Assembly (NCBI RefSeq): GCF_029846715.1
Contig: NZ_JARVWW010000007.1
Span: 186,001-250,000 of the forward strand
DNA length: 64,000 nucleotides
Direction: 5' to 3'
From: Bradyrhizobium nivariense
GTDB lineage: Bacteria; Pseudomonadota; Alphaproteobacteria; Rhizobiales; Xanthobacteraceae
Shown: positions 1-64,000 of the stretch, piece by piece
Position numbering within the stretch: position 1 is the first letter of the stretch
Layout of the letters: each line of letters opens with the position of its first letter
The notes under the pieces: generated by a model
The model's input: only the letters and a program-made list of their open reading frames with translations
What the model was told of the DNA's origin: nothing
Database searches by the model: none
Made by a program: the position numbers and the translations under genes

Positions 1-462
1 CAGTCCGGCGACCTTGACCGACCCGGCGTAGGGAATGTTGATGTTGCCGGACTGGTCGACCTGCTGCCGCGGAATCTCGACGAAGTTGCCCGGCCTCACG
101 CCCGCTTCGCGCGGAATGAACAGGCCGCCTGCCTGCGCCTCGTAGACGGTCACGGTGACGATGTCGCCGATGCCGATCGTGACGTCGCGATAATTGCCGC
201 CGGGGAGGCGGGAGAACACCATTCCGGAGGAGTCCGTGAACGCGTTGGTCGCCTGAAGGATCGCCGGATTGACCGGCATCAGCGCATAAGCGAGTGGCGC
301 GGTCGGTTCGGTGACGAGCGCAGCATTCGTCTGCGTGGCAACGGCATCCGGAGAATCCAGCGGAATGAAGCCCGCGCAACCCGCCAGCGACATGCTGATC
401 GCAGCGACAGCCAGGATTCGGCTAATCCCGAAATCAAAATTCAAACGTTCGGTTTTAGCCAC
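1..462 (-). CDS. Polysaccharide export lipoprotein (Wza/GumB/ExoF-like), C-terminus outside window
   Basis: This is the N-terminal 154 codons of an outer-membrane polysaccharide export protein; the rest lies before position 1. The GTG start at 462 is preceded by AGGG about 8 nt upstream. Residues 1-28 form a signal peptide ending in the lipobox LAGC, so the mature protein should be a lipoprotein. From about residue 85 there is an export domain with the motif IGIGDIVTVTVYEAQAGG, followed by a beta-rich stretch (NINIPYAGSVKVAGL) typical of the Poly_export/SLBB region. Known members form the outer-membrane channel for EPS or capsule. The neighbouring glycosyltransferases and nucleotide-sugar genes support this role. 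Family is clear; exact polymer is not. Confidence 0.85.
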   Translation of the reverse strand, partial: MAKTERLNFDFGISRILAVAAISMSLAGCAGFIPLDSPDAVATQTNAALVTEPTAPLAYALMPVNPAILQATNAFTDSSGMVFSRLPGGNYRDVTIGIGDIVTVTVYEAQAGGLFIPREAGVRPGNFVEIPRQQVDQSGNINIPYAGSVKVAGL

Positions 463-999
463 CGCTATCCCTCATACTCACCTAAAATCGGAATCACCGT
501 ACAAATCCCGTGCTGCGGAGTCACTGCTGCGTCTTCGACTTTATGGTAAAGCACTTATGGCTGTGACCTTATTGCAACTTGTGAACCTGGATACACGTGC
601 AAACCGCTGTTCAAAATTTGTGCTGAGCGTCCTCTTTAATAAGCAGTTCGCAAGCTGGACATACACGTGTCAGATCGATGTCACGATTGAGGCCGCGGTC
701 GAACTTGTGAGCAGCGCGCGGCGAGGGACCTGGACATGCGGCGGCGTCGTCGCCGGATGACATCGCCATAAACTTCAAGTGTTGGACCCGGGCTTGAGTT
801 ACTCTGCGTTGTGTTTTCGCTGCGGTGGGGAGGACGTTTCGAGCGGAGGTCACGCCGGTTGATCGGAGCGATATTTCTGCGACGGGATTCCACCTCCGTT
901 AACGCTTAGATTTGGAAGCTGGCGTCACGCTGGCGTCCGTAAGGTCTTCCTAATCCTGATCCGGCTAGTGGTCGGTCAACCAAAGGGAAGGCGAAGACC
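463..999. other. Intergenic region, 537 bp, no gene recognised
   Basis: This stretch separates the export lipoprotein gene from the small ORF at 1000. The reading frames that cross it are short and lack ribosome sites or codon bias. It should hold the promoter of the leftward export gene. I see no terminator or structured RNA that I could defend. Confidence 0.5.
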
Positions 1000-1143
1000 A
1001 TGTTGCACACCGGATCACTGCTGTTCGCGGCCGGCTTTCTTACCTGCGCGATGGCCGTCATGTTTGCAGTCGCGTGGTCATTCTCGGACAACCGCGTGAC
1101 CGACGGCGACTTCACGCAGGACGATGCCCGCCGGATGGCTTGA
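1000..1143 (+). CDS. Small membrane protein, 47 aa
   Basis: A 47-codon frame starts with ATG at 1000 and is preceded by an AAGGGAAGG ribosome-binding site about 9 nt upstream. Residues 5-28 are one hydrophobic helix (LLFAAGFLTCAMAVMFAVAW) and the tail is short and acidic with the end DDARRMA. It is a plausible single-pass membrane protein. It stops 11 nt before the convergent end of the glycosyltransferase at 1155. I do not recognise a family and give no function. Confidence 0.5.
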   Translation: MLHTGSLLFAAGFLTCAMAVMFAVAWSFSDNRVTDGDFTQDDARRMA

Positions 1144-1154
1144 TTGGCAGGTCG

Positions 1155-2315
1155 CTAGGATCGCAGATTGTTCGGGAAGTCGGACCGCAGCTCCGCCTGC
1201 TGCCCGGATTCGCTTGTCCGCATGTGCAGGACGTCGGCATAGACCTGACTTAGGGTGCGGTGGGTCTGCTCGATGTCGTAGAGGCGGGTGAAGCGCTCGT
1301 ATCCGGCCCGGCCGACCGCAGCCAGATCCAGCCGGGTCGCGCGCTGAAAACCTTCCATCAGCTTTTCGGCCGAGACCTCGTCGCACAGCACGCCCGTCGC
1401 ACCGTCTTCGACGATCTCCGGCAGGGCGCCGATGCGGAATGCGATGATCGGCTTGGCCGCCCGCATCGCCTCGATGGCGACCAGGCCAAACGCCTCCCAG
1501 CGTGACGGAATCGCGATCATGTCGGCCTGGTCGAGCTCGGCCTCGATCTGGTTGCGGTTCATCCAGCCCAGCAGCGAAACGTTGGCAGGCAAGTCGCTTC
1601 TGCGGAATTTGCTGACGACCGAAGCGCCGATGATGCGAACGTCGAGCATATTTCCAAGCGCGCGGGCCGCCTCAATGAGGAGATCGTACCCCTTTTGGCG
1701 GTCGAGGCGTCCGATGAAGAGGACCTTGATCTTGTCCGACCGCCACGGCGCGGCGCGCTGGTCGAGCACGGGTCGCTGTTTGGAAATCCCGTTGTGCACA
1801 AGAACCAGGCGATTCGCCGCGATTCCGACCTGCATGGCATCCGCCCGCTCGCTTTCCGAGATGCAGACGATGCGATGGGTGAGCTTCGACAGCACGAGCT
1901 CGGTGAACTTCGTGACCTCGCGGCTGAGGCGGCCGGTCTCGCGGCCGAAGGCCCATCCGTGCGGGCAATAGACGATGCGCGAACGCCGATAGGCCAGCCA
2001 GAGCACCGGGCGCACCACAAGGCCTGCGAACGACGAGTGAAGATGGATGATGTCCGGCCGAAGCTGCCGGACCGCGCGCATCGTCGCAAAAAGCATGCGA
2101 AACAGGCCGACCGCGTTACGGCCGTCGCGCGGAAACGTGGTGACGGCATCATCCTCGATGTTCACCAGATCGCCGCGATGGTCGGACGGAACGACGTAGT
2201 TGACGTTTCCACGGCCGAAGCTCGCGCTCTGGTGCGGATGCAGCTCGTTGAGATAGGTCGCGATGCCGCCTCTGACCGTTTCGGCGATGTGCAGAACTTT
2301 CAGGCCGCTGGACAA
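1155..2315 (-). CDS. Glycosyltransferase family 4 (GT-B fold)
   Basis: A 386-residue glycosyltransferase that should move a sugar from a nucleotide-sugar donor to a lipid-linked polysaccharide intermediate at the inner membrane. The N-terminal domain opens with LKVLHIAETVRGG; the C-terminal donor domain shows FIGRLDRQKGYDLLIEA (about 200-216) and the GT4 E-X7-E motif, E274 to E282 in SRWEAFGLVAIEAM. The start is TTG at 2315 with AAGGA about 8 nt upstream. A second GT4 gene lies 82 bp upstream on the same strand, suggesting one transcription unit of export and assembly genes. The acceptor and sugar cannot be deduced. Confidence 0.88.
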   Translation of the reverse strand: MSSGLKVLHIAETVRGGIATYLNELHPHQSASFGRGNVNYVVPSDHRGDLVNIEDDAVTTFPRDGRNAVGLFRMLFATMRAVRQLRPDIIHLHSSFAGLVVRPVLWLAYRRSRIVYCPHGWAFGRETGRLSREVTKFTELVLSKLTHRIVCISESERADAMQVGIAANRLVLVHNGISKQRPVLDQRAAPWRSDKIKVLFIGRLDRQKGYDLLIEAARALGNMLDVRIIGASVVSKFRRSDLPANVSLLGWMNRNQIEAELDQADMIAIPSRWEAFGLVAIEAMRAAKPIIAFRIGALPEIVEDGATGVLCDEVSAEKLMEGFQRATRLDLAAVGRAGYERFTRLYDIEQTHRTLSQVYADVLHMRTSESGQQAELRSDFPNNLRS

Positions 2316-2397
2316 CGGTCATTCCTTCCTTGCCTTGCAGACGCCAGATTTTGCGGACGCACGTCTAACGCCTCCAAGCAGCAATAATTGGGCCGCG

Positions 2398-3498
2398 TCA
2401 TTGTTTCGGGCCGGATGCGGGTTTGGCGAGGAATTCGAGCATCGCTGCGGCAGACTTGGCCCAGGAATATGTCATCAGGCGCTTTCGCTGCTTCTCCTGT
2501 TCCGCCTGCGAAATCCGACCGAGTTCAATTCTTTCGTGCATCCGTGCTGACAGCTCGTCTGCGTTGAGCGGGTCGAAATAGGCGGCGGCGTCGTCGCAGG
2601 TCTCACGCACCGCAGCCGCGGAACTCGCGATCACCGGGCAGGAGAAGTACATTGCCTCGAGGGGAGGTATGCCGAAGCCCTCGTAGAGGCTCGGAAACAC
2701 GAACGCCGCAGCCCGGGAGAACAGCGCGGCGATCTCCCCGTCCTTCAGCCGCCCGGCGATGATGACGCCAGCCTTCGATGCGGCGGCTGCGCCTCCAAAC
2801 ACCTTGCTGTTGTCGCCGCCCACCACAACCAGCGGAAAATCGGCCCGGCCAAGCCGCTCGGCGGCGCGAATGGCCGTATCGACATTCTTGTTCTTCGTCA
2901 TCGAGCCGACGAAGAGGAAGAACTGATGGGGCGCAAGATGCAGCTTGTCGATGATCGAGAAATCGGGCGCGACGGTCGCGAAATGTTCTGCGCTGTTCGG
3001 AATAACGGGGATCGACGCCGGAGCCAGCGACAGTGCTTCGGCAAGTTCGTTGCGTGAAAACGCGGAAACTGTTGCGATCGTTGCTGTTCGTGCCAGCAAC
3101 TGGCCGAGGGTCCGGTGCAAAGCGAGGTAACGCCAGCTGAAGAAGTCCGGCCGCCGGAAAACCTGCGCGTCGTGAATCACGACGAGATGATCGCGGTGGA
3201 GCACGGGGCCGGAATTGGCGAGGCTCACGAGACGCGTACCGACGGCCGCGCGCGCCAGATCGACCTGGTCCCACGCGTGCCCCTGCAATGATCCGACCTG
3301 CTTGACGTTGATGCGGCGAAGACCGGCGAGCCTTTGCGCATTTGGCGGCGCCAGGATTTGCCAGTCTGCATCCAGCAGTTGCCGCGGAGCTTCTCCGCTC
3401 GCGAGCAGGCCATCGATCGCCTTGACGATTTCGGCGGCGTAGCGTTGCACGCCCGTTAGCGACTGTGACAGGAACCTGCCGTTGATGGAGAGTTTCAA
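2398..3498 (-). CDS. Glycosyltransferase family 4, mannosyltransferase-like
   Basis: A 366-residue GT-B glycosyltransferase. The N-terminus LSINGRFLSQSLTGVQRYAAE is typical of GT4 mannosyltransferase-like enzymes. The donor domain carries FLFVGSMTKNKNVDTAI near residue 195 and the E-X7-E pair E273/E281 in LYEGFGIPPLEAM. The start appears to be TTG at 3498 with only a weak purine-rich ribosome site. It is the first gene of the leftward glycosyltransferase pair and faces the divergent nucleotide-sugar genes beginning at 3768. The role in exopolysaccharide or O-chain assembly is inferred from context; substrate is unknown. Confidence 0.87.
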   Translation of the reverse strand: MKLSINGRFLSQSLTGVQRYAAEIVKAIDGLLASGEAPRQLLDADWQILAPPNAQRLAGLRRINVKQVGSLQGHAWDQVDLARAAVGTRLVSLANSGPVLHRDHLVVIHDAQVFRRPDFFSWRYLALHRTLGQLLARTATIATVSAFSRNELAEALSLAPASIPVIPNSAEHFATVAPDFSIIDKLHLAPHQFFLFVGSMTKNKNVDTAIRAAERLGRADFPLVVVGGDNSKVFGGAAAASKAGVIIAGRLKDGEIAALFSRAAAFVFPSLYEGFGIPPLEAMYFSCPVIASSAAAVRETCDDAAAYFDPLNADELSARMHERIELGRISQAEQEKQRKRLMTYSWAKSAAAMLEFLAKPASGPKQ

Positions 3499-3767
3499 AG
3501 CCGATCTTTTTCTTTGCGGATTCTGCGGGTGTCTACGCGAATGTTGCCTCAGGACTAAGCATTCGCGCCGAATATGCGATCTATCACGTGTAGCACATGT
3601 GGCGCTATCGTTCGAACGTCCTCGTGGGCGGATAGCATGCGAGGATGCATGACACCATCATGTTTCCTACACATTTCGATGCGCTTACATGGACGCGCTC
3701 GGTTTGATGATTGTCGTGATCGTCCAAACCTTGTCTCTTATGTCTTGGTCTGGCATTGCTTCGCGGA

Positions 3768-4796
3768 ATGAACGAGGTGACAACTTTGCGGCCAGTGATC
3801 GTTACCGGTGCTGCCGGTTTTATCGGAATGCACGTTTGTGAACGGCTGTTGGCACGTGGCGAACAGGTCGTTGGCATCGATGCCCTCACGCCATATTACG
3901 ATCCGGCGCTGAAGCGTGCGCGCCTCGCAACGCTCGAGCACCGTCCAGGGTTCAAATTCTACGAGATCGATCTTGCAGACTTCGCCGCGGTGACGCGTGT
4001 GTTCGACGAGGTCTTGCCCGATCGCGTGGTGCACCTTGCGGCGCAGCCCGGCGTGCGCGCGTCGATCGACGATCCCATCACCAGCATCCGCGCCAATTGT
4101 GATGGCTTTGTCACCGTGCTCGAAGCCGGCCGGCGCCACGGTCTGGCGCATCTCGTCTACGCCTCGTCGAGCTCCGTGTACGGCGCCAACCGCACCTTGC
4201 CGTATTCGACCGAGCATTCGGTCAATCATCCGGTCAGCCTCTATGCCGCGAGCAAGAAGGCCAACGAATTGATGGCGCACACGTTCGCGCATGTTCACAA
4301 GCTGCCGGTGACCGGTCTTCGCTTCTTCACCGTCTATGGTCCATGGGGCCGGCCCGACATGGCCGCCTGGCTCTTCACGCGCGCGATCTTCGCGAATGAG
4401 CCGATCAAGATTTTCAACAACGGCGATATGTGGCGCGATTTCACCTATGTCGACGACATCGTCGAGGGTGTGATCCGCACCCTCGATCGGCCCGCGACGC
4501 CGAATCCCGCGTGGAACGCCGAGCAGCCGGAAAACTCGACGAGCTATGCGCCCTATCGCGTCTACAACATCGGCAACAACAGGTCAGTCAAACTGATCGA
4601 GTTCGTCGAAACGCTTGAGAAGATCATCGGCAAGCCGGCGATCCGCCAGCTCTTGCCGATGCAGGCCGGCGACGTCCTGGAGACGCGCGCCGACATTTCC
4701 GCCCTCCAGCGCGACGTCGGTTTCGCGCCATCGACCCCGCTCGCGGACGGTCTCGGCCGCTTCGTCGAATGGTATCGAAAGTACCACGGCATGTGA
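3768..4796 (+). CDS. UDP-glucuronate 4-epimerase family NAD-dependent epimerase
   Basis: A short-chain dehydrogenase/reductase-type sugar-nucleotide epimerase of about 342 residues. It has the Rossmann motif GAAGFIG (residues 14-20), a catalytic Ser cluster in SSSSVYGANRTLPY (about 133-136) and the Y-X3-K pair Y159/K163 in YAASKKANE. The motifs FFTVYGPWGRPDMA and FNNGDMWRDFTYVDDI are those of the UDP-glucuronate to UDP-galacturonate epimerases (LpsL/CapI type). ATG 3768 was chosen; TTG 3786 has a better-placed GAGGTG and is an alternative. Together with ugd at 7127 it would supply UDP-galacturonate. Family firm; substrate inferred. Confidence 0.85.
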   Translation: MNEVTTLRPVIVTGAAGFIGMHVCERLLARGEQVVGIDALTPYYDPALKRARLATLEHRPGFKFYEIDLADFAAVTRVFDEVLPDRVVHLAAQPGVRASIDDPITSIRANCDGFVTVLEAGRRHGLAHLVYASSSSVYGANRTLPYSTEHSVNHPVSLYAASKKANELMAHTFAHVHKLPVTGLRFFTVYGPWGRPDMAAWLFTRAIFANEPIKIFNNGDMWRDFTYVDDIVEGVIRTLDRPATPNPAWNAEQPENSTSYAPYRVYNIGNNRSVKLIEFVETLEKIIGKPAIRQLLPMQAGDVLETRADISALQRDVGFAPSTPLADGLGRFVEWYRKYHGM

Positions 4797-4836
4797 TGCC
4801 GCGACCGGCGACATATGCGTGTTGCCCGGGAAGGCC

Positions 4837-4872
4837 GGTTCTTACGCTGGTTCTTGCGCTGGTTCGTGCGCT
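4837..4872. repeat. Three tandem 12-bp repeats
   Basis: Three consecutive 12-mers, ggttcttacgct, ggttcttgcgct and ggttcgtgcgct, differ from each other at one or two positions. They lie in the 162-bp gap between the epimerase gene and gmd. No function is evident. Confidence 0.7.
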
Positions 4873-4958
4873 TTTGGCCGCCGGCGACCTTGTCAGCTGG
4901 CGCGAACGGTGGTTATCCCGTCTTCTGAACCACTTTCACGGGAACCAGGCGCAGGCCC

Positions 4959-6029
4959 ATGGCTGAGCGGATCGCTCTCATCACCGGCATTACGGGCCAG
5001 GACGGCGCCTATCTCGCCGAATATCTGTTGTCGCTCGGCTATGTCGTGCACGGCATCAAGCGGCGCTCGTCCTCGTTCAACACCGCGCGGGTCGATCATC
5101 TCTACCAGGACCCGCATGTCGGCAACGTGCCGTTCCTGATGCACTACGGCGACATGACGGACTCGACCAATTTGATCCGCCTGGTGCAGCAGGTCCGGCC
5201 GACCGAGATCTACAATCTGGCCGCCCAGAGCCACGTCGCCGTCAGCTTCGAGAGCCCGGAATACACCGCCAATGCCGACGGCATCGGCGTGCTGCGCCTG
5301 CTGGAGGCGGTCCGCATCCTCGGCATGGAGAAGGAGACGCGGTTCTACCAGGCCTCGACCTCCGAGCTCTACGGCCTGGTGCAGGAGATTCCGCAGAAGG
5401 AGACGACGCCGTTTTATCCGCGCTCGCCTTACGGCGTCGCCAAGCTCTACGGCTACTGGATCACGGTGAACTACCGCGAAGCCTACGGCATGTTCGCCAG
5501 CAACGGGATCCTGTTCAACCACGAGAGCCCGATCCGCGGTGAGACCTTCGTCACTCGCAAGATCACGCGCGCTGTCGCCCGCATCGAGGTCGGTCTCGAA
5601 CAGACGCTCTATCTCGGCAATCTCTCCGCCAGGCGCGACTGGGGCCATGCCCGCGACTATGTCGAGGGCATGCACAAGATCCTGCAGGCCGACAAGCCCG
5701 ACGATTTCGTGCTCGCCACCGGCGAGATGCACTCGGTGCGCGAGATGGTCGAGTTGTCGTTCGCGCAAGTCGGCCGCCGCGTCGCATGGCGCGGGGCGGG
5801 CGTCGAGGAGACCGGCGTCGATGAGAAGAGCGGCAAGACTGTGGTGAAGATCGATCCGACCTATTTCCGTCCGACCGAGGTCGATCTCCTCGTCGGCGAC
5901 GCCAGCAAGGCGCGCGAGGTGCTCGGCTGGAAGCCGAAGCGGAGCTTTGCAGAGCTCGTCGCGGAGATGATGGCGAGCGATCTGGCCGAGGCAAAGCGGG
6001 ACGCGGCGAGTGGCAAACGCACCGTTTGA
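4959..6029 (+). CDS. gmd: GDP-mannose 4,6-dehydratase
   Basis: Converts GDP-D-mannose to GDP-4-keto-6-deoxy-D-mannose, the first step of GDP-L-fucose synthesis, in the cytoplasm. The 356-residue length matches the family. The N-terminus has the NADP motif GITGQDG (10-16) and the Gmd signature [17 protein letters not shown]; the catalytic set is T134/E136 in STSELYG and Y158/K162 in [23 protein letters not shown] and [17 protein letters not shown] are also family signatures. The downstream fcl gene overlaps its end by 20 nt, so the two are surely co-transcribed. Confidence 0.97.
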
Positions 6030-6951
6030 GCTGACAGGCAAAAGCGTCTACGTCGCCGGCCATCGCGGCATGGTCGGCAGCGCGCTTGCGCGCCGGCTCG
6101 AACGGGAAGACGTCAAGCTCGTCACCGTGGACCGCCGCGAGGTCGATCTCTGCAACCAGGCCGCGGTGTTCGACTGGTTCGCGCGCATGCGGCCGCAGGT
6201 GATCTTCCTCGCCGCGGCAAAGGTCGGCGGCATCGTCGCCAACAACACGCTGCGCGCCGAATTCATCTACGACAACATCGCGATCGCGGCCAATTTGATC
6301 CAGGCCGCGCATCAGAACGGCGCCGAGAAGCTGATGTTTTTGGGCTCGTCCTGCATCTACCCGAAGCTGGCACCACAGCCGCTGCGCGAAGATTCCGTGC
6401 TATCAGGCCCGCTGGAGCCGACCAACGAGCCCTATGCAATTGCAAAAATCGCCGGGATCAAGATGGCGGAGGCCTATCGCAGCCAGTATGGCAGCGACTT
6501 CATCAGCGTGATGCCGACCAATCTCTACGGCCCCGGCGACAATTATCACCCCGAAATGAGCCACGTGGTCGCGGCCCTGATCCGCCGCTTCCACGAGGCG
6601 AAGGTTTCGGGCGCGAAGCGTGTCGTCGTCTGGGGCACCGGCACGCCGCGGCGCGAGTTCCTTTATGTCGACGACATGGCGGATGCCTGCGTGCACCTGA
6701 TGAAGACCTATTCGAGCGCCGAGCTGGTCAACATCGGCACCGGCGAGGACATCACCATCGCCGAGTTCGCGCGCATGGTCGCCGAAATCGTCGGCTACAC
6801 CGGCGAGATCGGTTTCGACAGCTCGCGTCCCGATGGCACGCCACGCAAGCTGCTCGACGTCAGCCGCCTCGCCGGGCTCGGCTGGCGCGCGACGACATCG
6901 CTTCACGATGGCTTGAAGTGTGCATACGCGGCGTATTTGTCGCATACGTAG
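6010..6951 (+). CDS. fcl: GDP-L-fucose synthase
   Basis: The bifunctional 3,5-epimerase/4-reductase that completes GDP-L-fucose from the Gmd product. It is 313 residues long with GTG start at 6010, inside the last codons of gmd. Visible motifs are the Rossmann GHRGMVG (17-23), the catalytic GSSCIYP (112-118, with the Ser and Cys of the active site) and Y142/K146 in YAIAKIAG, plus [18 protein letters not shown]. The 20-nt overlap implies translational coupling to gmd. The locus can therefore make fucose-containing polysaccharide. Confidence 0.96.
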
Positions 6952-7126
6952 AATGCAGCAAATGCATGTCGCGTGTTTCAGGAGTTGTCCGCAACGCCTG
7001 TCACGCGCGGCGGCTAAGGTTTATTCGGTTCGAGAAGCAACCTGCCCTAATGTTGGGCGTGCGGCCGGATAGAGAAATGTCTAGGGTGTTCAGTGGAACA
7101 TCCGTCTTCAACGGAAAGAGTTTTTC

Positions 7127-8449
7127 ATGCGAATCGCGATGATCGGAACGGGCTATGTGGGACTGGTGTCCGGAGCCTGCTTTGCGGATTTCGGTCACGA
7201 CGTCACCTGCGTCGACAAGGACGAGAAGAAGATCGCTGCACTTCATCGCGGCGAGATCCCGATCTACGAGCCCGGGCTCGACGAACTGGTGGCGACCAAC
7301 GTCAAGGCCAAGCGGCTTGAGTTCACCACCGACCTGTCGAAGCCGGTCGCGGATGCCGATGCCGTGTTCATCGCGGTCGGCACGCCGTCGCGCCGCGGCG
7401 ATGGCCACGCCGATCTGTCCTACGTCTACGCCGCCGCGAAAGAGATCGCGCAGTCGCTGTCCGGCTTCACCGTCGTCGTGACCAAGTCGACCGTTCCGGT
7501 CGGCACCGGCGACGAGGTCGAGCGCATCATCCGCGAGACCAACCCCAAGGCCGACGTCGTCGTCGCCTCGAACCCCGAGTTCCTGCGCGAGGGCGCGGCG
7601 ATCCGCGACTTCAAATTCCCCGATCGCGTCGTCGTCGGCACCTCCGACGAGCGCGGCCGCAAGGTGATGGGCGATATCTATCGGCCGCTGTCGCTGAACC
7701 AGGCGCCGCTGATGTTCACGGAGCGCCGCACCGCCGAGATGATCAAATACGCCGCCAACGCCTTCCTCGCGACCAAGATCACCTTCATCAACGAGATCGC
7801 GGACCTCTCCGAAAAGGTTGGCGCCAACGTGCAGGAGGTCGCGCGCGGCATCGGCCTGGACAATCGCATCGGCACCAAGTTCCTGCACGCCGGCCCGGGC
7901 TTCGGCGGCTCGTGCTTTCCGAAGGACACCAAGGCGCTGATCAAGATCGCGCAGGACTACGATGTGTCCTTGCGCATCGTCGAATCCGTGCTGGCGGTCA
8001 ACGAGAACCGCAAGCGCGCGATGGCCCGCAAGGTCAGCCAGGCGCTCGGCGGCTCGCTGCGCGGCAAGACCATCGCCGTGCTCGGCCTCACCTTCAAGCC
8101 CGACACCGACGACATGCGCGATGCGCCGTCGATCCCGCTGGTCACGGGCCTGATCGACATGGGCGCGAAGGTGAAGGCCTTCGATCCCGTCGGCATGGAG
8201 CAGGCCAAAAGCGAATTGCCCAACATCACCTATTGCGAGGATGCCTATTCCTGCGCGGAAGGCGCCGATGCGATCGTCATCGTCACCGAATGGGTGCAGT
8301 TCCGTGCGCTCGATCTGGACCGGCTGCAGGCGACCATGGCCCAGCCCATTATCGTCGATCTCCGCAACATCTACCGCCCCGAGGAGATGGCCGCCGCTGG
8401 CTTCGTTTATGAGAGCGTCGGACGTTCGAGCGGGCCGCGCGACGGCTAG
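7127..8449 (+). CDS. ugd: UDP-glucose 6-dehydrogenase
   Basis: Oxidises UDP-glucose twice with NAD+ to UDP-glucuronate. The 440-residue protein has the N-terminal dinucleotide fold GTGYVG (7-12), the signature GTPSRRGDGHADLSYV, KYAANAFLATKITFINEIA and the catalytic cysteine C263 in GFGGSCFPKDTKAL. ATG 7127 follows GGAAAGAG by a normal spacing. It sits 175 bp behind fcl, far enough to have its own promoter. With the epimerase at 3768 it forms a route from UDP-glucose to UDP-glucuronate and UDP-galacturonate. Confidence 0.96.
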   Translation: MRIAMIGTGYVGLVSGACFADFGHDVTCVDKDEKKIAALHRGEIPIYEPGLDELVATNVKAKRLEFTTDLSKPVADADAVFIAVGTPSRRGDGHADLSYVYAAAKEIAQSLSGFTVVVTKSTVPVGTGDEVERIIRETNPKADVVVASNPEFLREGAAIRDFKFPDRVVVGTSDERGRKVMGDIYRPLSLNQAPLMFTERRTAEMIKYAANAFLATKITFINEIADLSEKVGANVQEVARGIGLDNRIGTKFLHAGPGFGGSCFPKDTKALIKIAQDYDVSLRIVESVLAVNENRKRAMARKVSQALGGSLRGKTIAVLGLTFKPDTDDMRDAPSIPLVTGLIDMGAKVKAFDPVGMEQAKSELPNITYCEDAYSCAEGADAIVIVTEWVQFRALDLDRLQATMAQPIIVDLRNIYRPEEMAAAGFVYESVGRSSGPRDG

Positions 8450-8933
8450 CCACGACCGCTCCGCATCGTTCGGTCGAAGTTACTTTCGGTCGATTGTTCC
8501 TCGGGCGGGCGGAGCCGATGACTACTCCCGGGTGGATATGTCAACGGCTCCGTTTTTTTGGTCGGCCCGCTCGGAAACACCGACGATGCGACCGCTAGTC
8601 GATGCACTTGATCTTGTATCCATCGGTCGTTGTCGACTTGCCGGACTCTAGAGGCTGTGGGCGCGGCGCCCCCCTCCCGAACATCAGGCCAGGCGCCTTG
8701 TCCTTTTACATTACCCGCTAATAGCAAGACGAGGAGCAAGAGCCCAAGTGCTCCGACGGAGACAATCAGTTCGGCGAGAAAAGGGGCGGCACCGTGGCCG
8801 AAAATCGCGCGCTCGGCCCTTTGCCATCCGACCGGTGATCGTGCTGCAGAGGGGGTAATTTCAGGACGTCTGCTGGGCACGACGGACAACGACCGATCAG
8901 ACGGTGCCGTTTCTTTCGATTTTGAAGGATCGT
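8450..8933. other. Intergenic region, 484 bp, left boundary of the accessory island
   Basis: No convincing gene. A minus-strand frame here encodes one hydrophobic segment (near 8740-8805) but has no proper start or ribosome site and is treated as unproven. I see no tRNA, integrase site or direct repeat marking an insertion point. Confidence 0.5.
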
Positions 8934-10118
8934 TTATTGCTGCTGAGCTTCTGTTCCGTTGTCCCGGGACAACTTGCGACCCAATGACGGGGCTTCCGCA
9001 ATGACCTCTGCCGCGCTTGCCGCCCAAAGTTCCCTTGCGACAGGCAGGGGGGATATTTGCAGATTCGCCCACCACGCTCTTTCGTCGCCGTTTCGATGCA
9101 AAGCCTGATGATGTGAGCGGCACAGAGGCACAGTAAACTGATCGCTTACTTTGCGGCCTAGCGTTCTAGGTTGGGCGAACTTCAGGTGATGTGCGTCCGA
9201 AGGGGATCGCTTGCAGACCAGGCAGGGATGCTCGCGAACGAAGGCGAGATGCACCTTGCTCCTTTTGCGCGGTGGTTCCTTGGGGATGGCGAGGCCGCTT
9301 TCGACGGCCGCTTGTACAGGCTCAGCTTCGTCTACTTCGGTACCAGCCGGTGGGCTTTGGGCGGCGTCGGAAGCCAAAGCATGGACGGGATCCTGCGCCG
9401 GCTGTCTCTCCCCTGCGATCGCCATGGGATGGGCGGCTAGCTCCAACCGTTCCTGGTAAGCTGCCTCAACTAATAGAGCGTCGACCTCTTGAAGGGTGTT
9501 TTTGATGGGTAGGCTGATCTTGGCCCAGGCTAGGAGATCGTCGGTGCCGGCAAGCTGAGCCAGCAACTGCTCGCGGAGCGCGGCTGAATCCTGGGCCCCC
9601 AAAATTGGCGGCCGGTTCAAGACGCCTTTGGGCGGCTTTCCTTTCGATGGTGGCGACGGTCGCGGCTCAGTAGAGGCCGGTGGTCCGGCAATCGCATCGG
9701 GCGCATCCAGATCGTCCTCGCCTGCGATCCCGACCAGGGCAAATAAGGCATAACGGCGCGCATAGGTTAGCGCCGCCCCCATCCTGTGTGGCGCCTCGAC
9801 ATCCTTTCCGGAGCAGACCGGCAGGTCGGATGAGATCCATTCACCGGAAGCGTGAGCGAGCAGAGTGGTGAGATGGATCTGACCGGTGGCCTGCTCGATC
9901 CGGGTGGTCTGGATGGTGGCAATCTCCTGCTGGCTCAGCGTCTTGCGGACGATGTCCAACCCCGATGCCAAGGAGGCATAGCGAAATGTTCGGTCATCCT
10001 CGCGCGGGAAGGGCGAGCGAATTGTGCCCGTCAATGTCTTCTCCGGGTTGGTCAACTCGGCCTGGGCCTTGGCCAACGCTCCTGCAATCGCGCCAATACG
10101 CTCACTGGACTGATGCAC
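8934..10118 (-). CDS. ERF-family single-strand annealing protein with C-terminal HNH-like zinc domain
   Basis: The N-terminal part (about residues 1-160) resembles ERF-superfamily phage recombinases: a regular helix ([19 protein letters not shown]), then [18 protein letters not shown] and the domain end [26 protein letters not shown] proteins anneal complementary single strands during phage recombination. After a Pro-rich linker, residues about 310-375 carry a CxxC ([18 protein letters not shown]) and [12 protein letters not shown] pattern like HNH or DUF968-type zinc domains. GTG 10118 has GGAGG 6 nt upstream and overlaps the exonuclease stop by 17 nt; a TTG at 10193 is less likely. Phage origin is inferred. 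Confidence 0.78.
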
Positions 10119-10908
10119 GAGCCGCCTCCATCGGTAGAGCTTCAAAGCTGATTGCGCCCGACTTTGATCGCTTGGCTTTGATGCCGTGACCAATCGCTTC
10201 TTTGGCGTCTTCAGGAACGAGCTTCTTCAGCTCAGCCTTGGCGACCTCGTGATTGGCATGAGCTTCGCGAGTGCCGACATATGTTGCGGCTAACTCAGCC
10301 CAGGAGTTGGACGAGGCCATGTCCACGATCTTGATCGCCTCAAGTCGTGGGCGTGGCGTCTCGATCCCGAACAGGTGAGGCGTTTCGCCGGTTTGGACGC
10401 ACCGCCAAAACTTCTCCTCTGCGGTCAGGAGGAGGTGCTGATACAGCGGATCGGCATGGATTGTGATCTCGACCCACTTACCGCCGCCCGTGATGATGGA
10501 AAGCACCGCTGAGCGCGCTGCGATCACCCACATATTGTGCTGAAGCTGGGCCATGTGCTTGTCGGCGGCTGCTTCCTCGGAGAAATTCCAGGGCAGCATG
10601 AACTTGGCCTCATAGACCGCACCAGTCTGCTGAACGCGGCCGTCCAGCGTCGCGCCCATCCATTTGTGGACCGGATGCCTTACCTTGCGCTGGACGTCGC
10701 TAACGATGTGGCCGCTTGTGCGCTCGTACCAGCTCCGGTTGAGGTCCTCGGTGATGCTGCCGAGTTGGACGATCAGGTCGTTGCTGAGGTCCAGGGGCAA
10801 GGCCTCCCCACGCTTCTCACGCCAAAGCCTGATCAGCTTGTCCTGGTCGTCTCCCATGATGATCCGGGCATCGGATCCTCCGATGAATGTGCGGCGGTCA
10901 GCGTGCAT
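10102..10908 (-). CDS. YqaJ-like viral recombinase (lambda-type exonuclease fold)
   Basis: A 268-residue protein of the YqaJ/lambda exonuclease family, part of the PD-(D/E)XK nucleases. The N-terminus [25 protein letters not shown] is characteristic; the core shows a Glu in [14 protein letters not shown], then the D and E-x-K of [20 protein letters not shown] and QLQHNMWV. Such enzymes resect double-stranded ends for a partner annealing protein, here the overlapping ERF gene. ATG 10908 is preceded by GGAGG at a good distance; an in-frame ATG lies at 10920. Divergent from the XRE regulator at 11014. Confidence 0.82.
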
Positions 10909-10924
10909 ATCGTCCTCCATTGAA

Positions 10925-10954
10925 ATAATTTATATAAAAACATATTATTTATAT
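10925..10954. promoter_or_regulatory. AT-rich operator-like direct repeat between exonuclease and XRE genes
   Basis: Two near-identical 11-mers, ataatttatat (10925) and attatttatat (10944), lie 19 bp apart on the same face of the helix in an almost pure A/T stretch. They are directly upstream of the minus-strand YqaJ-like gene and of the plus-strand XRE gene. This is where a phage-type repressor would bind and where both promoters should lie. Binding is inferred only. Confidence 0.4.
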
Positions 10955-11013
10955 GCTTATAGTTTTCAAGAGGGGAATTGAAGATTTTCTTTGCTTGCTG
11001 CATATGCCGGAAG

Positions 11014-11253
11014 ATGAGCATCACCCCAGCGCAATGTCGTGCTGCACGAGGTCTTGTCGGTTGGACGCAACAGCAGCTTGCTGAGCAGGCCGGCATTGGC
11101 ACCGTCGCTGTGCACCAATTCGAGGCCGGTGCTAGTCAGCCTCGTCGCGCAACGCTGAATGTTGTGCGTCGAGCATTCGAGGCAGCTGGCGTGGAGTTCA
11201 TCGACCCAAACGGTGGTGGCGCGGGCGTTCGCTTTCGAGACCCATCTCGGTAG
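11014..11253 (+). CDS. XRE-family helix-turn-helix regulator, small
   Basis: A 79-residue Cro/CI-type DNA-binding protein. Residues 5-60 hold the helix-turn-helix: QCRAARGLVGWTQQQLAEQAG followed by the recognition part VAVHQFEAGASQPRRATLNVVRRAFEAAGVEF. It ends in a Gly-rich turn (DPNGGGAGVRF), a tail often seen in short alphaproteobacterial XRE proteins. ATG 11014 was selected; TTG 10978 upstream would add 12 residues. It is divergent from the phage-type recombination genes and is the obvious candidate to repress them. Confidence 0.75.
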   Translation: MSITPAQCRAARGLVGWTQQQLAEQAGIGTVAVHQFEAGASQPRRATLNVVRRAFEAAGVEFIDPNGGGAGVRFRDPSR

Positions 11254-11352
11254 GCGGTGACAGTTTGCGGTTCGCAGCTCTCGAAGGGGCCGTTCATTGA
11301 CGCGGTGCCTCCACCCGGGGCGGCGATGTGGAGTCCTGATTGATGACGCTTG

Positions 11353-11522
11353 TGCCGCCGAGTCCCAGAGCTCCTTTGCTATCGGTTGAAGCGAGATCTG
11401 CATGTTGGCCCCCATGCTCTCTCGATGCCATGCCGGTGCAGAGCTTGATGATGAGATCGGCAAAGTGAAACAGTGAATCCGTCGCTGAGAATGGCGGGTG
11501 CGCTGGGGTTCGTCTTCGCAAA
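11353..11522 (-). pseudogene. Decayed, frameshifted copy of the HNH-like C-terminal domain
   Basis: Read on the minus strand, the frame ending near 11409 encodes [25 protein letters not shown] and the next frame continues from 11412 as ANMQISLQPIAKELWDSAA. The intact gene at 8934 has [18 protein letters not shown] and [19 protein letters not shown]. The two halves are thus one homologous domain broken by a single-base shift near 11410. The upstream zinc CxxC part is gone. It is a remnant of a second ERF/HNH-like gene or a partial duplication. Confidence 0.7.
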
Positions 11523-11592
11523 CGGGGCGCGCGTACAGACTATCGCCAATGCGGGTGGCCTTTTCGTCTGGAGCAAGGTCGAGCATACTCGT

Positions 11593-12120
11593 TCAACGCC
11601 TGCGCATCTTGGTCGCGAAATACTTGAAGAGCGGGGGCTTGCTGCCCATTGGCGACGGCGGAGGCATATAGTTGAGACCGACCGCGTCAACCAAGCTCCG
11701 CATGCCGTCCGACCAACCGAGCAGCTCGATCATTGAGCGGCGATCGAGCTGTTTGTCCTGGGCCCATCCCTCCGTGAGATCTGCCAACCCGGATAACTCA
11801 TCGCCCGAGAGAGTGGCCAGACGGGAGATGGATGGCGTCGCGTAATAGCGCCGTATGGCTTCGGCTTCGGACGTGCTTATTGTCCGTTTGATTTCCCCTC
11901 GGGCTATAACTGAGCTCAGGATGTCGGCAGCTAATCGACGCTGCCTTTTTCTCTTCACTAAACGAGTCAGTTGCTCCCCTTGTTCGAGGAAGTTATCCAT
12001 TTGCATCCAAAAACTTTGGCTGAAGTCGCGATGAGCGTAGGGAAATGCCGCGACCAGACACGCATATTGTCGGGCGCATTCGAGGATTGCCTCATCAGAG
12101 TCGGACGTCGCATCCGGCAC
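11593..12120 (-). CDS. Hypothetical protein, 175 aa
   Basis: A 175-residue, mostly helical soluble protein with no signal peptide or membrane segment. GTG 12120 has GGGAG about 9 nt upstream. The centre (VKRKRQRRLAADILSSVIARG) is basic, and the C-terminus ends in the basic string TKMRRR. It lies between the decayed HNH-like fragment and three plus-strand unknown genes in the accessory island. I do not recognise a family. Its ordinary codon use suggests it is a real gene. Confidence 0.55.
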   Translation of the reverse strand: MPDATSDSDEAILECARQYACLVAAFPYAHRDFSQSFWMQMDNFLEQGEQLTRLVKRKRQRRLAADILSSVIARGEIKRTISTSEAEAIRRYYATPSISRLATLSGDELSGLADLTEGWAQDKQLDRRSMIELLGWSDGMRSLVDAVGLNYMPPPSPMGSKPPLFKYFATKMRRR

Positions 12121-12404
12121 TGCTTAGTGCTCCCGGCAAGCTGTTTCAAAATGGTAGAAACTTGCCTCTGAGAGATGGCCGTCGGCGATTAATCTTCCAA
12201 TATCGCTGGAGAAATTAGTTGGGGGCCGTTGGCTGGGCGAAGACTCTATCTTTGCGGCTAAGACGTAAGGATTCGCCTGTTGGTAACATTGCCTTGGTTC
12301 AAGAGTTTGCTACGACATTTCCTTGTGGATTGCTTCGGTCTCGGGTCCTTGGCGTTCGCAAACCGGCTTAAATAGCATTTTTGCATTCGTTCTGCGGACT
12401 GGCA

Positions 12405-13229
12405 ATGCCAACTTACCACAAAGCGCAACTCGACGAGATGTCCATGCCTTTTGTGGAAGTATGGGACCTTATGCGCAAAGGTTTGGAGCCTGTCGTACGT
12501 CGCGTCCTGACGAAGCTGAAGTTCTATAAGGAGCGGGACCTCGAACCTGTCCCCGCTGAAGTGCCCCTTTCTGATGAGGAGGAGGCCGAGCTTCGACCTG
12601 TGGTCTCAGCATTGACGGTGGCCGCGGTGCTGAGTGAAGAAATGAAACTTGGCCCCCTCGTCTCAACGCTTGCGCGTGTGCGTAAGAGGCCTGGCCTCTT
12701 CCGTCAAGGTGCGCTTCCGGCTGCTGTTTTGTGGGAGCTGGCTCAAGATTATCAACGTGATTGGGAGCCGCCCGGAACATTCAGCATGGACATTTGGGGC
12801 AGCGAGCAAACGGCCGTTCCCTACATCCGAGTTGCCCCAAACGATGAAGCCGTTGCGGCCGCAGCAGCTCGCGGGCTGGAGCGTAATCAAAAGACCCGGT
12901 CACCTGGTCGTCCCGACCACCCTGCGCACCAGGAGCTCGCTAAACGGCTTGCTGTCGTTTTTGGAAAGAGCGAGCTAGGATTCGCGCGGTGCCTGCTCGT
13001 CGTCGATTGCAAGGACGGCGTGCGGTACGCCGAGGGAGGTGCATTCTTCGACTTCTTGAAATTGGTTCTCCCGCCCCTGCGCGACTTCTTGAGCGAGCGG
13101 CGCTTGCCGCCGGTCACCACCGAATCAATTGTGCGGGCTGCCCAAGCGTACGTAGCCGAGCGCCTTGCGGCCCATCCGCCATCCACACCCGATTATTCCC
13201 ACGGGTCCAAGACTGAGCTTTCTGACTGA
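12405..13229 (+). CDS. Hypothetical protein, 274 aa
   Basis: A soluble protein with no recognised domain. It contains an acidic segment (EVPLSDEEEAELRPVVSAL) near residue 60, a Pro/Gly-rich middle and a C-terminal helical region. ATG 12405 was chosen as the first ATG in frame; ribosome site is weak, and ATG 12438 is possible. It is followed after 44 bp by another unknown gene with a strong ribosome site, and those two plus the gene at 14241 look like an operon of the accessory island. Confidence 0.55.
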   Translation: MPTYHKAQLDEMSMPFVEVWDLMRKGLEPVVRRVLTKLKFYKERDLEPVPAEVPLSDEEEAELRPVVSALTVAAVLSEEMKLGPLVSTLARVRKRPGLFRQGALPAAVLWELAQDYQRDWEPPGTFSMDIWGSEQTAVPYIRVAPNDEAVAAAAARGLERNQKTRSPGRPDHPAHQELAKRLAVVFGKSELGFARCLLVVDCKDGVRYAEGGAFFDFLKLVLPPLRDFLSERRLPPVTTESIVRAAQAYVAERLAAHPPSTPDYSHGSKTELSD

Positions 13230-13273
13230 CATCCCTACAGTGATTGGCTCCACGTATCACAAGGAGTCAAATC

Positions 13274-14254
13274 ATGTTCGACGAAAAGTCTTCACTGTGC
13301 GCCGCTGACGCGGTGACGGAATTGGCCGGCGTTGCTGATCAGGACCCGTCGAATCACGTTCCGCAAGCCAATCTGTTTGCCAGCGCTGAGCAAGCTCTCG
13401 CGAACGCTCCTGATGCAAAGGCTACCGTCGCTCCCGACGCCGAAGGCCCCCTCTTGAAGGATGCCGGAGAGAAGCAGGACGAGGACGACGAAGAAGCGGA
13501 GGTGGGAGCGGAGGACGAGCAAGAGGAAGATGAGAAAGAGGAAAGCCTCGAGGATATCTACCTAGGTCTTCAGGAGGACGAAGAGACCCGCAACTACATG
13601 CCTGACTTTATCAAAAGAATGCTGGACAATCCGCCGTTGCCGGCTGGCATGACGATCGATTTCTTCCGTAACATCCATACCTCCGTCGCCGAGAGCATGC
13701 TGCCCCACCGTCCGAAGTCGGACCTGGAGTTTCTCGCGGTTTTCAATGCTACCAAGGCGATCACGCGCCTGATGTGGCTCGACGACCTCATCAATCGTCT
13801 CGTCCACAACAACCGCCGCGAGGCGGTGGAAGCCTTGCATCACAAGCTGCACGCAGTTGTGCCGTCCTCGAAGAAGGAGAAGGACGAGCATGACCGTTTT
13901 GCGAAGGAAGTTGCTATGGATTACTTCGCCAGTCCCGATCATCGCCAGAAGTTCAGCTCGAGCCTGGAGCGTGGTGGCTTTGGCGCCGACGCAGTCGACA
14001 CCGAGGCGTTCCAGCGCTCCCTTCCTGGGTTGGGGAAGATCGAGACGATGCGGAAAGCAGCGATCCGGGAACGCGATCAGGCCTTGAAAGAGCTCGAGCG
14101 AGCCTATTCCTCCCGTGATCCCGAGCAGCGTATGCCGCTCAGTCTTGCTGCAATGCGTAATTTCTTCGACGAGATGCGGGAGGAGAAGAAGTTGGAGCGG
14201 CAGGAACGCATGCTGGAGGAATCCAAGAAAGCGGCTCAGGATGGCGACACGTAA
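13274..14254 (+). CDS. Hypothetical acidic protein, 326 aa
   Basis: ATG 13274 follows AAGGAG by 8 nt, which fixes the start. Residues about 60-100 are strongly acidic (EDDEEAEVGAEDEQEEDEKE). The remainder is helical and charged, with a C-terminal coiled-coil-like stretch (EEKKLERQERMLEESKKA). No catalytic motif or known domain is visible. Its stop overlaps the start of the next gene by 14 nt, indicating coupled translation. The function is unknown. Confidence 0.62.
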   Translation: MFDEKSSLCAADAVTELAGVADQDPSNHVPQANLFASAEQALANAPDAKATVAPDAEGPLLKDAGEKQDEDDEEAEVGAEDEQEEDEKEESLEDIYLGLQEDEETRNYMPDFIKRMLDNPPLPAGMTIDFFRNIHTSVAESMLPHRPKSDLEFLAVFNATKAITRLMWLDDLINRLVHNNRREAVEALHHKLHAVVPSSKKEKDEHDRFAKEVAMDYFASPDHRQKFSSSLERGGFGADAVDTEAFQRSLPGLGKIETMRKAAIRERDQALKELERAYSSRDPEQRMPLSLAAMRNFFDEMREEKKLERQERMLEESKKAAQDGDT

Positions 14255-14591
14255 GCAGATCGCAGCAAACCGACGCAATGCGGCCCGAAGCACCGGGCCG
14301 CGAACGCAAGAGGGCAAAGCGCGCTCGCGAATGAATGCGCTTCGCCACGGACTAGCGGCCAAGCAGCCGGGCTCAGACGAGACCTGGGATCAGCGGTCTT
14401 CGGCCACACCCGCGGACATCTTCGCGCGGATCGTTCAGATCGAGAATGAGCGCCTTAAATTGGCCAGCTCCACTGAGGAACTGCTGACAGCTCAACTTCC
14501 GCAGCTGGTTCTTGAAAAGCTGGAGAGGCTTTCCGCCTTGGACCGCTATCTGCAGCGCGCTCTATCGATGCTGACAAAAGCTGCCGAGTAA
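14241..14591 (+). CDS. Small basic protein with the RRNAARSTGPRT motif
   Basis: A 116-residue protein beginning at ATG 14241, inside the end of the preceding gene. Its N-terminus ANRRNAARSTGPRTQEGKAR, followed by NALRHGLAA, is a motif I recognise from many proteins of unknown function, often near mobile elements. The C-terminal half is helical (LVLEKLERLSALDRYLQRAL). The motif is Arg/Asn-rich and could bind nucleic acid, but that is speculation. It closes the accessory island before the core gene at 14709. Confidence 0.68.
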   Translation: MATRKQIAANRRNAARSTGPRTQEGKARSRMNALRHGLAAKQPGSDETWDQRSSATPADIFARIVQIENERLKLASSTEELLTAQLPQLVLEKLERLSALDRYLQRALSMLTKAAE

Positions 14592-14708
14592 CGTAACACC
14601 GACGGCGATTTCTCTGAAAGTTCAGTATCATGGAGCGCGCTTGTACGACATTTGGGTTCGTTCTGCGCAATGGCCCCCGACGCGCCCTACCCAAGCCGGA
14701 GGACGGTC

Positions 14709-15593
14709 ATGACCGACGACACGCACACGATCCGCAGCGGCGGGCTTACCGCGACCATCAAGGCGCAAGGCGCCGAGATGTGTTCGCTGACGAGCGATGC
14801 CGGCATCGAATTCGTCTGGCAGGCGGAGCCGGCCTGGCCGCGCCATGCGCCGCTGCTGTTTCCGATCGTCGGGCGTCTCGCCAACGACGAATTGCGGCAC
14901 CGGGGCAGGACCTACCGGATGACCCAGCACGGCTTCGCGCGTGACAGCCGCTTTGCGTGGGCGGAACGCGGCGAAAGTCGCTGTGTCCTGGTGCTCGAAG
15001 ACAGCGAGACGACGCGCGCGCTCTACCCCTTCGCGTTCCGCCTGGTTGTGACCTACACGCTCGATGAGGCCGGACTCGACTTGGCGCTGAAGATCGTCAA
15101 CACCGGCGAGGAGACGCTGCCGGCGTCGGTCGGCGGCCATCCCGCCTTCAACTGGCCGCTTCAGGCTGGATTGCCGAAGGAGAGCTACGCGCTGACCTTT
15201 GACAACGAGGAGTCATCTCCGGTTCGCCGTATCGACGGCGGGCTGCTGCTTGCGGCAACGGATCCGAGCCCCGTCCGAGGCGCTGTGCTTCCTCTGTCGG
15301 AATCCCTATTCACCATCGACGCCGTGATCTTCGATCGCATCAACAGCCATGCGGTCCGCTATGCGGCCGGGCCGGACGCCGGACCGTGGCTCAAAATGTC
15401 ATGGCGCGGTTTTCGCGAGCTGGGCGTCTGGTCGAAACCGACAGGCGCGCCGTTCCTCTGCATCGAGCCCTGGCGCGGCTATGCCAGTCCCGCCGGCTTC
15501 GATGGCGAGTTCAGCGACAAGCCGGGCCTGATGCACATCGCAGCCGGCGCAGAAGAGCTTTTGTCATTCCGGATCGAGGTCGGATCGTCCTGA
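14709..15593 (+). CDS. Aldose 1-epimerase family protein (LacX-like)
   Basis: A 294-residue member of the galactose mutarotase-like fold, which interconverts alpha and beta anomers of sugars or sugar phosphates. Supporting motifs are HAPLLFPIVGRL, TYRMTQHGFARDSRF (His near residue 77), VGGHPAFNWPL with the second conserved His, and CIEPWRGYASP with the putative catalytic Glu near residue 258. ATG 14709 has GGAGG 7 nt upstream. It stands alone, convergent with the hydrolase gene at 15624. The natural sugar is not indicated. Confidence 0.87.
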   Translation: MTDDTHTIRSGGLTATIKAQGAEMCSLTSDAGIEFVWQAEPAWPRHAPLLFPIVGRLANDELRHRGRTYRMTQHGFARDSRFAWAERGESRCVLVLEDSETTRALYPFAFRLVVTYTLDEAGLDLALKIVNTGEETLPASVGGHPAFNWPLQAGLPKESYALTFDNEESSPVRRIDGGLLLAATDPSPVRGAVLPLSESLFTIDAVIFDRINSHAVRYAAGPDAGPWLKMSWRGFRELGVWSKPTGAPFLCIEPWRGYASPAGFDGEFSDKPGLMHIAAGAEELLSFRIEVGSS

Positions 15594-15623
15594 GGCCGGA
15601 CGGCCTTCGCGCATCTATAGTTC

Positions 15624-16472
15624 TCAGACCTCGATCCGCGTGAGGTCCTCGCCGAGCACGACAGGACCCGAGTAGTCCCGCCTGACGTCCGCGAGCAGCG
15701 CGCTCAGCATGGAATCGTTGGTGCGCGGCCGGTGATGGGTCAGCGCGAGCTTCTTGACGCCGGCCTTGGCCGCGACCTTGCCGACCGTATCGCCGCAGGC
15801 GATCGTGAATTTCGCAAGCCGTCGCAAGTGCTCGTTGTTGATCTCCGGCGTTGCGAGAAAGCAGCACTGGACCAGCAGGTCAGCTCCCTCTGCCAGCCGC
15901 TCGAGACCAGGGCAGGGCACCGTGTCGCCGGAAATCGCAATGACCTTGCCCTCAGCCTCGAAGCGGTAGCCGAGACACATCCAGCGTGCGAGGAAGGCCG
16001 GCGGCAGGTCGAGACCGTCGCCATGCGAGACGAGCTCGGCGCTGATCTTCCAGCGCCCGGTGTCGAGAACGGGGCCCGGTATAATGTCCGTCGCCACGAC
16101 CGGTTTCCAGCCGCCGAAGCTCGGCTCGCCCTGATCGCGCCAAGTGATGTCCTTGTCGTAGACCTGCGTGACCAGCGTATTGACGAGCCGTTCGGTATCC
16201 GGCGGTCCATAGATGCGCAGATCGTCCTTGCGCCCATGCAACCATGAATTGAGCATCACGTCGTAGAGGTCGCCGATGTGGTCGAAATGGTGATGGGTGA
16301 GAAAGACCGTGTTGACGGAGCCAAGCGGCACGCCGGCCTTGCTGAGCTGCAGCATGACGCCGCGGCCTGCGTCGATCAGGATATTTTCTTCGCCGAGCCT
16401 GATCAGCGTGGTCGTCGCCATGCGGCGCGGGTCCGGGCGCGGGCCGCCGGTGCCGAGCAGTATGACTTCCAT
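15624..16472 (-). CDS. Metallo-beta-lactamase-fold hydrolase (RNase Z-like)
   Basis: A 282-residue MBL-fold protein. The zinc motif H-x-H-x-D-H is complete: H60, H62, D64, H65 in LTHHHFDHIGDLYD. Further metal ligands are in ISGDTVPCPGL and at the end KKLALTHHRPR. The N-terminus EVILLGTGGPRPDPRRM resembles the RNase Z/arylsulfatase-type MBL group. ATG 16472 has AGGAG about 7 nt upstream. The family includes phosphodiesterases, sulfatases and tRNA nucleases, so the substrate is open. Confidence 0.85.
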   Translation of the reverse strand: MEVILLGTGGPRPDPRRMATTTLIRLGEENILIDAGRGVMLQLSKAGVPLGSVNTVFLTHHHFDHIGDLYDVMLNSWLHGRKDDLRIYGPPDTERLVNTLVTQVYDKDITWRDQGEPSFGGWKPVVATDIIPGPVLDTGRWKISAELVSHGDGLDLPPAFLARWMCLGYRFEAEGKVIAISGDTVPCPGLERLAEGADLLVQCCFLATPEINNEHLRRLAKFTIACGDTVGKVAAKAGVKKLALTHHRPRTNDSMLSALLADVRRDYSGPVVLGEDLTRIEV

Positions 16473-16734
16473 GGCGCCTACTCCTGGTGCGGACTTTTCG
16501 GGCCGCACAGTAGATTTGAAGCTGTTGGCGGGGCAAGCCGCCGTGCGGCCACCGAGGCGCGGGACGCTGTCCCGCACAACTTCCGCTTGTACTGCATGGC
16601 GCCGCACATAATGCGCGGGATGAGAATTGTGGGCCAATTCATACTTAATGCGTCAAGAACGTGACCAATATTGTTTGGGCGTCACAACACGCCTAGTATT
16701 TCCGGCAGGCAATTTCGGGGGGCTCGAATAGGTC

Positions 16735-17550
16735 GTGAATGTTCGTTCACAGGACATCGCATTGCGCGACGACTTGAATTTTCAGGTCGGGCCGCAGGCA
16801 CACGGGACATCCAAGGTCGTGGCTGATTCCGCACTTCAGGAATTGCGTGCCGCTGGCCGCGAGCGGCTGATCGTCGTCGAAGACGATCCGGTGACGCGGA
16901 CGATGCTGGTCGGTTATTTCAGCGAGAACAATTTCGACGTGGTCGGCGCCGGCTCCTGCGCGGAATGCCGCCAGGCGCTGCGGGCGCGGACCGATCTCGT
17001 CTTCCTCGACGTGCAGTTGCCTGATGGCGACGGCTTCGATCTCGCCAAGGAGATCCAGGCGACCAGCAACGCGGGCATCATCTTCGTGACGCGCCGCGAC
17101 ACCGACGTCGATCGTATCCTCGGCCTCGAGATCGCGGGCGACCATTATGTCACCAAGCCGATCAATTTGCGCGACCTGCTCGCGCGCGCGCGCAGCGTGC
17201 TGCGGCGGCGCTCGATCGACCGCAAGGCGGCGCGCAACCACAATTCGATCGCCTTCGGCGACTGGATCATCGACCTGACGCGGCGCGAGCTGCTCGGCAG
17301 CGACGGCAAGCCGGTGGCACTCACGCGCGCCGAATTCGACCTGCTCGCGGCCCTCGTCGGTGCCGACGGCAGGCCGCTCAGCCGCGACTATCTGATCGAG
17401 GTCGTCAGCAACCGCCAGGCCGAGGTCGACATCCGCACCGTCGATGCCTTGGTGGCGAGGCTGCGACGCAAGCTCGTCGGCAGCGGCACGCCTGTCATCA
17501 CCACCGTCACCGGTGTCGGCTACAAGCTCGCGCTCAGCGAGCGCCTCTAG
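16735..17550 (+). CDS. OmpR/PhoB-type response regulator
   Basis: A 271-residue two-component regulator. After an unusual N-terminal extension of about 40 residues comes the receiver domain: VEDDP acidic pair, phosphoacceptor Asp in LVFLDVQLPDGDGFD (near residue 99), and the conserved Lys in HYVTKPINLRDLL. The C-terminal winged helix (about 175-270) has LTRAEFDLLAALV and VVTTVTGVGYKL-like ends (ITTVTGVGYKLALS). GTG 16735 starts it. No sensor kinase gene is adjacent, so its partner is elsewhere. Confidence 0.9.
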   Translation: MNVRSQDIALRDDLNFQVGPQAHGTSKVVADSALQELRAAGRERLIVVEDDPVTRTMLVGYFSENNFDVVGAGSCAECRQALRARTDLVFLDVQLPDGDGFDLAKEIQATSNAGIIFVTRRDTDVDRILGLEIAGDHYVTKPINLRDLLARARSVLRRRSIDRKAARNHNSIAFGDWIIDLTRRELLGSDGKPVALTRAEFDLLAALVGADGRPLSRDYLIEVVSNRQAEVDIRTVDALVARLRRKLVGSGTPVITTVTGVGYKLALSERL

Positions 17551-17584
17551 ATTCACCGGCCGAGAGATCTGATCGCCCTCGCGC

Positions 17585-18727
17585 CTATCGCGCGCGGGCG
17601 CTCTGGTCCGTCAATGTCCTTTGCGCAGCACCGGCCAATTTGTCGTCGATCGCATAGAGCGTGCAGGCGGGCGACCATTTCATGCAGGCGCCAAGCGAAT
17701 CGCGCTGGGCGTCGTCGGCCGTCGCGCGCCCCGAACGCCAGCCGTATCCGCCGTTCGGCGACACCGCAAAGGCCTTGTGCAGCATCGTGCTGGCGAGATA
17801 GCGCGCGAACTCGCCCCTCGCGGCCTCATTGAGCTGGCTCGGTGGCGGCAGCGGATCGGGCGGGCTCAGGATATCATGGCCGAGGGAGCGCTCGCGCAGG
17901 AAGGCGTCGAGATACGGCGTCCATTGCGGGCGGCCCACGACCGAATAGAGATAGTGGCCGTCGTCGCCGTAAGGCGGCGCCGCGACGAATTTGGCATTGC
18001 CGCCACCGGTGCGAAATCCGTCATGGAGGCGGCGCGCGAGATCGGGACCGAAGTACGAATCGTTGGTGGCATAGACCCACAGCATCGGCACGCGCGAAGT
18101 CTTGCCGAAGGTGGCGAAGGCCTGCACCAGCCCATCGGGATTGCAGACGTCGTCGTCGTCGCGCGAGCCGCGACCGCCGGCAAAGCTGACGGCGGCGACG
18201 AGACCCGCCGGCGCCTGCGCGGTCAGCGCGACGGTGGCGAGCCCGCCGGCGGAATGGCCGGCCGCGATCATGCCCGATGTCGTCACGTCCGCCCTGCGCG
18301 CCATCGCGTCGATCGCCGCGCGCAAATCCGCCACCGCGACCGCCGCCGCCGGCAGATAAGCGGCATTGGCGCAACCGCCGACGCTGTCGACGCGCCCGCC
18401 TGGCGAGGTGCCATAGCCGCGCCGCATCACGATCAGCGCGGCAAAGCCGCGCCGGGCATATTCCAGAGCGATGCCGTAATATTTGGGCGCGGACATCGTC
18501 GCGCGATCGTCAAAACTGCGCGGCGAGCCGTGGCTGAGCAGCGCGAGCGGATAGCGCTTGGTCCCGGCCGGGCGGACCAGGAACGCCTCCAGCCCCTGCG
18601 GCCTGGCCTCCGCCATCGGGATGCGCAGGTCCTCGGTGTAGAACTCCGCGGCCATTGCATCGGGCACGATGCCAGCCGTCGCAAGCCAGGCAATCAGAAC
18701 AACCAAGAGCCTCTGAAACAGCGTCAT
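17585..18727 (-). CDS. Secreted alpha/beta hydrolase (dienelactone hydrolase-like)
   Basis: A 380-residue hydrolase with a cleavable signal peptide (LFQRLLVVLIAWLATAGIV ending in AMAAEF), so it acts in the periplasm. The nucleophile elbow is GHSAGG; an upstream LLSHGSPRSFDD loop provides the oxyanion region; the acid is probably in YATNDSYFGPDL and the His in YGDDGHYLYS. ATG 18727 was preferred because it begins the signal peptide, although an upstream in-frame start exists at 18790. It is divergent from pgm. Natural substrate unknown. Confidence 0.83.
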   Translation of the reverse strand: MTLFQRLLVVLIAWLATAGIVPDAMAAEFYTEDLRIPMAEARPQGLEAFLVRPAGTKRYPLALLSHGSPRSFDDRATMSAPKYYGIALEYARRGFAALIVMRRGYGTSPGGRVDSVGGCANAAYLPAAAVAVADLRAAIDAMARRADVTTSGMIAAGHSAGGLATVALTAQAPAGLVAAVSFAGGRGSRDDDDVCNPDGLVQAFATFGKTSRVPMLWVYATNDSYFGPDLARRLHDGFRTGGGNAKFVAAPPYGDDGHYLYSVVGRPQWTPYLDAFLRERSLGHDILSPPDPLPPPSQLNEAARGEFARYLASTMLHKAFAVSPNGGYGWRSGRATADDAQRDSLGACMKWSPACTLYAIDDKLAGAAQRTLTDQSARAR

Positions 18728-18872
18728 GCCCCGACTCGAAAAAGCCCCGATCGAAAGACCATAGCATGATCTCGGGAACGGCCGCTCCATCGCGCGTGTT
18801 GTGGTTTGGCGGGGGCCCGGCCGATGCTATGGTATTGCGCAATCTCTGTACGACAGGACGAGGGTATATCCA

Positions 18873-20519
<1,647 letters not shown>

Positions 20520-20583
20520 TCGTCGAGCCAAAGCACCGCTCCCGCCGTCCCTCCAGGGGGGGGGACTCGCCGCATCAACAGGT

Positions 20584-20686
20584 GCCATCACCCGCGAAAG
20601 CGGGTGATCCAGTACGCCGTGGCGTCAGTTAAGTGAACCAATGATCGCCGCGGCGTACTGGATTCCCCGCCTTCGCGGGGAATGGC
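20584..20686. repeat. 103-bp twin-hairpin palindromic element, copy 1
   Basis: The element has outer arms gccat/atggc, then a left hairpin (CACCCGC-gaaa-GCGGGTG, 20589-20606) and a right hairpin (CCCCGC-cttc-GCGGGG, 20665-20680). The inner arms GATCCAGTACGCCG and CGGCGTACTGGAT are inverted repeats. A second copy of exactly the same length is at 49482. Elements of this kind are abundant between genes in bradyrhizobia, from memory. Confidence 0.85.
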
Positions 20687-20699
20687 AGCGGAGCAAGCA

Positions 20700-20782
20700 T
20701 GTATACACACGATCCAGCATTAAGGTATTATAATACGCAACATCTGGCCTTGAACGATTCCATCCCTCAGCTATTGTATACA
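20700..20782 (+). promoter_or_regulatory. vanA promoter region with two TGTATACA palindromes
   Basis: The same 8-bp palindrome TGTATACA occurs at 20700-20707 and 20775-20782, the second 34 bp before the vanA start. Between them is a perfect TATAAT (20729-20734). GntR/FCD regulators bind short palindromes of the TnGTnnnACnA kind, so these are probable sites for the regulator encoded at 21870. Binding is inferred. Confidence 0.5.
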
Positions 20783-20815
20783 TAACGTATTCAACAAGCC
20801 TTGGGAGTGAGACCG

Positions 20816-21865
20816 GTGACAAAGCCCTTCCCCATGAACGCCTGGTACGCCGCCGCCTGGGATGCCGACGTCAAGCCGGCGCTGCTGCCGCGGACGATCT
20901 GCGGCAAGCATGTCGTGATGTATCGCAAGGCTGATGGCTCGGTGGCCGCGCTGGAGGATGCCTGCTGGCACCGCCTGGTGCCGCTGTCCAAGGGCCGGCT
21001 CGAAGGCGACACCGTCGTCTGCGGCTATCACGGCCTGAAGTACAATGCGCAAGGGCGCTGCACCTTCATGCCCTCGCAGGAGACCATCAACCCGTCGGCA
21101 TGCGTCCGCGCCTATCCCGTGCTCGAGCGTCACCGCTACATCTGGCTCTGGATGGGCGATCCCGCGCTCGCCGATCCCGCGCTGGTACCCGACATGCACT
21201 GGAACTACGATCCGGCCTGGGCCGGCGACGGCAAGACCATCCACGTCAATTGCGACTACCGCCTCGTGCTCGACAATCTCATGGATCTCACCCACGAGAC
21301 GTTCGTGCACGGCTCGTCCATCGGCAACGAGGCGGTTGCAGAGGCGCCGTTCGACGTCACCCATGGCGAGAAGACGGTGACGGTGACGCGCTGGATGCGC
21401 GGCATCGAGGCGCCGCCGTTCTGGGCCAAGCAGCTCGGCAAATCCGGCCTCGTCGACCGCTGGCAGATCATCCGTTTCGAGGCTCCCTGCACCATCGCGA
21501 TCGACGTCGGTGTCGCTCCGACCGGCACCGGTGCGCCCGAAGGCGACCGCTCGCAGGGCGTCAACGGCTTCGTGCTCAACACCGTCACGCCGGAGACGGA
21601 GAAGACCTGCCATTATTTCTGGGCCTTCGTGCGCAACTATCAGATCGGCGAGCAGCGCATCACCACCGAGATCCGCGAGGGCGTCACCGGCATCTTCCAC
21701 GAGGACGAGCTGATCCTCGAAGCGCAGCAGCGCGCGATGGACGAGAACCCCGATCGCATCTTCTACAACCTCAACATCGACGCCGGCGCGATGTGGACGC
21801 GCAAGCTGATCGACAAGATGGTGGCGAAGGAAAACCCGCCGCAGCACCTCCAGGCCGCGGAGTAG
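20816..21865 (+). CDS. vanA: Vanillate O-demethylase oxygenase subunit
   Basis: The Rieske non-haem iron oxygenase that removes the methyl group of vanillate, giving protocatechuate and formaldehyde, with electrons from VanB. The Rieske [2Fe-2S] ligands are C50-x-H52 and C69-x2-H72 (ACWHRLVPLSKG, VCGYHG). The mononuclear iron site lies in NLMDLTHETFVHGSS. The length of 349 residues and N-terminus FPMNAWYAAAWD are typical for VanA. GTG 20816 follows GGGAG by about 9 nt. It is the first gene of vanA-regulator-vanB. A related O-demethylase substrate such as veratrate is possible. Confidence 0.9.
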   Translation: MTKPFPMNAWYAAAWDADVKPALLPRTICGKHVVMYRKADGSVAALEDACWHRLVPLSKGRLEGDTVVCGYHGLKYNAQGRCTFMPSQETINPSACVRAYPVLERHRYIWLWMGDPALADPALVPDMHWNYDPAWAGDGKTIHVNCDYRLVLDNLMDLTHETFVHGSSIGNEAVAEAPFDVTHGEKTVTVTRWMRGIEAPPFWAKQLGKSGLVDRWQIIRFEAPCTIAIDVGVAPTGTGAPEGDRSQGVNGFVLNTVTPETEKTCHYFWAFVRNYQIGEQRITTEIREGVTGIFHEDELILEAQQRAMDENPDRIFYNLNIDAGAMWTRKLIDKMVAKENPPQHLQAAE

Positions 21866-21869
21866 CGAT

Positions 21870-22622
21870 ATGGCCGAGCGCGAGGTCGACCGCTCCGTCT
21901 CGCAGACCGTGAAGGCGCAGCTCGCGCTGCGTGACCAGCTCCTGTCGGGCTCGTTGCGCCCGGGCGAGCGCATCTCCGAGCTCCAGGCGGTGGAGACGAC
22001 CGGCGCCTCGCGCACCCCGGTGCGCATGGCGCTGGTGCGGCTGGAGGAGGAGGGCCTCTTGGAGGCGATCCCGTCCGGCGGCTTCATGGTGAAGGCATTT
22101 TCGGAGCGCGACATCTCCGATTCGATCGAGCTGCGTGGCACGCTGGAAGGCCTCGCCGCGCGCTTTGCCGCCGAGCGCGGCGTTTCCGCGCGCGAGCTCG
22201 AGCCGCTGAAGGAGTGCCTTGCCGCGATCGACGAGTTGCTGCGCCAGGTCCCGATCTCGGTCGACGCCTTCTCGTCCTATGTCACGCTGAACGCGCGCTT
22301 CCACGCGCTGCTCACGGAATTGTCGCGCAGTCCGCCTTTGATCCGCCAGATCGACCGCGCCTCGGCGCTGCCTTTCGCGTCCCCGAGCGGTTTTGTGATG
22401 GCGCAGTCGGCCTTGCCTGAGGCGCAGCAGATCCTGATCATAGGGCAGGAGCATCATCGCGTCGTGATCGACGCCATCGAGAACCGCGAAGGCGCCCGCG
22501 CCGAAGCGATCATGCGCGAGCATGCGCGGCTCGCGGTCCGCAATTTGCGGCTTGCGCTGCGCAACCGGACCCATCTCGACCTCCTGCCGGCGCTCGCGCT
22601 GATCAAGTCCGCAACCGATTGA
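21870..22622 (+). CDS. vanR: GntR-family regulator (FCD type), VanR-like
   Basis: A 250-residue transcription factor. Residues 10-75 form the winged helix (LRDQLLSGSLRPGERISE, then SRTPVRMALVRLEEEGLLE); residues about 90-225 form the helical FCD effector domain (LRGTLEGLAARFAAERG, FHALLTELSRSPPL, HHRVVIDAIENREG). It starts 4 nt after the vanA stop and ends 10 nt before vanB, so it is co-transcribed with them. By analogy with known VanR proteins it should repress the operon until vanillate binds. The likely sites are at 20700-20782. Confidence 0.85.
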   Translation: MAEREVDRSVSQTVKAQLALRDQLLSGSLRPGERISELQAVETTGASRTPVRMALVRLEEEGLLEAIPSGGFMVKAFSERDISDSIELRGTLEGLAARFAAERGVSARELEPLKECLAAIDELLRQVPISVDAFSSYVTLNARFHALLTELSRSPPLIRQIDRASALPFASPSGFVMAQSALPEAQQILIIGQEHHRVVIDAIENREGARAEAIMREHARLAVRNLRLALRNRTHLDLLPALALIKSATD

Positions 22623-22632
22623 GGGGAGTGCT

Positions 22633-23613
22633 ATGCGCTTCATCGAAACCTGGATTCCGGCCACGCTCGTCTCGACGCGCGATCTTGCGCCGGGCATCCG
22701 CGAATTCCTGATCCGGCCGGACCAGTTCGACGGCGCCGCCTATCCGGTCGGCAGCCACATCAATGTCAGCGTGACCATCGACGGGCAGCCCGAGACGCGG
22801 TCCTATTCGCTGGTCGGCGAAGCCTCGTCACGCGGCTTGAAGATCGCGGTGCGCCGCGCCGAGGATTCGCGCGGCGGCTCGCGTTACATGTGGCAGCTCG
22901 CACCGGGCGCGCGGCTCGACATCACCCAGCCCGCCTCGCTGCTCGCAGTTGATTGGGCGCGCCAACATTATTGCCTGATCGCCGGCGGCATCGGCATTAC
23001 CCCCATCCTCGGCGCCGCGCAGGCGTTGGCCCGGCGCGGCGCTGACGTCACGCTGCATTATGCCGTGCGCTCGCGTGGAGAAGCCGCTTACCTCGACGAT
23101 CTCGCTTCCATGCTCGGTGAGCGCCTCGTCGTTCATCCTGGCGACGAAGGCCAGCGGCTCGATCTTGATGCGCTGTTTGCCGCGCTGCCCAAAGATGCGC
23201 TCACGCTGTTCTGCGGCCCGATGCGGATGCTGGATGCCGCGCGCCACGCCTGGATCGGCGCCGGCCATCCGCTTCCCGACCTCCGCTACGAGACCTTCGG
23301 CTCCAGCGGCACGCTACCGACCGAGACGTTTCGCGTGCGCCTGAAGGGCTCCAATGTCGAGCTCGAGATCCCGCGCGAGCGCTCGATGCTTGACGTGCTC
23401 AATGCCAGCGGCCATGACGTGATGTACGATTGCAAGCGCGGCGAATGCGGCCTGTGCGCCATCGACGTCGTCGAGGTCGATGGCGAGATCGACCATCGCG
23501 ACGTCTTCTTCAGCGACCATCAGAAGCAAAGCAACCAGAAGATCTGCGCCTGCGTCTCCCGCGCCCGCGGCACCATCACCGTGGACACGCTGCTGCGCGC
23601 GGATGCGGTCTGA
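22633..23613 (+). CDS. vanB: Vanillate O-demethylase reductase subunit
   Basis: A 326-residue reductase of the phthalate dioxygenase reductase type. It carries a flavin domain (RSYSLVGEA, then RGGSRYMW), an NAD(P)H domain (CLIAGGIGITPIL, LFCGPMRML) and a C-terminal plant-type [2Fe-2S] ferredoxin domain with C267, C272, C275 in CKRGECGLC and a last Cys in KICACVSRARG. It passes electrons from NADH to VanA. The gene follows GAGGGGAG and is the last gene of the operon; a candidate small RNA with terminator follows. Confidence 0.92.
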   Translation: MRFIETWIPATLVSTRDLAPGIREFLIRPDQFDGAAYPVGSHINVSVTIDGQPETRSYSLVGEASSRGLKIAVRRAEDSRGGSRYMWQLAPGARLDITQPASLLAVDWARQHYCLIAGGIGITPILGAAQALARRGADVTLHYAVRSRGEAAYLDDLASMLGERLVVHPGDEGQRLDLDALFAALPKDALTLFCGPMRMLDAARHAWIGAGHPLPDLRYETFGSSGTLPTETFRVRLKGSNVELEIPRERSMLDVLNASGHDVMYDCKRGECGLCAIDVVEVDGEIDHRDVFFSDHQKQSNQKICACVSRARGTITVDTLLRADAV

Positions 23614-23708
23614 CCAAACGAGGCGTGTCCTAGCCTACCTAAGTATGTCACTTCATACCTGCGCGCGATGGCGGCGACCAAGGGCTTGGTGTTACCAATA
23701 CATCCAGA

Positions 23709-23788
23709 GTGAAAAAGCGACGGAACCGGCCCTCCGAGCCGGCAGTTGCGGGATAGGGCCGGCGGCGTAGCGCCCACCGGCCTTTTTT
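23709..23788 (+). ncRNA. Candidate small RNA with CCTCC loop and terminator
   Basis: A hairpin CCGGC-cctccga-GCCGG (23726-23742) presents the anti-Shine-Dalgarno sequence CCTCC in its loop. It is followed by a second, G/C-rich hairpin (23757-23782) and TTTTTT (23783-23788), the pattern of a Rho-independent terminator. Small alphaproteobacterial RNAs with CCUCC loops are a known class. The 5' end is a guess. It could equally be only the terminator region of vanB. Confidence 0.4.
23757..23788 (+). terminator. Rho-independent terminator downstream of vanB
   Basis: The stem GGCCGG..GG pairs with CC..CCGGCC around a tight TAG loop, with small internal mismatches, and is followed directly by six T. 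It ends either the van operon, the candidate small RNA or both. Confidence 0.65.
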
Positions 23789-23853
23789 CCGATCTAGCGG
23801 CGCTTTGCCGCTCAACTGATGCTTACTGCCACGGTTGGTGCAGAGAGTACGCC

Positions 23854-24003
23854 ATGAGAAACATCGCCGATCTCGTAATGCGGTTCTGGCAGGGAAGCCA
23901 GCCCGCGTCCAATACTCAGGTTGCGGTTATGGCTGAAAACCGAGATCGATCCAGCATGGCTGATTTTGTCCGGATCCTGCAGGCCTACGATCAAACCCAG
24001 TAG
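23854..24003 (+). CDS. Possible small protein, 49 aa
   Basis: An ATG-initiated frame of 49 codons (start MRNIADLVMRFWQGSQPAS) ends with TAG at 24003. The upstream GAGAG is a weak ribosome site. It has no membrane segment or motif I recognise. It may be a real small gene or a remnant; support is limited to its plausible amino acid composition. Confidence 0.25.
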   Translation: MRNIADLVMRFWQGSQPASNTQVAVMAENRDRSSMADFVRILQAYDQTQ

Positions 24004-24066
24004 GGCAGGAGTTAGGGGCGACCGCGCAATCAGGGTCATAAGCGGTCGATGACGACCAAGCGGGGC

Positions 24067-24112
24067 GGCTTCCGCTTTACCCTTGGAAGCCGTGTTTATG
24101 AGTACAGGCCCT
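24067..24112. repeat. Hairpin plus AGTACAGGCCCT element, copy A
   Basis: The stem GGCTTCC (24067) pairs with GGAAGCC (24085) and is followed after a short GTTTA spacer by AGTACAGGCCCT (24101-24112). A related element with a different but still paired stem lies at 33668-33718. This copy runs into the stop codon of the GGDEF-EAL gene. Confidence 0.5.
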
Positions 24113-26072
24113 ACGCCGCGTGGATCGCCCGGAGCTTCTTCCGGTCCAGCAGCGCCAGAACCTGCTCGGCCGGCACCGGCCGGCTGACGAGATAGCCCTG
24201 CACTTCGTCGCAACTGATCTGGCGCAGATATTCGAGCTCGTCGGCAGTCTCGACGCCTTCGGCGACCACGCCGATGCGCAGGTCCCGTGCCAGCGAGATC
24301 ACCGATTTCACGATCGCGGCGCAGTCCGGCTGCACCAGCATGTCGCGGATGAAGGACTGGTCGATCTTGATGCGGCTGAACGGCAGCTTGCGCAGATAAG
24401 TCAGCGACGAGAAGCCCGTCCCGAAATCGTCGAGCGCCACGGTGACGCCGAGTTGCAGCAGCGCATTGAGGACCGACGCGGCCGAGCCGTATTTCGACAG
24501 CAGCATCGATTCCGTGATCTCGATCTCGAGCCGGTGTGGGGCGATCTTCGCGTCCGCAAGCGCCTGCACGATGATCTGAAGGATGCCGTTGTTGTGAAAC
24601 TGCGCGGCGGAGAAATTCACGGCGACGCGGATTTCCTCCGGCCAGTCCGCCAGCGTCGCGCAGGCGCGCCGGATCACCCATTCGCCGATCTCGTGGATCA
24701 GCCCGGTCTCCTCGGCGATCGGAATGAATTCGCTTGGCGGCACCAATCCGCGCTGCGGGTGCTGCCAGCGCAAAAGCGCCTCGAAGCCGGTGATCCGGTT
24801 GTCGCCGAGATCGAGGAATGGCTGGAACACCAGAAACAGCTCGTTGCGCGCGATGGCACCGGCCAGGTCCGATTGCAGCGCCTTGCGATCGCGGGACGAG
24901 CGGTCGTCGGCTTCCTCGAAGAAGCAGACCGTGCCCGGCCCGGCCTTCTTGGCGCGGTAGAGCGCGGCGTCGGCATTCTTCATGACGTCGAGCGGCGTGG
25001 TGCCGTCCCGCGGCGCCAGCACGATGCCGACGCTTGTTGCGCCGACGATCTGTCGGCCCTCGATCGGGAACGGTTCGGCAAAAGCCGCGACGAAGCGCTC
25101 GGCGATCTCCAGCGCATCCTCCGGCCGTGCCAGATTGGCCATGACCAGCGCGAACTCGTCGCCGCCGATGCGCGCGACGTGCTCGGCCGCGCGGGTGCAG
25201 CGTTGCAGCCGGCCTGCGATTTGGACCAGGAGTTCGTCCCCGGCCGGGTGGCCGAACTTGTCATTGACCTCCTTGAAGCGATCGAGGTCGAGCAGAAGCA
25301 CCGCGAATTCCTCGCCGGACAGGGCCAGTCGCTTCAGCGCGGCATCGAGCGTCTCGTTAAAGGCGAAGCGGTTGGGCAGGTGGGTCAGCGGGTCCTGCCG
25401 GACCGTGCGCTCCGCCTCGATCTGCCGCATCACGCGCCGTGCGAACACGAACGAATTGACGAATACGCCGCGCAACAACACACTTCCGTAGACGACGACG
25501 AGAAAGGCGATCAGCAGAAAGGCGAGATCGCCGTTCCTGCCGAGGCAGATGGCGATCCCGACGAAGATGGGCGCCGTGAAGGCGATCGCTGCGATCGGGA
25601 TCGTGGCGAAGGCGAGCGCGCCGCCGGCCAGCATTCCCGAGCAGAGGCAGGTGATGACGAGCTGGCCGCCGGTCGAAGCGTCTCCGAAGAAGGCGACCGG
25701 GACGATGCCCCAGGCGGCGCCGAGCAGAAAGGCATTCCGCACCAGCCGATGCATGGCGCGGCGCGAGACGAATTGCGGCTTGGTGATGCGGCGCGCGGCG
25801 TGGGATTGCAGGCCGAACGCGATCGCGGCGCCGGCGACAGTGACCGCCCAGATCAGGGCGAACATCCGGTCGGGTGACTGCCACAGCGCGATGGCCAGCA
25901 CGGCGGCGTTGCAGGCATTGGCGAGCATGATGCCGACGGAATAGCCGAGCACCAGCGACATCTGTTCGGCGCGGATATGGCCGGCCACGGCTTCGTCCGT
26001 TGCTGGACCGCCAAAGGCCGACAGATCGCCGGCGAACAGCCGCGCGAAATAGGAGGTCAGTTGGGTCCGCAT
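24111..26072 (-). CDS. Membrane-bound GGDEF-EAL protein (c-di-GMP turnover)
   Basis: A 653-residue inner-membrane protein. Residues about 35-215 contain five or six hydrophobic helices. The GGDEF domain follows: LTHLPNRFAFNETL and an intact active site RIGGDEFALVM near residue 305. The EAL domain has GFEALLRWQHPQRG near 430, a DDFGTGFSSLTYLRKLPF loop and EGVETADELEYL. Both catalytic motifs look intact, so it could make or degrade cyclic di-GMP, or one domain could be regulatory. ATG 26072 has only a weak ribosome site. It stands alone. Confidence 0.92.
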   Translation of the reverse strand: MRTQLTSYFARLFAGDLSAFGGPATDEAVAGHIRAEQMSLVLGYSVGIMLANACNAAVLAIALWQSPDRMFALIWAVTVAGAAIAFGLQSHAARRITKPQFVSRRAMHRLVRNAFLLGAAWGIVPVAFFGDASTGGQLVITCLCSGMLAGGALAFATIPIAAIAFTAPIFVGIAICLGRNGDLAFLLIAFLVVVYGSVLLRGVFVNSFVFARRVMRQIEAERTVRQDPLTHLPNRFAFNETLDAALKRLALSGEEFAVLLLDLDRFKEVNDKFGHPAGDELLVQIAGRLQRCTRAAEHVARIGGDEFALVMANLARPEDALEIAERFVAAFAEPFPIEGRQIVGATSVGIVLAPRDGTTPLDVMKNADAALYRAKKAGPGTVCFFEEADDRSSRDRKALQSDLAGAIARNELFLVFQPFLDLGDNRITGFEALLRWQHPQRGLVPPSEFIPIAEETGLIHEIGEWVIRRACATLADWPEEIRVAVNFSAAQFHNNGILQIIVQALADAKIAPHRLEIEITESMLLSKYGSAASVLNALLQLGVTVALDDFGTGFSSLTYLRKLPFSRIKIDQSFIRDMLVQPDCAAIVKSVISLARDLRIGVVAEGVETADELEYLRQISCDEVQGYLVSRPVPAEQVLALLDRKKLRAIHAA

Positions 26073-26407
26073 TCCAGTGCCTGCAGCAGCATCGGCCGTT
26101 CGTCCGGCTCGGACCTGAGAATTCGCTGCAAACCTTTGACGAACTATGAATTATCCCCATTGGCACGGCGCGCCGCGGCCACTTCTGCGTGTCCAAGCCG
26201 CGATATCGATAACAAATCGATACAAATGCGCAGCGCCGGCGTTACCGCGGTCGCGGAACTCGGGGCGCTGAGGCTTTCACAGGATCCTGGCCGGGCTTAG
26301 CTGGCGTCGCAGCGCAGATTTCATGGGCACCAAAGCCCGCCTATCAGCTGTGATGATCAGGGCGCCGCTAGACCTCGTCAGAAACTGGGATCTCCGGGGG
26401 CGCCATC
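26073..26407. other. Intergenic region, 335 bp, nothing recognised
   Basis: It separates the GGDEF-EAL gene from the small periplasmic protein gene. Short frames cross it without start signals. The promoter of the GGDEF-EAL gene must lie in the first part. Confidence 0.45.
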
Positions 26408-26779
26408 TCACAGCTTGTTTCGGTTCTTGCTCGCTCCCTTCAATTTTGGAGCGTCCGGCGTCGATTTCGCCCAATCTGCCATTTGCATGCAGGTAAGCAG
26501 GTCGACATAGCTGTCACTGCCGCCAGCCGTCGCTTCGCCTTCGCATCGGTTTCGAAGGCTGTCGGAGTTCGTGAGCCATACGGAATGAAGTTGTTGCAGC
26601 GCGGAATTTTCGTCGCGCATGCAATCGTCGTAGGACTGCGCCAGATCCAGGCCCATCGCCTTGTCAGTGGCTACGGTTGCCTTGCAGGTCGCCTCGACAT
26701 TGAGTTGAGGGACGCGTTCGCTGACTGGAATTGTTGTTTGGCCGCCTATCATCGCCAAGGTCAGTAATACAATCTTCAT
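26408..26779 (-). CDS. Small periplasmic four-cysteine protein
   Basis: A 123-residue protein whose N-terminus (KIVLLTLAMIGGQTTIPV) looks like a short export signal. Four cysteines (32, 53, 79, 97) in the mature part could form two disulfides: ATCKATV, DDCMRDENS, RNRCEGEA, LLTCMQMA. ATG 26779 follows GGGGAG by 7 nt. I do not recognise a named family, although similar short proteins exist in bradyrhizobia to my recollection. A perfect FixK/FNR-type box lies 67 bp upstream of the start, suggesting low-oxygen control. Confidence 0.65.
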   Translation of the reverse strand: MKIVLLTLAMIGGQTTIPVSERVPQLNVEATCKATVATDKAMGLDLAQSYDDCMRDENSALQQLHSVWLTNSDSLRNRCEGEATAGGSDSYVDLLTCMQMADWAKSTPDAPKLKGASKNRNKL

Positions 26780-26845
26780 GCAGAACTCCCCGGTTGAGAT
26801 CTCACTGAAGCAATTTCATCAGGCGACAACCGAGCGGGCATCGTA

Positions 26846-26859
26846 TTGATCTGAATCAA
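26846..26859 (-). promoter_or_regulatory. Perfect FixK/FNR-type box
   Basis: TTGAT-CTGA-ATCAA is a perfect match to the FNR/FixK dyad TTGAT-N4-ATCAA. Its centre is about 73 bp from the ATG of the four-cysteine protein gene, which would place a class II start site about 30 nt before that ATG. It is 223 bp from the possible start of the DUF1254 gene on the other strand. Confidence 0.6.
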
Positions 26860-27081
26860 GGGGAACGAAGGAGATTGTCTCTCCATATTGCGCGAGTAAA
26901 CACACTGACCAGCACCGAGACAGTTTCGGACAACCAGCCCGATCGCGCGAGCCACGCTGCAAGGCAATACGCTGAGACCTTCAATGTTCAGACCCTCGAA
27001 CGCGATCATTCCGACGGTAACAAGGTGAATTGAACGAAGTCGCAAATCAGAGGTCACCAAATCAGAAGAGGAGGATTCGAC

Positions 27082-28536
27082 ATGTTCGGGGAATTCTGAC
27101 GCTGACAATTTCTCTTTGCCTCGGTGCGGCGGCCGTGCCTGCCGCGCGGGCGCAGGGCGCTGCACCGGCCATCACCGAACAAGAGGCGCATGCCATCGCA
27201 GTGGATGCCTATGTCTACTTTTACTCGCTAATGTCGATGGACATCTCGAGAAAGCAATTCACCAACGGCACGACCGATTTCAGAGGTCCGATGAATACCT
27301 TTGTCAACGTGCCGGAATACCCCCCGGCCAATTTCAAGGGCGTGGTGCGGTCGAACTTCGACACGCTGTATTCCGTCTCCTGGCTGAACATGACCAAGGA
27401 GCCCGTCGTCATCTCCGCACCAGATACAAGTGGGCGCTACTATCTGCTGCCGATGCTCGACATGTGGACCGACGTCTTCGCATCGCCCGGCTGGCGAACG
27501 ACGGGCACCAAGGCCGGCACGTTCCTGATCACGCCCGCGGGCTGGCGGCCCGATCTGCGCGACAGGTTCGCGGAAGAATTCAAGCTTCCGAGCGACACCC
27601 AGCGCATCGAAGCGCCGACGCCCTATGTCTGGGTGATCGGCCGCACCAAGACGGATGGCCCGCCCGATTACGATGCCGTCCATAAGATTCAGGCCGGTTA
27701 CAAGGTCACGCTGCTTTCCGAGTACGGCAAGACACCCAAGCCGGTCGAGTTCAAGCCGGACAAGCGTCGACTTGAAGACGCCGCCGAAGGTCCAGGTCGA
27801 TACCATGTCGGCCGGCGTGTACTTCGCCGGCGCCGCAGAACTGCTCAAGCTTCACCCGCCGCACGCTACCGATGAGCCGATCATCGCGCAGATGAAGAAA
27901 ATCGGCATCGAGCCCGGCAAGAGTTTTGACATCGGCAAGCTCGATCCGGTGTTGCAACGGGCGCTGGAGACCGCCCCACAGGACGGCCAGAAGCTGATGG
28001 CTTGGAAAGTGCCGACAGTGGCGCGGGTCGCAAATGGCTGGTCGATGAACACCGATACGATGGGTGTCTACGGCAACTACTATTTGAAGCGGGCCATCGT
28101 CGCCCAACTTGGGCTGGGCGCGAACCTGCCTGAGGATGCCATCTATCCGCTCAATCTCGGCGACGAGACTGGCAAGCCGCTGGATGGAGCCAACAAGTAC
28201 ACAATTACGTTCGAGAAGGGCGCTGCCCCGCCGGTCGATGCCTTCTGGTCGATCACGCTATACGACCCGGAAGGTTTCCAGGTCGGCAATGCGCTCAACC
28301 GTTTTGCCGTGAGCAGCTGGATGCCGTTCAAGTACAACGCAGACGGGTCGCTCGATATATTCTTCCAGAATGATAGTCCGGGCAAGGACAAGGATGCGAA
28401 CTGGCTTCCGGCGCCGAAGGGAGCCTTTAATCTGACCGTGCGCCTCTATAGCCCGAAGTCCGATGCGCTGACCGGAAAGTGGAATCCGCCGCCGGTCGTG
28501 AAGACGCAGGCCGGAACGGTGGGCTTGGCTCAATAA
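27082..28536 (+). pseudogene. DUF1254/DUF1214 protein gene with two frameshifts
   Basis: The coding content is one DUF1254-DUF1214 protein of about 484 residues: a signal peptide (TLTISLCLGAAAVPAARAQ), DUF1254 (AYVYFYSLMSMD, RSNFDTLYSVSWLN) and DUF1214 at the end (KYTITFEKGAAPPVDAFWSI). ATG 27082 has an excellent GAGGAGG site but meets a stop after five codons; restoring one base near 27088 joins it to the signal peptide. A second shift, an extra A in GACAAGC near 27762, separates the two domains (KPD then SVDLKTPPKVQV). The shifts compensate each other. Either a recent pseudogene or two sequence errors. Confidence 0.8.
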
Positions 28537-28548
28537 AGTTGATTTGAG

Positions 28549-28570
28549 CGCCGGCGCTTTGGCGCCGGCG
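28549..28570. terminator. Strong hairpin after the DUF1254 gene
   Basis: CGCCGGCG-ctttgg-CGCCGGCG forms a perfect 8-bp stem 12 nt after the stop codon. No T-run follows, so it may be a Rho-dependent pause or mRNA-protecting hairpin rather than an intrinsic terminator. Confidence 0.45.
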
Positions 28571-28701
28571 TTCGACCGCACGAGCACAATGGCGATACGG
28601 CTTCCCTGGCCCAGGACCGAAGCACCGTCGATCCTGCCTCCGGGCGAAGGGACGTGGTAGCCGCCGGGCGTGAAGCTGGTCTCGGAGAGACAGTCCGCGG
28701 C

Positions 28702-29067
28702 TCAGCGTCCCAACTGCTTGGGGTCGTAATAGAAGCGTTCCTCGACGAGCTCATCGCCGCGCCAGGTCTGCCAGGCAATCTCTTCCAGCGTCCGCGTGAC
28801 GCCTTCGGCATTGGTAAAGCTGAATTTCCAGCGTGTGGCGACGTTGTCGCCCTCGATCAGGCTCGGCCCGATCCGCATCGCCTTGACCTCCTTGAAGGCT
28901 GCGAGCACGCCGCGCTCCTTGGCCGCGAGCTTGTCGCGCCCGACCATGGGTTCGGCCTGGTTTTCATGGGTCGCGGCGTCCGGGGTGTAGTAGTCGAGGA
29001 TCGCTCCGACGAAATCCCCGTCCTCCAGCCGCTTCGCAAAGGCTTCGACGACATCACGGCTCGGCAT
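28702..29067 (-). CDS. SnoaL-like/NTF2-fold protein
   Basis: A 121-residue cytoplasmic protein of the SnoaL-like (NTF2) fold. Typical features are the N-terminal helix VVEAFAKRLEDGDFVGAILDYYTPDAATHE, the VGRDKLAAKERGVLAAF segment and the closing strands WQTWRGDELVEERFYYDP. Members are isomerases, cyclases or ligand-binding proteins acting on small organic molecules. The start at 29067 follows GAGGTG. It is divergent from the TetR gene at 29168, with two operator-like dyads in between, so it is probably the regulator's target. Confidence 0.78.
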   Translation of the reverse strand: MPSRDVVEAFAKRLEDGDFVGAILDYYTPDAATHENQAEPMVGRDKLAAKERGVLAAFKEVKAMRIGPSLIEGDNVATRWKFSFTNAEGVTRTLEEIAWQTWRGDELVEERFYYDPKQLGR

Positions 29068-29086
29068 GGCACACCTCTCGAATAAA

Positions 29087-29122
29087 ACCGACTGTTAGTC
29101 GGTAAATACCGACCGTTGGTCG
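29087..29122. promoter_or_regulatory. Paired TetR operator dyads
   Basis: Two dyads share the half-site ACCGAC: ACCGAC-tgtta-GTCGGT (29087-29103) and ACCGAC-cgttg-GTCGaa (29108-29124). Their centres are 21 bp apart, two helical turns. They lie between the divergent SnoaL-like and TetR genes and very near the SnoaL-like start, a classic autoregulated TetR layout. Confidence 0.65.
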
Positions 29123-29167
29123 AAAAGTCAACTGGCAGCACGCGTCCATTTCGATTAGAGCAGACCC

Positions 29168-29758
29168 ATGGCGAAACAGGCGGAGCGGCGGGCAGCGACA
29201 TCAGAGGCGATCCTGACGGCGGCGCGCCGCCTGTTCGGGACGCAAGGCTTTGCCGCGACGACGATGGACGAGATCGCCGAAGCCGCCCACGTCGCCAAGG
29301 GCGCAGTCTATCATCACTTCAAAACCAAGGAGGCGGTGTTCGAAGCGGTGTTCGACCAGGTCTCGCACGACCTCGTCGCCGAGATCGACCGCACCGCACG
29401 CGCCGAGAAGGACGTGCTCGCTGCGATGGTCGCCGGCACCCAGCATTATTTCGCCGCGACCGCCAAGGGCCCGACCGGCCAGATCATCCTGCGCGACGGC
29501 CCGGCCGTGCTCGGCTGGGAGCGCTGGCGCGAGATCGACGCCAAACATTTCGGTGGCAAGCTGCCGCGCGCGATTGCCGCCGCGATGGAGGCCGGCCTGA
29601 TCGCGCGGCAGCCGGTCGAGCCGCTGGCGCGGCTGCTGCTCGGCGCGGTCACGGAGGCCGCAGTCGCCTGCGCCGGACGCGCGGATATCGCAAGGGCAGG
29701 CGCGGAATATGCCCGTGCGTTCAAATCGCTGGTCGAGGCGCTGCGCCTGCGCGCATGA
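29168..29758 (+). CDS. TetR-family transcriptional regulator
   Basis: A 196-residue repressor. The helix-turn-helix spans about 13-58 (AILTAARRLFGTQGFAATTMDEIAE, then HVAKGAVYHHFKTKEAVFEAV). The C-terminal ligand domain is helical and resembles the TetR_C group with FAATAKGPTGQIILRDGPAVLGWERW. It is divergent from the SnoaL-like gene and should bind the paired ACCGAC dyads between them. ATG 29168 has a weak ribosome site. The inducer is unknown. Confidence 0.9.
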   Translation: MAKQAERRAATSEAILTAARRLFGTQGFAATTMDEIAEAAHVAKGAVYHHFKTKEAVFEAVFDQVSHDLVAEIDRTARAEKDVLAAMVAGTQHYFAATAKGPTGQIILRDGPAVLGWERWREIDAKHFGGKLPRAIAAAMEAGLIARQPVEPLARLLLGAVTEAAVACAGRADIARAGAEYARAFKSLVEALRLRA

Positions 29759-29935
29759 TTGTGCGCAGTCCACCAGCCTCCCGCCATGGCCTCTTGCTCG
29801 TGGCCATCGCAGTCGCAAGCCTGGTTTTGCGCCTCATGGACTGTCCTGTCGGTGGTCGCCGAGCTTATTTGGTTTTGAACGTCCAGGTCGCGCGTAGCTT
29901 CCGCGGGCAAGAGGCCCAAGTTTTCCGCTCTTTTC

Positions 29936-30451
29936 CTACTTGCAGTCGCGGCAGATGGTCAGCTTGCGCTTTAAGACCTCATCTTCTTGGTCGACCGATT
30001 TCTGCCCCGTGGCGCCGCTTGTCTCCACACTGGGCTTGGAGGCTTTTGCTGCGCGTGACCTGATGGGGCGCGCTGCCTGGCCTGACGTGTCACCGTCGTC
30101 GACGGTGCCGGCACTAAATCCATCGTAGTCGGTGACCGGTTTGGGCGACGGCGGAGGCCCGCTCATCAACGGTGCAGATGAAACCTCGGACGCCCTCGAC
30201 GGGAGAGCATTGTTCGTCGCTGATGACGGCTCGCTATTGGGCTTTGCCGGGGGCCTGGAATTTTTGGCGGTCGCTCGTGGCGGCGGAGCTTTTGGCGCAG
30301 CCATTGGCGGCCAAGCGCTGTTGGCCGCACCTTGTTCAGTCGACGGCGGAGCAAGCGAAATCGGCGGAGCAACGGACTGGCCTCTTGCGCTGCCCAGCAG
30401 CCAAACACCAACAGACAGCAAGCCAAGGGCAAAGAGGGTCGCGCTTCTCAT
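29936..30451 (-). CDS. Secreted proline-rich hypothetical protein
   Basis: A 171-residue protein with a signal peptide (ATLFALGLLSVGVWLLGSARG). The mature part is low in structure and rich in Pro, Ala and Ser (PPMAAPKAPPPRATAKNS; LMSGPPPSPKPVTDYD), ending in a basic region with two cysteines (KLTICRDCK). ATG 30451 has AAGGA 6 nt upstream. It follows the 80-codon gene at 30473 by 21 nt and is probably co-transcribed with it. No family recognised. Confidence 0.55.
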   Translation of the reverse strand: MRSATLFALGLLSVGVWLLGSARGQSVAPPISLAPPSTEQGAANSAWPPMAAPKAPPPRATAKNSRPPAKPNSEPSSATNNALPSRASEVSSAPLMSGPPPSPKPVTDYDGFSAGTVDDGDTSGQAARPIRSRAAKASKPSVETSGATGQKSVDQEDEVLKRKLTICRDCK

Positions 30452-30472
30452 CCGCGTCCTTCAAACGGCTTT

Positions 30473-30715
30473 CTAAATTCGGCCTGCGGGACGCATAGTG
30501 CGTCGCACGATCACGTCATGGTTGGGGACCCATTCCTCCGCGGTTGAGTCCCAATGATGGGTGTCGTCGAAGTGTTTCCAGGGCGGCCGGCCTGGTTCGC
30601 TTACACCCTTCTGTCGTTTTGCGTTCAGTGCGCTGAGCTGGACGACCAGTGCCCCAGCTGTCGTCACCCATTCGCGAGCCCTATATCGGGAGTTCCATTT
30701 GATTATCGCGAGCAT
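30473..30715 (-). CDS. Hypothetical protein, 80 aa
   Basis: A small basic protein supported mainly by a near-consensus ribosome site AAGGAGG 6 nt before the ATG at 30715. The sequence is Trp-rich (WNSRYRAREW, PPWKHFDDTHHWDSTAEEW), and has no membrane segment. Its stop lies 21 nt before the start of the proline-rich secreted protein. No domain recognised. Confidence 0.5.
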   Translation of the reverse strand: MLAIIKWNSRYRAREWVTTAGALVVQLSALNAKRQKGVSEPGRPPWKHFDDTHHWDSTAEEWVPNHDVIVRRTMRPAGRI

Positions 30716-30845
30716 CGGATGCCTCCTTCAAAGTAAGAAGCCGTTGCCATCTTAGCCCGGGCCAGGAACACGGGCGTGTAAGGTACTTCACAGTCAGCCA
30801 ACATCTTAGACATAGCGGCGCGCGATCCGGCACGCGTGGACAACG

Positions 30846-31805
30846 TCAGGGCATAAGCGACGCCGAATAGGCGACCAGCGCAATCATGTCTCCGATGCTG
30901 AGATTTTCAACGACCGGTTTCATAAGTTCGCTGTTGGCCCCTTTCCGCGCACCCGATCTGAAATCGTAGAGCTGCCGAAACATGTACGTTGGCGAACGGG
31001 CCGCAATCCCAGGCGCGGCGGCGGTCCCTTTGAGGTCAGGACCGTGACAGGCCGCGCACTGGACGCGCAGATCGCTGCTTGCCGCCAACGCCCGCCCTTT
31101 CTCAATGCTGCCCAGCGGGACATAGGCGATGAAGCGAGCGCGCGAGTCCCGGCTGACAAAATGTTCGACGTTCTCCGGAATCTCGATGATACGCTGGCCG
31201 ATTGGCTCCTTCTCGCCGTCATCGATCCGAGCCAGAAACAAGTCCCTGACATGTGTCTTCGGGACGGTATCGGTTTCTGTGACCGCAATATTCGATCTTG
31301 GCTTGATTGACGCAAAATAGTCCGCGGCTTCCCTGAGTTCCTGATCGGTCAGCCCTTTCGACGCCTTGGTCATTAGGTCGGTGGCGACGCGCGGCACCGA
31401 GTTCGTGCGCGCGCCCGTCTTGAACTCCATCGTTTGCCGGATAATGTATTCTGAGGAAAGACCAAACAGGCTGGCATTCTCAGGGCCGCCCGGTCCGTCC
31501 ACCCGGTGACAGACGCCGCATGCGAACACGTCAGGCCTTCTGCCCGTCGCCACGATAGCCGGCATTGGCGGATGATCTTCGGGATGCCAGTCGGGCGCGG
31601 CGAACAGATCGCGCAGTTGCGTAAGGGTGAAACCGGCGGTGCTGTCCGGGACTTGCCTGATCGTGCCATCATCGGGTGCGCGTTGAAAATTCGGCGGGTT
31701 CACCGGATAGGCCCATGCCGGTGGGCTGTCTTCGCTGTGGGCGGACGACGCCGCTGCGGCAAGCAATACGAACGAAAGCGCCAAAGGCGCATTGCAAAGT
31801 CTCAT
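30846..31805 (-). CDS. Secreted diheme cytochrome c
   Basis: A 319-residue periplasmic cytochrome. A signal peptide (LALSFVLLAAAASSAHSE) is followed by two class I cytochrome c domains with haem motifs CGVCH (about residue 97-101) and CAACH (about 242-246). Each domain has a later Met-containing region that may supply the sixth ligand. ATG 31805 follows GGAGG at 9 nt. No dehydrogenase gene is directly adjacent; such diheme proteins often pass electrons from periplasmic dehydrogenases to terminal oxidases. The partner is not identified. Confidence 0.88.
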   Translation of the reverse strand: MRLCNAPLALSFVLLAAAASSAHSEDSPPAWAYPVNPPNFQRAPDDGTIRQVPDSTAGFTLTQLRDLFAAPDWHPEDHPPMPAIVATGRRPDVFACGVCHRVDGPGGPENASLFGLSSEYIIRQTMEFKTGARTNSVPRVATDLMTKASKGLTDQELREAADYFASIKPRSNIAVTETDTVPKTHVRDLFLARIDDGEKEPIGQRIIEIPENVEHFVSRDSRARFIAYVPLGSIEKGRALAASSDLRVQCAACHGPDLKGTAAAPGIAARSPTYMFRQLYDFRSGARKGANSELMKPVVENLSIGDMIALVAYSASLMP

Positions 31806-32410
31806 GGCTCTCGACCTCCGTGCGTGTCGGGGAAGCCAAATTGTTCTTTCCAAAGACGAAGATCGGAGGCGGCGACCTTAACACTCGCGAGGCGACGGAC
31901 GCCGCAACTTCTCCGGCCTCACTCCAGAAGAGCATTCAACGCCGGGGACTCGATTGCGTCAATGCGCGATTGAGCCGCCTAGCCGTATTGCCATTCCGCA
32001 GGCCAAAGGGCGGCAATGTCGCTCGTGGGGATTGCAGCGAGCCTACAGATCGGCCGCTGGGTGCAAAGCGAGCGAACTCGCGGCGCGATGCCTTGAAGAG
32101 AGTTTCGTCGATAGGGTGGCATTACAACACCGGCAGAATTTGCACACCGCCTTGATGAGCAGTCGCTATTCATTAGGCGTTGGACCTGAAGCGGAGTAGG
32201 ACTCTTTATAGCAGGCAAGCGGATCGCTTGCCTGACAGCTGCAAGACGGCGATGCACCGAAGTCACCGCCTCCATTTAAATGGCAGCACAGTGCCGTCGG
32301 TAGGCAAACTCTTTCAAAAATTGCTGCTCCAAACACGTCATGAAATGCAGCCAAGCACAGCCTGCTGACGGCGTCGCGCGCGGCGGGTTACCTTTTGTAG
32401 AGGAAACCAC
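31806..32410. other. Intergenic region, 605 bp, no gene recognised
   Basis: Several short frames cross this stretch but none has a good start and codon bias. It contains one perfect hairpin at 32212-32234 (listed separately) and must hold the promoters of the cytochrome gene and of the membrane protein gene at 32411. Confidence 0.5.
32212..32234. other. Perfect 10-bp hairpin
   Basis: CAGGCAAGCG-gat-CGCTTGCCTG is a perfect inverted repeat with a three-base loop in otherwise empty intergenic DNA. No T-run follows. It could be a regulator site or part of a small RNA. Confidence 0.4.
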
Positions 32411-32926
32411 ATGAAGACGAGCAATGCAGTTCTCAGCGCATTAGCTGTGGCAAAATCCACTTATGTCGCGGCTACCATATGGGTCGCTCCTTCCACTCTC
32501 ATCAAATCAGCACATCTCCTTGAAAGGATCGGACTTGCGGCGGTTGGGGGCTCGTGCGGCCTGTATGTGGCCGCAGCATTGATGCGCCTGGAAAACCAAA
32601 TGTTTGGAAGCGGCTGGTTCATCTTGTTGATGATGCTCTACGGAGCCTTCAGCTTCTATATCGGCATCGATTTGCCTGGGCGTCCTGCTGACGGATCGGC
32701 TTCGAGACCACCGGAAGAGCGAAACCGCGGCACGGATGCGGCTGAGATCTTCAGTGCAGCAGGCACATTCGTTGCCGCGATTGCGGCATTTCTGTCTGTC
32801 AGCATGATTGTCGTTGATCAGGTCCTGTCCGAAGGTTCGATCATTCTGATCGCATGCTGTTGGGCGATTGGTTCTTCGCTTCAAATTGCGGCCGGCTCCA
32901 TCGCTCGCAACGGCGCGCTGGAATAA
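32411..32926 (+). CDS. Small inner-membrane protein, 171 aa
   Basis: A hydrophobic protein with about four transmembrane helices: near residues 15-35, 38-60 (GLAAVGGSCGLYVAAALM), 66-88 (GWFILLMMLYGAFSFYIGI) and 115-160 (FVAAIAAFLSVSMIVVDQV, IILIACCWAIGSSLQIAAG). A polar linker rich in Arg, Pro and Glu separates the halves. ATG 32411 follows GAGGAAAC. No family recognised and no operon partner is obvious. Confidence 0.6.
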   Translation: MKTSNAVLSALAVAKSTYVAATIWVAPSTLIKSAHLLERIGLAAVGGSCGLYVAAALMRLENQMFGSGWFILLMMLYGAFSFYIGIDLPGRPADGSASRPPEERNRGTDAAEIFSAAGTFVAAIAAFLSVSMIVVDQVLSEGSIILIACCWAIGSSLQIAAGSIARNGALE

Positions 32927-33112
32927 CTTCCGCTGCAATTGCACTGACGCCACCGGTCTCTTTTTGAGCGGTATCTGCAGTTGCCCTTACCTATCCGCAC
33001 GCGGGCGCGTATGTGAGCTGACTTGTCAACGAAGCCCAATCGCGCAACGCTGTTATTCAACAACAAGAAAAAGTCATTCTTCGGATTTCAACGCAAATAA
33101 TGGAGGATGCCG

Positions 33113-33427
33113 ATGAAGTACATGATCAGCTGGTTCGAGCGTCCGCAAGGATCGCCTATGGAGTACGAGAATGCCCAGAAGCGGATACTGGAGGTTTTCA
33201 CTCAATGGAAGGCGCCTGACAATTTCAAGATCGAGTCGTTCGTTATACGAGTAGGCGACTGGGGTGGATATATGCTGTTGGACTGCGAGGATCCGTTGGC
33301 GGTTCACAAGTTCTGCTCGATGTTGCCTGCGTTCGAATTCCAGGCACGACCCGTGGTTCCCGTCATGGACGCTGTCCGGGTCGAACTTGAAGCGATTGCC
33401 TTTCGCGATGGACTCCAACGCAGATGA
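33113..33427 (+). CDS. DUF3303-like protein, 104 aa
   Basis: A small soluble protein beginning MKYMISWFERPQG, with a middle WKAPDNFKIESFVIRVGDWGGYMLLDCED and end FEFQARPVVPVMDAVRVE. The pattern fits DUF3303-like ferredoxin-fold proteins. ATG 33113 follows GGAGG by 6 nt; ATG 33107 overlaps that site and is less likely. It is followed by a clear terminator at 33503. The role of the family is unknown. Confidence 0.65.
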   Translation: MKYMISWFERPQGSPMEYENAQKRILEVFTQWKAPDNFKIESFVIRVGDWGGYMLLDCEDPLAVHKFCSMLPAFEFQARPVVPVMDAVRVELEAIAFRDGLQRR

Positions 33428-33502
33428 TATTCGAGAGTATCACGGCAACATTCGCCTCGTGAGAGCCGGTGGCATTGGTGTTGAACTATGCGGGATCGAG
33501 AG

Positions 33503-33531
33503 AACGGCACTCAACTTGAGTGCCGTTTTTT
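33503..33531 (+). terminator. Rho-independent terminator
   Basis: AACGGCACTCAA and TTGAGTGCCGTT are perfectly complementary and run into a six-T tract. It ends transcription of the DUF3303-like gene 76 bp after its stop. Confidence 0.85.
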
Positions 33532-33667
33532 CTTGGGCCTTCCTGATCAGGCTGGCGCGGCCAGGACGAATCCCGCATTCAATGGGCTGAGAGGCCGACT
33601 TTACGTACAACTAGCCAATGTCGCGTGTGGGTCAAAAAGGCGAAATGGCTGGAATGATCAGCCTAAG

Positions 33668-33718
33668 TCTGCTTCACCTTGGAAGCAGAGACATGTCACG
33701 TTTACAAGTACAGGCCCT
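33668..33718. repeat. Hairpin plus AGTACAGGCCCT element, copy B
   Basis: The stem TCTGCTTC (33668) pairs with GAAGCAGA (33682), followed by a GTTTA-containing spacer and AGTACAGGCCCT (33707-33718). It resembles copy A at 24067 but with different paired stem bases. It ends 8 nt before the GMC oxidoreductase start. Confidence 0.5.
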
Positions 33719-33726
33719 GGCAACAG

Positions 33727-35352
33727 ATGACCGCAACTTCCTCCCTTACGCCCTCCGACCCTGAGTTCGACTACGTCATCGTCGGCGCCGGTTCTGCCGG
33801 CTGCGTGCTCGCCAACCGGCTGTCCGCGAACGGCACGCACAGCGTGCTGCTGCTCGAAGCCGGCCCGAAGGATTCCAACATCTGGATCCACGTGCCGCTC
33901 GGTTACGGAAAGCTGTTCAAGGAAAAGACCGTCAATTGGATGTACCAGACCGAGCCGGAGCCCGAGCTGAAGGGGCGTCGGGTGTTCCAGCCGCGCGGCA
34001 AGACGCTGGGTGGATCGAGTTCGATCAACGGCCTGCTCTATGTCCGCGGCCAGCACGAGGACTACGACCGCTGGCGTCAGCGCGGTAACACCGGCTGGGG
34101 CTATGACGATGTGCTGCCCTATTTCAAGAAGGCCGAGAACCAGTCGCGCGGCGCCGATCAATATCACGGCAGCGGGGGTCCGCTCCCGGTGTCCAACATG
34201 GTCGTGACCGATCCGTTGTCGAAAGCCTTCATCGACGCCGCGGTCGAGAACGGATTGCCCTACAACGCTGATTTCAACGGCGCCACGCAGGAAGGCGTGG
34301 GCCTGTTCCAGACCACGACGCGCAACGGTCGCCGTGCCTCGACGGCGGTGGCCTATCTCGGCCCCGCCAAGACGCGCGGCAATCTCAAGATCGAAACTGG
34401 CGCGCTTGGCCAGCGCGTGCTGTTCGAGGGCCGTCGCGCTGTCGGCGTCGAATACCGTCAGGGCGCGAATGTACGCCGCGCCCGCGCGCGCAAGGAGATC
34501 GTGCTGTCGAGCGGCGCCTACAACTCGCCGCAGCTGCTGCAGCTCTCCGGCGTCGGTCCCGCCGACCTGCTGCGCAAGCACGGCATCGACATCGTGCTGG
34601 ACGCGCCGGGCGTCGGCCACGACCTCCAGGACCACATGCAGGTCCGCATCGTGATGCGCTGCTCGCAGAAGATCACGCTGAACGACACCGTCAATCATCC
34701 GCTCCGCCGCACGCTCGCTGGCGCGCGCTATGCGCTGTTCCGGAAGGGCTGGCTGACGATCGCGGCCGGCACGGCGGGCGCCTTCTTCAAGACCAGTCCG
34801 CGGCTGGCTTCGCCCGACATCCAGGTCCACTTCCTGCCGTTCTCGACCGACAAGATGGGCGAGAAGCTGCATGATTTTTCCGGCTTCACGGCGTCGGTGT
34901 GCCAACTCCGTCCCGAAAGCCGCGGGACCTTGCGTATCAGAAGCGCCGACCCGACGGTGCCGCCGGAGATCCGCATCAACTACATGTCGACCGAGACCGA
35001 CCGCACCACCAACGTCGAAGCTCTGAAGATCCTGCGCAAGATATTGAACGCGCCGGCGATGAAGCCGTTCGTGGCCGGCGAGTACGATCCCGGGGCGAAG
35101 GTATCCACGGATGCCGAGCTGTTGGATTATTGCCGTGAGCGGGGTAGCACCATCTACCATCCGACCTCGACCTGTCGTATGGGCAATGATGCGCTCGCGG
35201 TGGTCGATCAGCGGCTGAAGGTGAGGGGGCTCGAAGGCCTTCGCGTGGTCGACGGTTCGATCATGCCGGACCTCGTGTCGGGGAACACCAACGCGCCGAT
35301 CATCATGATCGCCGAAAAGGCCTCCGACATGATATTGGAGGATGCGCGGTAA
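33727..35352 (+). CDS. GMC-family oxidoreductase (choline/alcohol dehydrogenase-like)
   Basis: A 541-residue FAD enzyme of the glucose-methanol-choline family. The ADP-binding fold is DYVIVGAGSAGCVLANRL with the acidic end LLLEAGPKD; GMC signatures follow in GKTLGGSSSINGLLYVRG (about 92-109) and SSGAYNSPQLLQLSGVGP. The catalytic His lies in STIYHPTSTCRMG and the second active-site residue is Asn in SGNTNAPIIMIAEKASDM. It oxidises an alcohol, natural substrate unknown. No betaine genes are nearby, so betA is not claimed. The hemC gene follows closely. Confidence 0.9.
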   Translation: MTATSSLTPSDPEFDYVIVGAGSAGCVLANRLSANGTHSVLLLEAGPKDSNIWIHVPLGYGKLFKEKTVNWMYQTEPEPELKGRRVFQPRGKTLGGSSSINGLLYVRGQHEDYDRWRQRGNTGWGYDDVLPYFKKAENQSRGADQYHGSGGPLPVSNMVVTDPLSKAFIDAAVENGLPYNADFNGATQEGVGLFQTTTRNGRRASTAVAYLGPAKTRGNLKIETGALGQRVLFEGRRAVGVEYRQGANVRRARARKEIVLSSGAYNSPQLLQLSGVGPADLLRKHGIDIVLDAPGVGHDLQDHMQVRIVMRCSQKITLNDTVNHPLRRTLAGARYALFRKGWLTIAAGTAGAFFKTSPRLASPDIQVHFLPFSTDKMGEKLHDFSGFTASVCQLRPESRGTLRIRSADPTVPPEIRINYMSTETDRTTNVEALKILRKILNAPAMKPFVAGEYDPGAKVSTDAELLDYCRERGSTIYHPTSTCRMGNDALAVVDQRLKVRGLEGLRVVDGSIMPDLVSGNTNAPIIMIAEKASDMILEDAR

Positions 35353-35377
35353 TTCGCGCGTTGAAAGGGACCAGGGC

Positions 35378-36358
35378 TTGGCTACGCGATTCAAGATCGG
35401 CACACGCAAGAGCGCGATGGCGCTGGCACAGACGGAAGAGATTGCGCGCCGCCTGACCGCCGCCATGCCCGATCTCGACGTCGAGATCGTCAAGTTCGAC
35501 ACCACGGGCGATCTCGACCAGACCAGCAAGCTGTTGCCCCATGGCGGCAAAGGCGGTGCCTTCGTGGCGCAGATCCGCGCCGCCGTGCTGTCGGGCGAAC
35601 TCCAGGCGGCGATGCATTCGCTCAAGGACATGCCCGGCAACGAAGACACGCCGGGCCTCGTGATCGGTGCGACGCTTTCGCGCGATCCTCCCAATGACGC
35701 GCTGGTGCTGCGTGACGGCGTGACGCTGGACGCGTTGCGCCAGTCCCGCGGCAAGGGTTTTAAAGTCGGCACCAACGCCGTGCGCCGTGCCGCCTATGCG
35801 CGGCGGTTGTTTCCTGAGATTGAGGTTATCCACTTCCGCGGCGCCGCGGACACGCGCGTGCGAAAACTCGACAATGGCGAGAAGCAGCGCCTGCCGGATG
35901 GCGGCGCGGTGGGACCTGCGGATGCGCTGATCATGGCGGGGTCCGGCCTCGACCGCGTCGGCCTTTCGCAGCGCATCGCCTACGAATTTCCCGCGACGGA
36001 GATGTTGCCGGCGGCGGGCCAGGGCATCGTCGCGGTCGAGTGCGCCGTGCAGGACTGGCAGACAAGGCAAATCCTCGCATCGATCGACGATCCCGCCGCA
36101 CACGCCTCTGCCGATGCCGAGCGCGAGGTGCTGTGGGTGCTGAACGGCCATTGCAATTCGCCGATCGCGGGCTTTTCGACCATCGCAGGCGATCAGATGT
36201 CACTGACCGCGTCCGTGCTCGATCTCTCCGGAAACACCATCATCGAGGCTTCGCGAGTGGGTCCCGCCAACCGCCCCCGCGAACTCGGCCGTGCGGTAGG
36301 GCTGGATCTGTTGGCCAAGGGCGCCGCGGAAATCATCGAGCGTAGCCGGCCGCGCTAA
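35378..36358 (+). CDS. hemC: Hydroxymethylbilane synthase (porphobilinogen deaminase), divergent
   Basis: Polymerises four porphobilinogen units to hydroxymethylbilane in haem synthesis. Seen: KIGTRKSAMALAQTEE, HSLKDMP with the catalytic Asp, the Arg pair in VGTNAVRRAAYARRL, HFRGAADTRVRKLD, and the dipyrromethane-cofactor Cys C259 in LNGHCNSPIAG. Usual members read RGN in place of RGA and TSSLRR in place of TNAVRR, so this is a divergent form. TTG 35378 after AAAGGGA was chosen; an ATG at 35342 overlaps the GMC gene end. Convergent with hemE. It may be a second HemC copy. Confidence 0.85.
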   Translation: MATRFKIGTRKSAMALAQTEEIARRLTAAMPDLDVEIVKFDTTGDLDQTSKLLPHGGKGGAFVAQIRAAVLSGELQAAMHSLKDMPGNEDTPGLVIGATLSRDPPNDALVLRDGVTLDALRQSRGKGFKVGTNAVRRAAYARRLFPEIEVIHFRGAADTRVRKLDNGEKQRLPDGGAVGPADALIMAGSGLDRVGLSQRIAYEFPATEMLPAAGQGIVAVECAVQDWQTRQILASIDDPAAHASADAEREVLWVLNGHCNSPIAGFSTIAGDQMSLTASVLDLSGNTIIEASRVGPANRPRELGRAVGLDLLAKGAAEIIERSRPR

Positions 36359-36540
36359 GCTCTTACCGAAATTATCATGGGGGCGATGATGGTATCATGC
36401 GCCTGTTTTGCCCGACGGGTCAAACGGCCTCGTGGCGGGCGCTCGAGCCATGCCAGCCTAACTTTTTCAATGACTTGTCTACTGTGCATGGGGTTGTTTT
36501 CGCGTTTTTTGTTTTTCCGCTCCCCCAGGCGCAAAATAAA

Positions 36541-37910
<1,370 letters not shown>

Positions 37911-38082
37911 CGGTGCGGAGCGCCGGATTCCGATAGGTTTGCTAATGCCTTGTTAGCAATGCGCTGATCCCGGCATCCGTACGACTACGGGAAACCGGGG
38001 ACATCACCGCATATTCCTGCGGGCGTTTCAGAGTTCAATAACAGAAGCAGCAGAGTTTCCGGTCATCGGAGAATTCTGCCGC

Positions 38083-39987
38083 ATGAGTGCTGTGACCCAA
38101 AGAGCCGGATGGAGCCGCCTGCCGCTGCGGGCGGCTGCGTTCGTCGTGCTGACCTGCGTGACCATCCTCGGCGTCAGCGGCTGGCGCGAATGGGCGGCAC
38201 GCGACGCGGTGCTCAAGGGTGCCGAAACCGAGATGGCGAACGTTGCGCGCTCGCTGACGCAGCATGCCGAGGACAGCCTCGATCTCTTGGATTCAGGCGT
38301 CGTCGGCGTCGTCAGCCGGCTGGAGATGGACGGCACCGAGCCGGCCACGATCGCCAAGCTCAGAAACCTGCTGGAGGCGCGCAAGACGGCGATGGAGCGC
38401 GTGCACAGCCTCGCCATCATCGACGACCACGGCAACTGGTTGACCTCGCCCGGAACGATCAGCTCGACGTTCAACGACGACGCGTTTTTCCGCTATCACC
38501 AGCTCTCCCCGAAACGAGAGCCCCATGTCGGCCGTCCCGTGAAGAGCCTGCTGGATGGCGAATGGGTCGTCACCTTGTCGCGGCGCTTCAACAAGCTGGA
38601 CGGCAGCTTCGGCGGCGTGGTGCTCGCGACCATCAGCGCCAACTATCTCTCGCACTTCTACGAACAGTTCGAGATCGGACGCAACAGCTCGGTGGCGCTC
38701 GTGCACGGCGACGGCATGATCATCGCGCGCAACCCCAGCAACGACAAGTTCGTCGGGCGTAGCGTCGCCGACACGCCGCTGCTTCGCGACCCGAGCCTGC
38801 AGCGGCCGGGAGGCGCCTATCATTTCAAGTCCCCGTTGGACGGCGCCGAACGCGTCAGCTTCTTCAAGCGCAGCAGCCGTTACCCTCTCATGTTGCTTGC
38901 CACCGTCGACAAGGCGGAGCTGCTCGCGCCTTGGCGCGCGGACGCGATCTCCCGGATGCTCTACGTGCTCGCGCTGGTCGTTCTGATCGCAGTCATCGGA
39001 GCCGTGCTGGTGCGGCAGTTGCAGCGGGGCCAGCGCATGGCCGCCGCGCTGGTCGAGAAGGAAGCGCATTTCCGACTGCTTGCCGAAGGCTCCAGCGACA
39101 TGGTGACCCGTATCGGGCTCGACGAGCGGCTGCGCTATGTCTCGCCGTCGTCGATTCGCGTCGTCGGCTGGCGCGCCAATCAACTGATCGGAACGCCTGC
39201 GCTCGCCGGCATTCACGCGGACGACCGGCCGCAGGTCCAGGCTCTCGTTGATGCCATGAAACGCGGCGAGAAGGAGGAGGCGCGCGTCACCTATCGCAAC
39301 GCGCACCGGCAGAATGCCGAAGTCTGGCTCGAATCGACCATGCGGGTGACCCGCAAGGACAATGGCCGCGTCGACGGCGTGGTCGCGATCTCGCGCGACA
39401 TCACCGAGCAGAAGATGCTGGAGACCAGGCTCGAAACGCTCGCGATCGAGGACAGTCTCACCGGGCTCGCCAATCGCCGCCGCTTCGACGAACGACTGAA
39501 GGAGGAATGGGCGCGTGCCTATCGCGACCGCTCCAGTCTCTCTTTGCTGATGATCGACGTCGACCACTTCAAGTCCTACAACGACGAATACGGCCATCCC
39601 GCGGGCGATGCCTGCCTCCGGCTGGTGGCGCAGATCATCGCCGCCGAGATGCAGCGTTCCGGCGATCTGGCGGCGCGCTACGGCGGCGAGGAGTTCGCCG
39701 TGCTGTTGCCGAACACGGACGCCGCGGGCTGCGCCCGGATCGGCGACCGGATTCGACGGGCGATCCGCGATGCGGGCCTCGTCCACACCAGCAACCATGC
39801 GTCCGGCTGCGTCACCGCTTCGCTCGGCGGTGCAGCCTGCCGGCCGGCGCTGGAGCGCACGGCCGGCGTGACCTCGCTCGTCGAGGCCGCCGACCAGGCG
39901 CTCTATGCCGCGAAGGAGGCCGGGCGCAACCGGCTGATGATGTCGGGCGAGGTGACCAACCTCCTGCGCAGGGCGTCCGGTCAGTAA
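38083..39987 (+). CDS. Diguanylate cyclase with extracellular sensor and PAS domain
   Basis: A 634-residue membrane protein that should make cyclic di-GMP. An N-terminal helix (about 16-34) and a second near 295-315 (LYVLALVVLIAVIGAVLV) bracket a periplasmic Cache-like sensor. A PAS domain follows (about 330-450, ending VVAISRDITEQKMLE) and then GGDEF: DSLTGLANRRRFDE, YNDEYGHPAGDACL and the active site RYGGEEFAVLLP near residue 534. No EAL domain is present. It stands alone; its end is 6 bp from the convergent slyX. Confidence 0.93.
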   Translation: MSAVTQRAGWSRLPLRAAAFVVLTCVTILGVSGWREWAARDAVLKGAETEMANVARSLTQHAEDSLDLLDSGVVGVVSRLEMDGTEPATIAKLRNLLEARKTAMERVHSLAIIDDHGNWLTSPGTISSTFNDDAFFRYHQLSPKREPHVGRPVKSLLDGEWVVTLSRRFNKLDGSFGGVVLATISANYLSHFYEQFEIGRNSSVALVHGDGMIIARNPSNDKFVGRSVADTPLLRDPSLQRPGGAYHFKSPLDGAERVSFFKRSSRYPLMLLATVDKAELLAPWRADAISRMLYVLALVVLIAVIGAVLVRQLQRGQRMAAALVEKEAHFRLLAEGSSDMVTRIGLDERLRYVSPSSIRVVGWRANQLIGTPALAGIHADDRPQVQALVDAMKRGEKEEARVTYRNAHRQNAEVWLESTMRVTRKDNGRVDGVVAISRDITEQKMLETRLETLAIEDSLTGLANRRRFDERLKEEWARAYRDRSSLSLLMIDVDHFKSYNDEYGHPAGDACLRLVAQIIAAEMQRSGDLAARYGGEEFAVLLPNTDAAGCARIGDRIRRAIRDAGLVHTSNHASGCVTASLGGAACRPALERTAGVTSLVEAADQALYAAKEAGRNRLMMSGEVTNLLRRASGQ

Positions 39988-39993
39988 CGCCGC

Positions 39994-40212
39994 TCAATAA
40001 TGCGGCGGGCGCTCATTGGCCGCCCCCGGCGCATTCGCCTCGGCCTCCTGCAGCCGCTCGCCGAGCTCTGCGATCTTCCGCGTCAGCGCGTCGATCTGCT
40101 TCCACTGCGCGGTGATGGTCTGGTTCAGCGTCTCGATCGCGTCGTCCTGATAGGCGAGGCGCGTTTCCAACGTGTCGATGCGCTCGCCGAGCGTCTTGAT
40201 CTCATTCGTCAC
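39994..40212 (-). CDS. slyX: SlyX family protein
   Basis: A 72-residue coiled-coil protein. Heptad-like stretches (LGERIDTLETRLAYQDDAIE and IDALTRKIAELGERLQEAE) and the closing PPHY are those of SlyX. Its molecular role is not established. GTG 40212 has AAGGA about 8 nt upstream. It begins inside the end of trhO (11-nt overlap), so the two are translated together. Confidence 0.85.
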   Translation of the reverse strand: MTNEIKTLGERIDTLETRLAYQDDAIETLNQTITAQWKQIDALTRKIAELGERLQEAEANAPGAANERPPHY

Positions 40213-41014
40213 GTGCCGTGTCCTTGTCCCGTTCGCGCAATCCAAATTCTCGCAAGCCAAGTTCTTGTAGACCAAGTTCTTGCAAACCATGGCCGAGCGC
40301 GACGCGCTCGTCGAACACGAAGCATTCGCCGCGCCAGCGGCTCTGCGCCTCCGGCACCTCTTCCAGATATTTGAGAATGCCGCCCTTGAGGTGATAGACC
40401 TCGGCAAAGCCGCGGGCGAGCAGGTGCGCGCTCGCCTTCTCGCAGCGGATGCCGCCTGTGCAGAACATCGCGATCCTGCGATGCTTTGCCGGGTCGAGTT
40501 CAATTGCGGCAAAATCCTTGAACTGGCCAAAGCTCTTGATGCCGGGGTCGAGCGCGCCGTCGAACGTCCCCATCGCCACCTCGAAGGCGTTTCTGGTGTC
40601 GAGCACCAGCGTGTCGGGGGCCGCGATCAGCGCGTTCCATTCGGCCGCATCGACATAGGTGCCGACCTGCCGGGTCGGATCGGCGGCTTCGTCGCCGAGC
40701 GTGACGATCTCCTTCTTCAGCCGCACCTTGAGCCGGCCGAATGGCATCGCCTTGGCGGTCGAGAACTTCAATTCGAGATTGTTCAACCTGCCGCCGAACA
40801 TGTCGCCGTGCGCGAGCTCATGAGTGAGAGCGTCGATCGCCTCGCCCGCGCCCGCGACCGTGCCGTTGATGCCCTCCTGCGCGAGCAGCACGCTGCCCTT
40901 CAGCGCCAGGCCGGCGCAGAATGCGCGCAGCGGCTCGCGCAGTTCGCGGTAATCGGGCAGGGCCGCGAATTGGTAGAAGGCGGCGACTCGGGTGAGCGAA
41001 TTCTTGTCCGGCAT
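40202..41014 (-). CDS. trhO: tRNA uridine(34) hydroxylase TrhO (rhodanese-like)
   Basis: The oxygen-dependent hydroxylase that forms 5-hydroxyuridine at tRNA position 34 (YceA family). The 270-residue protein has the N-terminal acylphosphatase-like part (VLLAQEGINGTVAG) and the rhodanese domain with DTRNAFEVAMGTFDGA and the active loop FCTGGIRCEKA containing the catalytic Cys. The family end FVFDERVALGHGL is followed by an odd repeat tail of four GLxEx units (residues 243-262) that is not usual. The downstream slyX overlaps it. Confidence 0.93.
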   Translation of the reverse strand: MPDKNSLTRVAAFYQFAALPDYRELREPLRAFCAGLALKGSVLLAQEGINGTVAGAGEAIDALTHELAHGDMFGGRLNNLELKFSTAKAMPFGRLKVRLKKEIVTLGDEAADPTRQVGTYVDAAEWNALIAAPDTLVLDTRNAFEVAMGTFDGALDPGIKSFGQFKDFAAIELDPAKHRRIAMFCTGGIRCEKASAHLLARGFAEVYHLKGGILKYLEEVPEAQSRWRGECFVFDERVALGHGLQELGLQELGLREFGLRERDKDTARDE

Positions 41015-41213
41015 GGCGCTCGTTTAGCAGGCGGCCGGCGCCCAGAAAACCCGCATGGTTTCGGGCAGCAAAAACTCTATACGCCCAGCGGATGGCTGCC
41101 ATTTCCCTGGTATGCCAGCATTGCCCCGGCGGACCGGAATGTGTCATGTAGGCCCGGTTTTTCCGACCCCGGCGCGCCATCCGCGCGAGACGCCCAACGA
41201 GAGCAAGAATTCG

Positions 41214-42800
41214 ATGAGAAACTTCCATTTCCCCGGCAGGTCCACGGTCCACGCCACCAACGCGATGGTGGCGACCTCGCATCCGCAGGCGTCGCTCGCC
41301 GCGATCGAGGTGCTGCGCGAGGGCGGCACGGCGGTGGACGCGGCAGTCGCCGGCTCAGCCATTCTCGGCGTGATCGAGCCGCAATCGACCGGCATCGGCG
41401 GCGACTGCTTTGCGCTGATCCAGCCGCGCGGCGAGGGCAGGATCATCGCCTATAACGGCTCCGGGCGGGCGCCGAAAGCTGCCAACGCCGACTGGTATCT
41501 CGAACGCAAGATCAACTCCGTGCCGCTGACCTCGGCGCATGCGGTCTCGATCCCCGGCGTGATCGACGCCTTTGCAACCGTCTTGCGCGATCACGGCAAG
41601 TTCGGCTTCGACCGGCTGCTCCAGCCCGCAATCAAGGCGGCCGAAGAGGGCTATGTCGTTGCCCCCCGCATCGCCTTCGACTGGAAGAACCAGTTCGAGA
41701 AGCTGAAGGGCGGCACCAACACCGAGCGTTACCTGCTGCCGCACGGCAAGCCGCCGGTGGCCGGCGACGTCATCCGCCAGGCCGAGCTCGGCAAGACGCT
41801 GCGGGCGATCGCCAAGGACGGCCGCGACGCCTTCTACAAGGGCCCGATCGCGGAAGACATGGTGGAGACCCTGCGCGGAATCGGCGGCCTGCACACGCTC
41901 GACGATTTCGCCGCGCATACCACCGAGACGACGACGCCGATCGGCGCGATGTACAAGGGCTACGACGTCTGGCAGTGCCCGCCGAACGGACCCGGCCTCA
42001 CCATGCTGCTGATGTTGAACATCCTGTCGCGGTTCGACCTGACGAAATACGCGCCGCTTAGCATCGAGCGTTTCCACCTCGAAGCGGAGGCCGCGCGCAT
42101 CGCCTACATGCATCGCGAGCTGCATGTCGCCGACCCTGATCATATGCAGGTCGAGGTCTCGAAGATTCTCGCCAAGGAATTCTGCAACGAGCACATCGAC
42201 AAGATCCGCATGGACGGCATGCTCGACCTGCCGAACGTCGCGCCGCCGATGAATCCCTCGACCATCTACATCACGGTCGTGGACAAGGACCGCAACGTCT
42301 GCTCCTTCATCAACTCGATCGCGCATTCGTTCGGCTCGGCCATCGTCTCCAACAAGACCGGCGTCCTGCTCCAGAACCGTGCCGGCGGCTTCCGCATCCA
42401 GCCCGGCCACCCGAATTGCATCGCCGGCGGCAAGCGCCCGCTGCATACGATCATGCCGAGCCTGCTCACCAAGGGCGGCCGGTCCGTGATGCCGTTCGCC
42501 GTGATGGGCGGACAGTATCAGCCGGTCGGCCAGACCCATCTGGTGACCAACATCCTCGATTATGGCTGCGACGTGCAGGAGGCGATCGACATGCCGCGCG
42601 GCCTGCACTACGAGGGCAAATACCAGCTCGAGGACAGCGTGCCGGCCGATATCGTCGAAGGCCTGAAGAAGCTCGGCCACAAGACCACCAGCGTGGTCGG
42701 TCCGCTCGGCGGCGCCCAGGCGATCTGGATCGACTGGGACAAGGGCACGCTCACCGGCGGTTCCGATCCGCGCAAGGACGGTTGCGCGCTGGGCTATTGA
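41214..42800 (+). CDS. ggt: Gamma-glutamyltransferase family protein
   Basis: A 528-residue Ntn-hydrolase that cleaves itself into two chains. The large-chain signature GTAVDAAVAGSAILGVIEP and STGIGGDCFALI are present. The nucleophile that starts the small chain is T350 in STIYITVVDKDRNVCSFINS, aligned with the TTHYSVVD of E. coli Ggt. The C-terminal region keeps the QPVGQTHLVTNILDYG pattern. There is no signal peptide, so it is probably cytoplasmic. Some close relatives are acylases or other amidases, so the substrate is uncertain. A clear terminator follows at 42865. Confidence 0.87.
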   Translation: MRNFHFPGRSTVHATNAMVATSHPQASLAAIEVLREGGTAVDAAVAGSAILGVIEPQSTGIGGDCFALIQPRGEGRIIAYNGSGRAPKAANADWYLERKINSVPLTSAHAVSIPGVIDAFATVLRDHGKFGFDRLLQPAIKAAEEGYVVAPRIAFDWKNQFEKLKGGTNTERYLLPHGKPPVAGDVIRQAELGKTLRAIAKDGRDAFYKGPIAEDMVETLRGIGGLHTLDDFAAHTTETTTPIGAMYKGYDVWQCPPNGPGLTMLLMLNILSRFDLTKYAPLSIERFHLEAEAARIAYMHRELHVADPDHMQVEVSKILAKEFCNEHIDKIRMDGMLDLPNVAPPMNPSTIYITVVDKDRNVCSFINSIAHSFGSAIVSNKTGVLLQNRAGGFRIQPGHPNCIAGGKRPLHTIMPSLLTKGGRSVMPFAVMGGQYQPVGQTHLVTNILDYGCDVQEAIDMPRGLHYEGKYQLEDSVPADIVEGLKKLGHKTTSVVGPLGGAQAIWIDWDKGTLTGGSDPRKDGCALGY

Positions 42801-42864
42801 TCTTGGCCATTGATCTTGGCGCGGGACGAAGTTCCGCTCACAAGATCAGGAAAAGTTGACGAAG

Positions 42865-42895
42865 GGGCGACGCGGCAATTGCTGCGTCGCCCTTT
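42865..42895 (+). terminator. Rho-independent terminator after the gamma-glutamyltransferase gene
   Basis: GGGCGACGC pairs with GCGTCGCCC and an inner GCAATTGC completes a long hairpin; TTT follows. It lies 65 bp after the stop codon. Confidence 0.7.
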
Positions 42896-42985
42896 CCGTT
42901 CGGAACGGAGCTCATTGCCCCAAGTTGACGGCGGTGAGCGGTGCAGGCGTGCGCTGCTTTGTTTTGAAGTGGCGGAGGCCGTCCC

Positions 42986-43600
42986 ATGTCCGACAATTCA
43001 AGTTCCCGATCATCCGGATTCGATCGGCGCGCCTTCATGGCGGGCGCCGCAGGCACGGCGCTTGTTCCAATGACAGCGCGTGCGGCCGCGCAGGATGCAA
43101 GAGCGCCCGGTGCACAGGATCCGGCGCTTCCCGTCGATGTCACGCTACGCGTCAACGGCAAGGACAAGCGCCTGCACATCGACGCCCGCACGACGGTGCT
43201 TGACGCGCTGCGTGAACATCTCAAGCTCACCGGCAGCAAAAAGGGCTGCGACCACGGCCAGTGCGGTGCCTGCACGGTACTGATCGACGATCGGCGCGTG
43301 GTGTCGTGCCTGACGCTCGCGCTCGCGGCCGAAGGGCTGGAGATCACGACGATCGAGGGCCTTGCCACCGACGATCACCTACATCCGATGCAGCAGGCCT
43401 TTGTCGATAACGACGCGTTTCAATGCGGCTATTGTACGCCGGGCCAGATCATGTCCGCCGTGGCCTGCGTCAAGGAGGGGCATGCGGGCAGCGAGGCCGA
43501 CATCCGCGAATATATGAGCGGCAACATCTGCCGCTGCGCCGCCTATCCCAACATCGTCGCCGCCGTGAAGCAGGCCGCGCCCGAGATCATGAAAGGTTAG
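42986..43600 (+). CDS. paoA: PaoA-type aldehyde oxidoreductase, iron-sulfur subunit (Tat-exported)
   Basis: The two-[2Fe-2S] subunit of a periplasmic molybdenum aldehyde oxidoreductase of the xanthine oxidase family. A twin-arginine signal (FDRRAFMAGAAGTALVP) exports the folded complex. The plant-type cluster ligands are in GCDHGQCGACTVLIDD and VVSCLTL; the second cluster has QCGYCTPGQIM and GNICRCAAYPNI. ATG 42986 follows GGAGG by 7 nt. It is the first of three tightly spaced genes that match PaoA-PaoB-PaoC order. No PaoD-like cofactor insertion factor is in the window. Confidence 0.92.
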   Translation: MSDNSSSRSSGFDRRAFMAGAAGTALVPMTARAAAQDARAPGAQDPALPVDVTLRVNGKDKRLHIDARTTVLDALREHLKLTGSKKGCDHGQCGACTVLIDDRRVVSCLTLALAAEGLEITTIEGLATDDHLHPMQQAFVDNDAFQCGYCTPGQIMSAVACVKEGHAGSEADIREYMSGNICRCAAYPNIVAAVKQAAPEIMKG

Positions 43601-43604
43601 GCGC

Positions 43605-44621
43605 ATGCGACCGTTTTCGTATCAAAAGGCAACAGACCCTGACATGGCCGTGCAGGCGCTCAGCACTGCCGCGGCTGCAAACAATCCGCTGACGCAGGCT
43701 ACGGCGCAGCCGCTTGCGGGCGGCACCACGCTGATCGACCTGATGAAGCTGGACGTGATGCGGCCCACCGCGATCGTCGATATCAATCCGCTTGCGCGCG
43801 GCTGGTCGGCGATCGAGCCGGGCAGTGACGGCTTGCGGCTCGGCGCGCTCGCGAGGATGTCCGACGTGGCCGTGCACGCCGAGATCCAGCGCAACTATCC
43901 GGTGATCGCGAATTCCCTGAGGCTCGCCGCCAGCGCCCAGCTGCGCAACATGGCGACGCTCGGCGGCAACGTGATGCAGCGAACGCGTTGCAGCTATTTC
44001 CGCGATGTCTCCTATGAGAATTGCAACAAGCGCAATCCTGGCTCGGGCTGTGCCGCAATGGATGGCGTCAATCGCATGCATGCGGTGCTCGGCACGTCCG
44101 ATCAGTGCATCGCAGCCTATCCCGGCGATTTTGCCCAGGCGCTGATCGCGCTGGATGCAGTGGTCGAGATCACCGGCAGGACCGGCGCGCGCAACATGTC
44201 GTTCGCAGACTTGCACAAGGCACCCGGCAGGACGCCCGACATCGAGACCACGCTTCGGCCGGGTGAGCTGATCTCCGCCTTCTCCATCCCCGGCCGCTGG
44301 CCGCGCTCGGTGTATCTCAAGGCACGCGACCGTCAGTCCTACGAGTTCGCGCTGTCGTCGGCTGCGGTCGCGCTCGACGTGCAGGATGGCACGATCAGGG
44401 ACGCGCGTGTCGCGCTCGGCGGTGTCGCCACCGTGCCGTGGCGGGCGCGCGAGGCGGAGGCGCTGCTGAAGGGACAGAAATTCGATGACGGTCTGGCGCA
44501 GCGTGTGGCCGATGCCGCCTTCGCCGACGCCAAAGGCCGCCAGCACAACGGCTTCAAGATCGCGCTCGGCAAGCGCGTGGTGGCGCGCGCGCTCCAGCAA
44601 GCCGTAACGATGGAGATTTGA
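43605..44621 (+). CDS. paoB: PaoB-type aldehyde oxidoreductase, FAD subunit
   Basis: A 338-residue FAD-binding subunit of the CO dehydrogenase flavoprotein type. The FAD loops are LAGGTTLIDLMKLDVM and ATLGGNVMQRTRC. The stretch FRDVSYENCNKRNPGSGCAA contains cysteines like those that hold the extra [4Fe-4S] cluster of PaoB. It starts 4 nt after paoA and has no signal of its own, so it should be co-exported with the Tat subunit. It passes electrons from the iron-sulfur subunit to the acceptor. Confidence 0.92.
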   Translation: MRPFSYQKATDPDMAVQALSTAAAANNPLTQATAQPLAGGTTLIDLMKLDVMRPTAIVDINPLARGWSAIEPGSDGLRLGALARMSDVAVHAEIQRNYPVIANSLRLAASAQLRNMATLGGNVMQRTRCSYFRDVSYENCNKRNPGSGCAAMDGVNRMHAVLGTSDQCIAAYPGDFAQALIALDAVVEITGRTGARNMSFADLHKAPGRTPDIETTLRPGELISAFSIPGRWPRSVYLKARDRQSYEFALSSAAVALDVQDGTIRDARVALGGVATVPWRAREAEALLKGQKFDDGLAQRVADAAFADAKGRQHNGFKIALGKRVVARALQQAVTMEI

Positions 44622-44623
44622 TC

Positions 44624-46915
44624 ATGACCGCTGCAGCTCCCGAGCCGAAAGCAAACATGGGCCAGCCCGTGCCGCGATATGACGCCGCCGCAAAGGTCAC
44701 GGGCCGCGCGACATATGCGTCCGACATGCCGCTCGACAATCCGGCCTATGCATTCCTGGTCACCAGTGCCATCGCCAAGGGCCGCATCGACGGTTTCGAC
44801 CTCGTCGATGCCAGAGGTGTCCGCGGCGTGATCGACATCGTCACGCACGAGAACGCTCCGAAGCTGAAGGAGTCGAAGCTGTTCAGCAATGGCGGCTATG
44901 CCGGCACCACGATCCAGCCGCTGAAATCGGCCGACATCGCCCATGACGGCCAGATCATCGCTGTGGTCATCGCCGAGAGCTACGAGGCGGCGCGCGAGGC
45001 CGCCAATCGCGTCAAGGTCAGCTACACGCCCATGGCGCCGAGCGCGAGCTTCGAATCGCCGGGAACGACCACAGCCGCGGCGAAAGGGCAGAACGCGCAG
45101 TTCAAGGAAGACCCGGCGGTCGGCGATTTCGCCAAGGCGTTCGACGAGGCCGAGGTCAAGCTCACCGCCTCCTATGACACGCCGACCCAGCACCACAACC
45201 CCATGGAGCTGTTTACGACGAGCTGCGCCTGGATGGGCGACAACCTCGTCATCTACGAGGGCAGCCAGTATGTCTATGGTCTGAAGAACGGCGTCGCCGA
45301 GCAGCTCGGTATCGACGCCGAAAAGGTCCGTGTCGTCAATCCCTATGTCGGCGGCGGCTTTGGTTCGCGCGGCTCGATGACGCCCCGCACCGCCATCATC
45401 GCCAGCATCGCCAAACACCTGAACCGGCCGATCAAGCTGGTGCCGACCCGCGATCAGGGTTTCACCATCGCGACCTACCGGGCCGAAACGCGCCATGAGA
45501 TCAGGCTTGGTGCTGGTCGGGACGGCAAGCTGATGGCTTTGAGGCATGACGGCGAGGAAGTTTCGTCGCGTCCGGATGCCTATTGCGTTGGCGGCACCAA
45601 GACGACGACGCGGCTCTATGCCTGCCCGAACGTCGCCAGTCTGGTGTCGATCGTGCGCGCCGACCGCAACACGCCGGGCTTCATGCGCTCACCGCCGGAG
45701 GTGCCGTATCTCTTCGCGCTGGAGAGCGCGATGGACGAGCTCGCGGTGAAGCTGAACATGGACCCGGTCGAGCTCCGCCGCATCAACGACACCACCAAAG
45801 AGCCGATCGGCGGCAAGCCCTATACGTCGCGGTCATTGATGGCGTGCTTCGATGAGGCCGCCAAGGCGTTCGGCTGGTCGCAGCGTTCGCCGCAGCCGAA
45901 ATCGATGGCGGACGGCGACTGGTTGGTCGGCTATGGCTGCGCCGCCACCTGTTATCCGACGCAGATGGCGCCGTCTGCCGTGCGCGTCCGCCTCCAGCGC
46001 GACGGGCGTACCCGGGTCGAGATCGCCGGTCACGAGATCGGCACCGGTGCGTATACCGTCATCGCCCAGACCGCGGCGGAGCGGCTCGGCGTGCCTCTGG
46101 AGAAAGTCGCGGTCTTCATGGGTGACAGCGACCTGCCGCCCGCGCCGGTTGCCGGCGGCTCGAATTCGACCGCCAGCACCTGCTCGGCGGTGATGATGGT
46201 GTGCGATCAGATTCGACAAAGGCTGTTCAAGGCCGTGATGCCGAGCGACAGCCTCGCCGACAAGGCCAAGGAGACTGTCGGCATCAGTCAGACGCCGAGC
46301 ACGCAGGCGGCGAAGAGCGATCGTCCGCTCGATCTCGAGAAGGCCTTCGACGCGCTCGGTGTCGGCGTCGTCGAGGAATATGGCGAGTGGAAGCCGGAAG
46401 GCGCGCCGCTGGATTCGTTCAAGGCCATGCACGGCGGGCACGCGCGGCTCGTCGGCGGTCACGCCATGCAGGACAAGATCGCCTATGCTTTCGGTGCCGA
46501 GTTCGTCGAGGTCCGCGTCAACCGCTTCACGCATGAAATCCGCGCGCCGCGGCTGGTCGGCGCCTTTGCGGCGGGCCGCATCGTGAATCCGCGCACGGCG
46601 CGCAGCCAGCTCATGGGCGGCCTGATCTGGGGCATGTCCTCGGCGCTGCTGGAGGCCACCGAGATCGACGAGCGCAATGCGCGTTACGTCAACGACAATC
46701 TTGCCGACTATCTCGTGCCAGTGAATGCCGACGTGCCCGGTGTCGAAGTGATCCTGCTCTCCGAGCAGGACGATCACATCAACCCGGCAGGCGTGAAGGG
46801 CCTCGGCGAGCTTGCCAATGTCGGCACCAATGCGGCGATCTGCAATGCGATCTATCACGCCACGGGCCAGCGCATCCGCAAGCTGCCCGTGCGGCTGGAA
46901 AATATCGAGGCCTGA
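44624..46915 (+). CDS. paoC: PaoC-type aldehyde oxidoreductase, molybdenum cofactor subunit
   Basis: The 763-residue catalytic subunit. It has the aldehyde oxidase N-terminal region (AAKVTGRATYASDMPLDN), the cofactor-binding motif GGGFGSRGSMTPR, GHEIGTGAYTVIAQTAAERLG, and the base catalyst E729 in GVKGLGELANVGTNAA. ATG 44624 has GGAG 8 nt upstream and lies 2 nt after paoB. The complex oxidises aldehydes, likely aromatic ones, in the periplasm. A link to aromatic breakdown (vanAB at 21 kb) is possible but not shown. Confidence 0.93.
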   Translation: MTAAAPEPKANMGQPVPRYDAAAKVTGRATYASDMPLDNPAYAFLVTSAIAKGRIDGFDLVDARGVRGVIDIVTHENAPKLKESKLFSNGGYAGTTIQPLKSADIAHDGQIIAVVIAESYEAAREAANRVKVSYTPMAPSASFESPGTTTAAAKGQNAQFKEDPAVGDFAKAFDEAEVKLTASYDTPTQHHNPMELFTTSCAWMGDNLVIYEGSQYVYGLKNGVAEQLGIDAEKVRVVNPYVGGGFGSRGSMTPRTAIIASIAKHLNRPIKLVPTRDQGFTIATYRAETRHEIRLGAGRDGKLMALRHDGEEVSSRPDAYCVGGTKTTTRLYACPNVASLVSIVRADRNTPGFMRSPPEVPYLFALESAMDELAVKLNMDPVELRRINDTTKEPIGGKPYTSRSLMACFDEAAKAFGWSQRSPQPKSMADGDWLVGYGCAATCYPTQMAPSAVRVRLQRDGRTRVEIAGHEIGTGAYTVIAQTAAERLGVPLEKVAVFMGDSDLPPAPVAGGSNSTASTCSAVMMVCDQIRQRLFKAVMPSDSLADKAKETVGISQTPSTQAAKSDRPLDLEKAFDALGVGVVEEYGEWKPEGAPLDSFKAMHGGHARLVGGHAMQDKIAYAFGAEFVEVRVNRFTHEIRAPRLVGAFAAGRIVNPRTARSQLMGGLIWGMSSALLEATEIDERNARYVNDNLADYLVPVNADVPGVEVILLSEQDDHINPAGVKGLGELANVGTNAAICNAIYHATGQRIRKLPVRLENIEA

Positions 46916-46975
46916 GGGGTGGAAACGGCGTCGACGTTGCGCTAGACCCCTTCCGCCTCAAACGTAAGGTGTCTT

Positions 46976-47428
46976 ATGCAGCGTTTACAGCGCGTGCTCC
47001 TCGCCATCATGTCGGCCCTCGCGATCACCGTGATCGCCGGCGTTTCCACCACGGCCTCGGCCCAGACCGCAGGAAAGACCATGACCACAGCTTCAGGTTT
47101 GCAGATCACCGACAGCGTCGCCGGCACTGGCGCTTCGCCCAAGCCCGGCCAGATCTGCGTGATGCACTACACCGGATGGCTCTACGAGAACGGCCAGAAG
47201 GGCAAGAAATTCGACTCGTCGGTCGACCGCAACGAGCCGTTCGAATTCCCGATCGGCAAGGGCCGCGTCATCGCCGGCTGGGATGAGGGTGTTGCCTCCA
47301 TGAAGGTCGGCGGCAAGCGCACGCTGATCATTCCGCCGCAGCTCGGCTATGGCGCACGCGGCGCGGGCGGCGTGATCCCGCCGAACGCGACGCTGATGTT
47401 CGACGTGGAATTGCTCGGGGTGAAGTAA
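46976..47428 (+). CDS. Secreted FKBP-type peptidyl-prolyl isomerase
   Basis: A 150-residue periplasmic folding enzyme. The signal peptide is LLAIMSALAITVIAGVSTTASA. The FKBP domain covers about 40-150 with MHYTGWLYENGQKG, KFDSSVDRNEPFEF, VIAGWDEGVASMKVGGKRTLIIPP and LGYGARGAGGVIPPNATLMFDVELL, all ligand-pocket signatures. ATG 46976 follows TAAGGTG by 6 nt. A strong terminator lies just after it and is shared with the convergent CsbD gene. Confidence 0.95.
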   Translation: MQRLQRVLLAIMSALAITVIAGVSTTASAQTAGKTMTTASGLQITDSVAGTGASPKPGQICVMHYTGWLYENGQKGKKFDSSVDRNEPFEFPIGKGRVIAGWDEGVASMKVGGKRTLIIPPQLGYGARGAGGVIPPNATLMFDVELLGVK

Positions 47429-47440
47429 GCCCGCAAACAA

Positions 47441-47467
47441 AAAGACCGGCCTCTCGGCCGGTCTTTT
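47441..47467. terminator. Bidirectional Rho-independent terminator
   Basis: AAAGACCGGCC-tctc-GGCCGGTCTTTT is a perfect stem with A-run and T-run on either side. It lies between the convergent FKBP and CsbD genes and can stop both. Confidence 0.85.
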
Positions 47468-47502
47468 CGCTTTCAGTCGTGTTTGTCTCGATGCTGGACG
47501 CG

Positions 47503-47721
47503 TTATTCCGTCCCGCGCTTGGCCGCAGCCGCGGCGCGATCGACCGCGTCCTTTGCGGCCTCCTTGGCATCGCCCATGGCCTGCTGGCCCTTGCCCTTCA
47601 CTTCCTGGACTGCGCCTTCGCCCTTCATGCGGTCGGACCCGGTGGCTTCGCCGATACCCTGCTTGGCCTTGCCCATTGCCTCGTTGGCGGTGCCCTTGAT
47701 TTTGTCGCCCGTGCTACCCAT
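47503..47721 (-). CDS. CsbD-family stress protein
   Basis: A 72-residue Lys/Ala-rich, intrinsically hydrophilic protein. [20 protein letters not shown] and [20 protein letters not shown] are the CsbD repeat-like signatures. Members accumulate in stress, but their action is not known. ATG 47721 has CAGGAGA upstream, and an EcfG-type promoter lies about 30 bp before it, matching expected general-stress control. Confidence 0.9.
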
Positions 47722-47752
47722 GAAACTCTCCTGGCGGTTTGCTTACTGAGAC

Positions 47753-47777
47753 AACGTCCGACGGCTATGAGGGTTCC
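47753..47777 (-). promoter_or_regulatory. EcfG-type general-stress promoter for the CsbD gene
   Basis: Read on the minus strand, GGAAC (47777-47773), exactly 16 bp, then CGTT (47756-47753) match the EcfG consensus. The CsbD start is 32 bp further on. Confidence 0.7.
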
Positions 47778-47849
47778 GATTTTGGTATGGCTCGCGCACG
47801 CGGCTTTGGGGTAGTTTGCCGCGCACGGAACCAACAGAAAGCAAGTCCC

Positions 47850-48362
47850 ATGACCGGCCATGACCATTCGCATTCCCACCATGACCACGATCACGACGAT
47901 CGCTGGAAACATGACGGCGTGCGCGTCATTCCCGGCAACCAGCTCGATACCAACGTGCCGTCGACGGCGGGCATGGACCGCGCGGCCGCGATCAATTTCG
48001 CGCGCGTCGGCGCGCAGAAATTGTGGGCGGGCACGGTCAGCATCAAGCCCGACGCCAAGACCGGCGCGCATCACCACGGCCATCTCGAAAGCGTCATCTA
48101 CGTGGTGAAGGGCAAGGCGCGGATGCGCTGGGGCGAGGCCCTGCAATTCACCGCGGAGGCCGGCCCCGGCGACTTCATTTTCGTGCCGCCCTACGTGCCG
48201 CATCAGGAGATCAACGCCAGCCCGGACGAGGTGCTGGAATGCGTGCTGGTGCGCAGCGACGGCGAGGCGGTCGCGATCAACCTCGACATCGAACCGGTCG
48301 AGAAGCCCGAGACCGTGCTGTGGGTCGATCCTATTCACCGCGATCCGAACGAGAAGAAGTAA
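47850..48362 (+). CDS. Cupin-domain protein with His-rich N-terminus
   Basis: A 170-residue protein with one cupin barrel. The metal-binding motif is GAHHHGHLESVIYVVKGKAR with three His and one Glu, and the second motif is GPGDFIFVPPYVPHQE. The first 17 residues are HDHSHSHHDHDHDD-like and could bind metal. No signal peptide. Such proteins include isomerases, dioxygenases and sensors; none is assigned here. Divergent from the CsbD gene. Confidence 0.82.
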   Translation: MTGHDHSHSHHDHDHDDRWKHDGVRVIPGNQLDTNVPSTAGMDRAAAINFARVGAQKLWAGTVSIKPDAKTGAHHHGHLESVIYVVKGKARMRWGEALQFTAEAGPGDFIFVPPYVPHQEINASPDEVLECVLVRSDGEAVAINLDIEPVEKPETVLWVDPIHRDPNEKK

Positions 48363-48494
48363 GGCTGCCCAAGACCGCGCGGGGGGCGATGCGACAGAAC
48401 CCCGCAGGTTAGGGGGTGAAAAATATCCGGAAGCGATGTCGGGTGGCTGCCCAGCCATCCGTCCTTGGGCAGAACCCCGCCCAAGGAGCTTTCG

Positions 48495-48923
48495 ATGCCC
48501 AAGATGATTTTCGTTAATCTTCCGGTAACCGACCTCAAGCGCGCCACCGCCTTTTACGAGGCGGTCGGCGCGGTCAGGAATCCGCAATTCAGCGACGATA
48601 CGGCGAGCTGCATGGTCTTTTCCGAGACCATCTTCGCCATGCTGCTGACCCACGACAAATTCCGCCAGTTCACACCGAAGCCGATCTCGGATGCCAGGAT
48701 ATCGAACCAGGCGCTGTTCTGCCTGTCCGCGGACAGCCGCAACGAGGTCGACGATATCGTCGATAGCGCCGCGGCAGCGGGCGGGGCGGCCGATCCCGGC
48801 CCGAAGGACGAATACAGTTTCATGTACGGCCGCAGCTTCGAAGATCCGGATGGCCACATGTGGGGTGTGAACTGGATGGACATGGCAGCCTTCGCGGCGC
48901 AGTCCGACGTGGCGAACGCCTGA
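48495..48923 (+). CDS. VOC-family protein (glyoxalase fold)
   Basis: A 142-residue vicinal oxygen chelate protein: MIFVNLPVTDLKRATAFYEAVG at the start and SFEDPDGHMWGVNWMDM at the end are the paired beta-alpha-beta signatures with a metal-ligand His and Glu-like positions. ATG 48495 follows AAGGAG by 8 nt. Relatives are often annotated as lactoylglutathione lyase-like, but the enzyme activity is not proved by sequence. It is followed by another VOC gene 42 bp later, so they may be one operon. Confidence 0.83.
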   Translation: MPKMIFVNLPVTDLKRATAFYEAVGAVRNPQFSDDTASCMVFSETIFAMLLTHDKFRQFTPKPISDARISNQALFCLSADSRNEVDDIVDSAAAAGGAADPGPKDEYSFMYGRSFEDPDGHMWGVNWMDMAAFAAQSDVANA

Positions 48924-48965
48924 TCTAAGCCCACGACACCAAGAATCTGAAGAGGAGTATTCACG

Positions 48966-49454
48966 ATGTCCAAGCTCGTGCCCTGCATGTGGTTCAATGG
49001 CGACGCCGAGGAAGCCGCGAGCTTCTACGTCTCGCTCGTTCCGAATTCGGCGATCACGCACGTTCAACGCAACGTTTCAGATAATCCATCCGGCAAGGAA
49101 GGCTCCGTGCTCGTCGTCGAATTTACGGTGGCCGGACAGCCTCTCGTCGCGCTCAACGGCGGCATGAAGATGGAATACACCCATGCGCTCTCGCTCATGA
49201 TCCATTGCGACGATCAGGCCCAGGTCGACAGCGTCTGGAATGCCTTCCTGGCCCATGGCGGCAAGGAAGAGCAGTGCGGCTGGCTGCACGACCGTTACGG
49301 CGTGTCATGGCAGGTCGTGCCGAAGGTGATGTTCGAATTCCTCTCGAGCCCCGACAAGGCGGCTGCCGCACGCGCGATGCAGGCCATGATGAAGATGGTC
49401 AAGCTGGATGCGGAAATCTTGCGCCGGGCGTTCGAGGGCAAGTCGGCGGCGTGA
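48966..49454 (+). CDS. VOC-family protein (PhnB/3-demethylubiquinone methyltransferase-like)
   Basis: A 162-residue protein beginning MSKLVPCMWFNGDAEEAASF, the usual start of the PhnB-like VOC group. LVALNGGMKMEYTHALSLMI and EEQCGWLHDRYGVSWQVVP are also typical. ATG 48966 has GAGGAG upstream. Despite older names, this group has no shown methyltransferase activity. A 103-bp palindromic element follows. Confidence 0.85.
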   Translation: MSKLVPCMWFNGDAEEAASFYVSLVPNSAITHVQRNVSDNPSGKEGSVLVVEFTVAGQPLVALNGGMKMEYTHALSLMIHCDDQAQVDSVWNAFLAHGGKEEQCGWLHDRYGVSWQVVPKVMFEFLSSPDKAAAARAMQAMMKMVKLDAEILRRAFEGKSAA

Positions 49455-49481
49455 TGCCTAGGGCCTTGCCACACACTCGCT

Positions 49482-49584
49482 GTCATCGCCCGGCTTGAAC
49501 CGGGCGATCCAGTATCCAGAGACGCTCGCAATCGAGCCGAGACGCCGCGGCGTACTGGATGCCCCGGTCAAGCCGGGGCATGAC
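49482..49584. repeat. 103-bp twin-hairpin palindromic element, copy 2
   Basis: Outer arms GTCAT/ATGAC enclose a left hairpin (TCGCCCGG to CCGGGCGA, 49486-49507) and a right hairpin (GCCCCGG to CCGGGGC, 49561-49579). The inner sequence CGCCGCGGCGTACTGGAT is shared with copy 1 at 20584, and the two elements have identical length. It separates the VOC gene from the convergent beta-barrel gene. Confidence 0.85.
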
Positions 49585-49610
49585 GGCGGAATTCGAGGCG
49601 AGATCTCGCG

Positions 49611-50771
49611 CTAATAATTGATCCGCAGCCCCACGCCGCCATGGATGGTATTGCCGACCGGCTGCGGGCCGAGCGTGCCGTTGGCAAAGAGGTCCACGAT
49701 CCAGCCCTTCTGCACGCGGAAGCCGAGCCGGCCGCCATATTCGAACCAGCCCTGATTGCCCATGGTCGGTACCACCATGCCATCGCCGGTCACGGTGGCG
49801 ACGATGCCGCTGTGGCTGGCGAATGACTGCACCCAGCCGCCGTTGATGTTGGCCTCGATATTGCTGCCGTAGAGATGCGTCCACTGGCCGCCGATCTTGA
49901 CCAGGCTGGTGCGGTCGGTGCCGGTCGCGATGCTGGCATCGAACGGGTTGAATGCCACCGCGCTGTCGGTATAGCCCGAGACGCGCTGCCAAAGCTGCCA
50001 GACCTCGATCGAGGCGGCGACCTCGTCGCGGGGCGACACGCGGCTCATCCAGCCGGCGCGACCGTAGACGGCGTAGTTCGCGGCATTGGTCGAACTCGTG
50101 ACGCTCACCGGGCCGAGGCTGGTATTGTAGCTGCGGGTGTAGCGTGCCCTCTCCCACGGCGTCAGGATCGTGCCGATGTCGAAGAACGGGCGCGATGAGC
50201 CCCAGTCGGTGAAGTCATAGCGCAGCGCGAATGCGCCGATCGGTGCGCTGGTGATGTTGTAGCCGCCCTCGCTGTACTGCGTGTAGGCAATGCCGGCGAG
50301 CAGCGACAGATTGTTGGTCAGCTCCTTGCGGCCGTGGATGCCGGCCGAGAACGAGCCGGCGGAGCCGAACGCGCTGATGCAGTCGCTGCAATTGACCTGC
50401 TCGTTGACGCCGAGCAGCACCGTGCCGAGCACCCGGTTGGTGATCATCTGGTTGAAGCGCTGGTTGGCGAGGCCACCGATCGAGTTGCCGCTGGAATCCG
50501 CGCCGGTCGGCGTCGGCGTCGGGCTCGGCGAGGAGGACGGATAAGGGCTCGGCGACGATGACGGGTAGGGGCTGGGCGAGGGCGAGGGGGTTGGCGTCGG
50601 CGAGGGTGAATAGGTCGGCGACGGGGAGGGCGTCGGCTCTCCGCACCCGGATTCGCACGTCGCCGCCTGGGCTGCCGCCGGACGGGCATCGAACGCGACA
50701 AACGCAAACGCAGCCACGATGGTCAGCACGCTCACGAGGACGAAGCGCCTGACGTTGAATATCTCCATCAT
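49611..50771 (-). CDS. Outer-membrane beta-barrel protein with Pro/Ser/Thr linker
   Basis: A 386-residue secreted protein. The signal peptide (FVLVSVLTIVAAFAFVAFDARPAAA) is followed by a low-complexity linker of Pro, Ser, Thr repeats (about residues 45-90), a short region with two Cys (NCSDCISAFG), and a C-terminal barrel of roughly 260 residues with alternating strands that ends in the outer-membrane signature GGVGLRINY. The architecture resembles autotransporter-type barrels. ATG 50771 overlaps the FecR stop in TGATG, so the pair is coupled. The passenger part is very short; the role is unknown. Confidence 0.75.
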   Translation of the reverse strand: MMEIFNVRRFVLVSVLTIVAAFAFVAFDARPAAAQAATCESGCGEPTPSPSPTYSPSPTPTPSPSPSPYPSSSPSPYPSSSPSPTPTPTGADSSGNSIGGLANQRFNQMITNRVLGTVLLGVNEQVNCSDCISAFGSAGSFSAGIHGRKELTNNLSLLAGIAYTQYSEGGYNITSAPIGAFALRYDFTDWGSSRPFFDIGTILTPWERARYTRSYNTSLGPVSVTSSTNAANYAVYGRAGWMSRVSPRDEVAASIEVWQLWQRVSGYTDSAVAFNPFDASIATGTDRTSLVKIGGQWTHLYGSNIEANINGGWVQSFASHSGIVATVTGDGMVVPTMGNQGWFEYGGRLGFRVQKGWIVDLFANGTLGPQPVGNTIHGGVGLRINY

Positions 50772-51472
50772 CAGCGCCCGCACAGCATACCGTCGTCATT
50801 GACGGTGGGCGTGATGGTCGGCGACGCGTCCGCATATTGGTTGACAGCGCACAGCCCCGCGTTCGCGGCGCAGGTCGCGGCAAAGGTCCAGGGCGGCGTA
50901 TTGGCCTTGGTGATGCCGACCTTGCCGCCGGTCGAGGTGATGATTGCGGTGTCGCCGGGCTGGGTGAGCTGCACGCACTGGAAGCTCAGCGTGCAGACGG
51001 TGGCGGCGCCGTCCTGCAGTACGACGACCGAGCGGCCGCGCTGGGACAGGATATCGAGCGTGGTGCCGCGCACGCCGATGGTCGCGAGCGGCGTCGTGAT
51101 CTTGTAGGCGGTCTTCTCGGAATGTCCGGTGACGAAACGGAATGCGCCGGTCGTCATGCGGATCGCGACGTCGCGATAACTGTGCTCGTCGTTGAAGACG
51201 GTGCGGTCGAGCTTGAGCGTGGCGCTCGGGCCGAGCGACAGATTGGTGCTGTCGGCCATCACGAAGCGTGCCGCGCTGTCGGCGCCGGTGCGCACGGTCT
51301 CGTCGCGCAGCATGCTGTCGCCGACGCTGATCGGCGTCGAGGTCGCGGCCACGCGCACCACGTCGTTCTGAATCACGACAGCTTCACCGACGCGCGTCTG
51401 CGCCTGCGCGCAAGGCGCCGCGCATAAGGTGGCCGACAACAGCGTGGAGAAAAGCCAGAAACGCAAATTCAT
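50771..51472 (-). CDS. Secreted FecR-domain protein
   Basis: A 233-residue periplasmic protein with signal peptide (LRFWLFSTLLSATLCAAPCAQA). The FecR domain covers about 50-150: GDSMLRDETVRTGADSAARFVMADSTNLSLGP and TTPLATIGVRGTTLDI. Unlike classical FecR it has no anti-sigma N-terminus, so it is probably a structural or surface protein. Two disulfide-capable Cys pairs lie in the C-terminal part. It is translationally coupled to the downstream beta-barrel gene. Confidence 0.85.
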   Translation of the reverse strand: MNLRFWLFSTLLSATLCAAPCAQAQTRVGEAVVIQNDVVRVAATSTPISVGDSMLRDETVRTGADSAARFVMADSTNLSLGPSATLKLDRTVFNDEHSYRDVAIRMTTGAFRFVTGHSEKTAYKITTPLATIGVRGTTLDILSQRGRSVVVLQDGAATVCTLSFQCVQLTQPGDTAIITSTGGKVGITKANTPPWTFAATCAANAGLCAVNQYADASPTITPTVNDDGMLCGR

Positions 51473-51660
51473 TTCGCAACCGATCGATGTGTCCCTGATC
51501 GTCCGGATCGCGCACGCTTGCGATGTGGCGGAATTATCACAAGCGGCACGGGACCTGCGTTATGCTTAGTGACAGTTGCGGCAGAATGCGTTCAATGAAA
51601 ACCGCGATCTCTATTATTGTCCGCGGTGACGCAAATTTGCCACGCAAAATATCCCCACAA

Positions 51661-52953
51661 ATGCCGCTCGACTTGCCCGCGGGTCCGAAGGTGTCGCGGA
51701 GCGCAGTAATCGCTGTCGCGATTTTCCTGGTTGCGCATCTCGCGCTGCTGATCGGCTTGACGACGCCGGAGAAGTTCGTCTTCGACGAAGTGCATTATGT
51801 GCCGGCGGCGCGGCAGATGCTGGCACCAGCGATGTCGCAACCGATGCTCAACCCGATGCACCCGCCGCTGGCCAAGGAGCTGATCGCGGCATCGATCGCG
51901 GCTTTTGGCGACAACGCCCTGGGCTGGCGCTATCCCGCGACATTGTTCGGCGCGCTCGCGATCGTCGCGATCTATCTGTGTGGCCTCGCGCTGTTCTCCG
52001 CGCAAGGGCCTGCGATCGCCGCCGCGCTGATCGCCGGCTGCAACCAGATGCTGTACGTGCAGGCGCGCGTCGCGATGCTCGACATTTTTGCGCTCGGCTT
52101 CGGCCTGCTCGCGATTGCCGCCTTCATGCATGGTTTTCGAAAGGATCGCCCGCATGCGTTGTTTGTGCTCGCCGGCAGCCTGTTCGGCTGTGCTGCGGCC
52201 TGCAAATGGAGCGGCCTGTTTCCGCTCGGAATCTGTATCGTCATCGTTGCGGTGATCCGCCTGATGCAGGGCTGGCGCACGCTGTTTGCCGACGCGAAGC
52301 CGGGGGATTGGTACCGGCCCGATCTCTGGCCCGATTTCCGGGTGCAGCATGCCGCGCTGTGCTTTGCCGTGCTGCCGGCACTGACGTATCTCGCCGCGTT
52401 CGTTCCGCTCAACGGCTTGTCGCTATCGGACCTGATCGAGGCGCAGCGCCGGATCTTCGCCGATAACACCACGACCGCGATCGCCGGCCACACCTATATG
52501 AGCGCGTGGCCATCCTGGCCGTTGCTCGCGCGACCGGTGTGGTTCCTGTTCGACAAGACGACGGAGAATAACGTCTCGGCGATCGTCTTCCTCGGCAATC
52601 CGCTGGTGCTGTGGCCCGCGCTACCCGCGCTCGCGGTCGTGTTGCGCGATTTCGTCGTTGCGCGCCGCTGGGATGCGTTCCTGATCGCTGCGTTCTATTT
52701 CGGGTCCTGGCTCGCCTGGGCGTTGCTGCCGCGCACGCTCGGTTTCATCTATTACTATCTGCCGGCCGCGACCGTGGCGTCGCTGGCGCTGGTCTACGTG
52801 TTGCGCCGGGATGGCCTGCCCCGCTGGCTGCTGTGGGCCTATGTCGGCATCGCCGCGATCGGTTTTGCGGCCATGCTGCCGGTCTCGGCCGCCTTCGTCG
52901 GCACGTCGATGCAGACCTTCAACCGGCTGATGCTGTTCCAGAGCTGGATCTAG
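51661..52953 (+). CDS. PMT/GT39-family membrane glycosyltransferase
   Basis: A protein of about 430 residues with roughly ten transmembrane helices. The first periplasmic loop has the family's acidic motif FDEVHYVPAARQML, and PMHPPLAKELIAA and ACKWSGLFPLGICIV are typical of dolichyl-phosphate-mannose protein mannosyltransferase relatives. Bacterial members transfer sugars from polyprenyl phosphate carriers to proteins or lipids. The start is uncertain: ATG 51661 is used, and in-frame ATGs lie at 51595 and 51562. No other glycosylation gene is adjacent. Confidence 0.82.
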   Translation: MPLDLPAGPKVSRSAVIAVAIFLVAHLALLIGLTTPEKFVFDEVHYVPAARQMLAPAMSQPMLNPMHPPLAKELIAASIAAFGDNALGWRYPATLFGALAIVAIYLCGLALFSAQGPAIAAALIAGCNQMLYVQARVAMLDIFALGFGLLAIAAFMHGFRKDRPHALFVLAGSLFGCAAACKWSGLFPLGICIVIVAVIRLMQGWRTLFADAKPGDWYRPDLWPDFRVQHAALCFAVLPALTYLAAFVPLNGLSLSDLIEAQRRIFADNTTTAIAGHTYMSAWPSWPLLARPVWFLFDKTTENNVSAIVFLGNPLVLWPALPALAVVLRDFVVARRWDAFLIAAFYFGSWLAWALLPRTLGFIYYYLPAATVASLALVYVLRRDGLPRWLLWAYVGIAAIGFAAMLPVSAAFVGTSMQTFNRLMLFQSWI

Positions 52954-52974
52954 TGCCCGCTGGCGTGCATATCC

Positions 52975-54066
52975 TTGGTAGAATTGGCTTGCTGGAATCA
53001 ATCGAAGCGTGTGGACTGGCCGGTATCGTCGGAACTGGAGACACGCCGGGTGAGCAGGGAAAGCGGCATTGCCTGCAGCGCCGGGGAACGCGGCGCGGAG
53101 CTGACGCAGCGTCTGCTCGCCTTCAGCCGCAAGCAGCTGCTGCGACCAGTAGAGACCGAATGCAGCAAGCTCGTCGATTCCATGCACGAGCTGCTGCGGA
53201 GGAACCTTCGCGAGGACATCGTGATCACTACCCATTTCGATCCGGGTCTCCGGCACGCCTTCGCCGATCCGGTGCAGCTCGAATCGGCGATCCTCAACCT
53301 CGCGCTCAACGCGCAGGATGCAATGGCGTCCGGCGGTCGCTTGACCATCTCGACGGCGAACTCGTCGCTTGATCCCGGCGACCACAATGCGCATCCCGAC
53401 GTCGCCCCCGGCGAGTACGTCGTGATTGCCGTGACCGACAACGGGTCGGGCATGCCGAGGCGCGTGCTGGAACGTGCGTTCGAGCCCTTTTTTACCACCA
53501 AGGAGGTGGGCAAGGGCAGCGGGCTGGGGCTCAGCATGGTCTACGGCTTTGCCAATCAGTCCAACGGCCATGTCACGATCTACAGCGAGCCGGGCCTCGG
53601 AACGACGGTCAGGATCTACCTCCCGGCCGCGATGGTGAAGGCGCAGGGCGCGCCGCTGGCGGTTGAACGGGAGGTGGCGCAGAGCGGTTCTGAAACGGTG
53701 CTGATCGTCGAGGATGATCCGTTCGTCCGCTCCTATGCCGTCATGAGTCTGCAGAGCCTGGGCTACCAGGTCATTTCGGCAGTTGATGGCAAGGAGACCT
53801 TACAGAAGCTCGCGGTCACGCCGCACGTCGATCTCCTGTTCACCGACATTGTGATGCCGGGAGGCGTCAACGGCTGGGAACTGGCGGGCCTTGCGCGCAA
53901 GGCAAAGCCAGATCTGCGCGTGCTGCTGACGTCCGGCTACGCCCTGGAAACGCTGGCGGCGAACGGCCACGTCCGGCAGGGCGCCCTGATCCTGGAAAAA
54001 CCCTATCGCAAGGCGGAGCTTGCGCGCCTGTTGCGGGAGGCTCTCTCCATGCCGGTGTCGGTCTGA
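52975..54066 (+). CDS. 5'-truncated hybrid histidine kinase (ATPase plus receiver)
   Basis: The reading frame begins just after the usual H-box: homology starts at RGAELTQRLLAFSRKQLL, so the phosphoaccepting His and all sensor domains are missing. The HATPase is complete (NLALNAQDAM, VTDNGSGMPR, FEPFFTTKEVGKGSGLGLSMV). A receiver domain follows with VEDDPFVRSY, the phospho-Asp in LLFTDIVMPGG and the Lys in LILEKPYRKAEL. The TTG at 52975 is an arbitrary start. It is probably a decayed gene or a fragment, though a transcribed ATPase-receiver protein is possible. Confidence 0.65.
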   Translation: MVELACWNQSKRVDWPVSSELETRRVSRESGIACSAGERGAELTQRLLAFSRKQLLRPVETECSKLVDSMHELLRRNLREDIVITTHFDPGLRHAFADPVQLESAILNLALNAQDAMASGGRLTISTANSSLDPGDHNAHPDVAPGEYVVIAVTDNGSGMPRRVLERAFEPFFTTKEVGKGSGLGLSMVYGFANQSNGHVTIYSEPGLGTTVRIYLPAAMVKAQGAPLAVEREVAQSGSETVLIVEDDPFVRSYAVMSLQSLGYQVISAVDGKETLQKLAVTPHVDLLFTDIVMPGGVNGWELAGLARKAKPDLRVLLTSGYALETLAANGHVRQGALILEKPYRKAELARLLREALSMPVSV

Positions 54067-54083
54067 ACTGCGTTCAGCGGTCG

Positions 54084-54105
54084 GCCTGCCGCACGAGCGG
54101 CAGGC
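54084..54105. terminator. Hairpin between convergent genes
   Basis: GCCTGCCG-cacgag-CGGCAGGC is a perfect 8-bp stem in the 57-bp gap between the kinase fragment and the OmpA-like gene. No T-run is present. Confidence 0.4.
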
Positions 54106-54123
54106 GGTGAGGTCGTCGTTAGA

Positions 54124-54765
54124 TCATTTCGATGCCGTCTTGTTGTCCATGTTCACGACCTGGACGCGGCGGTTGATCGGGTCGGCGCCGTTGGCGGTAT
54201 CCTTCAGCTTGGTCTTGCCGTAGCCGACGGTGACGAGATCGGTGCCGGTAAGGCCATAGTTCTGCACCAGGTACTTCTTGATGGTGTCGGCGCGACGTTC
54301 AGAGAGGCCCTGGTTGTAGTCTTCGCCGCCAACCGCATCGGTATGGCCGGCGACCACGAAGGTCGAGCCCTTGAGCGACGGGTCGGACAGCGCCTTTCCG
54401 AGCGCCTGCACCGACGGCACCGATGTCTTGGCGATGTCAGCCGAGTTGTAGTCGAACTGGATTTCCAGATCGATCTTCGGCTTGGTCGCCGCGAGCTCGG
54501 CGATCTGCTCGCGTTCGCCCGTCGAGAGCGAACGGGTGGAGCGGTTGCGCACGGTGTTCAGGAATGTCGATTCCTTGGCCTGCACCGCCGGATCGGCCTG
54601 CGGACCGGCGGAGAGGCCGCGGGTCGCCGGCTTGGGCTTCAGCGCATCCAGGATCTGGCCCGCGGAGACGTTGTTGTCGCCGGCCAGGGCCAGCCCCGCC
54701 GTCATCGACAGTGCCGCGGAGAGAGCAATCGCCTTCAGTCCAAAAAACTTATCAAAACGGGTCAT
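54124..54765 (-). CDS. OmpA-family outer-membrane/peptidoglycan-binding protein
   Basis: A 213-residue secreted protein. The signal peptide is FFGLKAIALSAALSMTAGLALAG. The OmpA C-terminal domain (about 97-210) has LEIQFDYNSADI, VVAGHTDAVGGEDYNQGLSERRADTIKKYL, VGYGKTKL and the closing ADPINRRVQVVN, which together bind peptidoglycan. The N-terminal part is a flexible linker and has no barrel, so it is probably periplasmic. ATG 54765 follows GAGGAT. It stands alone. Confidence 0.92.
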   Translation of the reverse strand: MTRFDKFFGLKAIALSAALSMTAGLALAGDNNVSAGQILDALKPKPATRGLSAGPQADPAVQAKESTFLNTVRNRSTRSLSTGEREQIAELAATKPKIDLEIQFDYNSADIAKTSVPSVQALGKALSDPSLKGSTFVVAGHTDAVGGEDYNQGLSERRADTIKKYLVQNYGLTGTDLVTVGYGKTKLKDTANGADPINRRVQVVNMDNKTASK

Positions 54766-55288
54766 TGTCGTATCCTCGCTGTTACGCCTGATGGCGATTT
54801 GATGCTGCGAGCATAGGGAAGGTTCAAAGGGCCTGATGTGATCCTCGTCACGTTCAGAAATGGCCGAAATTCCATCCGTATTTTAGCAGCCGAACCGGTC
54901 GGCATCCATCGCATTCAGCTAGCGGCAGTGGCCTACCGCCGGTGCAGCATAACGTCTGCGTCGGGAAGTAACGCTGTCTCATTCGATCCGCGAAAGCAGC
55001 GTATAAATCCTTCACGTCTTTTCGAATTGGTCTTCCGCGACTCGCTGGACTTCGGGCCGTAGCGGGTACAGTCTCCTTGCCATTGCTCGTCACCAGCGGT
55101 TATTGCCGATTGCGTCAGCCGCCCGAAAAGTAGCCGTCGCAGCGTCTCTCAGCTCGGTTCGAGCAGCAGAAATCCCCGGGTGATCCAGATCACAGTGCGT
55201 CGTTGTGAACTGGATCAGATTGCTCTCATCGGATCGGCTGAGGCTGATCCGAGAGCAGCGAAGAAGTTTGGATCAGGGGAGAATGATC
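54766..55288. other. Intergenic region, 523 bp, no gene recognised
   Basis: The gap lies between the divergent OmpA-like and caspase-like genes and should contain both promoters. Short frames within it have no ribosome sites. I see no defensible RNA or operator. Confidence 0.5.
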
Positions 55289-56701
55289 ATGCGCTTCTTG
55301 ATCGCAGTAATTTCAGTCGCAGCATTTCTCGTCAGCGGCAACGCAGCTTTCGCCGACAAGCGCGTCGCCTTTGTGGTCGGCAACGCCGCCTACAAGAATG
55401 TCCCGCAGCTCCCCAACCCCGCGATCGATTCTAAGGCGATGGCCAGGGTGCTGCGCAATGTCGGCTTCGATGTCGTCGAGGGCTCCAACCTCACCCGCGA
55501 CGCCATGACTGCAAAACTCTTGGAGTTTGGCAAGAAGAGCGAAGCCGCCGATGTCGCCGTGTTTTTCTATGCCGGCCACGGGATTGCCGTGAATGGTGTC
55601 AACTACCTGTTGCCGATCGACGCAGACCTGAAATCCGAGATCGACGTCAAGCTCGGCGCGGCGATCAATGTCGACATCACGCTCGATCAGACCATGGGGG
55701 ATGCGAAGGTGAAGCTCGTATTCCTGGATGCCTGCCGTGATAACCCTTTCGCGGCAAAGATCCGATCGGCCAAGGCCACCCGCTCCGTCAATGTACAGAC
55801 TGGCCTCGCCGAGATGAAGTCGGGCGAGGGCACGCTGATTGCCTTTGCCACCGGTCCCGGCCAGACCGCGCTCGACGGCGAGGCCGGCACCAACAGCCCG
55901 TTCACCCGGGCCCTCGTCGCCAACATTGCCCAGCCGGGCGTCGAGATCCAACAGGCCATGACCAAGGTTCGTGCCCAGGTCAGTGACGACACCAGCAAGG
56001 GCCAATTGCCCTGGGGACACACCAACCTCACCGGCAACGTCTATCTCAATCCCGTTGGCGCGTCGGCCGCGGCCACGATCGATCCGTCGAACGCGCCGGT
56101 GTCGGCCGCGACCAAGCAAGGCTCCGACATCGAGCTCGAGTTCTGGCGCTCGATCAAGGACACCAACAAGGTGGAAGAGCTCAACGCCTATCTCACCAAC
56201 TATCCGAACGGCACGTTCAAATCGATCGCGCTCGCCCGTATCGCGGCGTTGCAGGATGGACCGTCCAACACCACCCGCAACCTGTCGGCCGGGATCGATC
56301 CCGCGACTTTCACCGAAGAAGCCAACCAGATGTCCGAAGACCAGATCGGTCTCGACAAGGGGCAGCGCCGGGACGCGCAGCGCCGCCTCACCGGGCTCGG
56401 CTTCGACGTCAAGGTGACCGGGAAGTTCGACGACGAGACCCGTTCCGTGATCAAGCGGTGGCAGGCGGCACGTGGCTATCCCGCCACCGGTTACCTCAAC
56501 AAGCCCCAGCACAAGGCTCTGCTATCGGAGATCGTTTCGACCCGCACTGCCTCCTCCGAGCAGGCAGACGATGAGCCGGCGCGTCGCCGTTCCTCCGGTG
56601 GTGGCGGCCGGCGCCATTATAGTAGTGGCGCCGCCGCCCCGACGGGCGGCCCCGGAGGTCTGCTCGGCGGCATGATGGGCGGATTGTTCGGCCGCCGCTG
56701 A
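55289..56701 (+). CDS. Caspase-like (peptidase C14) secreted protein with peptidoglycan-binding domain
   Basis: A 470-residue protein. Signal peptide RFLIAVISVAAFLVSGNAAFA; caspase p20-like domain about 25-245 with H97 in FYAGHGIAVNG and C149 in FLDACRDNPF as the catalytic dyad. A linker leads to a PG_binding_1-type helical domain at about 355-415 (DAQRRLTGLGFDVKVTGKFD) and a Gly-rich tail (GGPGGLLGGMMGGLFG). ATG 55289 is preferred because GGGGAG is 7 nt upstream; ATG 55283 is close to the site. Such metacaspase relatives are common in alphaproteobacteria; their targets are unknown. Confidence 0.9.
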   Translation: MRFLIAVISVAAFLVSGNAAFADKRVAFVVGNAAYKNVPQLPNPAIDSKAMARVLRNVGFDVVEGSNLTRDAMTAKLLEFGKKSEAADVAVFFYAGHGIAVNGVNYLLPIDADLKSEIDVKLGAAINVDITLDQTMGDAKVKLVFLDACRDNPFAAKIRSAKATRSVNVQTGLAEMKSGEGTLIAFATGPGQTALDGEAGTNSPFTRALVANIAQPGVEIQQAMTKVRAQVSDDTSKGQLPWGHTNLTGNVYLNPVGASAAATIDPSNAPVSAATKQGSDIELEFWRSIKDTNKVEELNAYLTNYPNGTFKSIALARIAALQDGPSNTTRNLSAGIDPATFTEEANQMSEDQIGLDKGQRRDAQRRLTGLGFDVKVTGKFDDETRSVIKRWQAARGYPATGYLNKPQHKALLSEIVSTRTASSEQADDEPARRRSSGGGGRRHYSSGAAAPTGGPGGLLGGMMGGLFGRR

Positions 56702-56884
56702 GAGGCCAAGGGCGACGAGGAGGCGGCTCAATCCGGGCCACCTTCCCTGTTGGAAACCTGCGCTCACCCTTCGTCGCAAAGCCGTCGTCGCATGGCCTGC
56801 CTGCGAACAAGAATTTGGCCAGATGCGCGCCTAGCAAAGCACTTCATCCGGCAACCGCAGATAAGAGGAGCCGAGTTCCATCCA

Positions 56885-57199
56885 GTGCCGAGGCCAAGTG
56901 ATTACCAGCTCTATCGCAGTGGCCCGCCGGATCGGACTGTGTCCCTGAGCTCCATGCCCATCTACATCGGCGCGGCAATGATCGCGGTGGCGATTCTGCT
57001 GTCGACGCTGATCACGGGGCTGACCTCCCGCTATGTCGGGCTTGAAGGGCCGACCGACGAGAACATGTGGCTGGTCGATCGTCTCACTGGCAGCGTCTAT
57101 CGCTGCCAGGCGGAGGAGCGCGGCAGGGCCTCGTGCGAGCCGGACGTCGCCACGGGTAGCCTCGGTGACCGGTCCAAGGCGCCCAAGGGGGGCCGCTGA
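56885..57199 (+). CDS. Small single-pass membrane protein
   Basis: About 104 residues if GTG 56885 is the start; ATG 56954 is the alternative and would give 81. One hydrophobic helix (PIYIGAAMIAVAILLSTLITGL) is followed by a soluble part with two cysteines (VYRCQAEERGRASCEPD) and a basic Gly-rich end. The clean high-GC codon use argues that it is coding. No family recognised. It lies 183 bp after the caspase-like gene. Confidence 0.55.
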   Translation: MPRPSDYQLYRSGPPDRTVSLSSMPIYIGAAMIAVAILLSTLITGLTSRYVGLEGPTDENMWLVDRLTGSVYRCQAEERGRASCEPDVATGSLGDRSKAPKGGR

Positions 57200-57319
57200 G
57201 CCCTCTGCCTTCGCACCGCAACAAGAAAATTGTCTTCTCCACGAAACGTCTTCGCCAGCGAATACGTAATTGCGAAGGCCGGCATGACGCCGGTTTCGTT
57301 TTACGGAGGAGACTTTTCG

Positions 57320-57568
57320 ATGAAGATCTTGCTTACAGCCGCAGCTTTTGTCGCGTTCGCCGTTTCCCCTGCATCGGCCGCGATGATGGCGTGCACCAGC
57401 GACAACATGATGAAGTCCGCCGCCATGATGGGCGGCACCGCGGATACGCCGGCCAAGACGGCCATGAACAAGGAAATGGCCATGGCCAACACCGACATGA
57501 GCAACGGCAAGATGAAAAGCGCCTGCATGCACTACATGAAGGCGCAGAAGGCCATGTCGATGAAGTAG
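57320..57568 (+). CDS. Methionine-rich secreted peptide
   Basis: An 82-residue protein with a signal peptide (ILLTAAAFVAFAVSPASA). The mature part of about 62 residues has 15 Met and two Cys (C25, C69), e.g. CTSDNMMKSAAMMGG and MAMANTDMSNGKMKSACM. Met-rich periplasmic proteins often bind copper or scavenge oxidants, which is only a guess here. ATG 57320 has GGAGG upstream; a terminator-like hairpin (57273-57298) lies in the leader and a true terminator follows the gene. Confidence 0.75.
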   Translation: MKILLTAAAFVAFAVSPASAAMMACTSDNMMKSAAMMGGTADTPAKTAMNKEMAMANTDMSNGKMKSACMHYMKAQKAMSMK

Positions 57569-57590
57569 GCGCGGGTCGCGCAACCATCCG

Positions 57591-57623
57591 GCCGCGCTGT
57601 CAGCAGATGGCAGCGCGGCTTTT
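57591..57623 (+). terminator. Rho-independent terminator
   Basis: GCCGCGCTG pairs with CAGCGCGGC over an 11-base loop and is followed by TTTTCTTT. It ends the methionine-rich gene. Confidence 0.75.
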
Positions 57624-57686
57624 CTTTGGCCGCTGCTTTGCCGTCTCCTTTCTCCTGGCGCGAATCCCGCTACATTCCTTCCCGCA

Positions 57687-58850
57687 ATGTCCCGCGCGCC
57701 CAAACCGCTTCCACTCACCACGACACAAGCCCGGCAGATCTGGCTTCATGCCCAGCGGCTGGATGAGCGCGCGCCGTTCGGTGACGGCGCGCAGGCCGTC
57801 GCCGACGCGGTCGCCCATCTCGGCTATGTGCAGATCGACACCATCAACGTGATCGAGCGCTGCCATCACCACATCCTGTTCAGCCGCATCCCGTCCTACC
57901 GCCGCGCCGATCTGCGCGACGCCCAGAGCGTGGACAGAAGCGTCTTTGAATATTGGACGCATGCGCTCTCTTACGTGCCGGCCGGCGACTTCCGCTTCTT
58001 CCTGCCGGCGATGCGCGAGCACCGCCGCGAGGGTCACAAATGGTTCGCCTCGGTGAAGCCTGCCGACATGCGCAAGGTGATGCGGCTCCTTCGCGCCGGC
58101 CCGCTGACGATCCGCGACATCGAGGACGACGTGCTCACCGAGAAGGAGCATCTCTGGCAAAGCCGAAAGCCCTCGAAGCGGGCGTTGCAGCTCGCCTTCT
58201 ATACGGGGGCCGTGACCATCAGCGAGCGCCAGGGCATGCTCAAGACCTATGAGCTGATGACGCGCCATTTCGGCTGGGACAAGCTGCCGAAGCCGGCGCC
58301 GGCAAAGGACATTACGGCCTATCTGCTCGACCGCGCGCTGCGATCGCAAGGCGTGGTGAGCCTCGATTCGGTCTGCCATCTCGACGCGCCGCGCAAGACG
58401 GCGGTGGCCGGCCTGATCGCCTCGCGTGTCCGCCGTGGCGAGCTCGTGCCTGTCGCCATCGACGGTGCCGGCAAGCAGGAGCACTGGGCGCTGCCGGCTG
58501 CGCTCGAGCCGGGCGAGCGCGCGCCGCCTGATCTCGTCCATATCCTCTCGCCGTTCGATCCGCTGATCATCCAGCGCAAGCGCACCAATCTCATTTTCGG
58601 CTACAACCATTTGTTCGAGGCCTATGTGCCGAAGGCCAAACGCAAGCTCGGCTATTTCGCGCTCCCCGTGCTGGTCGGCGACGAGATCGTCGCCGCGCTC
58701 GATCTGAAGACCGACCGACAGGCGAAGAAGCTGCTGATGCAGAAATGGACCTGGGTCGGAGAGGGGAAGAAGACCGCGGGGCGCAAGGAACTGAAGCAAA
58801 AGATCGAAGAGGAGCTTGATCGCTTCGAGGGGTTTCAACTGGCGGAGTAA
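57687..58850 (+). CDS. YcaQ-family winged-helix DNA glycosylase
   Basis: A 387-residue member of the HTH_42 (YcaQ/AlkX) family. The catalytic-region motif QID is in LGYVQIDTINVIERCHHHI (about 46-64), followed by RIPSYRRADL and the Trp/His-rich core FEYWTHALSYVP. The C-terminus has HILSPFDPLIIQRKRTNLIFGYNHLFEAYVP, very typical of the family. YcaQ of E. coli removes alkylated bases and opens interstrand cross-links. Spacing suggests a single-gene unit. It ends 4 nt before an 88-bp palindromic element. Confidence 0.87.
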   Translation: MSRAPKPLPLTTTQARQIWLHAQRLDERAPFGDGAQAVADAVAHLGYVQIDTINVIERCHHHILFSRIPSYRRADLRDAQSVDRSVFEYWTHALSYVPAGDFRFFLPAMREHRREGHKWFASVKPADMRKVMRLLRAGPLTIRDIEDDVLTEKEHLWQSRKPSKRALQLAFYTGAVTISERQGMLKTYELMTRHFGWDKLPKPAPAKDITAYLLDRALRSQGVVSLDSVCHLDAPRKTAVAGLIASRVRRGELVPVAIDGAGKQEHWALPAALEPGERAPPDLVHILSPFDPLIIQRKRTNLIFGYNHLFEAYVPKAKRKLGYFALPVLVGDEIVAALDLKTDRQAKKLLMQKWTWVGEGKKTAGRKELKQKIEEELDRFEGFQLAE

Positions 58851-58854
58851 CGAC

Positions 58855-58942
58855 CGTAAGGTGGATTAGCGCAGCGTAATCAACCTCTTTCGCTTCCGCG
58901 GAGGCAAACAGTGGTGGGTTACGCTGCGCTAATCACCCTACG
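58855..58942. repeat. 88-bp palindromic element overlapping a coding end
   Basis: The left arm (58855-58885, core GATTAGCGCAGCGTAA) and the right arm (58913-58942, core TTACGCTGCGCTAATC) are inverted with few mismatches. The right arm encodes the last residues and stop codon of the DUF2809 gene on the minus strand. A related type is common in bradyrhizobia and Rhodopseudomonas, from memory. Confidence 0.8.
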
Positions 58943-59383
58943 CATCGCGGTGAGACGGTCGATCCAGACGCCAAACACAATCCCGATCGCATAAGCGACC
59001 AAATTCCACAGCGAAAAAATGCGCCCCAACAGCAGCGCGCCCGCGGTGGTGAGTCGAAATGCATCGAGCCATGGCGCGTGCACCAGCCGGGAGAACTCGA
59101 CCACGACCGCGATCACTATCGCGATGGCCGCCATCTGCGTCCGCGACAGCCGCGGCAGCAAAACTCCGACCAGCAGAAACACCATCGTGGCCCACAGCAG
59201 CGAGCCACCATACTTCACGATGAAGGCGGGCAGGCCGAGCGGAAAGCCGTACCAGCGCAGCGAGAGTCCGCAGGCGATCACCGCGAGCGCCAGCCCGGCG
59301 CGGATCAGCGATGTCCGTAACGGCGCAACAGGTTGATCCGGCTGCGCCCCTTGCATTGCTCGCTCCATTGACTCTTGGCCCAT
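58919..59383 (-). CDS. DUF2809-type small membrane protein
   Basis: A 154-residue membrane protein with four helices (about 27-45, 57-77, 81-101, 120-142). Motifs WYGFPLGLPAFIVKYGGSLLWATMVF and VVVEFSRLVHAPWLDAFRLT are typical of DUF2809. ATG 59383 was chosen; ATG 59368 has a slightly better ribosome site. The final residues RRVISAA and the stop codon come from the right arm of the palindromic element. The family has no known function. It is divergent from the MFS gene. Confidence 0.8.
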   Translation of the reverse strand: MGQESMERAMQGAQPDQPVAPLRTSLIRAGLALAVIACGLSLRWYGFPLGLPAFIVKYGGSLLWATMVFLLVGVLLPRLSRTQMAAIAIVIAVVVEFSRLVHAPWLDAFRLTTAGALLLGRIFSLWNLVAYAIGIVFGVWIDRLTAMRRVISAA

Positions 59384-59436
59384 GATGCTCAAAACCGGCT
59401 CTCAGCCAATAAAAGCAACAACCCCGGGGGGAAGCC

Positions 59437-60768
59437 ATGAGCCACACCACGACCTATGCCGGTTCGACCGGCGCCGCCAAGTCGGAAATCGAGACCTCGA
59501 CCATCCGCGCCATCTCCTGGCGCCTGATTCCGTTCCTGGTGCTGGCCTACTTCTTCTCCTATCTCGACCGCGTCAATCTCGGCTTCGCCGCGCTGACCAT
59601 GAATGCGGAGTTGAAGTTCACGCCGCTGATCTTCTCCTGGGGCGCCGGCATCTTCTTCATTGGCTATTTCATCTTCGAGGTGCCGAGCAATCTGGCGCTG
59701 GAAAAGTTCGGCGCCAGCCGCTGGATCGCTCGCATCATGGTGACCTGGGGCATCATCTCGGCGCTGATGGCGCTCACGAGCGGCGTCACGAGCTTCTACG
59801 TGCTGCGCTTCCTGCTCGGCGTGGCCGAAGCCGGGTTCTTCCCCGGCATCATCCTCTATCTCACCTATTGGTATCCGGCCGAATATCGCGCCCGCTTCCT
59901 CGCGGCCTTTGCCATCGCCGTTCCGGTCTCGACCCTGATCGGCGCGCCGATTTCGGGCCTGCTGCTCGGGCTCGACGGTGCGATGGGCCTGAAGGGCTGG
60001 CAGTGGCTCTTCATCATCGAGGGCATCCCTTCCGTGCTGCTCGGCGTCGTCACCTGGTTCTATCTCACCGACAGGCCGGAGAAGGCGGACTGGCTCTCGG
60101 CCGAGCAGAAGGCCTGGCTCAAGTCCAGGCTCGATTCGGAAGTCGCGGCCAAGCAGGCGGTAAAGCATCTGTCGCTCGGCGCAGCCTTGTCGTCGCCGAA
60201 GGTGATCGCGCTCAGCCTGGTCTATTTCGGCTTCGTCGGCGCGCTCTACGGCATGCAGTTCTGGCTGCCGCAGATCGTCAAGGCGTTCGGCCTCACCAAC
60301 GCGCAGACCGGCTTCGTCACCGCGATCCCGTATCTGTTCGGCACCATCGCGATGATCCTGTGGGCGAGGCACTCGGACGCCACGCGTGAGCGCGTGATGC
60401 ATGTCGGCGCGCCGCTGCTGCTCACCGCCGCTGCGCTTGCCGTCTCCTCCTATCTCACCGATCCTGCCATGACCATGGTGGTGCTGACGGTCGCCGCGAT
60501 CGGCGTGTTCTGCTGCTTCGGCGTGTTCTGGACCCTGCCGACCGCCTGGCTTTCCGGCACGGCGGCGGCCGGCGGCATCGCCCTGATCAACTCGATCGGC
60601 AACCTCGCCGGCTTTGGCGGTCCTTACCTGATCGGCTGGGTCAAGGAAGCCACCGGCCAGACCTCGACCGGCCTGCTCGTGCTGGCAGTCCTGCCTCTGC
60701 TCGCCGGCATCCTGGTCTTCATCGGTGGCCACGACAGCAAGCACGAGTTCGCCGAACAGGCGCGGTAG
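59437..60768 (+). CDS. MFS transporter, anion:cation symporter family
   Basis: A 443-residue, 12-helix major facilitator. The loop motif FFSYLDRVNLGFAALTMN, the SWGAGIFFIGYFIFEVPSNL segment and RFLLGVAEAGFFPGIILYL are hallmark sequences of the ACS family, which imports organic anions such as tartrate, hydroxyphenylacetate or phthalate. ATG 59437 follows GGGGGGAAG. No catabolic gene lies next to it, so the substrate cannot be assigned. Confidence 0.92.
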   Translation: MSHTTTYAGSTGAAKSEIETSTIRAISWRLIPFLVLAYFFSYLDRVNLGFAALTMNAELKFTPLIFSWGAGIFFIGYFIFEVPSNLALEKFGASRWIARIMVTWGIISALMALTSGVTSFYVLRFLLGVAEAGFFPGIILYLTYWYPAEYRARFLAAFAIAVPVSTLIGAPISGLLLGLDGAMGLKGWQWLFIIEGIPSVLLGVVTWFYLTDRPEKADWLSAEQKAWLKSRLDSEVAAKQAVKHLSLGAALSSPKVIALSLVYFGFVGALYGMQFWLPQIVKAFGLTNAQTGFVTAIPYLFGTIAMILWARHSDATRERVMHVGAPLLLTAAALAVSSYLTDPAMTMVVLTVAAIGVFCCFGVFWTLPTAWLSGTAAAGGIALINSIGNLAGFGGPYLIGWVKEATGQTSTGLLVLAVLPLLAGILVFIGGHDSKHEFAEQAR

Positions 60769-60776
60769 CCTACGTC

Positions 60777-60796
60777 GCCCTGGCGAAAGCCAGGGC
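60777..60796. other. Hairpin with GAAA tetraloop
   Basis: GCCCTGGC-gaaa-GCCAGGGC is a perfect 8-bp stem 8 nt after the MFS stop codon. It resembles the left hairpin of the 103-bp element at 20584 in loop sequence, and may be a fragment of that kind of repeat or a pause site. Confidence 0.5.
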
Positions 60797-60837
60797 ACAT
60801 ACCCCGTGGGCCCTCTTGGGGCGCGCGGGGAGACGGC

Positions 60838-61191
60838 TTAGGCGTTGGCAGCCGTTCTTTGCGAACCGGCCAGCCCGAGAAAGACGAGCATGGCGCGGTT
60901 AAGGCGTACGACGTCCTCATCATCGAGGCGCCCAACACGCGTCGCGACCTTGGATTTCGGGACCGTCGTGATCTTGTCCACCATGAGCCGTGAAGGAGCT
61001 CGAAGGCCGTTGCCTTCGTTCGGCTCAACTTGCAGCCGGAATAGAGGCGCTTCGGTTCCGTCGGTCGTGAAGGCGCAGATGGTGATTGAGTCCGTGGCGT
61101 CAAAGCTGTCGTCCTGCACAATGACGAAGGGGCGCGGCTTGCCTGCGTAGTCCTTGCCGCCTGCCACCGTCCAGATATCGCCTCGCTTCAT
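60838..61191 (-). CDS. PemK/MazF-type toxin
   Basis: A 117-residue endoribonuclease-type toxin. KRGDIWTVAGGKDYAGKPRPFVIVQDD is the beta-barrel start of the MazF family; SITICAFTTDG, SRLMVDKITTVPKSKV and the end LNRAMLVFLGLA complete it. It should cut mRNA when free. ATG 61191 overlaps the antitoxin stop in ATGA, so antitoxin is made first. No toxin residue is obviously lost. Confidence 0.9.
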   Translation of the reverse strand: MKRGDIWTVAGGKDYAGKPRPFVIVQDDSFDATDSITICAFTTDGTEAPLFRLQVEPNEGNGLRAPSRLMVDKITTVPKSKVATRVGRLDDEDVVRLNRAMLVFLGLAGSQRTAANA

Positions 61192-61412
61192 TCGTCGGCC
61201 CAATCCGAAATGGCATCGATGAAGGCTTGGTCCTCGGATTCATGAGCGCTGGTTGCGACCGCAAGGGATTGGCGGTGGGCTTCGGATCGGAAGGATGCCG
61301 AGCGAACATCCGGCACCCAAATCTGGATCGGCCGCAGCCCTTGTGCGCGCAGTCGATCTCGGTGCGCTCGCACCTTCACACGGGACGACCGGGGCTTTGA
61401 GGGGCCGGGCAT
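61188..61412 (-). CDS. MazE-type antitoxin (DUF3018)
   Basis: A 74-residue protein of the MazE-like DUF3018 group: SSRVKVRAHRDRLRAQGLRPIQIWVPD at the N-terminus is the DNA-binding part, and the end ESEDQAFIDAISDWADE is the acidic toxin-neutralising tail. ATG 61412 is chosen as the start of that homology. It is upstream of and overlaps the toxin by 4 nt, the standard antitoxin-toxin order with autoregulation. Confidence 0.87.
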   Translation of the reverse strand: MPGPSKPRSSRVKVRAHRDRLRAQGLRPIQIWVPDVRSASFRSEAHRQSLAVATSAHESEDQAFIDAISDWADE

Positions 61413-61586
61413 TCGCACTCCATCGGTTACATGTAACCTTAGCATGCAATACTGCGCCTCGCCAGCGGACCCGCCGGCGATTCTTGCCACCCCTTAACGA
61501 TCACGCTTTTCTGATGACTGACGATTATTGACTTTCATCAGTGATTAGTCGACATTCCTCTCATTGCAGCCGCGGAGTGTCCTTCG

Positions 61587-62693
61587 ATGTTCGTCCGGTC
61601 AGTTTTATCCAGCTATTCCAAGCTCCTGGCAGGTGTGTCGCTGGCCCTGATGGCTGCCGCCCTGGCCGGGTGCAATGACACCGTTGCTGAAAAGGCCGAG
61701 CCGCCGCGGCCGGTTCTGGTCGCAACCGCCCATTATGATGCCGAAACGCCCGAGCGCAGCTTCGTCGGCACCGTCAGGCCGCGGATCGAGAGCGATCTCG
61801 GTTTTCGCGTCGCCGGCAAGGTCGCCAAGCGTCTGGTCGAGGTCGGCCAGACCGTCGAAATCGGCCAGCCGCTCGCGACCCTTGATGAGGTCGATCTGAA
61901 GCTCCAGGCCGAGCAATCCGTCGCCGAGCAGACCGCTGCGACCGGCGTGCTGGCCCAGGCCGCCGCCGCCGAGCAGCGCGCCAAGGACTTGAAGGCCAAG
62001 GGCTGGACAACCGACGCCCAGCTCGACCAGAGCCGCGCTTCCGCCGACGAGGCGCGTGCGCGCCTGAATCGGGCCGAGCGCTCGGTCGAGCTGACCAACA
62101 ATTCCCTTTCCTACGCGACGCTCAACGCCGACGCCCGTGGCGTCGTCACCGCAACGCTGATCGAGCCCGGCCAGGTGGTTGCCGCAGGCCAGACCTCGAT
62201 CCGTGTCGCCCGCTTTGCCGAGAAGGAAGCGGTCGTCGCGATCCCTGAGACGCTGGTCGGACGTGCCAAATCGGGCGCCGCCAGCGTCACTCTTTGGTCG
62301 GAGCCGGGCAAGAAATATACGGCCCGGCTGCGCGAGATCGCGCCCACCGCGGATCCCGCCACGCGCACCTATCTCGCAAAGTTCTCGCTGCCCGAGGCCG
62401 ACGACAAGGTTTCGCTCGGCATGACCGCGACGCTGACGCTGTCGGATGCCGCGACCGAGCGCGTCGCGCGGCTGCCGCTGTCGGCGCTGTTCAACGAAGG
62501 CGGCAAGCCGTCCTTCTACGTCGTCGACGACAACGGCGCAGTCACACTGAAGCCGGTGGCGGTGAAGTCCTACGAGAGCAACGATGTCGTCATCACCGGC
62601 GGGGTCGAAGAGGGCGCCAAGATCGTCGCCCTCGGTGTGCAGAAGCTCGATCCGAGCCAGAGGGTGCGGATCGTGTCGTCACTGTCTTTCTAA
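61587..62693 (+). CDS. RND efflux periplasmic adaptor lipoprotein
   Basis: A 368-residue membrane-fusion protein. The N-terminus carries a lipoprotein signal with lipobox LAGC at C29. The barrel-sandwich halves are LGFRVAGKVAKRLVEVGQTVEIGQPLATLD and LNADARGVVTATLIEPGQVVAAGQ, with a coiled-coil hairpin between (about 105-165). The rest forms the beta-barrel and membrane-proximal domains. It links the inner-membrane permease encoded 178 bp downstream to an outer-membrane channel not in this window. Ribosome site is weak. Confidence 0.93.
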   Translation: MFVRSVLSSYSKLLAGVSLALMAAALAGCNDTVAEKAEPPRPVLVATAHYDAETPERSFVGTVRPRIESDLGFRVAGKVAKRLVEVGQTVEIGQPLATLDEVDLKLQAEQSVAEQTAATGVLAQAAAAEQRAKDLKAKGWTTDAQLDQSRASADEARARLNRAERSVELTNNSLSYATLNADARGVVTATLIEPGQVVAAGQTSIRVARFAEKEAVVAIPETLVGRAKSGAASVTLWSEPGKKYTARLREIAPTADPATRTYLAKFSLPEADDKVSLGMTATLTLSDAATERVARLPLSALFNEGGKPSFYVVDDNGAVTLKPVAVKSYESNDVVITGGVEEGAKIVALGVQKLDPSQRVRIVSSLSF

Positions 62694-62871
62694 ACGTTTT
62701 TACGAGTTCGTCGTGTGAGGTGAGTTTCGGCCCAAGCGCAAATGCTGGGGCTGAAGCGGCGAAGCGATCCAGAACCTGCCCAGCCCCCTGGATTGCTTCG
62801 CTGCCTCGCGACAACGAGTTGAACAGAGTGGCTGTCGTTTTTTTGTAACCGGATCATCTTTGGAGAGTGCG

Positions 62872-64000
62872 ATGAAGCGCTTCAACCTTTCGGCCTGGGC
62901 CGTCAGCCATCCGACGCTGGTCCTGTTTCTGATGGTCATATTGGGCGTCGCCGGCTTCTTCTCCTATCAGAAGCTCGGCCGCGCCGAGGATCCGTTCTTC
63001 ACGGTGAAGGTGGTCAACGTCTCCGTGCTCTGGCCGGGCGCGACCGCGCAGGAAATGCAGGCGCAGGTCGCCGATCCCATCGAGAAGAAGATCCAGGAGC
63101 TGCCTTACTTCGAGAAGGTGCAGACCTATTCCAAGCCCGGCTTCACCGCGCTCCAGGTAACCTTCCGCGACTCGACGCCGCCGAAGGACGTGCCGTATCT
63201 CTTTTATCTGCTGCGCAAGAAGCTGGCCGACGCGCAGGGCCAGCTGCCCGCAGGCATTCTGGGACCCGTCGTCAACGACGAGTTCTCCGACGTCGATTCC
63301 ATCCTTTACATGATGACCGGCGACGGTGCCGACTACGCCCAGCTCAAGAAGGTCTCGGAGGGTTTCCGTCAGCGCCTGTTGAAGGTGCCGGGCGTGACCA
63401 AGGTTGACGTCTACGGCAACCAGGATGAGCGCATCTTCGTTGAATTCTCCCATGCCAAGCTCGCCACCCTCGGCATCACGCCGCAGGCGCTGTTCGATTC
63501 GCTGGCCAAGCAGAACAACGTCACGCCGGCCGGCACGGTCGAGACCTCGTCGCAGCGCGTGCCGCTGCGCGTCACCGGTGCGCTCGACGGCGCCAAGGCC
63601 GTGGCCGAGACCCCGGTCGAGAGCAATGGCCGCGTGTTCCGGCTCGGCGATATCGCCACCGTCACCCATGGCTATGTCGACCCTTCGAGCTTCGTCGTGC
63701 GCCAGGAAGGCAAGGCCGCGATCGGTATTGGCGTCGTCACTGCCAAGGGCGCCAACATCCTCGATCTCGGCAAGGAGGTCGAGAAGGCGACGGCCGAATT
63801 CATGAAGGCCGTGCCGCAGGGCGTCGACGTCAAGCTGATCGCCGACCAGCCCAAGGTGGTCGAGCACGCCGTCAGCGAATTCGTGCACTCCTTCATGGAG
63901 GCGCTGGTGATCGTGTTGTTCGTGTCGTTCCTCGCGCTCGGCTGGCGCACCGGCATCGTGGTCGCGCTGTCGGTGCCGCTGGTGCTCGGCATCGTCTTCA
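62872..64000 (+). CDS. RND efflux permease, N-terminal part (runs off window)
   Basis: ATG 62872 follows GGAGAG by 6 nt and the frame stays open to the window end (376 codons). The start KRFNLSAWAVSHPTLVLFLMV is the first transmembrane helix, followed by a periplasmic porter region (EDPFFTVKVVNVSVLWPGAT, QELPYFEKVQTYSKPG, LRVTGALDGAKAVAETPVES) and the second helix (EALVIVLFVSFLALGWRTG). This fits HAE1-type RND permeases. With the upstream adaptor it forms a drug or metabolite efflux pump; the substrate is unknown. Confidence 0.92.
   Translation, partial: MKRFNLSAWAVSHPTLVLFLMVILGVAGFFSYQKLGRAEDPFFTVKVVNVSVLWPGATAQEMQAQVADPIEKKIQELPYFEKVQTYSKPGFTALQVTFRDSTPPKDVPYLFYLLRKKLADAQGQLPAGILGPVVNDEFSDVDSILYMMTGDGADYAQLKKVSEGFRQRLLKVPGVTKVDVYGNQDERIFVEFSHAKLATLGITPQALFDSLAKQNNVTPAGTVETSSQRVPLRVTGALDGAKAVAETPVESNGRVFRLGDIATVTHGYVDPSSFVVRQEGKAAIGIGVVTAKGANILDLGKEVEKATAEFMKAVPQGVDVKLIADQPKVVEHAVSEFVHSFMEALVIVLFVSFLALGWRTGIVVALSVPLVLGIVF

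Follow-up and report, generated by a model that had tools for sequence, protein, structure and literature searches.

Why does a bacterial chromosome hold a phage-type recombination machine between two sugar-metabolism genes, with no prophage around it? The question is raised by a stretch of 64,000 nucleotides from Bradyrhizobium nivariense (hereafter the window), in which genes for an exonuclease and a single-strand annealase lie side by side. Our answer, a tentative one in which our confidence stays somewhat short of even, is that an acquired Red/RecET-like module is kept in glycan loci, where it may drive the exchange of its own DNA as well as of glycan cassettes.

Genes and putative control of the module

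The first gene (10102..10920, minus strand) encodes a nuclease of the YqaJ/lambda-exonuclease family, which scores 49.6 bits with PF09588 (cut-off 22) and 122.6 bits with the RecE-like PHROG 434, and 42.2 bits with NCBIfam TIGR03033, under the cut-off of 68.05 of that model. Residues D93, E104, and K106, which we take to be catalytic, are each conserved in 44 or more of 45 copies. Adjacent and co-directional, in an order repeated at other loci, lies a gene (8934..10193, minus strand; start codon uncertain) for an N-terminal ERF single-strand annealase (PF04404, 62.2 bits, cut-off 25; also PHROG 2324) fused to a C-terminal DUF968 HNH nuclease (PF06147, 53 bits, cut-off 27.8), and in the HNH part the Cys and His residues are conserved in 111-116 of the 114-118 copies aligned. 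Also, a small XRE-type regulator (10978..11253, plus strand; HTH_31 30.6 bits with a cut-off of 27, HTH_3 28.1 bits, both above cut-off) is divergent from YqaJ, a position repeated at 14 of 40 further loci. An earlier, sequence-only reading had proposed just such a YqaJ nuclease overlapping an ERF annealase, with a small divergent XRE regulator, and was borne out: both profiles exceed their Pfam thresholds, the regulator is placed as listed, and the two minus-strand frames as listed overlap by 92 nt (10102-10193), the real start of ERF being perhaps further in. The "decayed paralog" of that reading is indeed a degraded copy (~11300..11590, minus strand, direct orientation), although what is duplicated is only the HNH region at the C-terminus of ERF and not a whole gene.

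Phage recombination modules have the order of exonuclease, annealase, and divergent XRE regulator, and the present genes resemble RecET, lambda Red, and P22 Erf in that a YqaJ/lambda-exo nuclease adjoins an annealase opposite an XRE gene. By family and gene order, the module of the island is predicted to be a Red/RecET-like two-component recombinase, from which we infer its enzyme activity. It differs from the phage modules in that no replication, packaging, or virion genes were found in the island of the window and in that the family is chromosomal and multi-copy. The ERF-DUF968 fusion is already known and is not new here, since DUF968 has been published as fused to Erf, Rad52, and RusA (PMC4118853); where that paper describes the fusion, it is not tied to bacterial genomic context.

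The A+T-rich spacer between XRE and YqaJ (10921..10977) is a putative divergent promoter/operator. As to an operator in this spacer, its best palindrome falls short of significance (p 0.40), and p 0.05 is reached by 7 of 33 XRE-YqaJ spacers. Relatives lacking XRE have a predicted structured leader over the ribosome-binding site of YqaJ, the model set being 35 leaders minus those of L168 and L171, both of which nonetheless match the model; a leader match in L173 with 6 mismatches was disregarded. In the leader RNA, GGTATCTC and GAGATACC would be the two sides of the predicted structure. A leader peptide in its place was discarded, as the frame hits stops in many copies. In one genome without a YqaJ match, a leader fossil adjoins fcl.

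An acquired island at an empty site

The module sits on an island of the Bradyrhizobium chromosome (~8520-14697, about 6 kb, edges approximate), somewhat larger than the 8934-14591 considered before, between two sugar-metabolism genes, ugd and that of aldose-1-epimerase. The epimerase was matched in 75 of 98 genomes, the own genome included, and among the relatives' 29 best-scoring epimerase loci, some with less than 700 bp upstream, 11 have ugd and the epimerase adjacent, with a gap of ~70-230 bp between the alignment ends, which is the empty site. The gene order is thus not universal among relatives, and the accessory island that had been suggested, with comparison of this junction as its test, is upheld; the GC content of the island is also below that of its flanks. 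Alignment of the edges indicates that the ancestral ugd-epimerase spacer is partly replaced, not duplicated, and no att-type duplication was seen in this alignment. The 64-kb window has no tRNA and no Rfam match at gathering score.

On the left, three plus-strand genes (4959..8449), presumably gmd (4959-6029), fcl (6010-6951), and ugd (7127-8449), converge on the 3' end of the module, the end of ugd being 0.5 kb from that of ERF, and L186 is arranged likewise. The minus-strand segment 8595..8899 is a probable module tail, with 73% identity to DNA downstream of the L107 module, the single locus matched.

Relation to prophages

The scanned ORFs of the island gave no integrase, structural, or replication families in profile searches including Pfam, PHROG, NCBIfam, and PADLOC; nor were virion, portal, or tail genes found there, the one exception being that the ERF linker weakly matches a minor-tail family (E 0.013). 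Packaging genes were likewise absent from the island by Pfam and PHROG, whereas terminase and DUF5681 lie beside some relatives. A whole prophage, having neither integrase nor virion gene here, was therefore rejected; for a PICI-like phage satellite, too, the island offers no integrase. An anti-phage defence island was also set aside: PADLOC gives no effector, and XRE matches regulator models ("control protein" best, E 3.4e-13). The earlier description of a phage recombination and early-control module without integrase, structural, or replication genes accordingly stands, and so does its view of a retained module rather than a whole prophage, except that it missed a genus-wide, multi-copy, glycan-linked family.

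Could the copies be early-region remnants of decayed prophages or phage-like elements, in which the genes for recombination and packaging survive longest, the phages having inserted in glycan loci or carried glycan-conversion genes? ERF and YqaJ are phage families, many copies are decayed, terminase is present in 20/73 sources and DUF5681 in 23/73, and ParB-methylase, DUF5681, and terminase genes lie upstream of a subset of modules, which points to a phage past. Against this, neither tyrosine integrase nor named portal, capsid, or tail is among the 25 most frequent families (Pfam and PHROG) in neighbouring ORFs, in a scan of 150 of 188 ORFs that took few per cluster and thereby left out most sugar SDR genes, and in which several PHROGs are unnamed; its control set gave 4 Epimerase matches. 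Also, the ERF-HNH protein is matched over 80% of its length in 0 of 50,697 phage records, and the closest phage YqaJ has 42.6% identity and a different gene order. Together with the purifying selection and the polarity to gmd described below, these results lead us to regard remnants as unlikely, if by no means negligible. A module-bearing phage was not recovered either: the sole long IMG/VR contig (55.6 kb), on which a giant repetitive protein and glycosyltransferase-like genes accompany two copies of the module, has no capsid gene recognised by eye. A metagenome contig that is labelled "viral" and has such genes can come from a bacterial chromosome.

Spread and selection across the genus

Across Bradyrhizobium, 96 of 243 genomes have YqaJ relatives, and there are several copies per genome. 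The dN/dS ratio is 0.03-0.18 for YqaJ (23 comparisons) and 0.07-0.18 for ERF (18/21 comparisons computable), values that are rough because dS exceeds 1 in most comparisons; by these ratios, the YqaJ and ERF copies are under purifying selection. The selection may instead act in a mobile life elsewhere. Many copies of the module are broken, and that of the window is without X200. Second copies of module parts are direct in 12 loci and inverted in 2, as counted by eye, leaving aside L027 (two fragments) and the X200-like partners that face the other way upstream of XRE. In one genome, two copies are 88.7% alike over 2.9 kb, one of them having two module 3' ends with sugar genes in between. The module ends repeatedly at -225 and at ~+2450 to +2504, perhaps mere limits of functional conservation, and sharp unit ends at -225 and ~+2500 are not claimed.

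Several copies per genome, similar or sister copies inside one genome, and the empty site would also be expected of a selfish mobile element, of borrowed or unidentified mechanism, that prefers gmd/fcl neighbourhoods and for which glycan genes are a mere landing zone. A serine recombinase is indeed beside three loci (the PHROG labelled integrase, in 2 neighbour ORFs, is a serine recombinase). Yet the sites covered have no integrase in common, with a tyrosine integrase within 25 kb of 1 of 15 copies in nine genomes, the spacer DNA at the window is replaced and not duplicated, and 14 short IMG/VR contigs contain 0 exact terminal repeats of at least 10 nt, by which a small circular or terminally repeated element was rejected as well. 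We consider such an element improbable. Transposases are also found near modules.

Linkage to gmd

Within 25 kb of gmd lie 28 of 69 module copies in 43 genomes, where circular shifting gives 0.81 (at most 7 in 2000), a statistic that takes related species as independent and in which pieces belonging to a single gene count as one and some of the copies are fragments; the other 41 copies are not within this distance. The 43 genomes, out of 44 (G227 dropped), have 1-20 contigs each, and second-contig gmd matches were dropped. The linkage has a polarity: among pairs up to 10.9 kb apart, gmd is on the 3' side of the module in 20 of 21, and among those up to 30.9 kb apart, in 23 of 28. On a tree of 45 YqaJ copies (that of the window, those of 40 fetched loci, and four others), linkage to gmd changes 17 times, at least 13 of them forced, which argues against a single origin of the linkage. 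A looser count of linkage to glycan genes gives 17/52 versus 1/17. A hotspot centred on the epimerase was dismissed as weaker than gmd, with 4 of 69 copies within 25 kb where 0.40 are expected.

If glycan loci were already exchange hotspots, the module might sit there passively among other accessory DNA, and the transposases nearby would fit such hitch-hiking. In nine chosen genomes, nonetheless, 12 of 15 modules and 1 of 71 tyrosine-integrase clusters (second-contig integrases left out) are within 25 kb of gmd, where 12/15 is not an unbiased rate because the genomes were picked mostly for gmd-linked modules. This difference, the purifying selection, and the polarity to gmd all speak against hitch-hiking, which we regard as very improbable.

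A possible route of glycan exchange

The reshuffling of O-antigen and exopolysaccharide loci is usually ascribed to host recombination and chance. That relatives of the module are often beside surface-sugar genes in other species suggests possible help in coat swapping. In the exchange that we tentatively favour, XRE would keep the module off, a task that in sister modules the leader RNA over the ribosome-binding site may perform. Once the module is switched on, resection of DNA ends would fall to the YqaJ exonuclease, annealing of single strands that are alike yet diverged to ERF, and trimming or nicking of the joint to the HNH part fused to it; with module ends and conserved glycan genes taken as homology, glycan cassettes might be exchanged between strains and the module carried along. 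A stronger version, in which the resident annealing recombinase is a dedicated coat-switching machine for RecA-independent cassette exchange, with module 3' ends and gmd/fcl/ugd as homology and XRE or leader RNA holding it off, is conceivable and in our judgement doubtful. If true, diversification of the coat would have its own regulated machinery, oriented towards glycan genes, which might in turn bear on phage resistance and on symbiosis with legumes.

Parts of this route have parallels. Rad52-like annealases are described as recombining diverged DNA (PMC3945230), and bet/exo of the SXT/R391 ICE (s065/s066), like the present module an exonuclease and annealase on a bacterial element, are described as helping hybrid elements form (PMC2786100). 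The SXT/R391 system, however, sits on an integrating conjugative element, whereas the Bradyrhizobium copies share no common integrase, have ERF-HNH as the annealase, and are many in glycan loci. "Grounded" prophages are presented as hotspots of gene acquisition, where phage relics foster local exchange (PMC6379469); unlike these relics as presented there, the Bradyrhizobium case is not a whole relic but a defined module whose genomic neighbour is specific.

Accompanying genes

The remainder of the island encodes p6 (11593..12120, minus strand), p7 (12381..13229, start perhaps 12405), p8 (13274..14254), and p9 (14241..14591), the last three forming a plus-strand group headed by p7. None of the four matches a Pfam family at E 0.1, as the sequence-only reading of "four unknown proteins" would have it, but they are not mere unknowns, as some of them recur as partners of modules of this kind. 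Relatives of p6, which has a PADLOC match to JetD at E 0.016, are upstream of XRE in L095, L096, and L180. Relatives of p7 (predicted structure poor, pLDDT 36) were found in five other genomes of 98 searched, with p9-like sequence beside five of five and p8-like sequence beside three of five; in 4 of the 6 genomes having p7 or a relative, the own genome included, it is within 14 kb of YqaJ, and in L167 p7 directly follows ERF. The helical p8 ("LLPGE" family) recurs at YqaJ-ERF modules and is linked by hhalign to X200 proteins (98%) and to a second X200-like set (99%); HGLb proteins were not accepted as X200 relatives, their profile link being weak (26%). Its model has a pLDDT of 75 with a confident helical core, and a fold search of BFVD and PDB gave no match with E <0.001. 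The small p9, with the motif NRRNAxxSTGPxTxxGKxxSRxNALRHGL, recurs at modules as well.

A 24 nt direct repeat, both copies on the plus strand, is present before p7 (12380..12403) and after p9 (14651..14674). It was not adopted as a general cassette site: its 18 nt core is present at two places in the own genome, and among the other loci compared there are just two isolated matches, in L018 and L082, each with 2 mismatches.

Results and discussion

In the window, a YqaJ-family exonuclease gene (10102-10920, minus strand; Pfam 49.6 bits, cut-off 22) overlaps an ERF annealase gene that comes after it on the minus strand (8934-10193; 62.2 bits, cut-off 25), and a small XRE gene is divergent from the pair (10978-11253, plus strand; HTH_31, 30.6 bits, cut-off 27); these coordinates and above-cut-off scores bear out the sequence-only reading of the arrangement. 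Since the annealase gene matches both ERF and DUF968 (HNH; 53 bits, cut-off 27.8), the annealase is a fusion with an HNH nuclease, a combination already in print (PMC4118853). At least 44 of 45 YqaJ copies retain D93, E104 and K106; in the HNH part, the Cys/His residues are conserved in 111-116 of 114-118 aligned copies. Against the window copy, dN/dS is 0.03-0.18 over 23 comparisons of YqaJ; for ERF, where 18 of 21 comparisons were computable, it is 0.07-0.18. These values are rough because dS mostly exceeds 1. What had been called a decayed paralog is indeed a degraded copy, though of the HNH end only (~11300-11590) and not of a whole paralog. The four remaining proteins, p6 (11593-12120, minus), p7 (12381-13229, plus), p8 (13274-14254, plus) and p9 (14241-14591, plus), matched no Pfam family at E 0.1.

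The proposal that these genes form an acquired island between ugd and the aldose-1-epimerase gene was confirmed in relatives: in 11 of 29 epimerase loci, ugd ends ~70-230 bp upstream of the epimerase (distances between alignment ends; L048, one of the 11, has a partial ugd). Of the other loci, one holds an ERF remnant at this place and 17 show neither of the two; some of the 29 have <700 bp of upstream DNA. Alignment places the island edges near 8520 and 14697, with the ancestral spacer partly replaced and not duplicated; GC is lower within the island, and 8595-8899 matches tail DNA of one other module. A 24 nt direct repeat brackets p7-p8-p9 (12380-12403 and 14651-14674), and the 9 Mb genome has no third site for an 18 nt core of it (≤1 mismatch).

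Of 243 same-genus genomes of ≥95% completeness, 96 have YqaJ relatives, the window's own included, with at most six matches each. Two kinds of module were seen among 40 loci from few-contig genomes: 14 have a divergent XRE gene, like the window's, and in the other 26 a conserved leader takes its place. In many modules of the leader type and some of the XRE type, a protein of ~200 aa (X200) lies 3' of ERF, and p8 is related to X200 (hhalign 98%) and to a second X200-like set (99%). A p7 relative lies ≤14 kb from YqaJ in four of the six genomes having one (own included); at one locus, L167, ERF is directly followed by p7-p8-p9. The p9 family, with NRRNAxxSTGPxTxxGKxxSRxNALRHGL at its N-terminus, recurs (window 14241-14591; L093:9357-10040; L042:10659-11300), and the two of its proteins scanned had no Pfam match.

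Association with glycan loci

Homologues of gmd, fcl, ugd, epimerase, pgm or sugar SDR genes (≥55% identical) were found at 15 of 52 module loci versus none of 17 random loci, or 17 versus one without the identity limit. In 43 genomes, gmd lay ≤10 kb from 20 of 69 copies (circular shifts 0.33, maximum 4 in 2000) and ≤25 kb from 28 (0.81, maximum 7 in 2000), leaving 41 without linkage at 25 kb; for tyrosine-integrase clusters in nine chosen genomes, gmd was within 25 kb of 1 of 71. The linkage is polar, with the 3' side of the module facing gmd in 20 of 21 pairs ≤10.9 kb apart and 23 of 28 ≤30.9 kb apart. The window agrees, as the module 3' end is met convergently by flank genes that we take to be gmd, fcl and ugd, likewise in L186. 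On the YqaJ tree (45 rows), linkage changes 17 times, at least 13 of them forced, a scatter similar to that of shuffled labels (mean 15.3); the gmd-linked copies thus belong to more than one clade.

There is little phage around the modules. Among 150 ORFs near YqaJ at relatives' loci, the 25 most frequent Pfam and PHROG families include glycosyltransferases, nucleotidyl- and acyltransferases, O-antigen ligase, transposases, terminase, ParB-methylase and a serine recombinase (two ORFs, PHROG label integrase), and no tyrosine integrase or named portal, capsid or tail family; at random control loci, transporters and general metabolism lead, with four NAD-epimerase matches. Terminase and DUF5681 relatives occur in 20 and 23 of 73 sources, respectively, and a tyrosine integrase lies ≤25 kb from 1 of 15 modules (nine genomes). 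In IMG/VR, 15 contigs carry the module, 14 of them <9 kb. The remaining one, a 55.6 kb 'viral' contig (L093, L137-L139), looks by eye like bacterial chromosome: it has two copies of the module, a giant repetitive protein and glycosyltransferase-like genes. Near some modules, we also noticed an Mrr-like restriction endonuclease gene with an adjoining XRE gene (L106:5292-6227, L030:6945-7874, L036:5858-6766; Pfam scan on the L106 copy only).

A leader as a possible second switch

A leader of ~165 nt upstream of YqaJ is common to the leader-type modules, for example at L182:7978-8155 (plus), L186:9283-9457 (minus) and L106:7791-7961 (plus). In its final 73-84 nt, GGTATCTC can pair with GAGATACC across the ribosome-binding site of YqaJ, enclosing inner hairpins, and the structure is predicted to hide that site. 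Standard pairs fill 91.1% of pair cells across 33 sequences, versus 35-54% when slid, helix 3 being only 74.5% paired. Four pairs and 11 cells have changes on both sides, where shuffles gave 1.3 and 2.1 and none of 500 reached such values; relatedness can inflate these counts. Rfam gave no match at gathering thresholds (six loci) or E 0.5 (three loci). The leader model hit nothing in the window, nor in its genome at E 0.001. In 36 genomes it hit seven places, of which five precede YqaJ copies, one adjoins fcl and the last, a weak match, lies in another family.

A possible role in cassette exchange

Judging from the protein families, the module would resect DNA ends, anneal strands and trim the joint, and we infer that it exchanges glycan cassettes. 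Rad52-like phage annealases are reported to tolerate diverged homology (PMC3945230), and Red-like genes of SXT/R391 elements aid hybrid formation (PMC2786100); among the titles and abstract beginnings listed, our literature search found no account of such a module beyond the domain fusion in PMC4118853.

Some loci bear what we read as marks of past recombination. Parts of the module were seen by eye to occur a second time at 14 loci, in direct orientation at 12 and inverted at two (74 partly overlapping sources). Two copies at different sites in one genome are 88.7% alike over 2.9 kb, and at one of them genes, presumably sugar genes, lie between two module 3' ends. At a contig edge, L028:1-294 joins the epimerase start to an internal gmd piece, which may reflect recombination or an artefact of assembly. 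One genome that lacks a YqaJ match keeps a leader fossil next to fcl (L203; G002:C1:6919878-6919953); the fossil also adjoins a gene named by eye as a HAD-like phosphatase.
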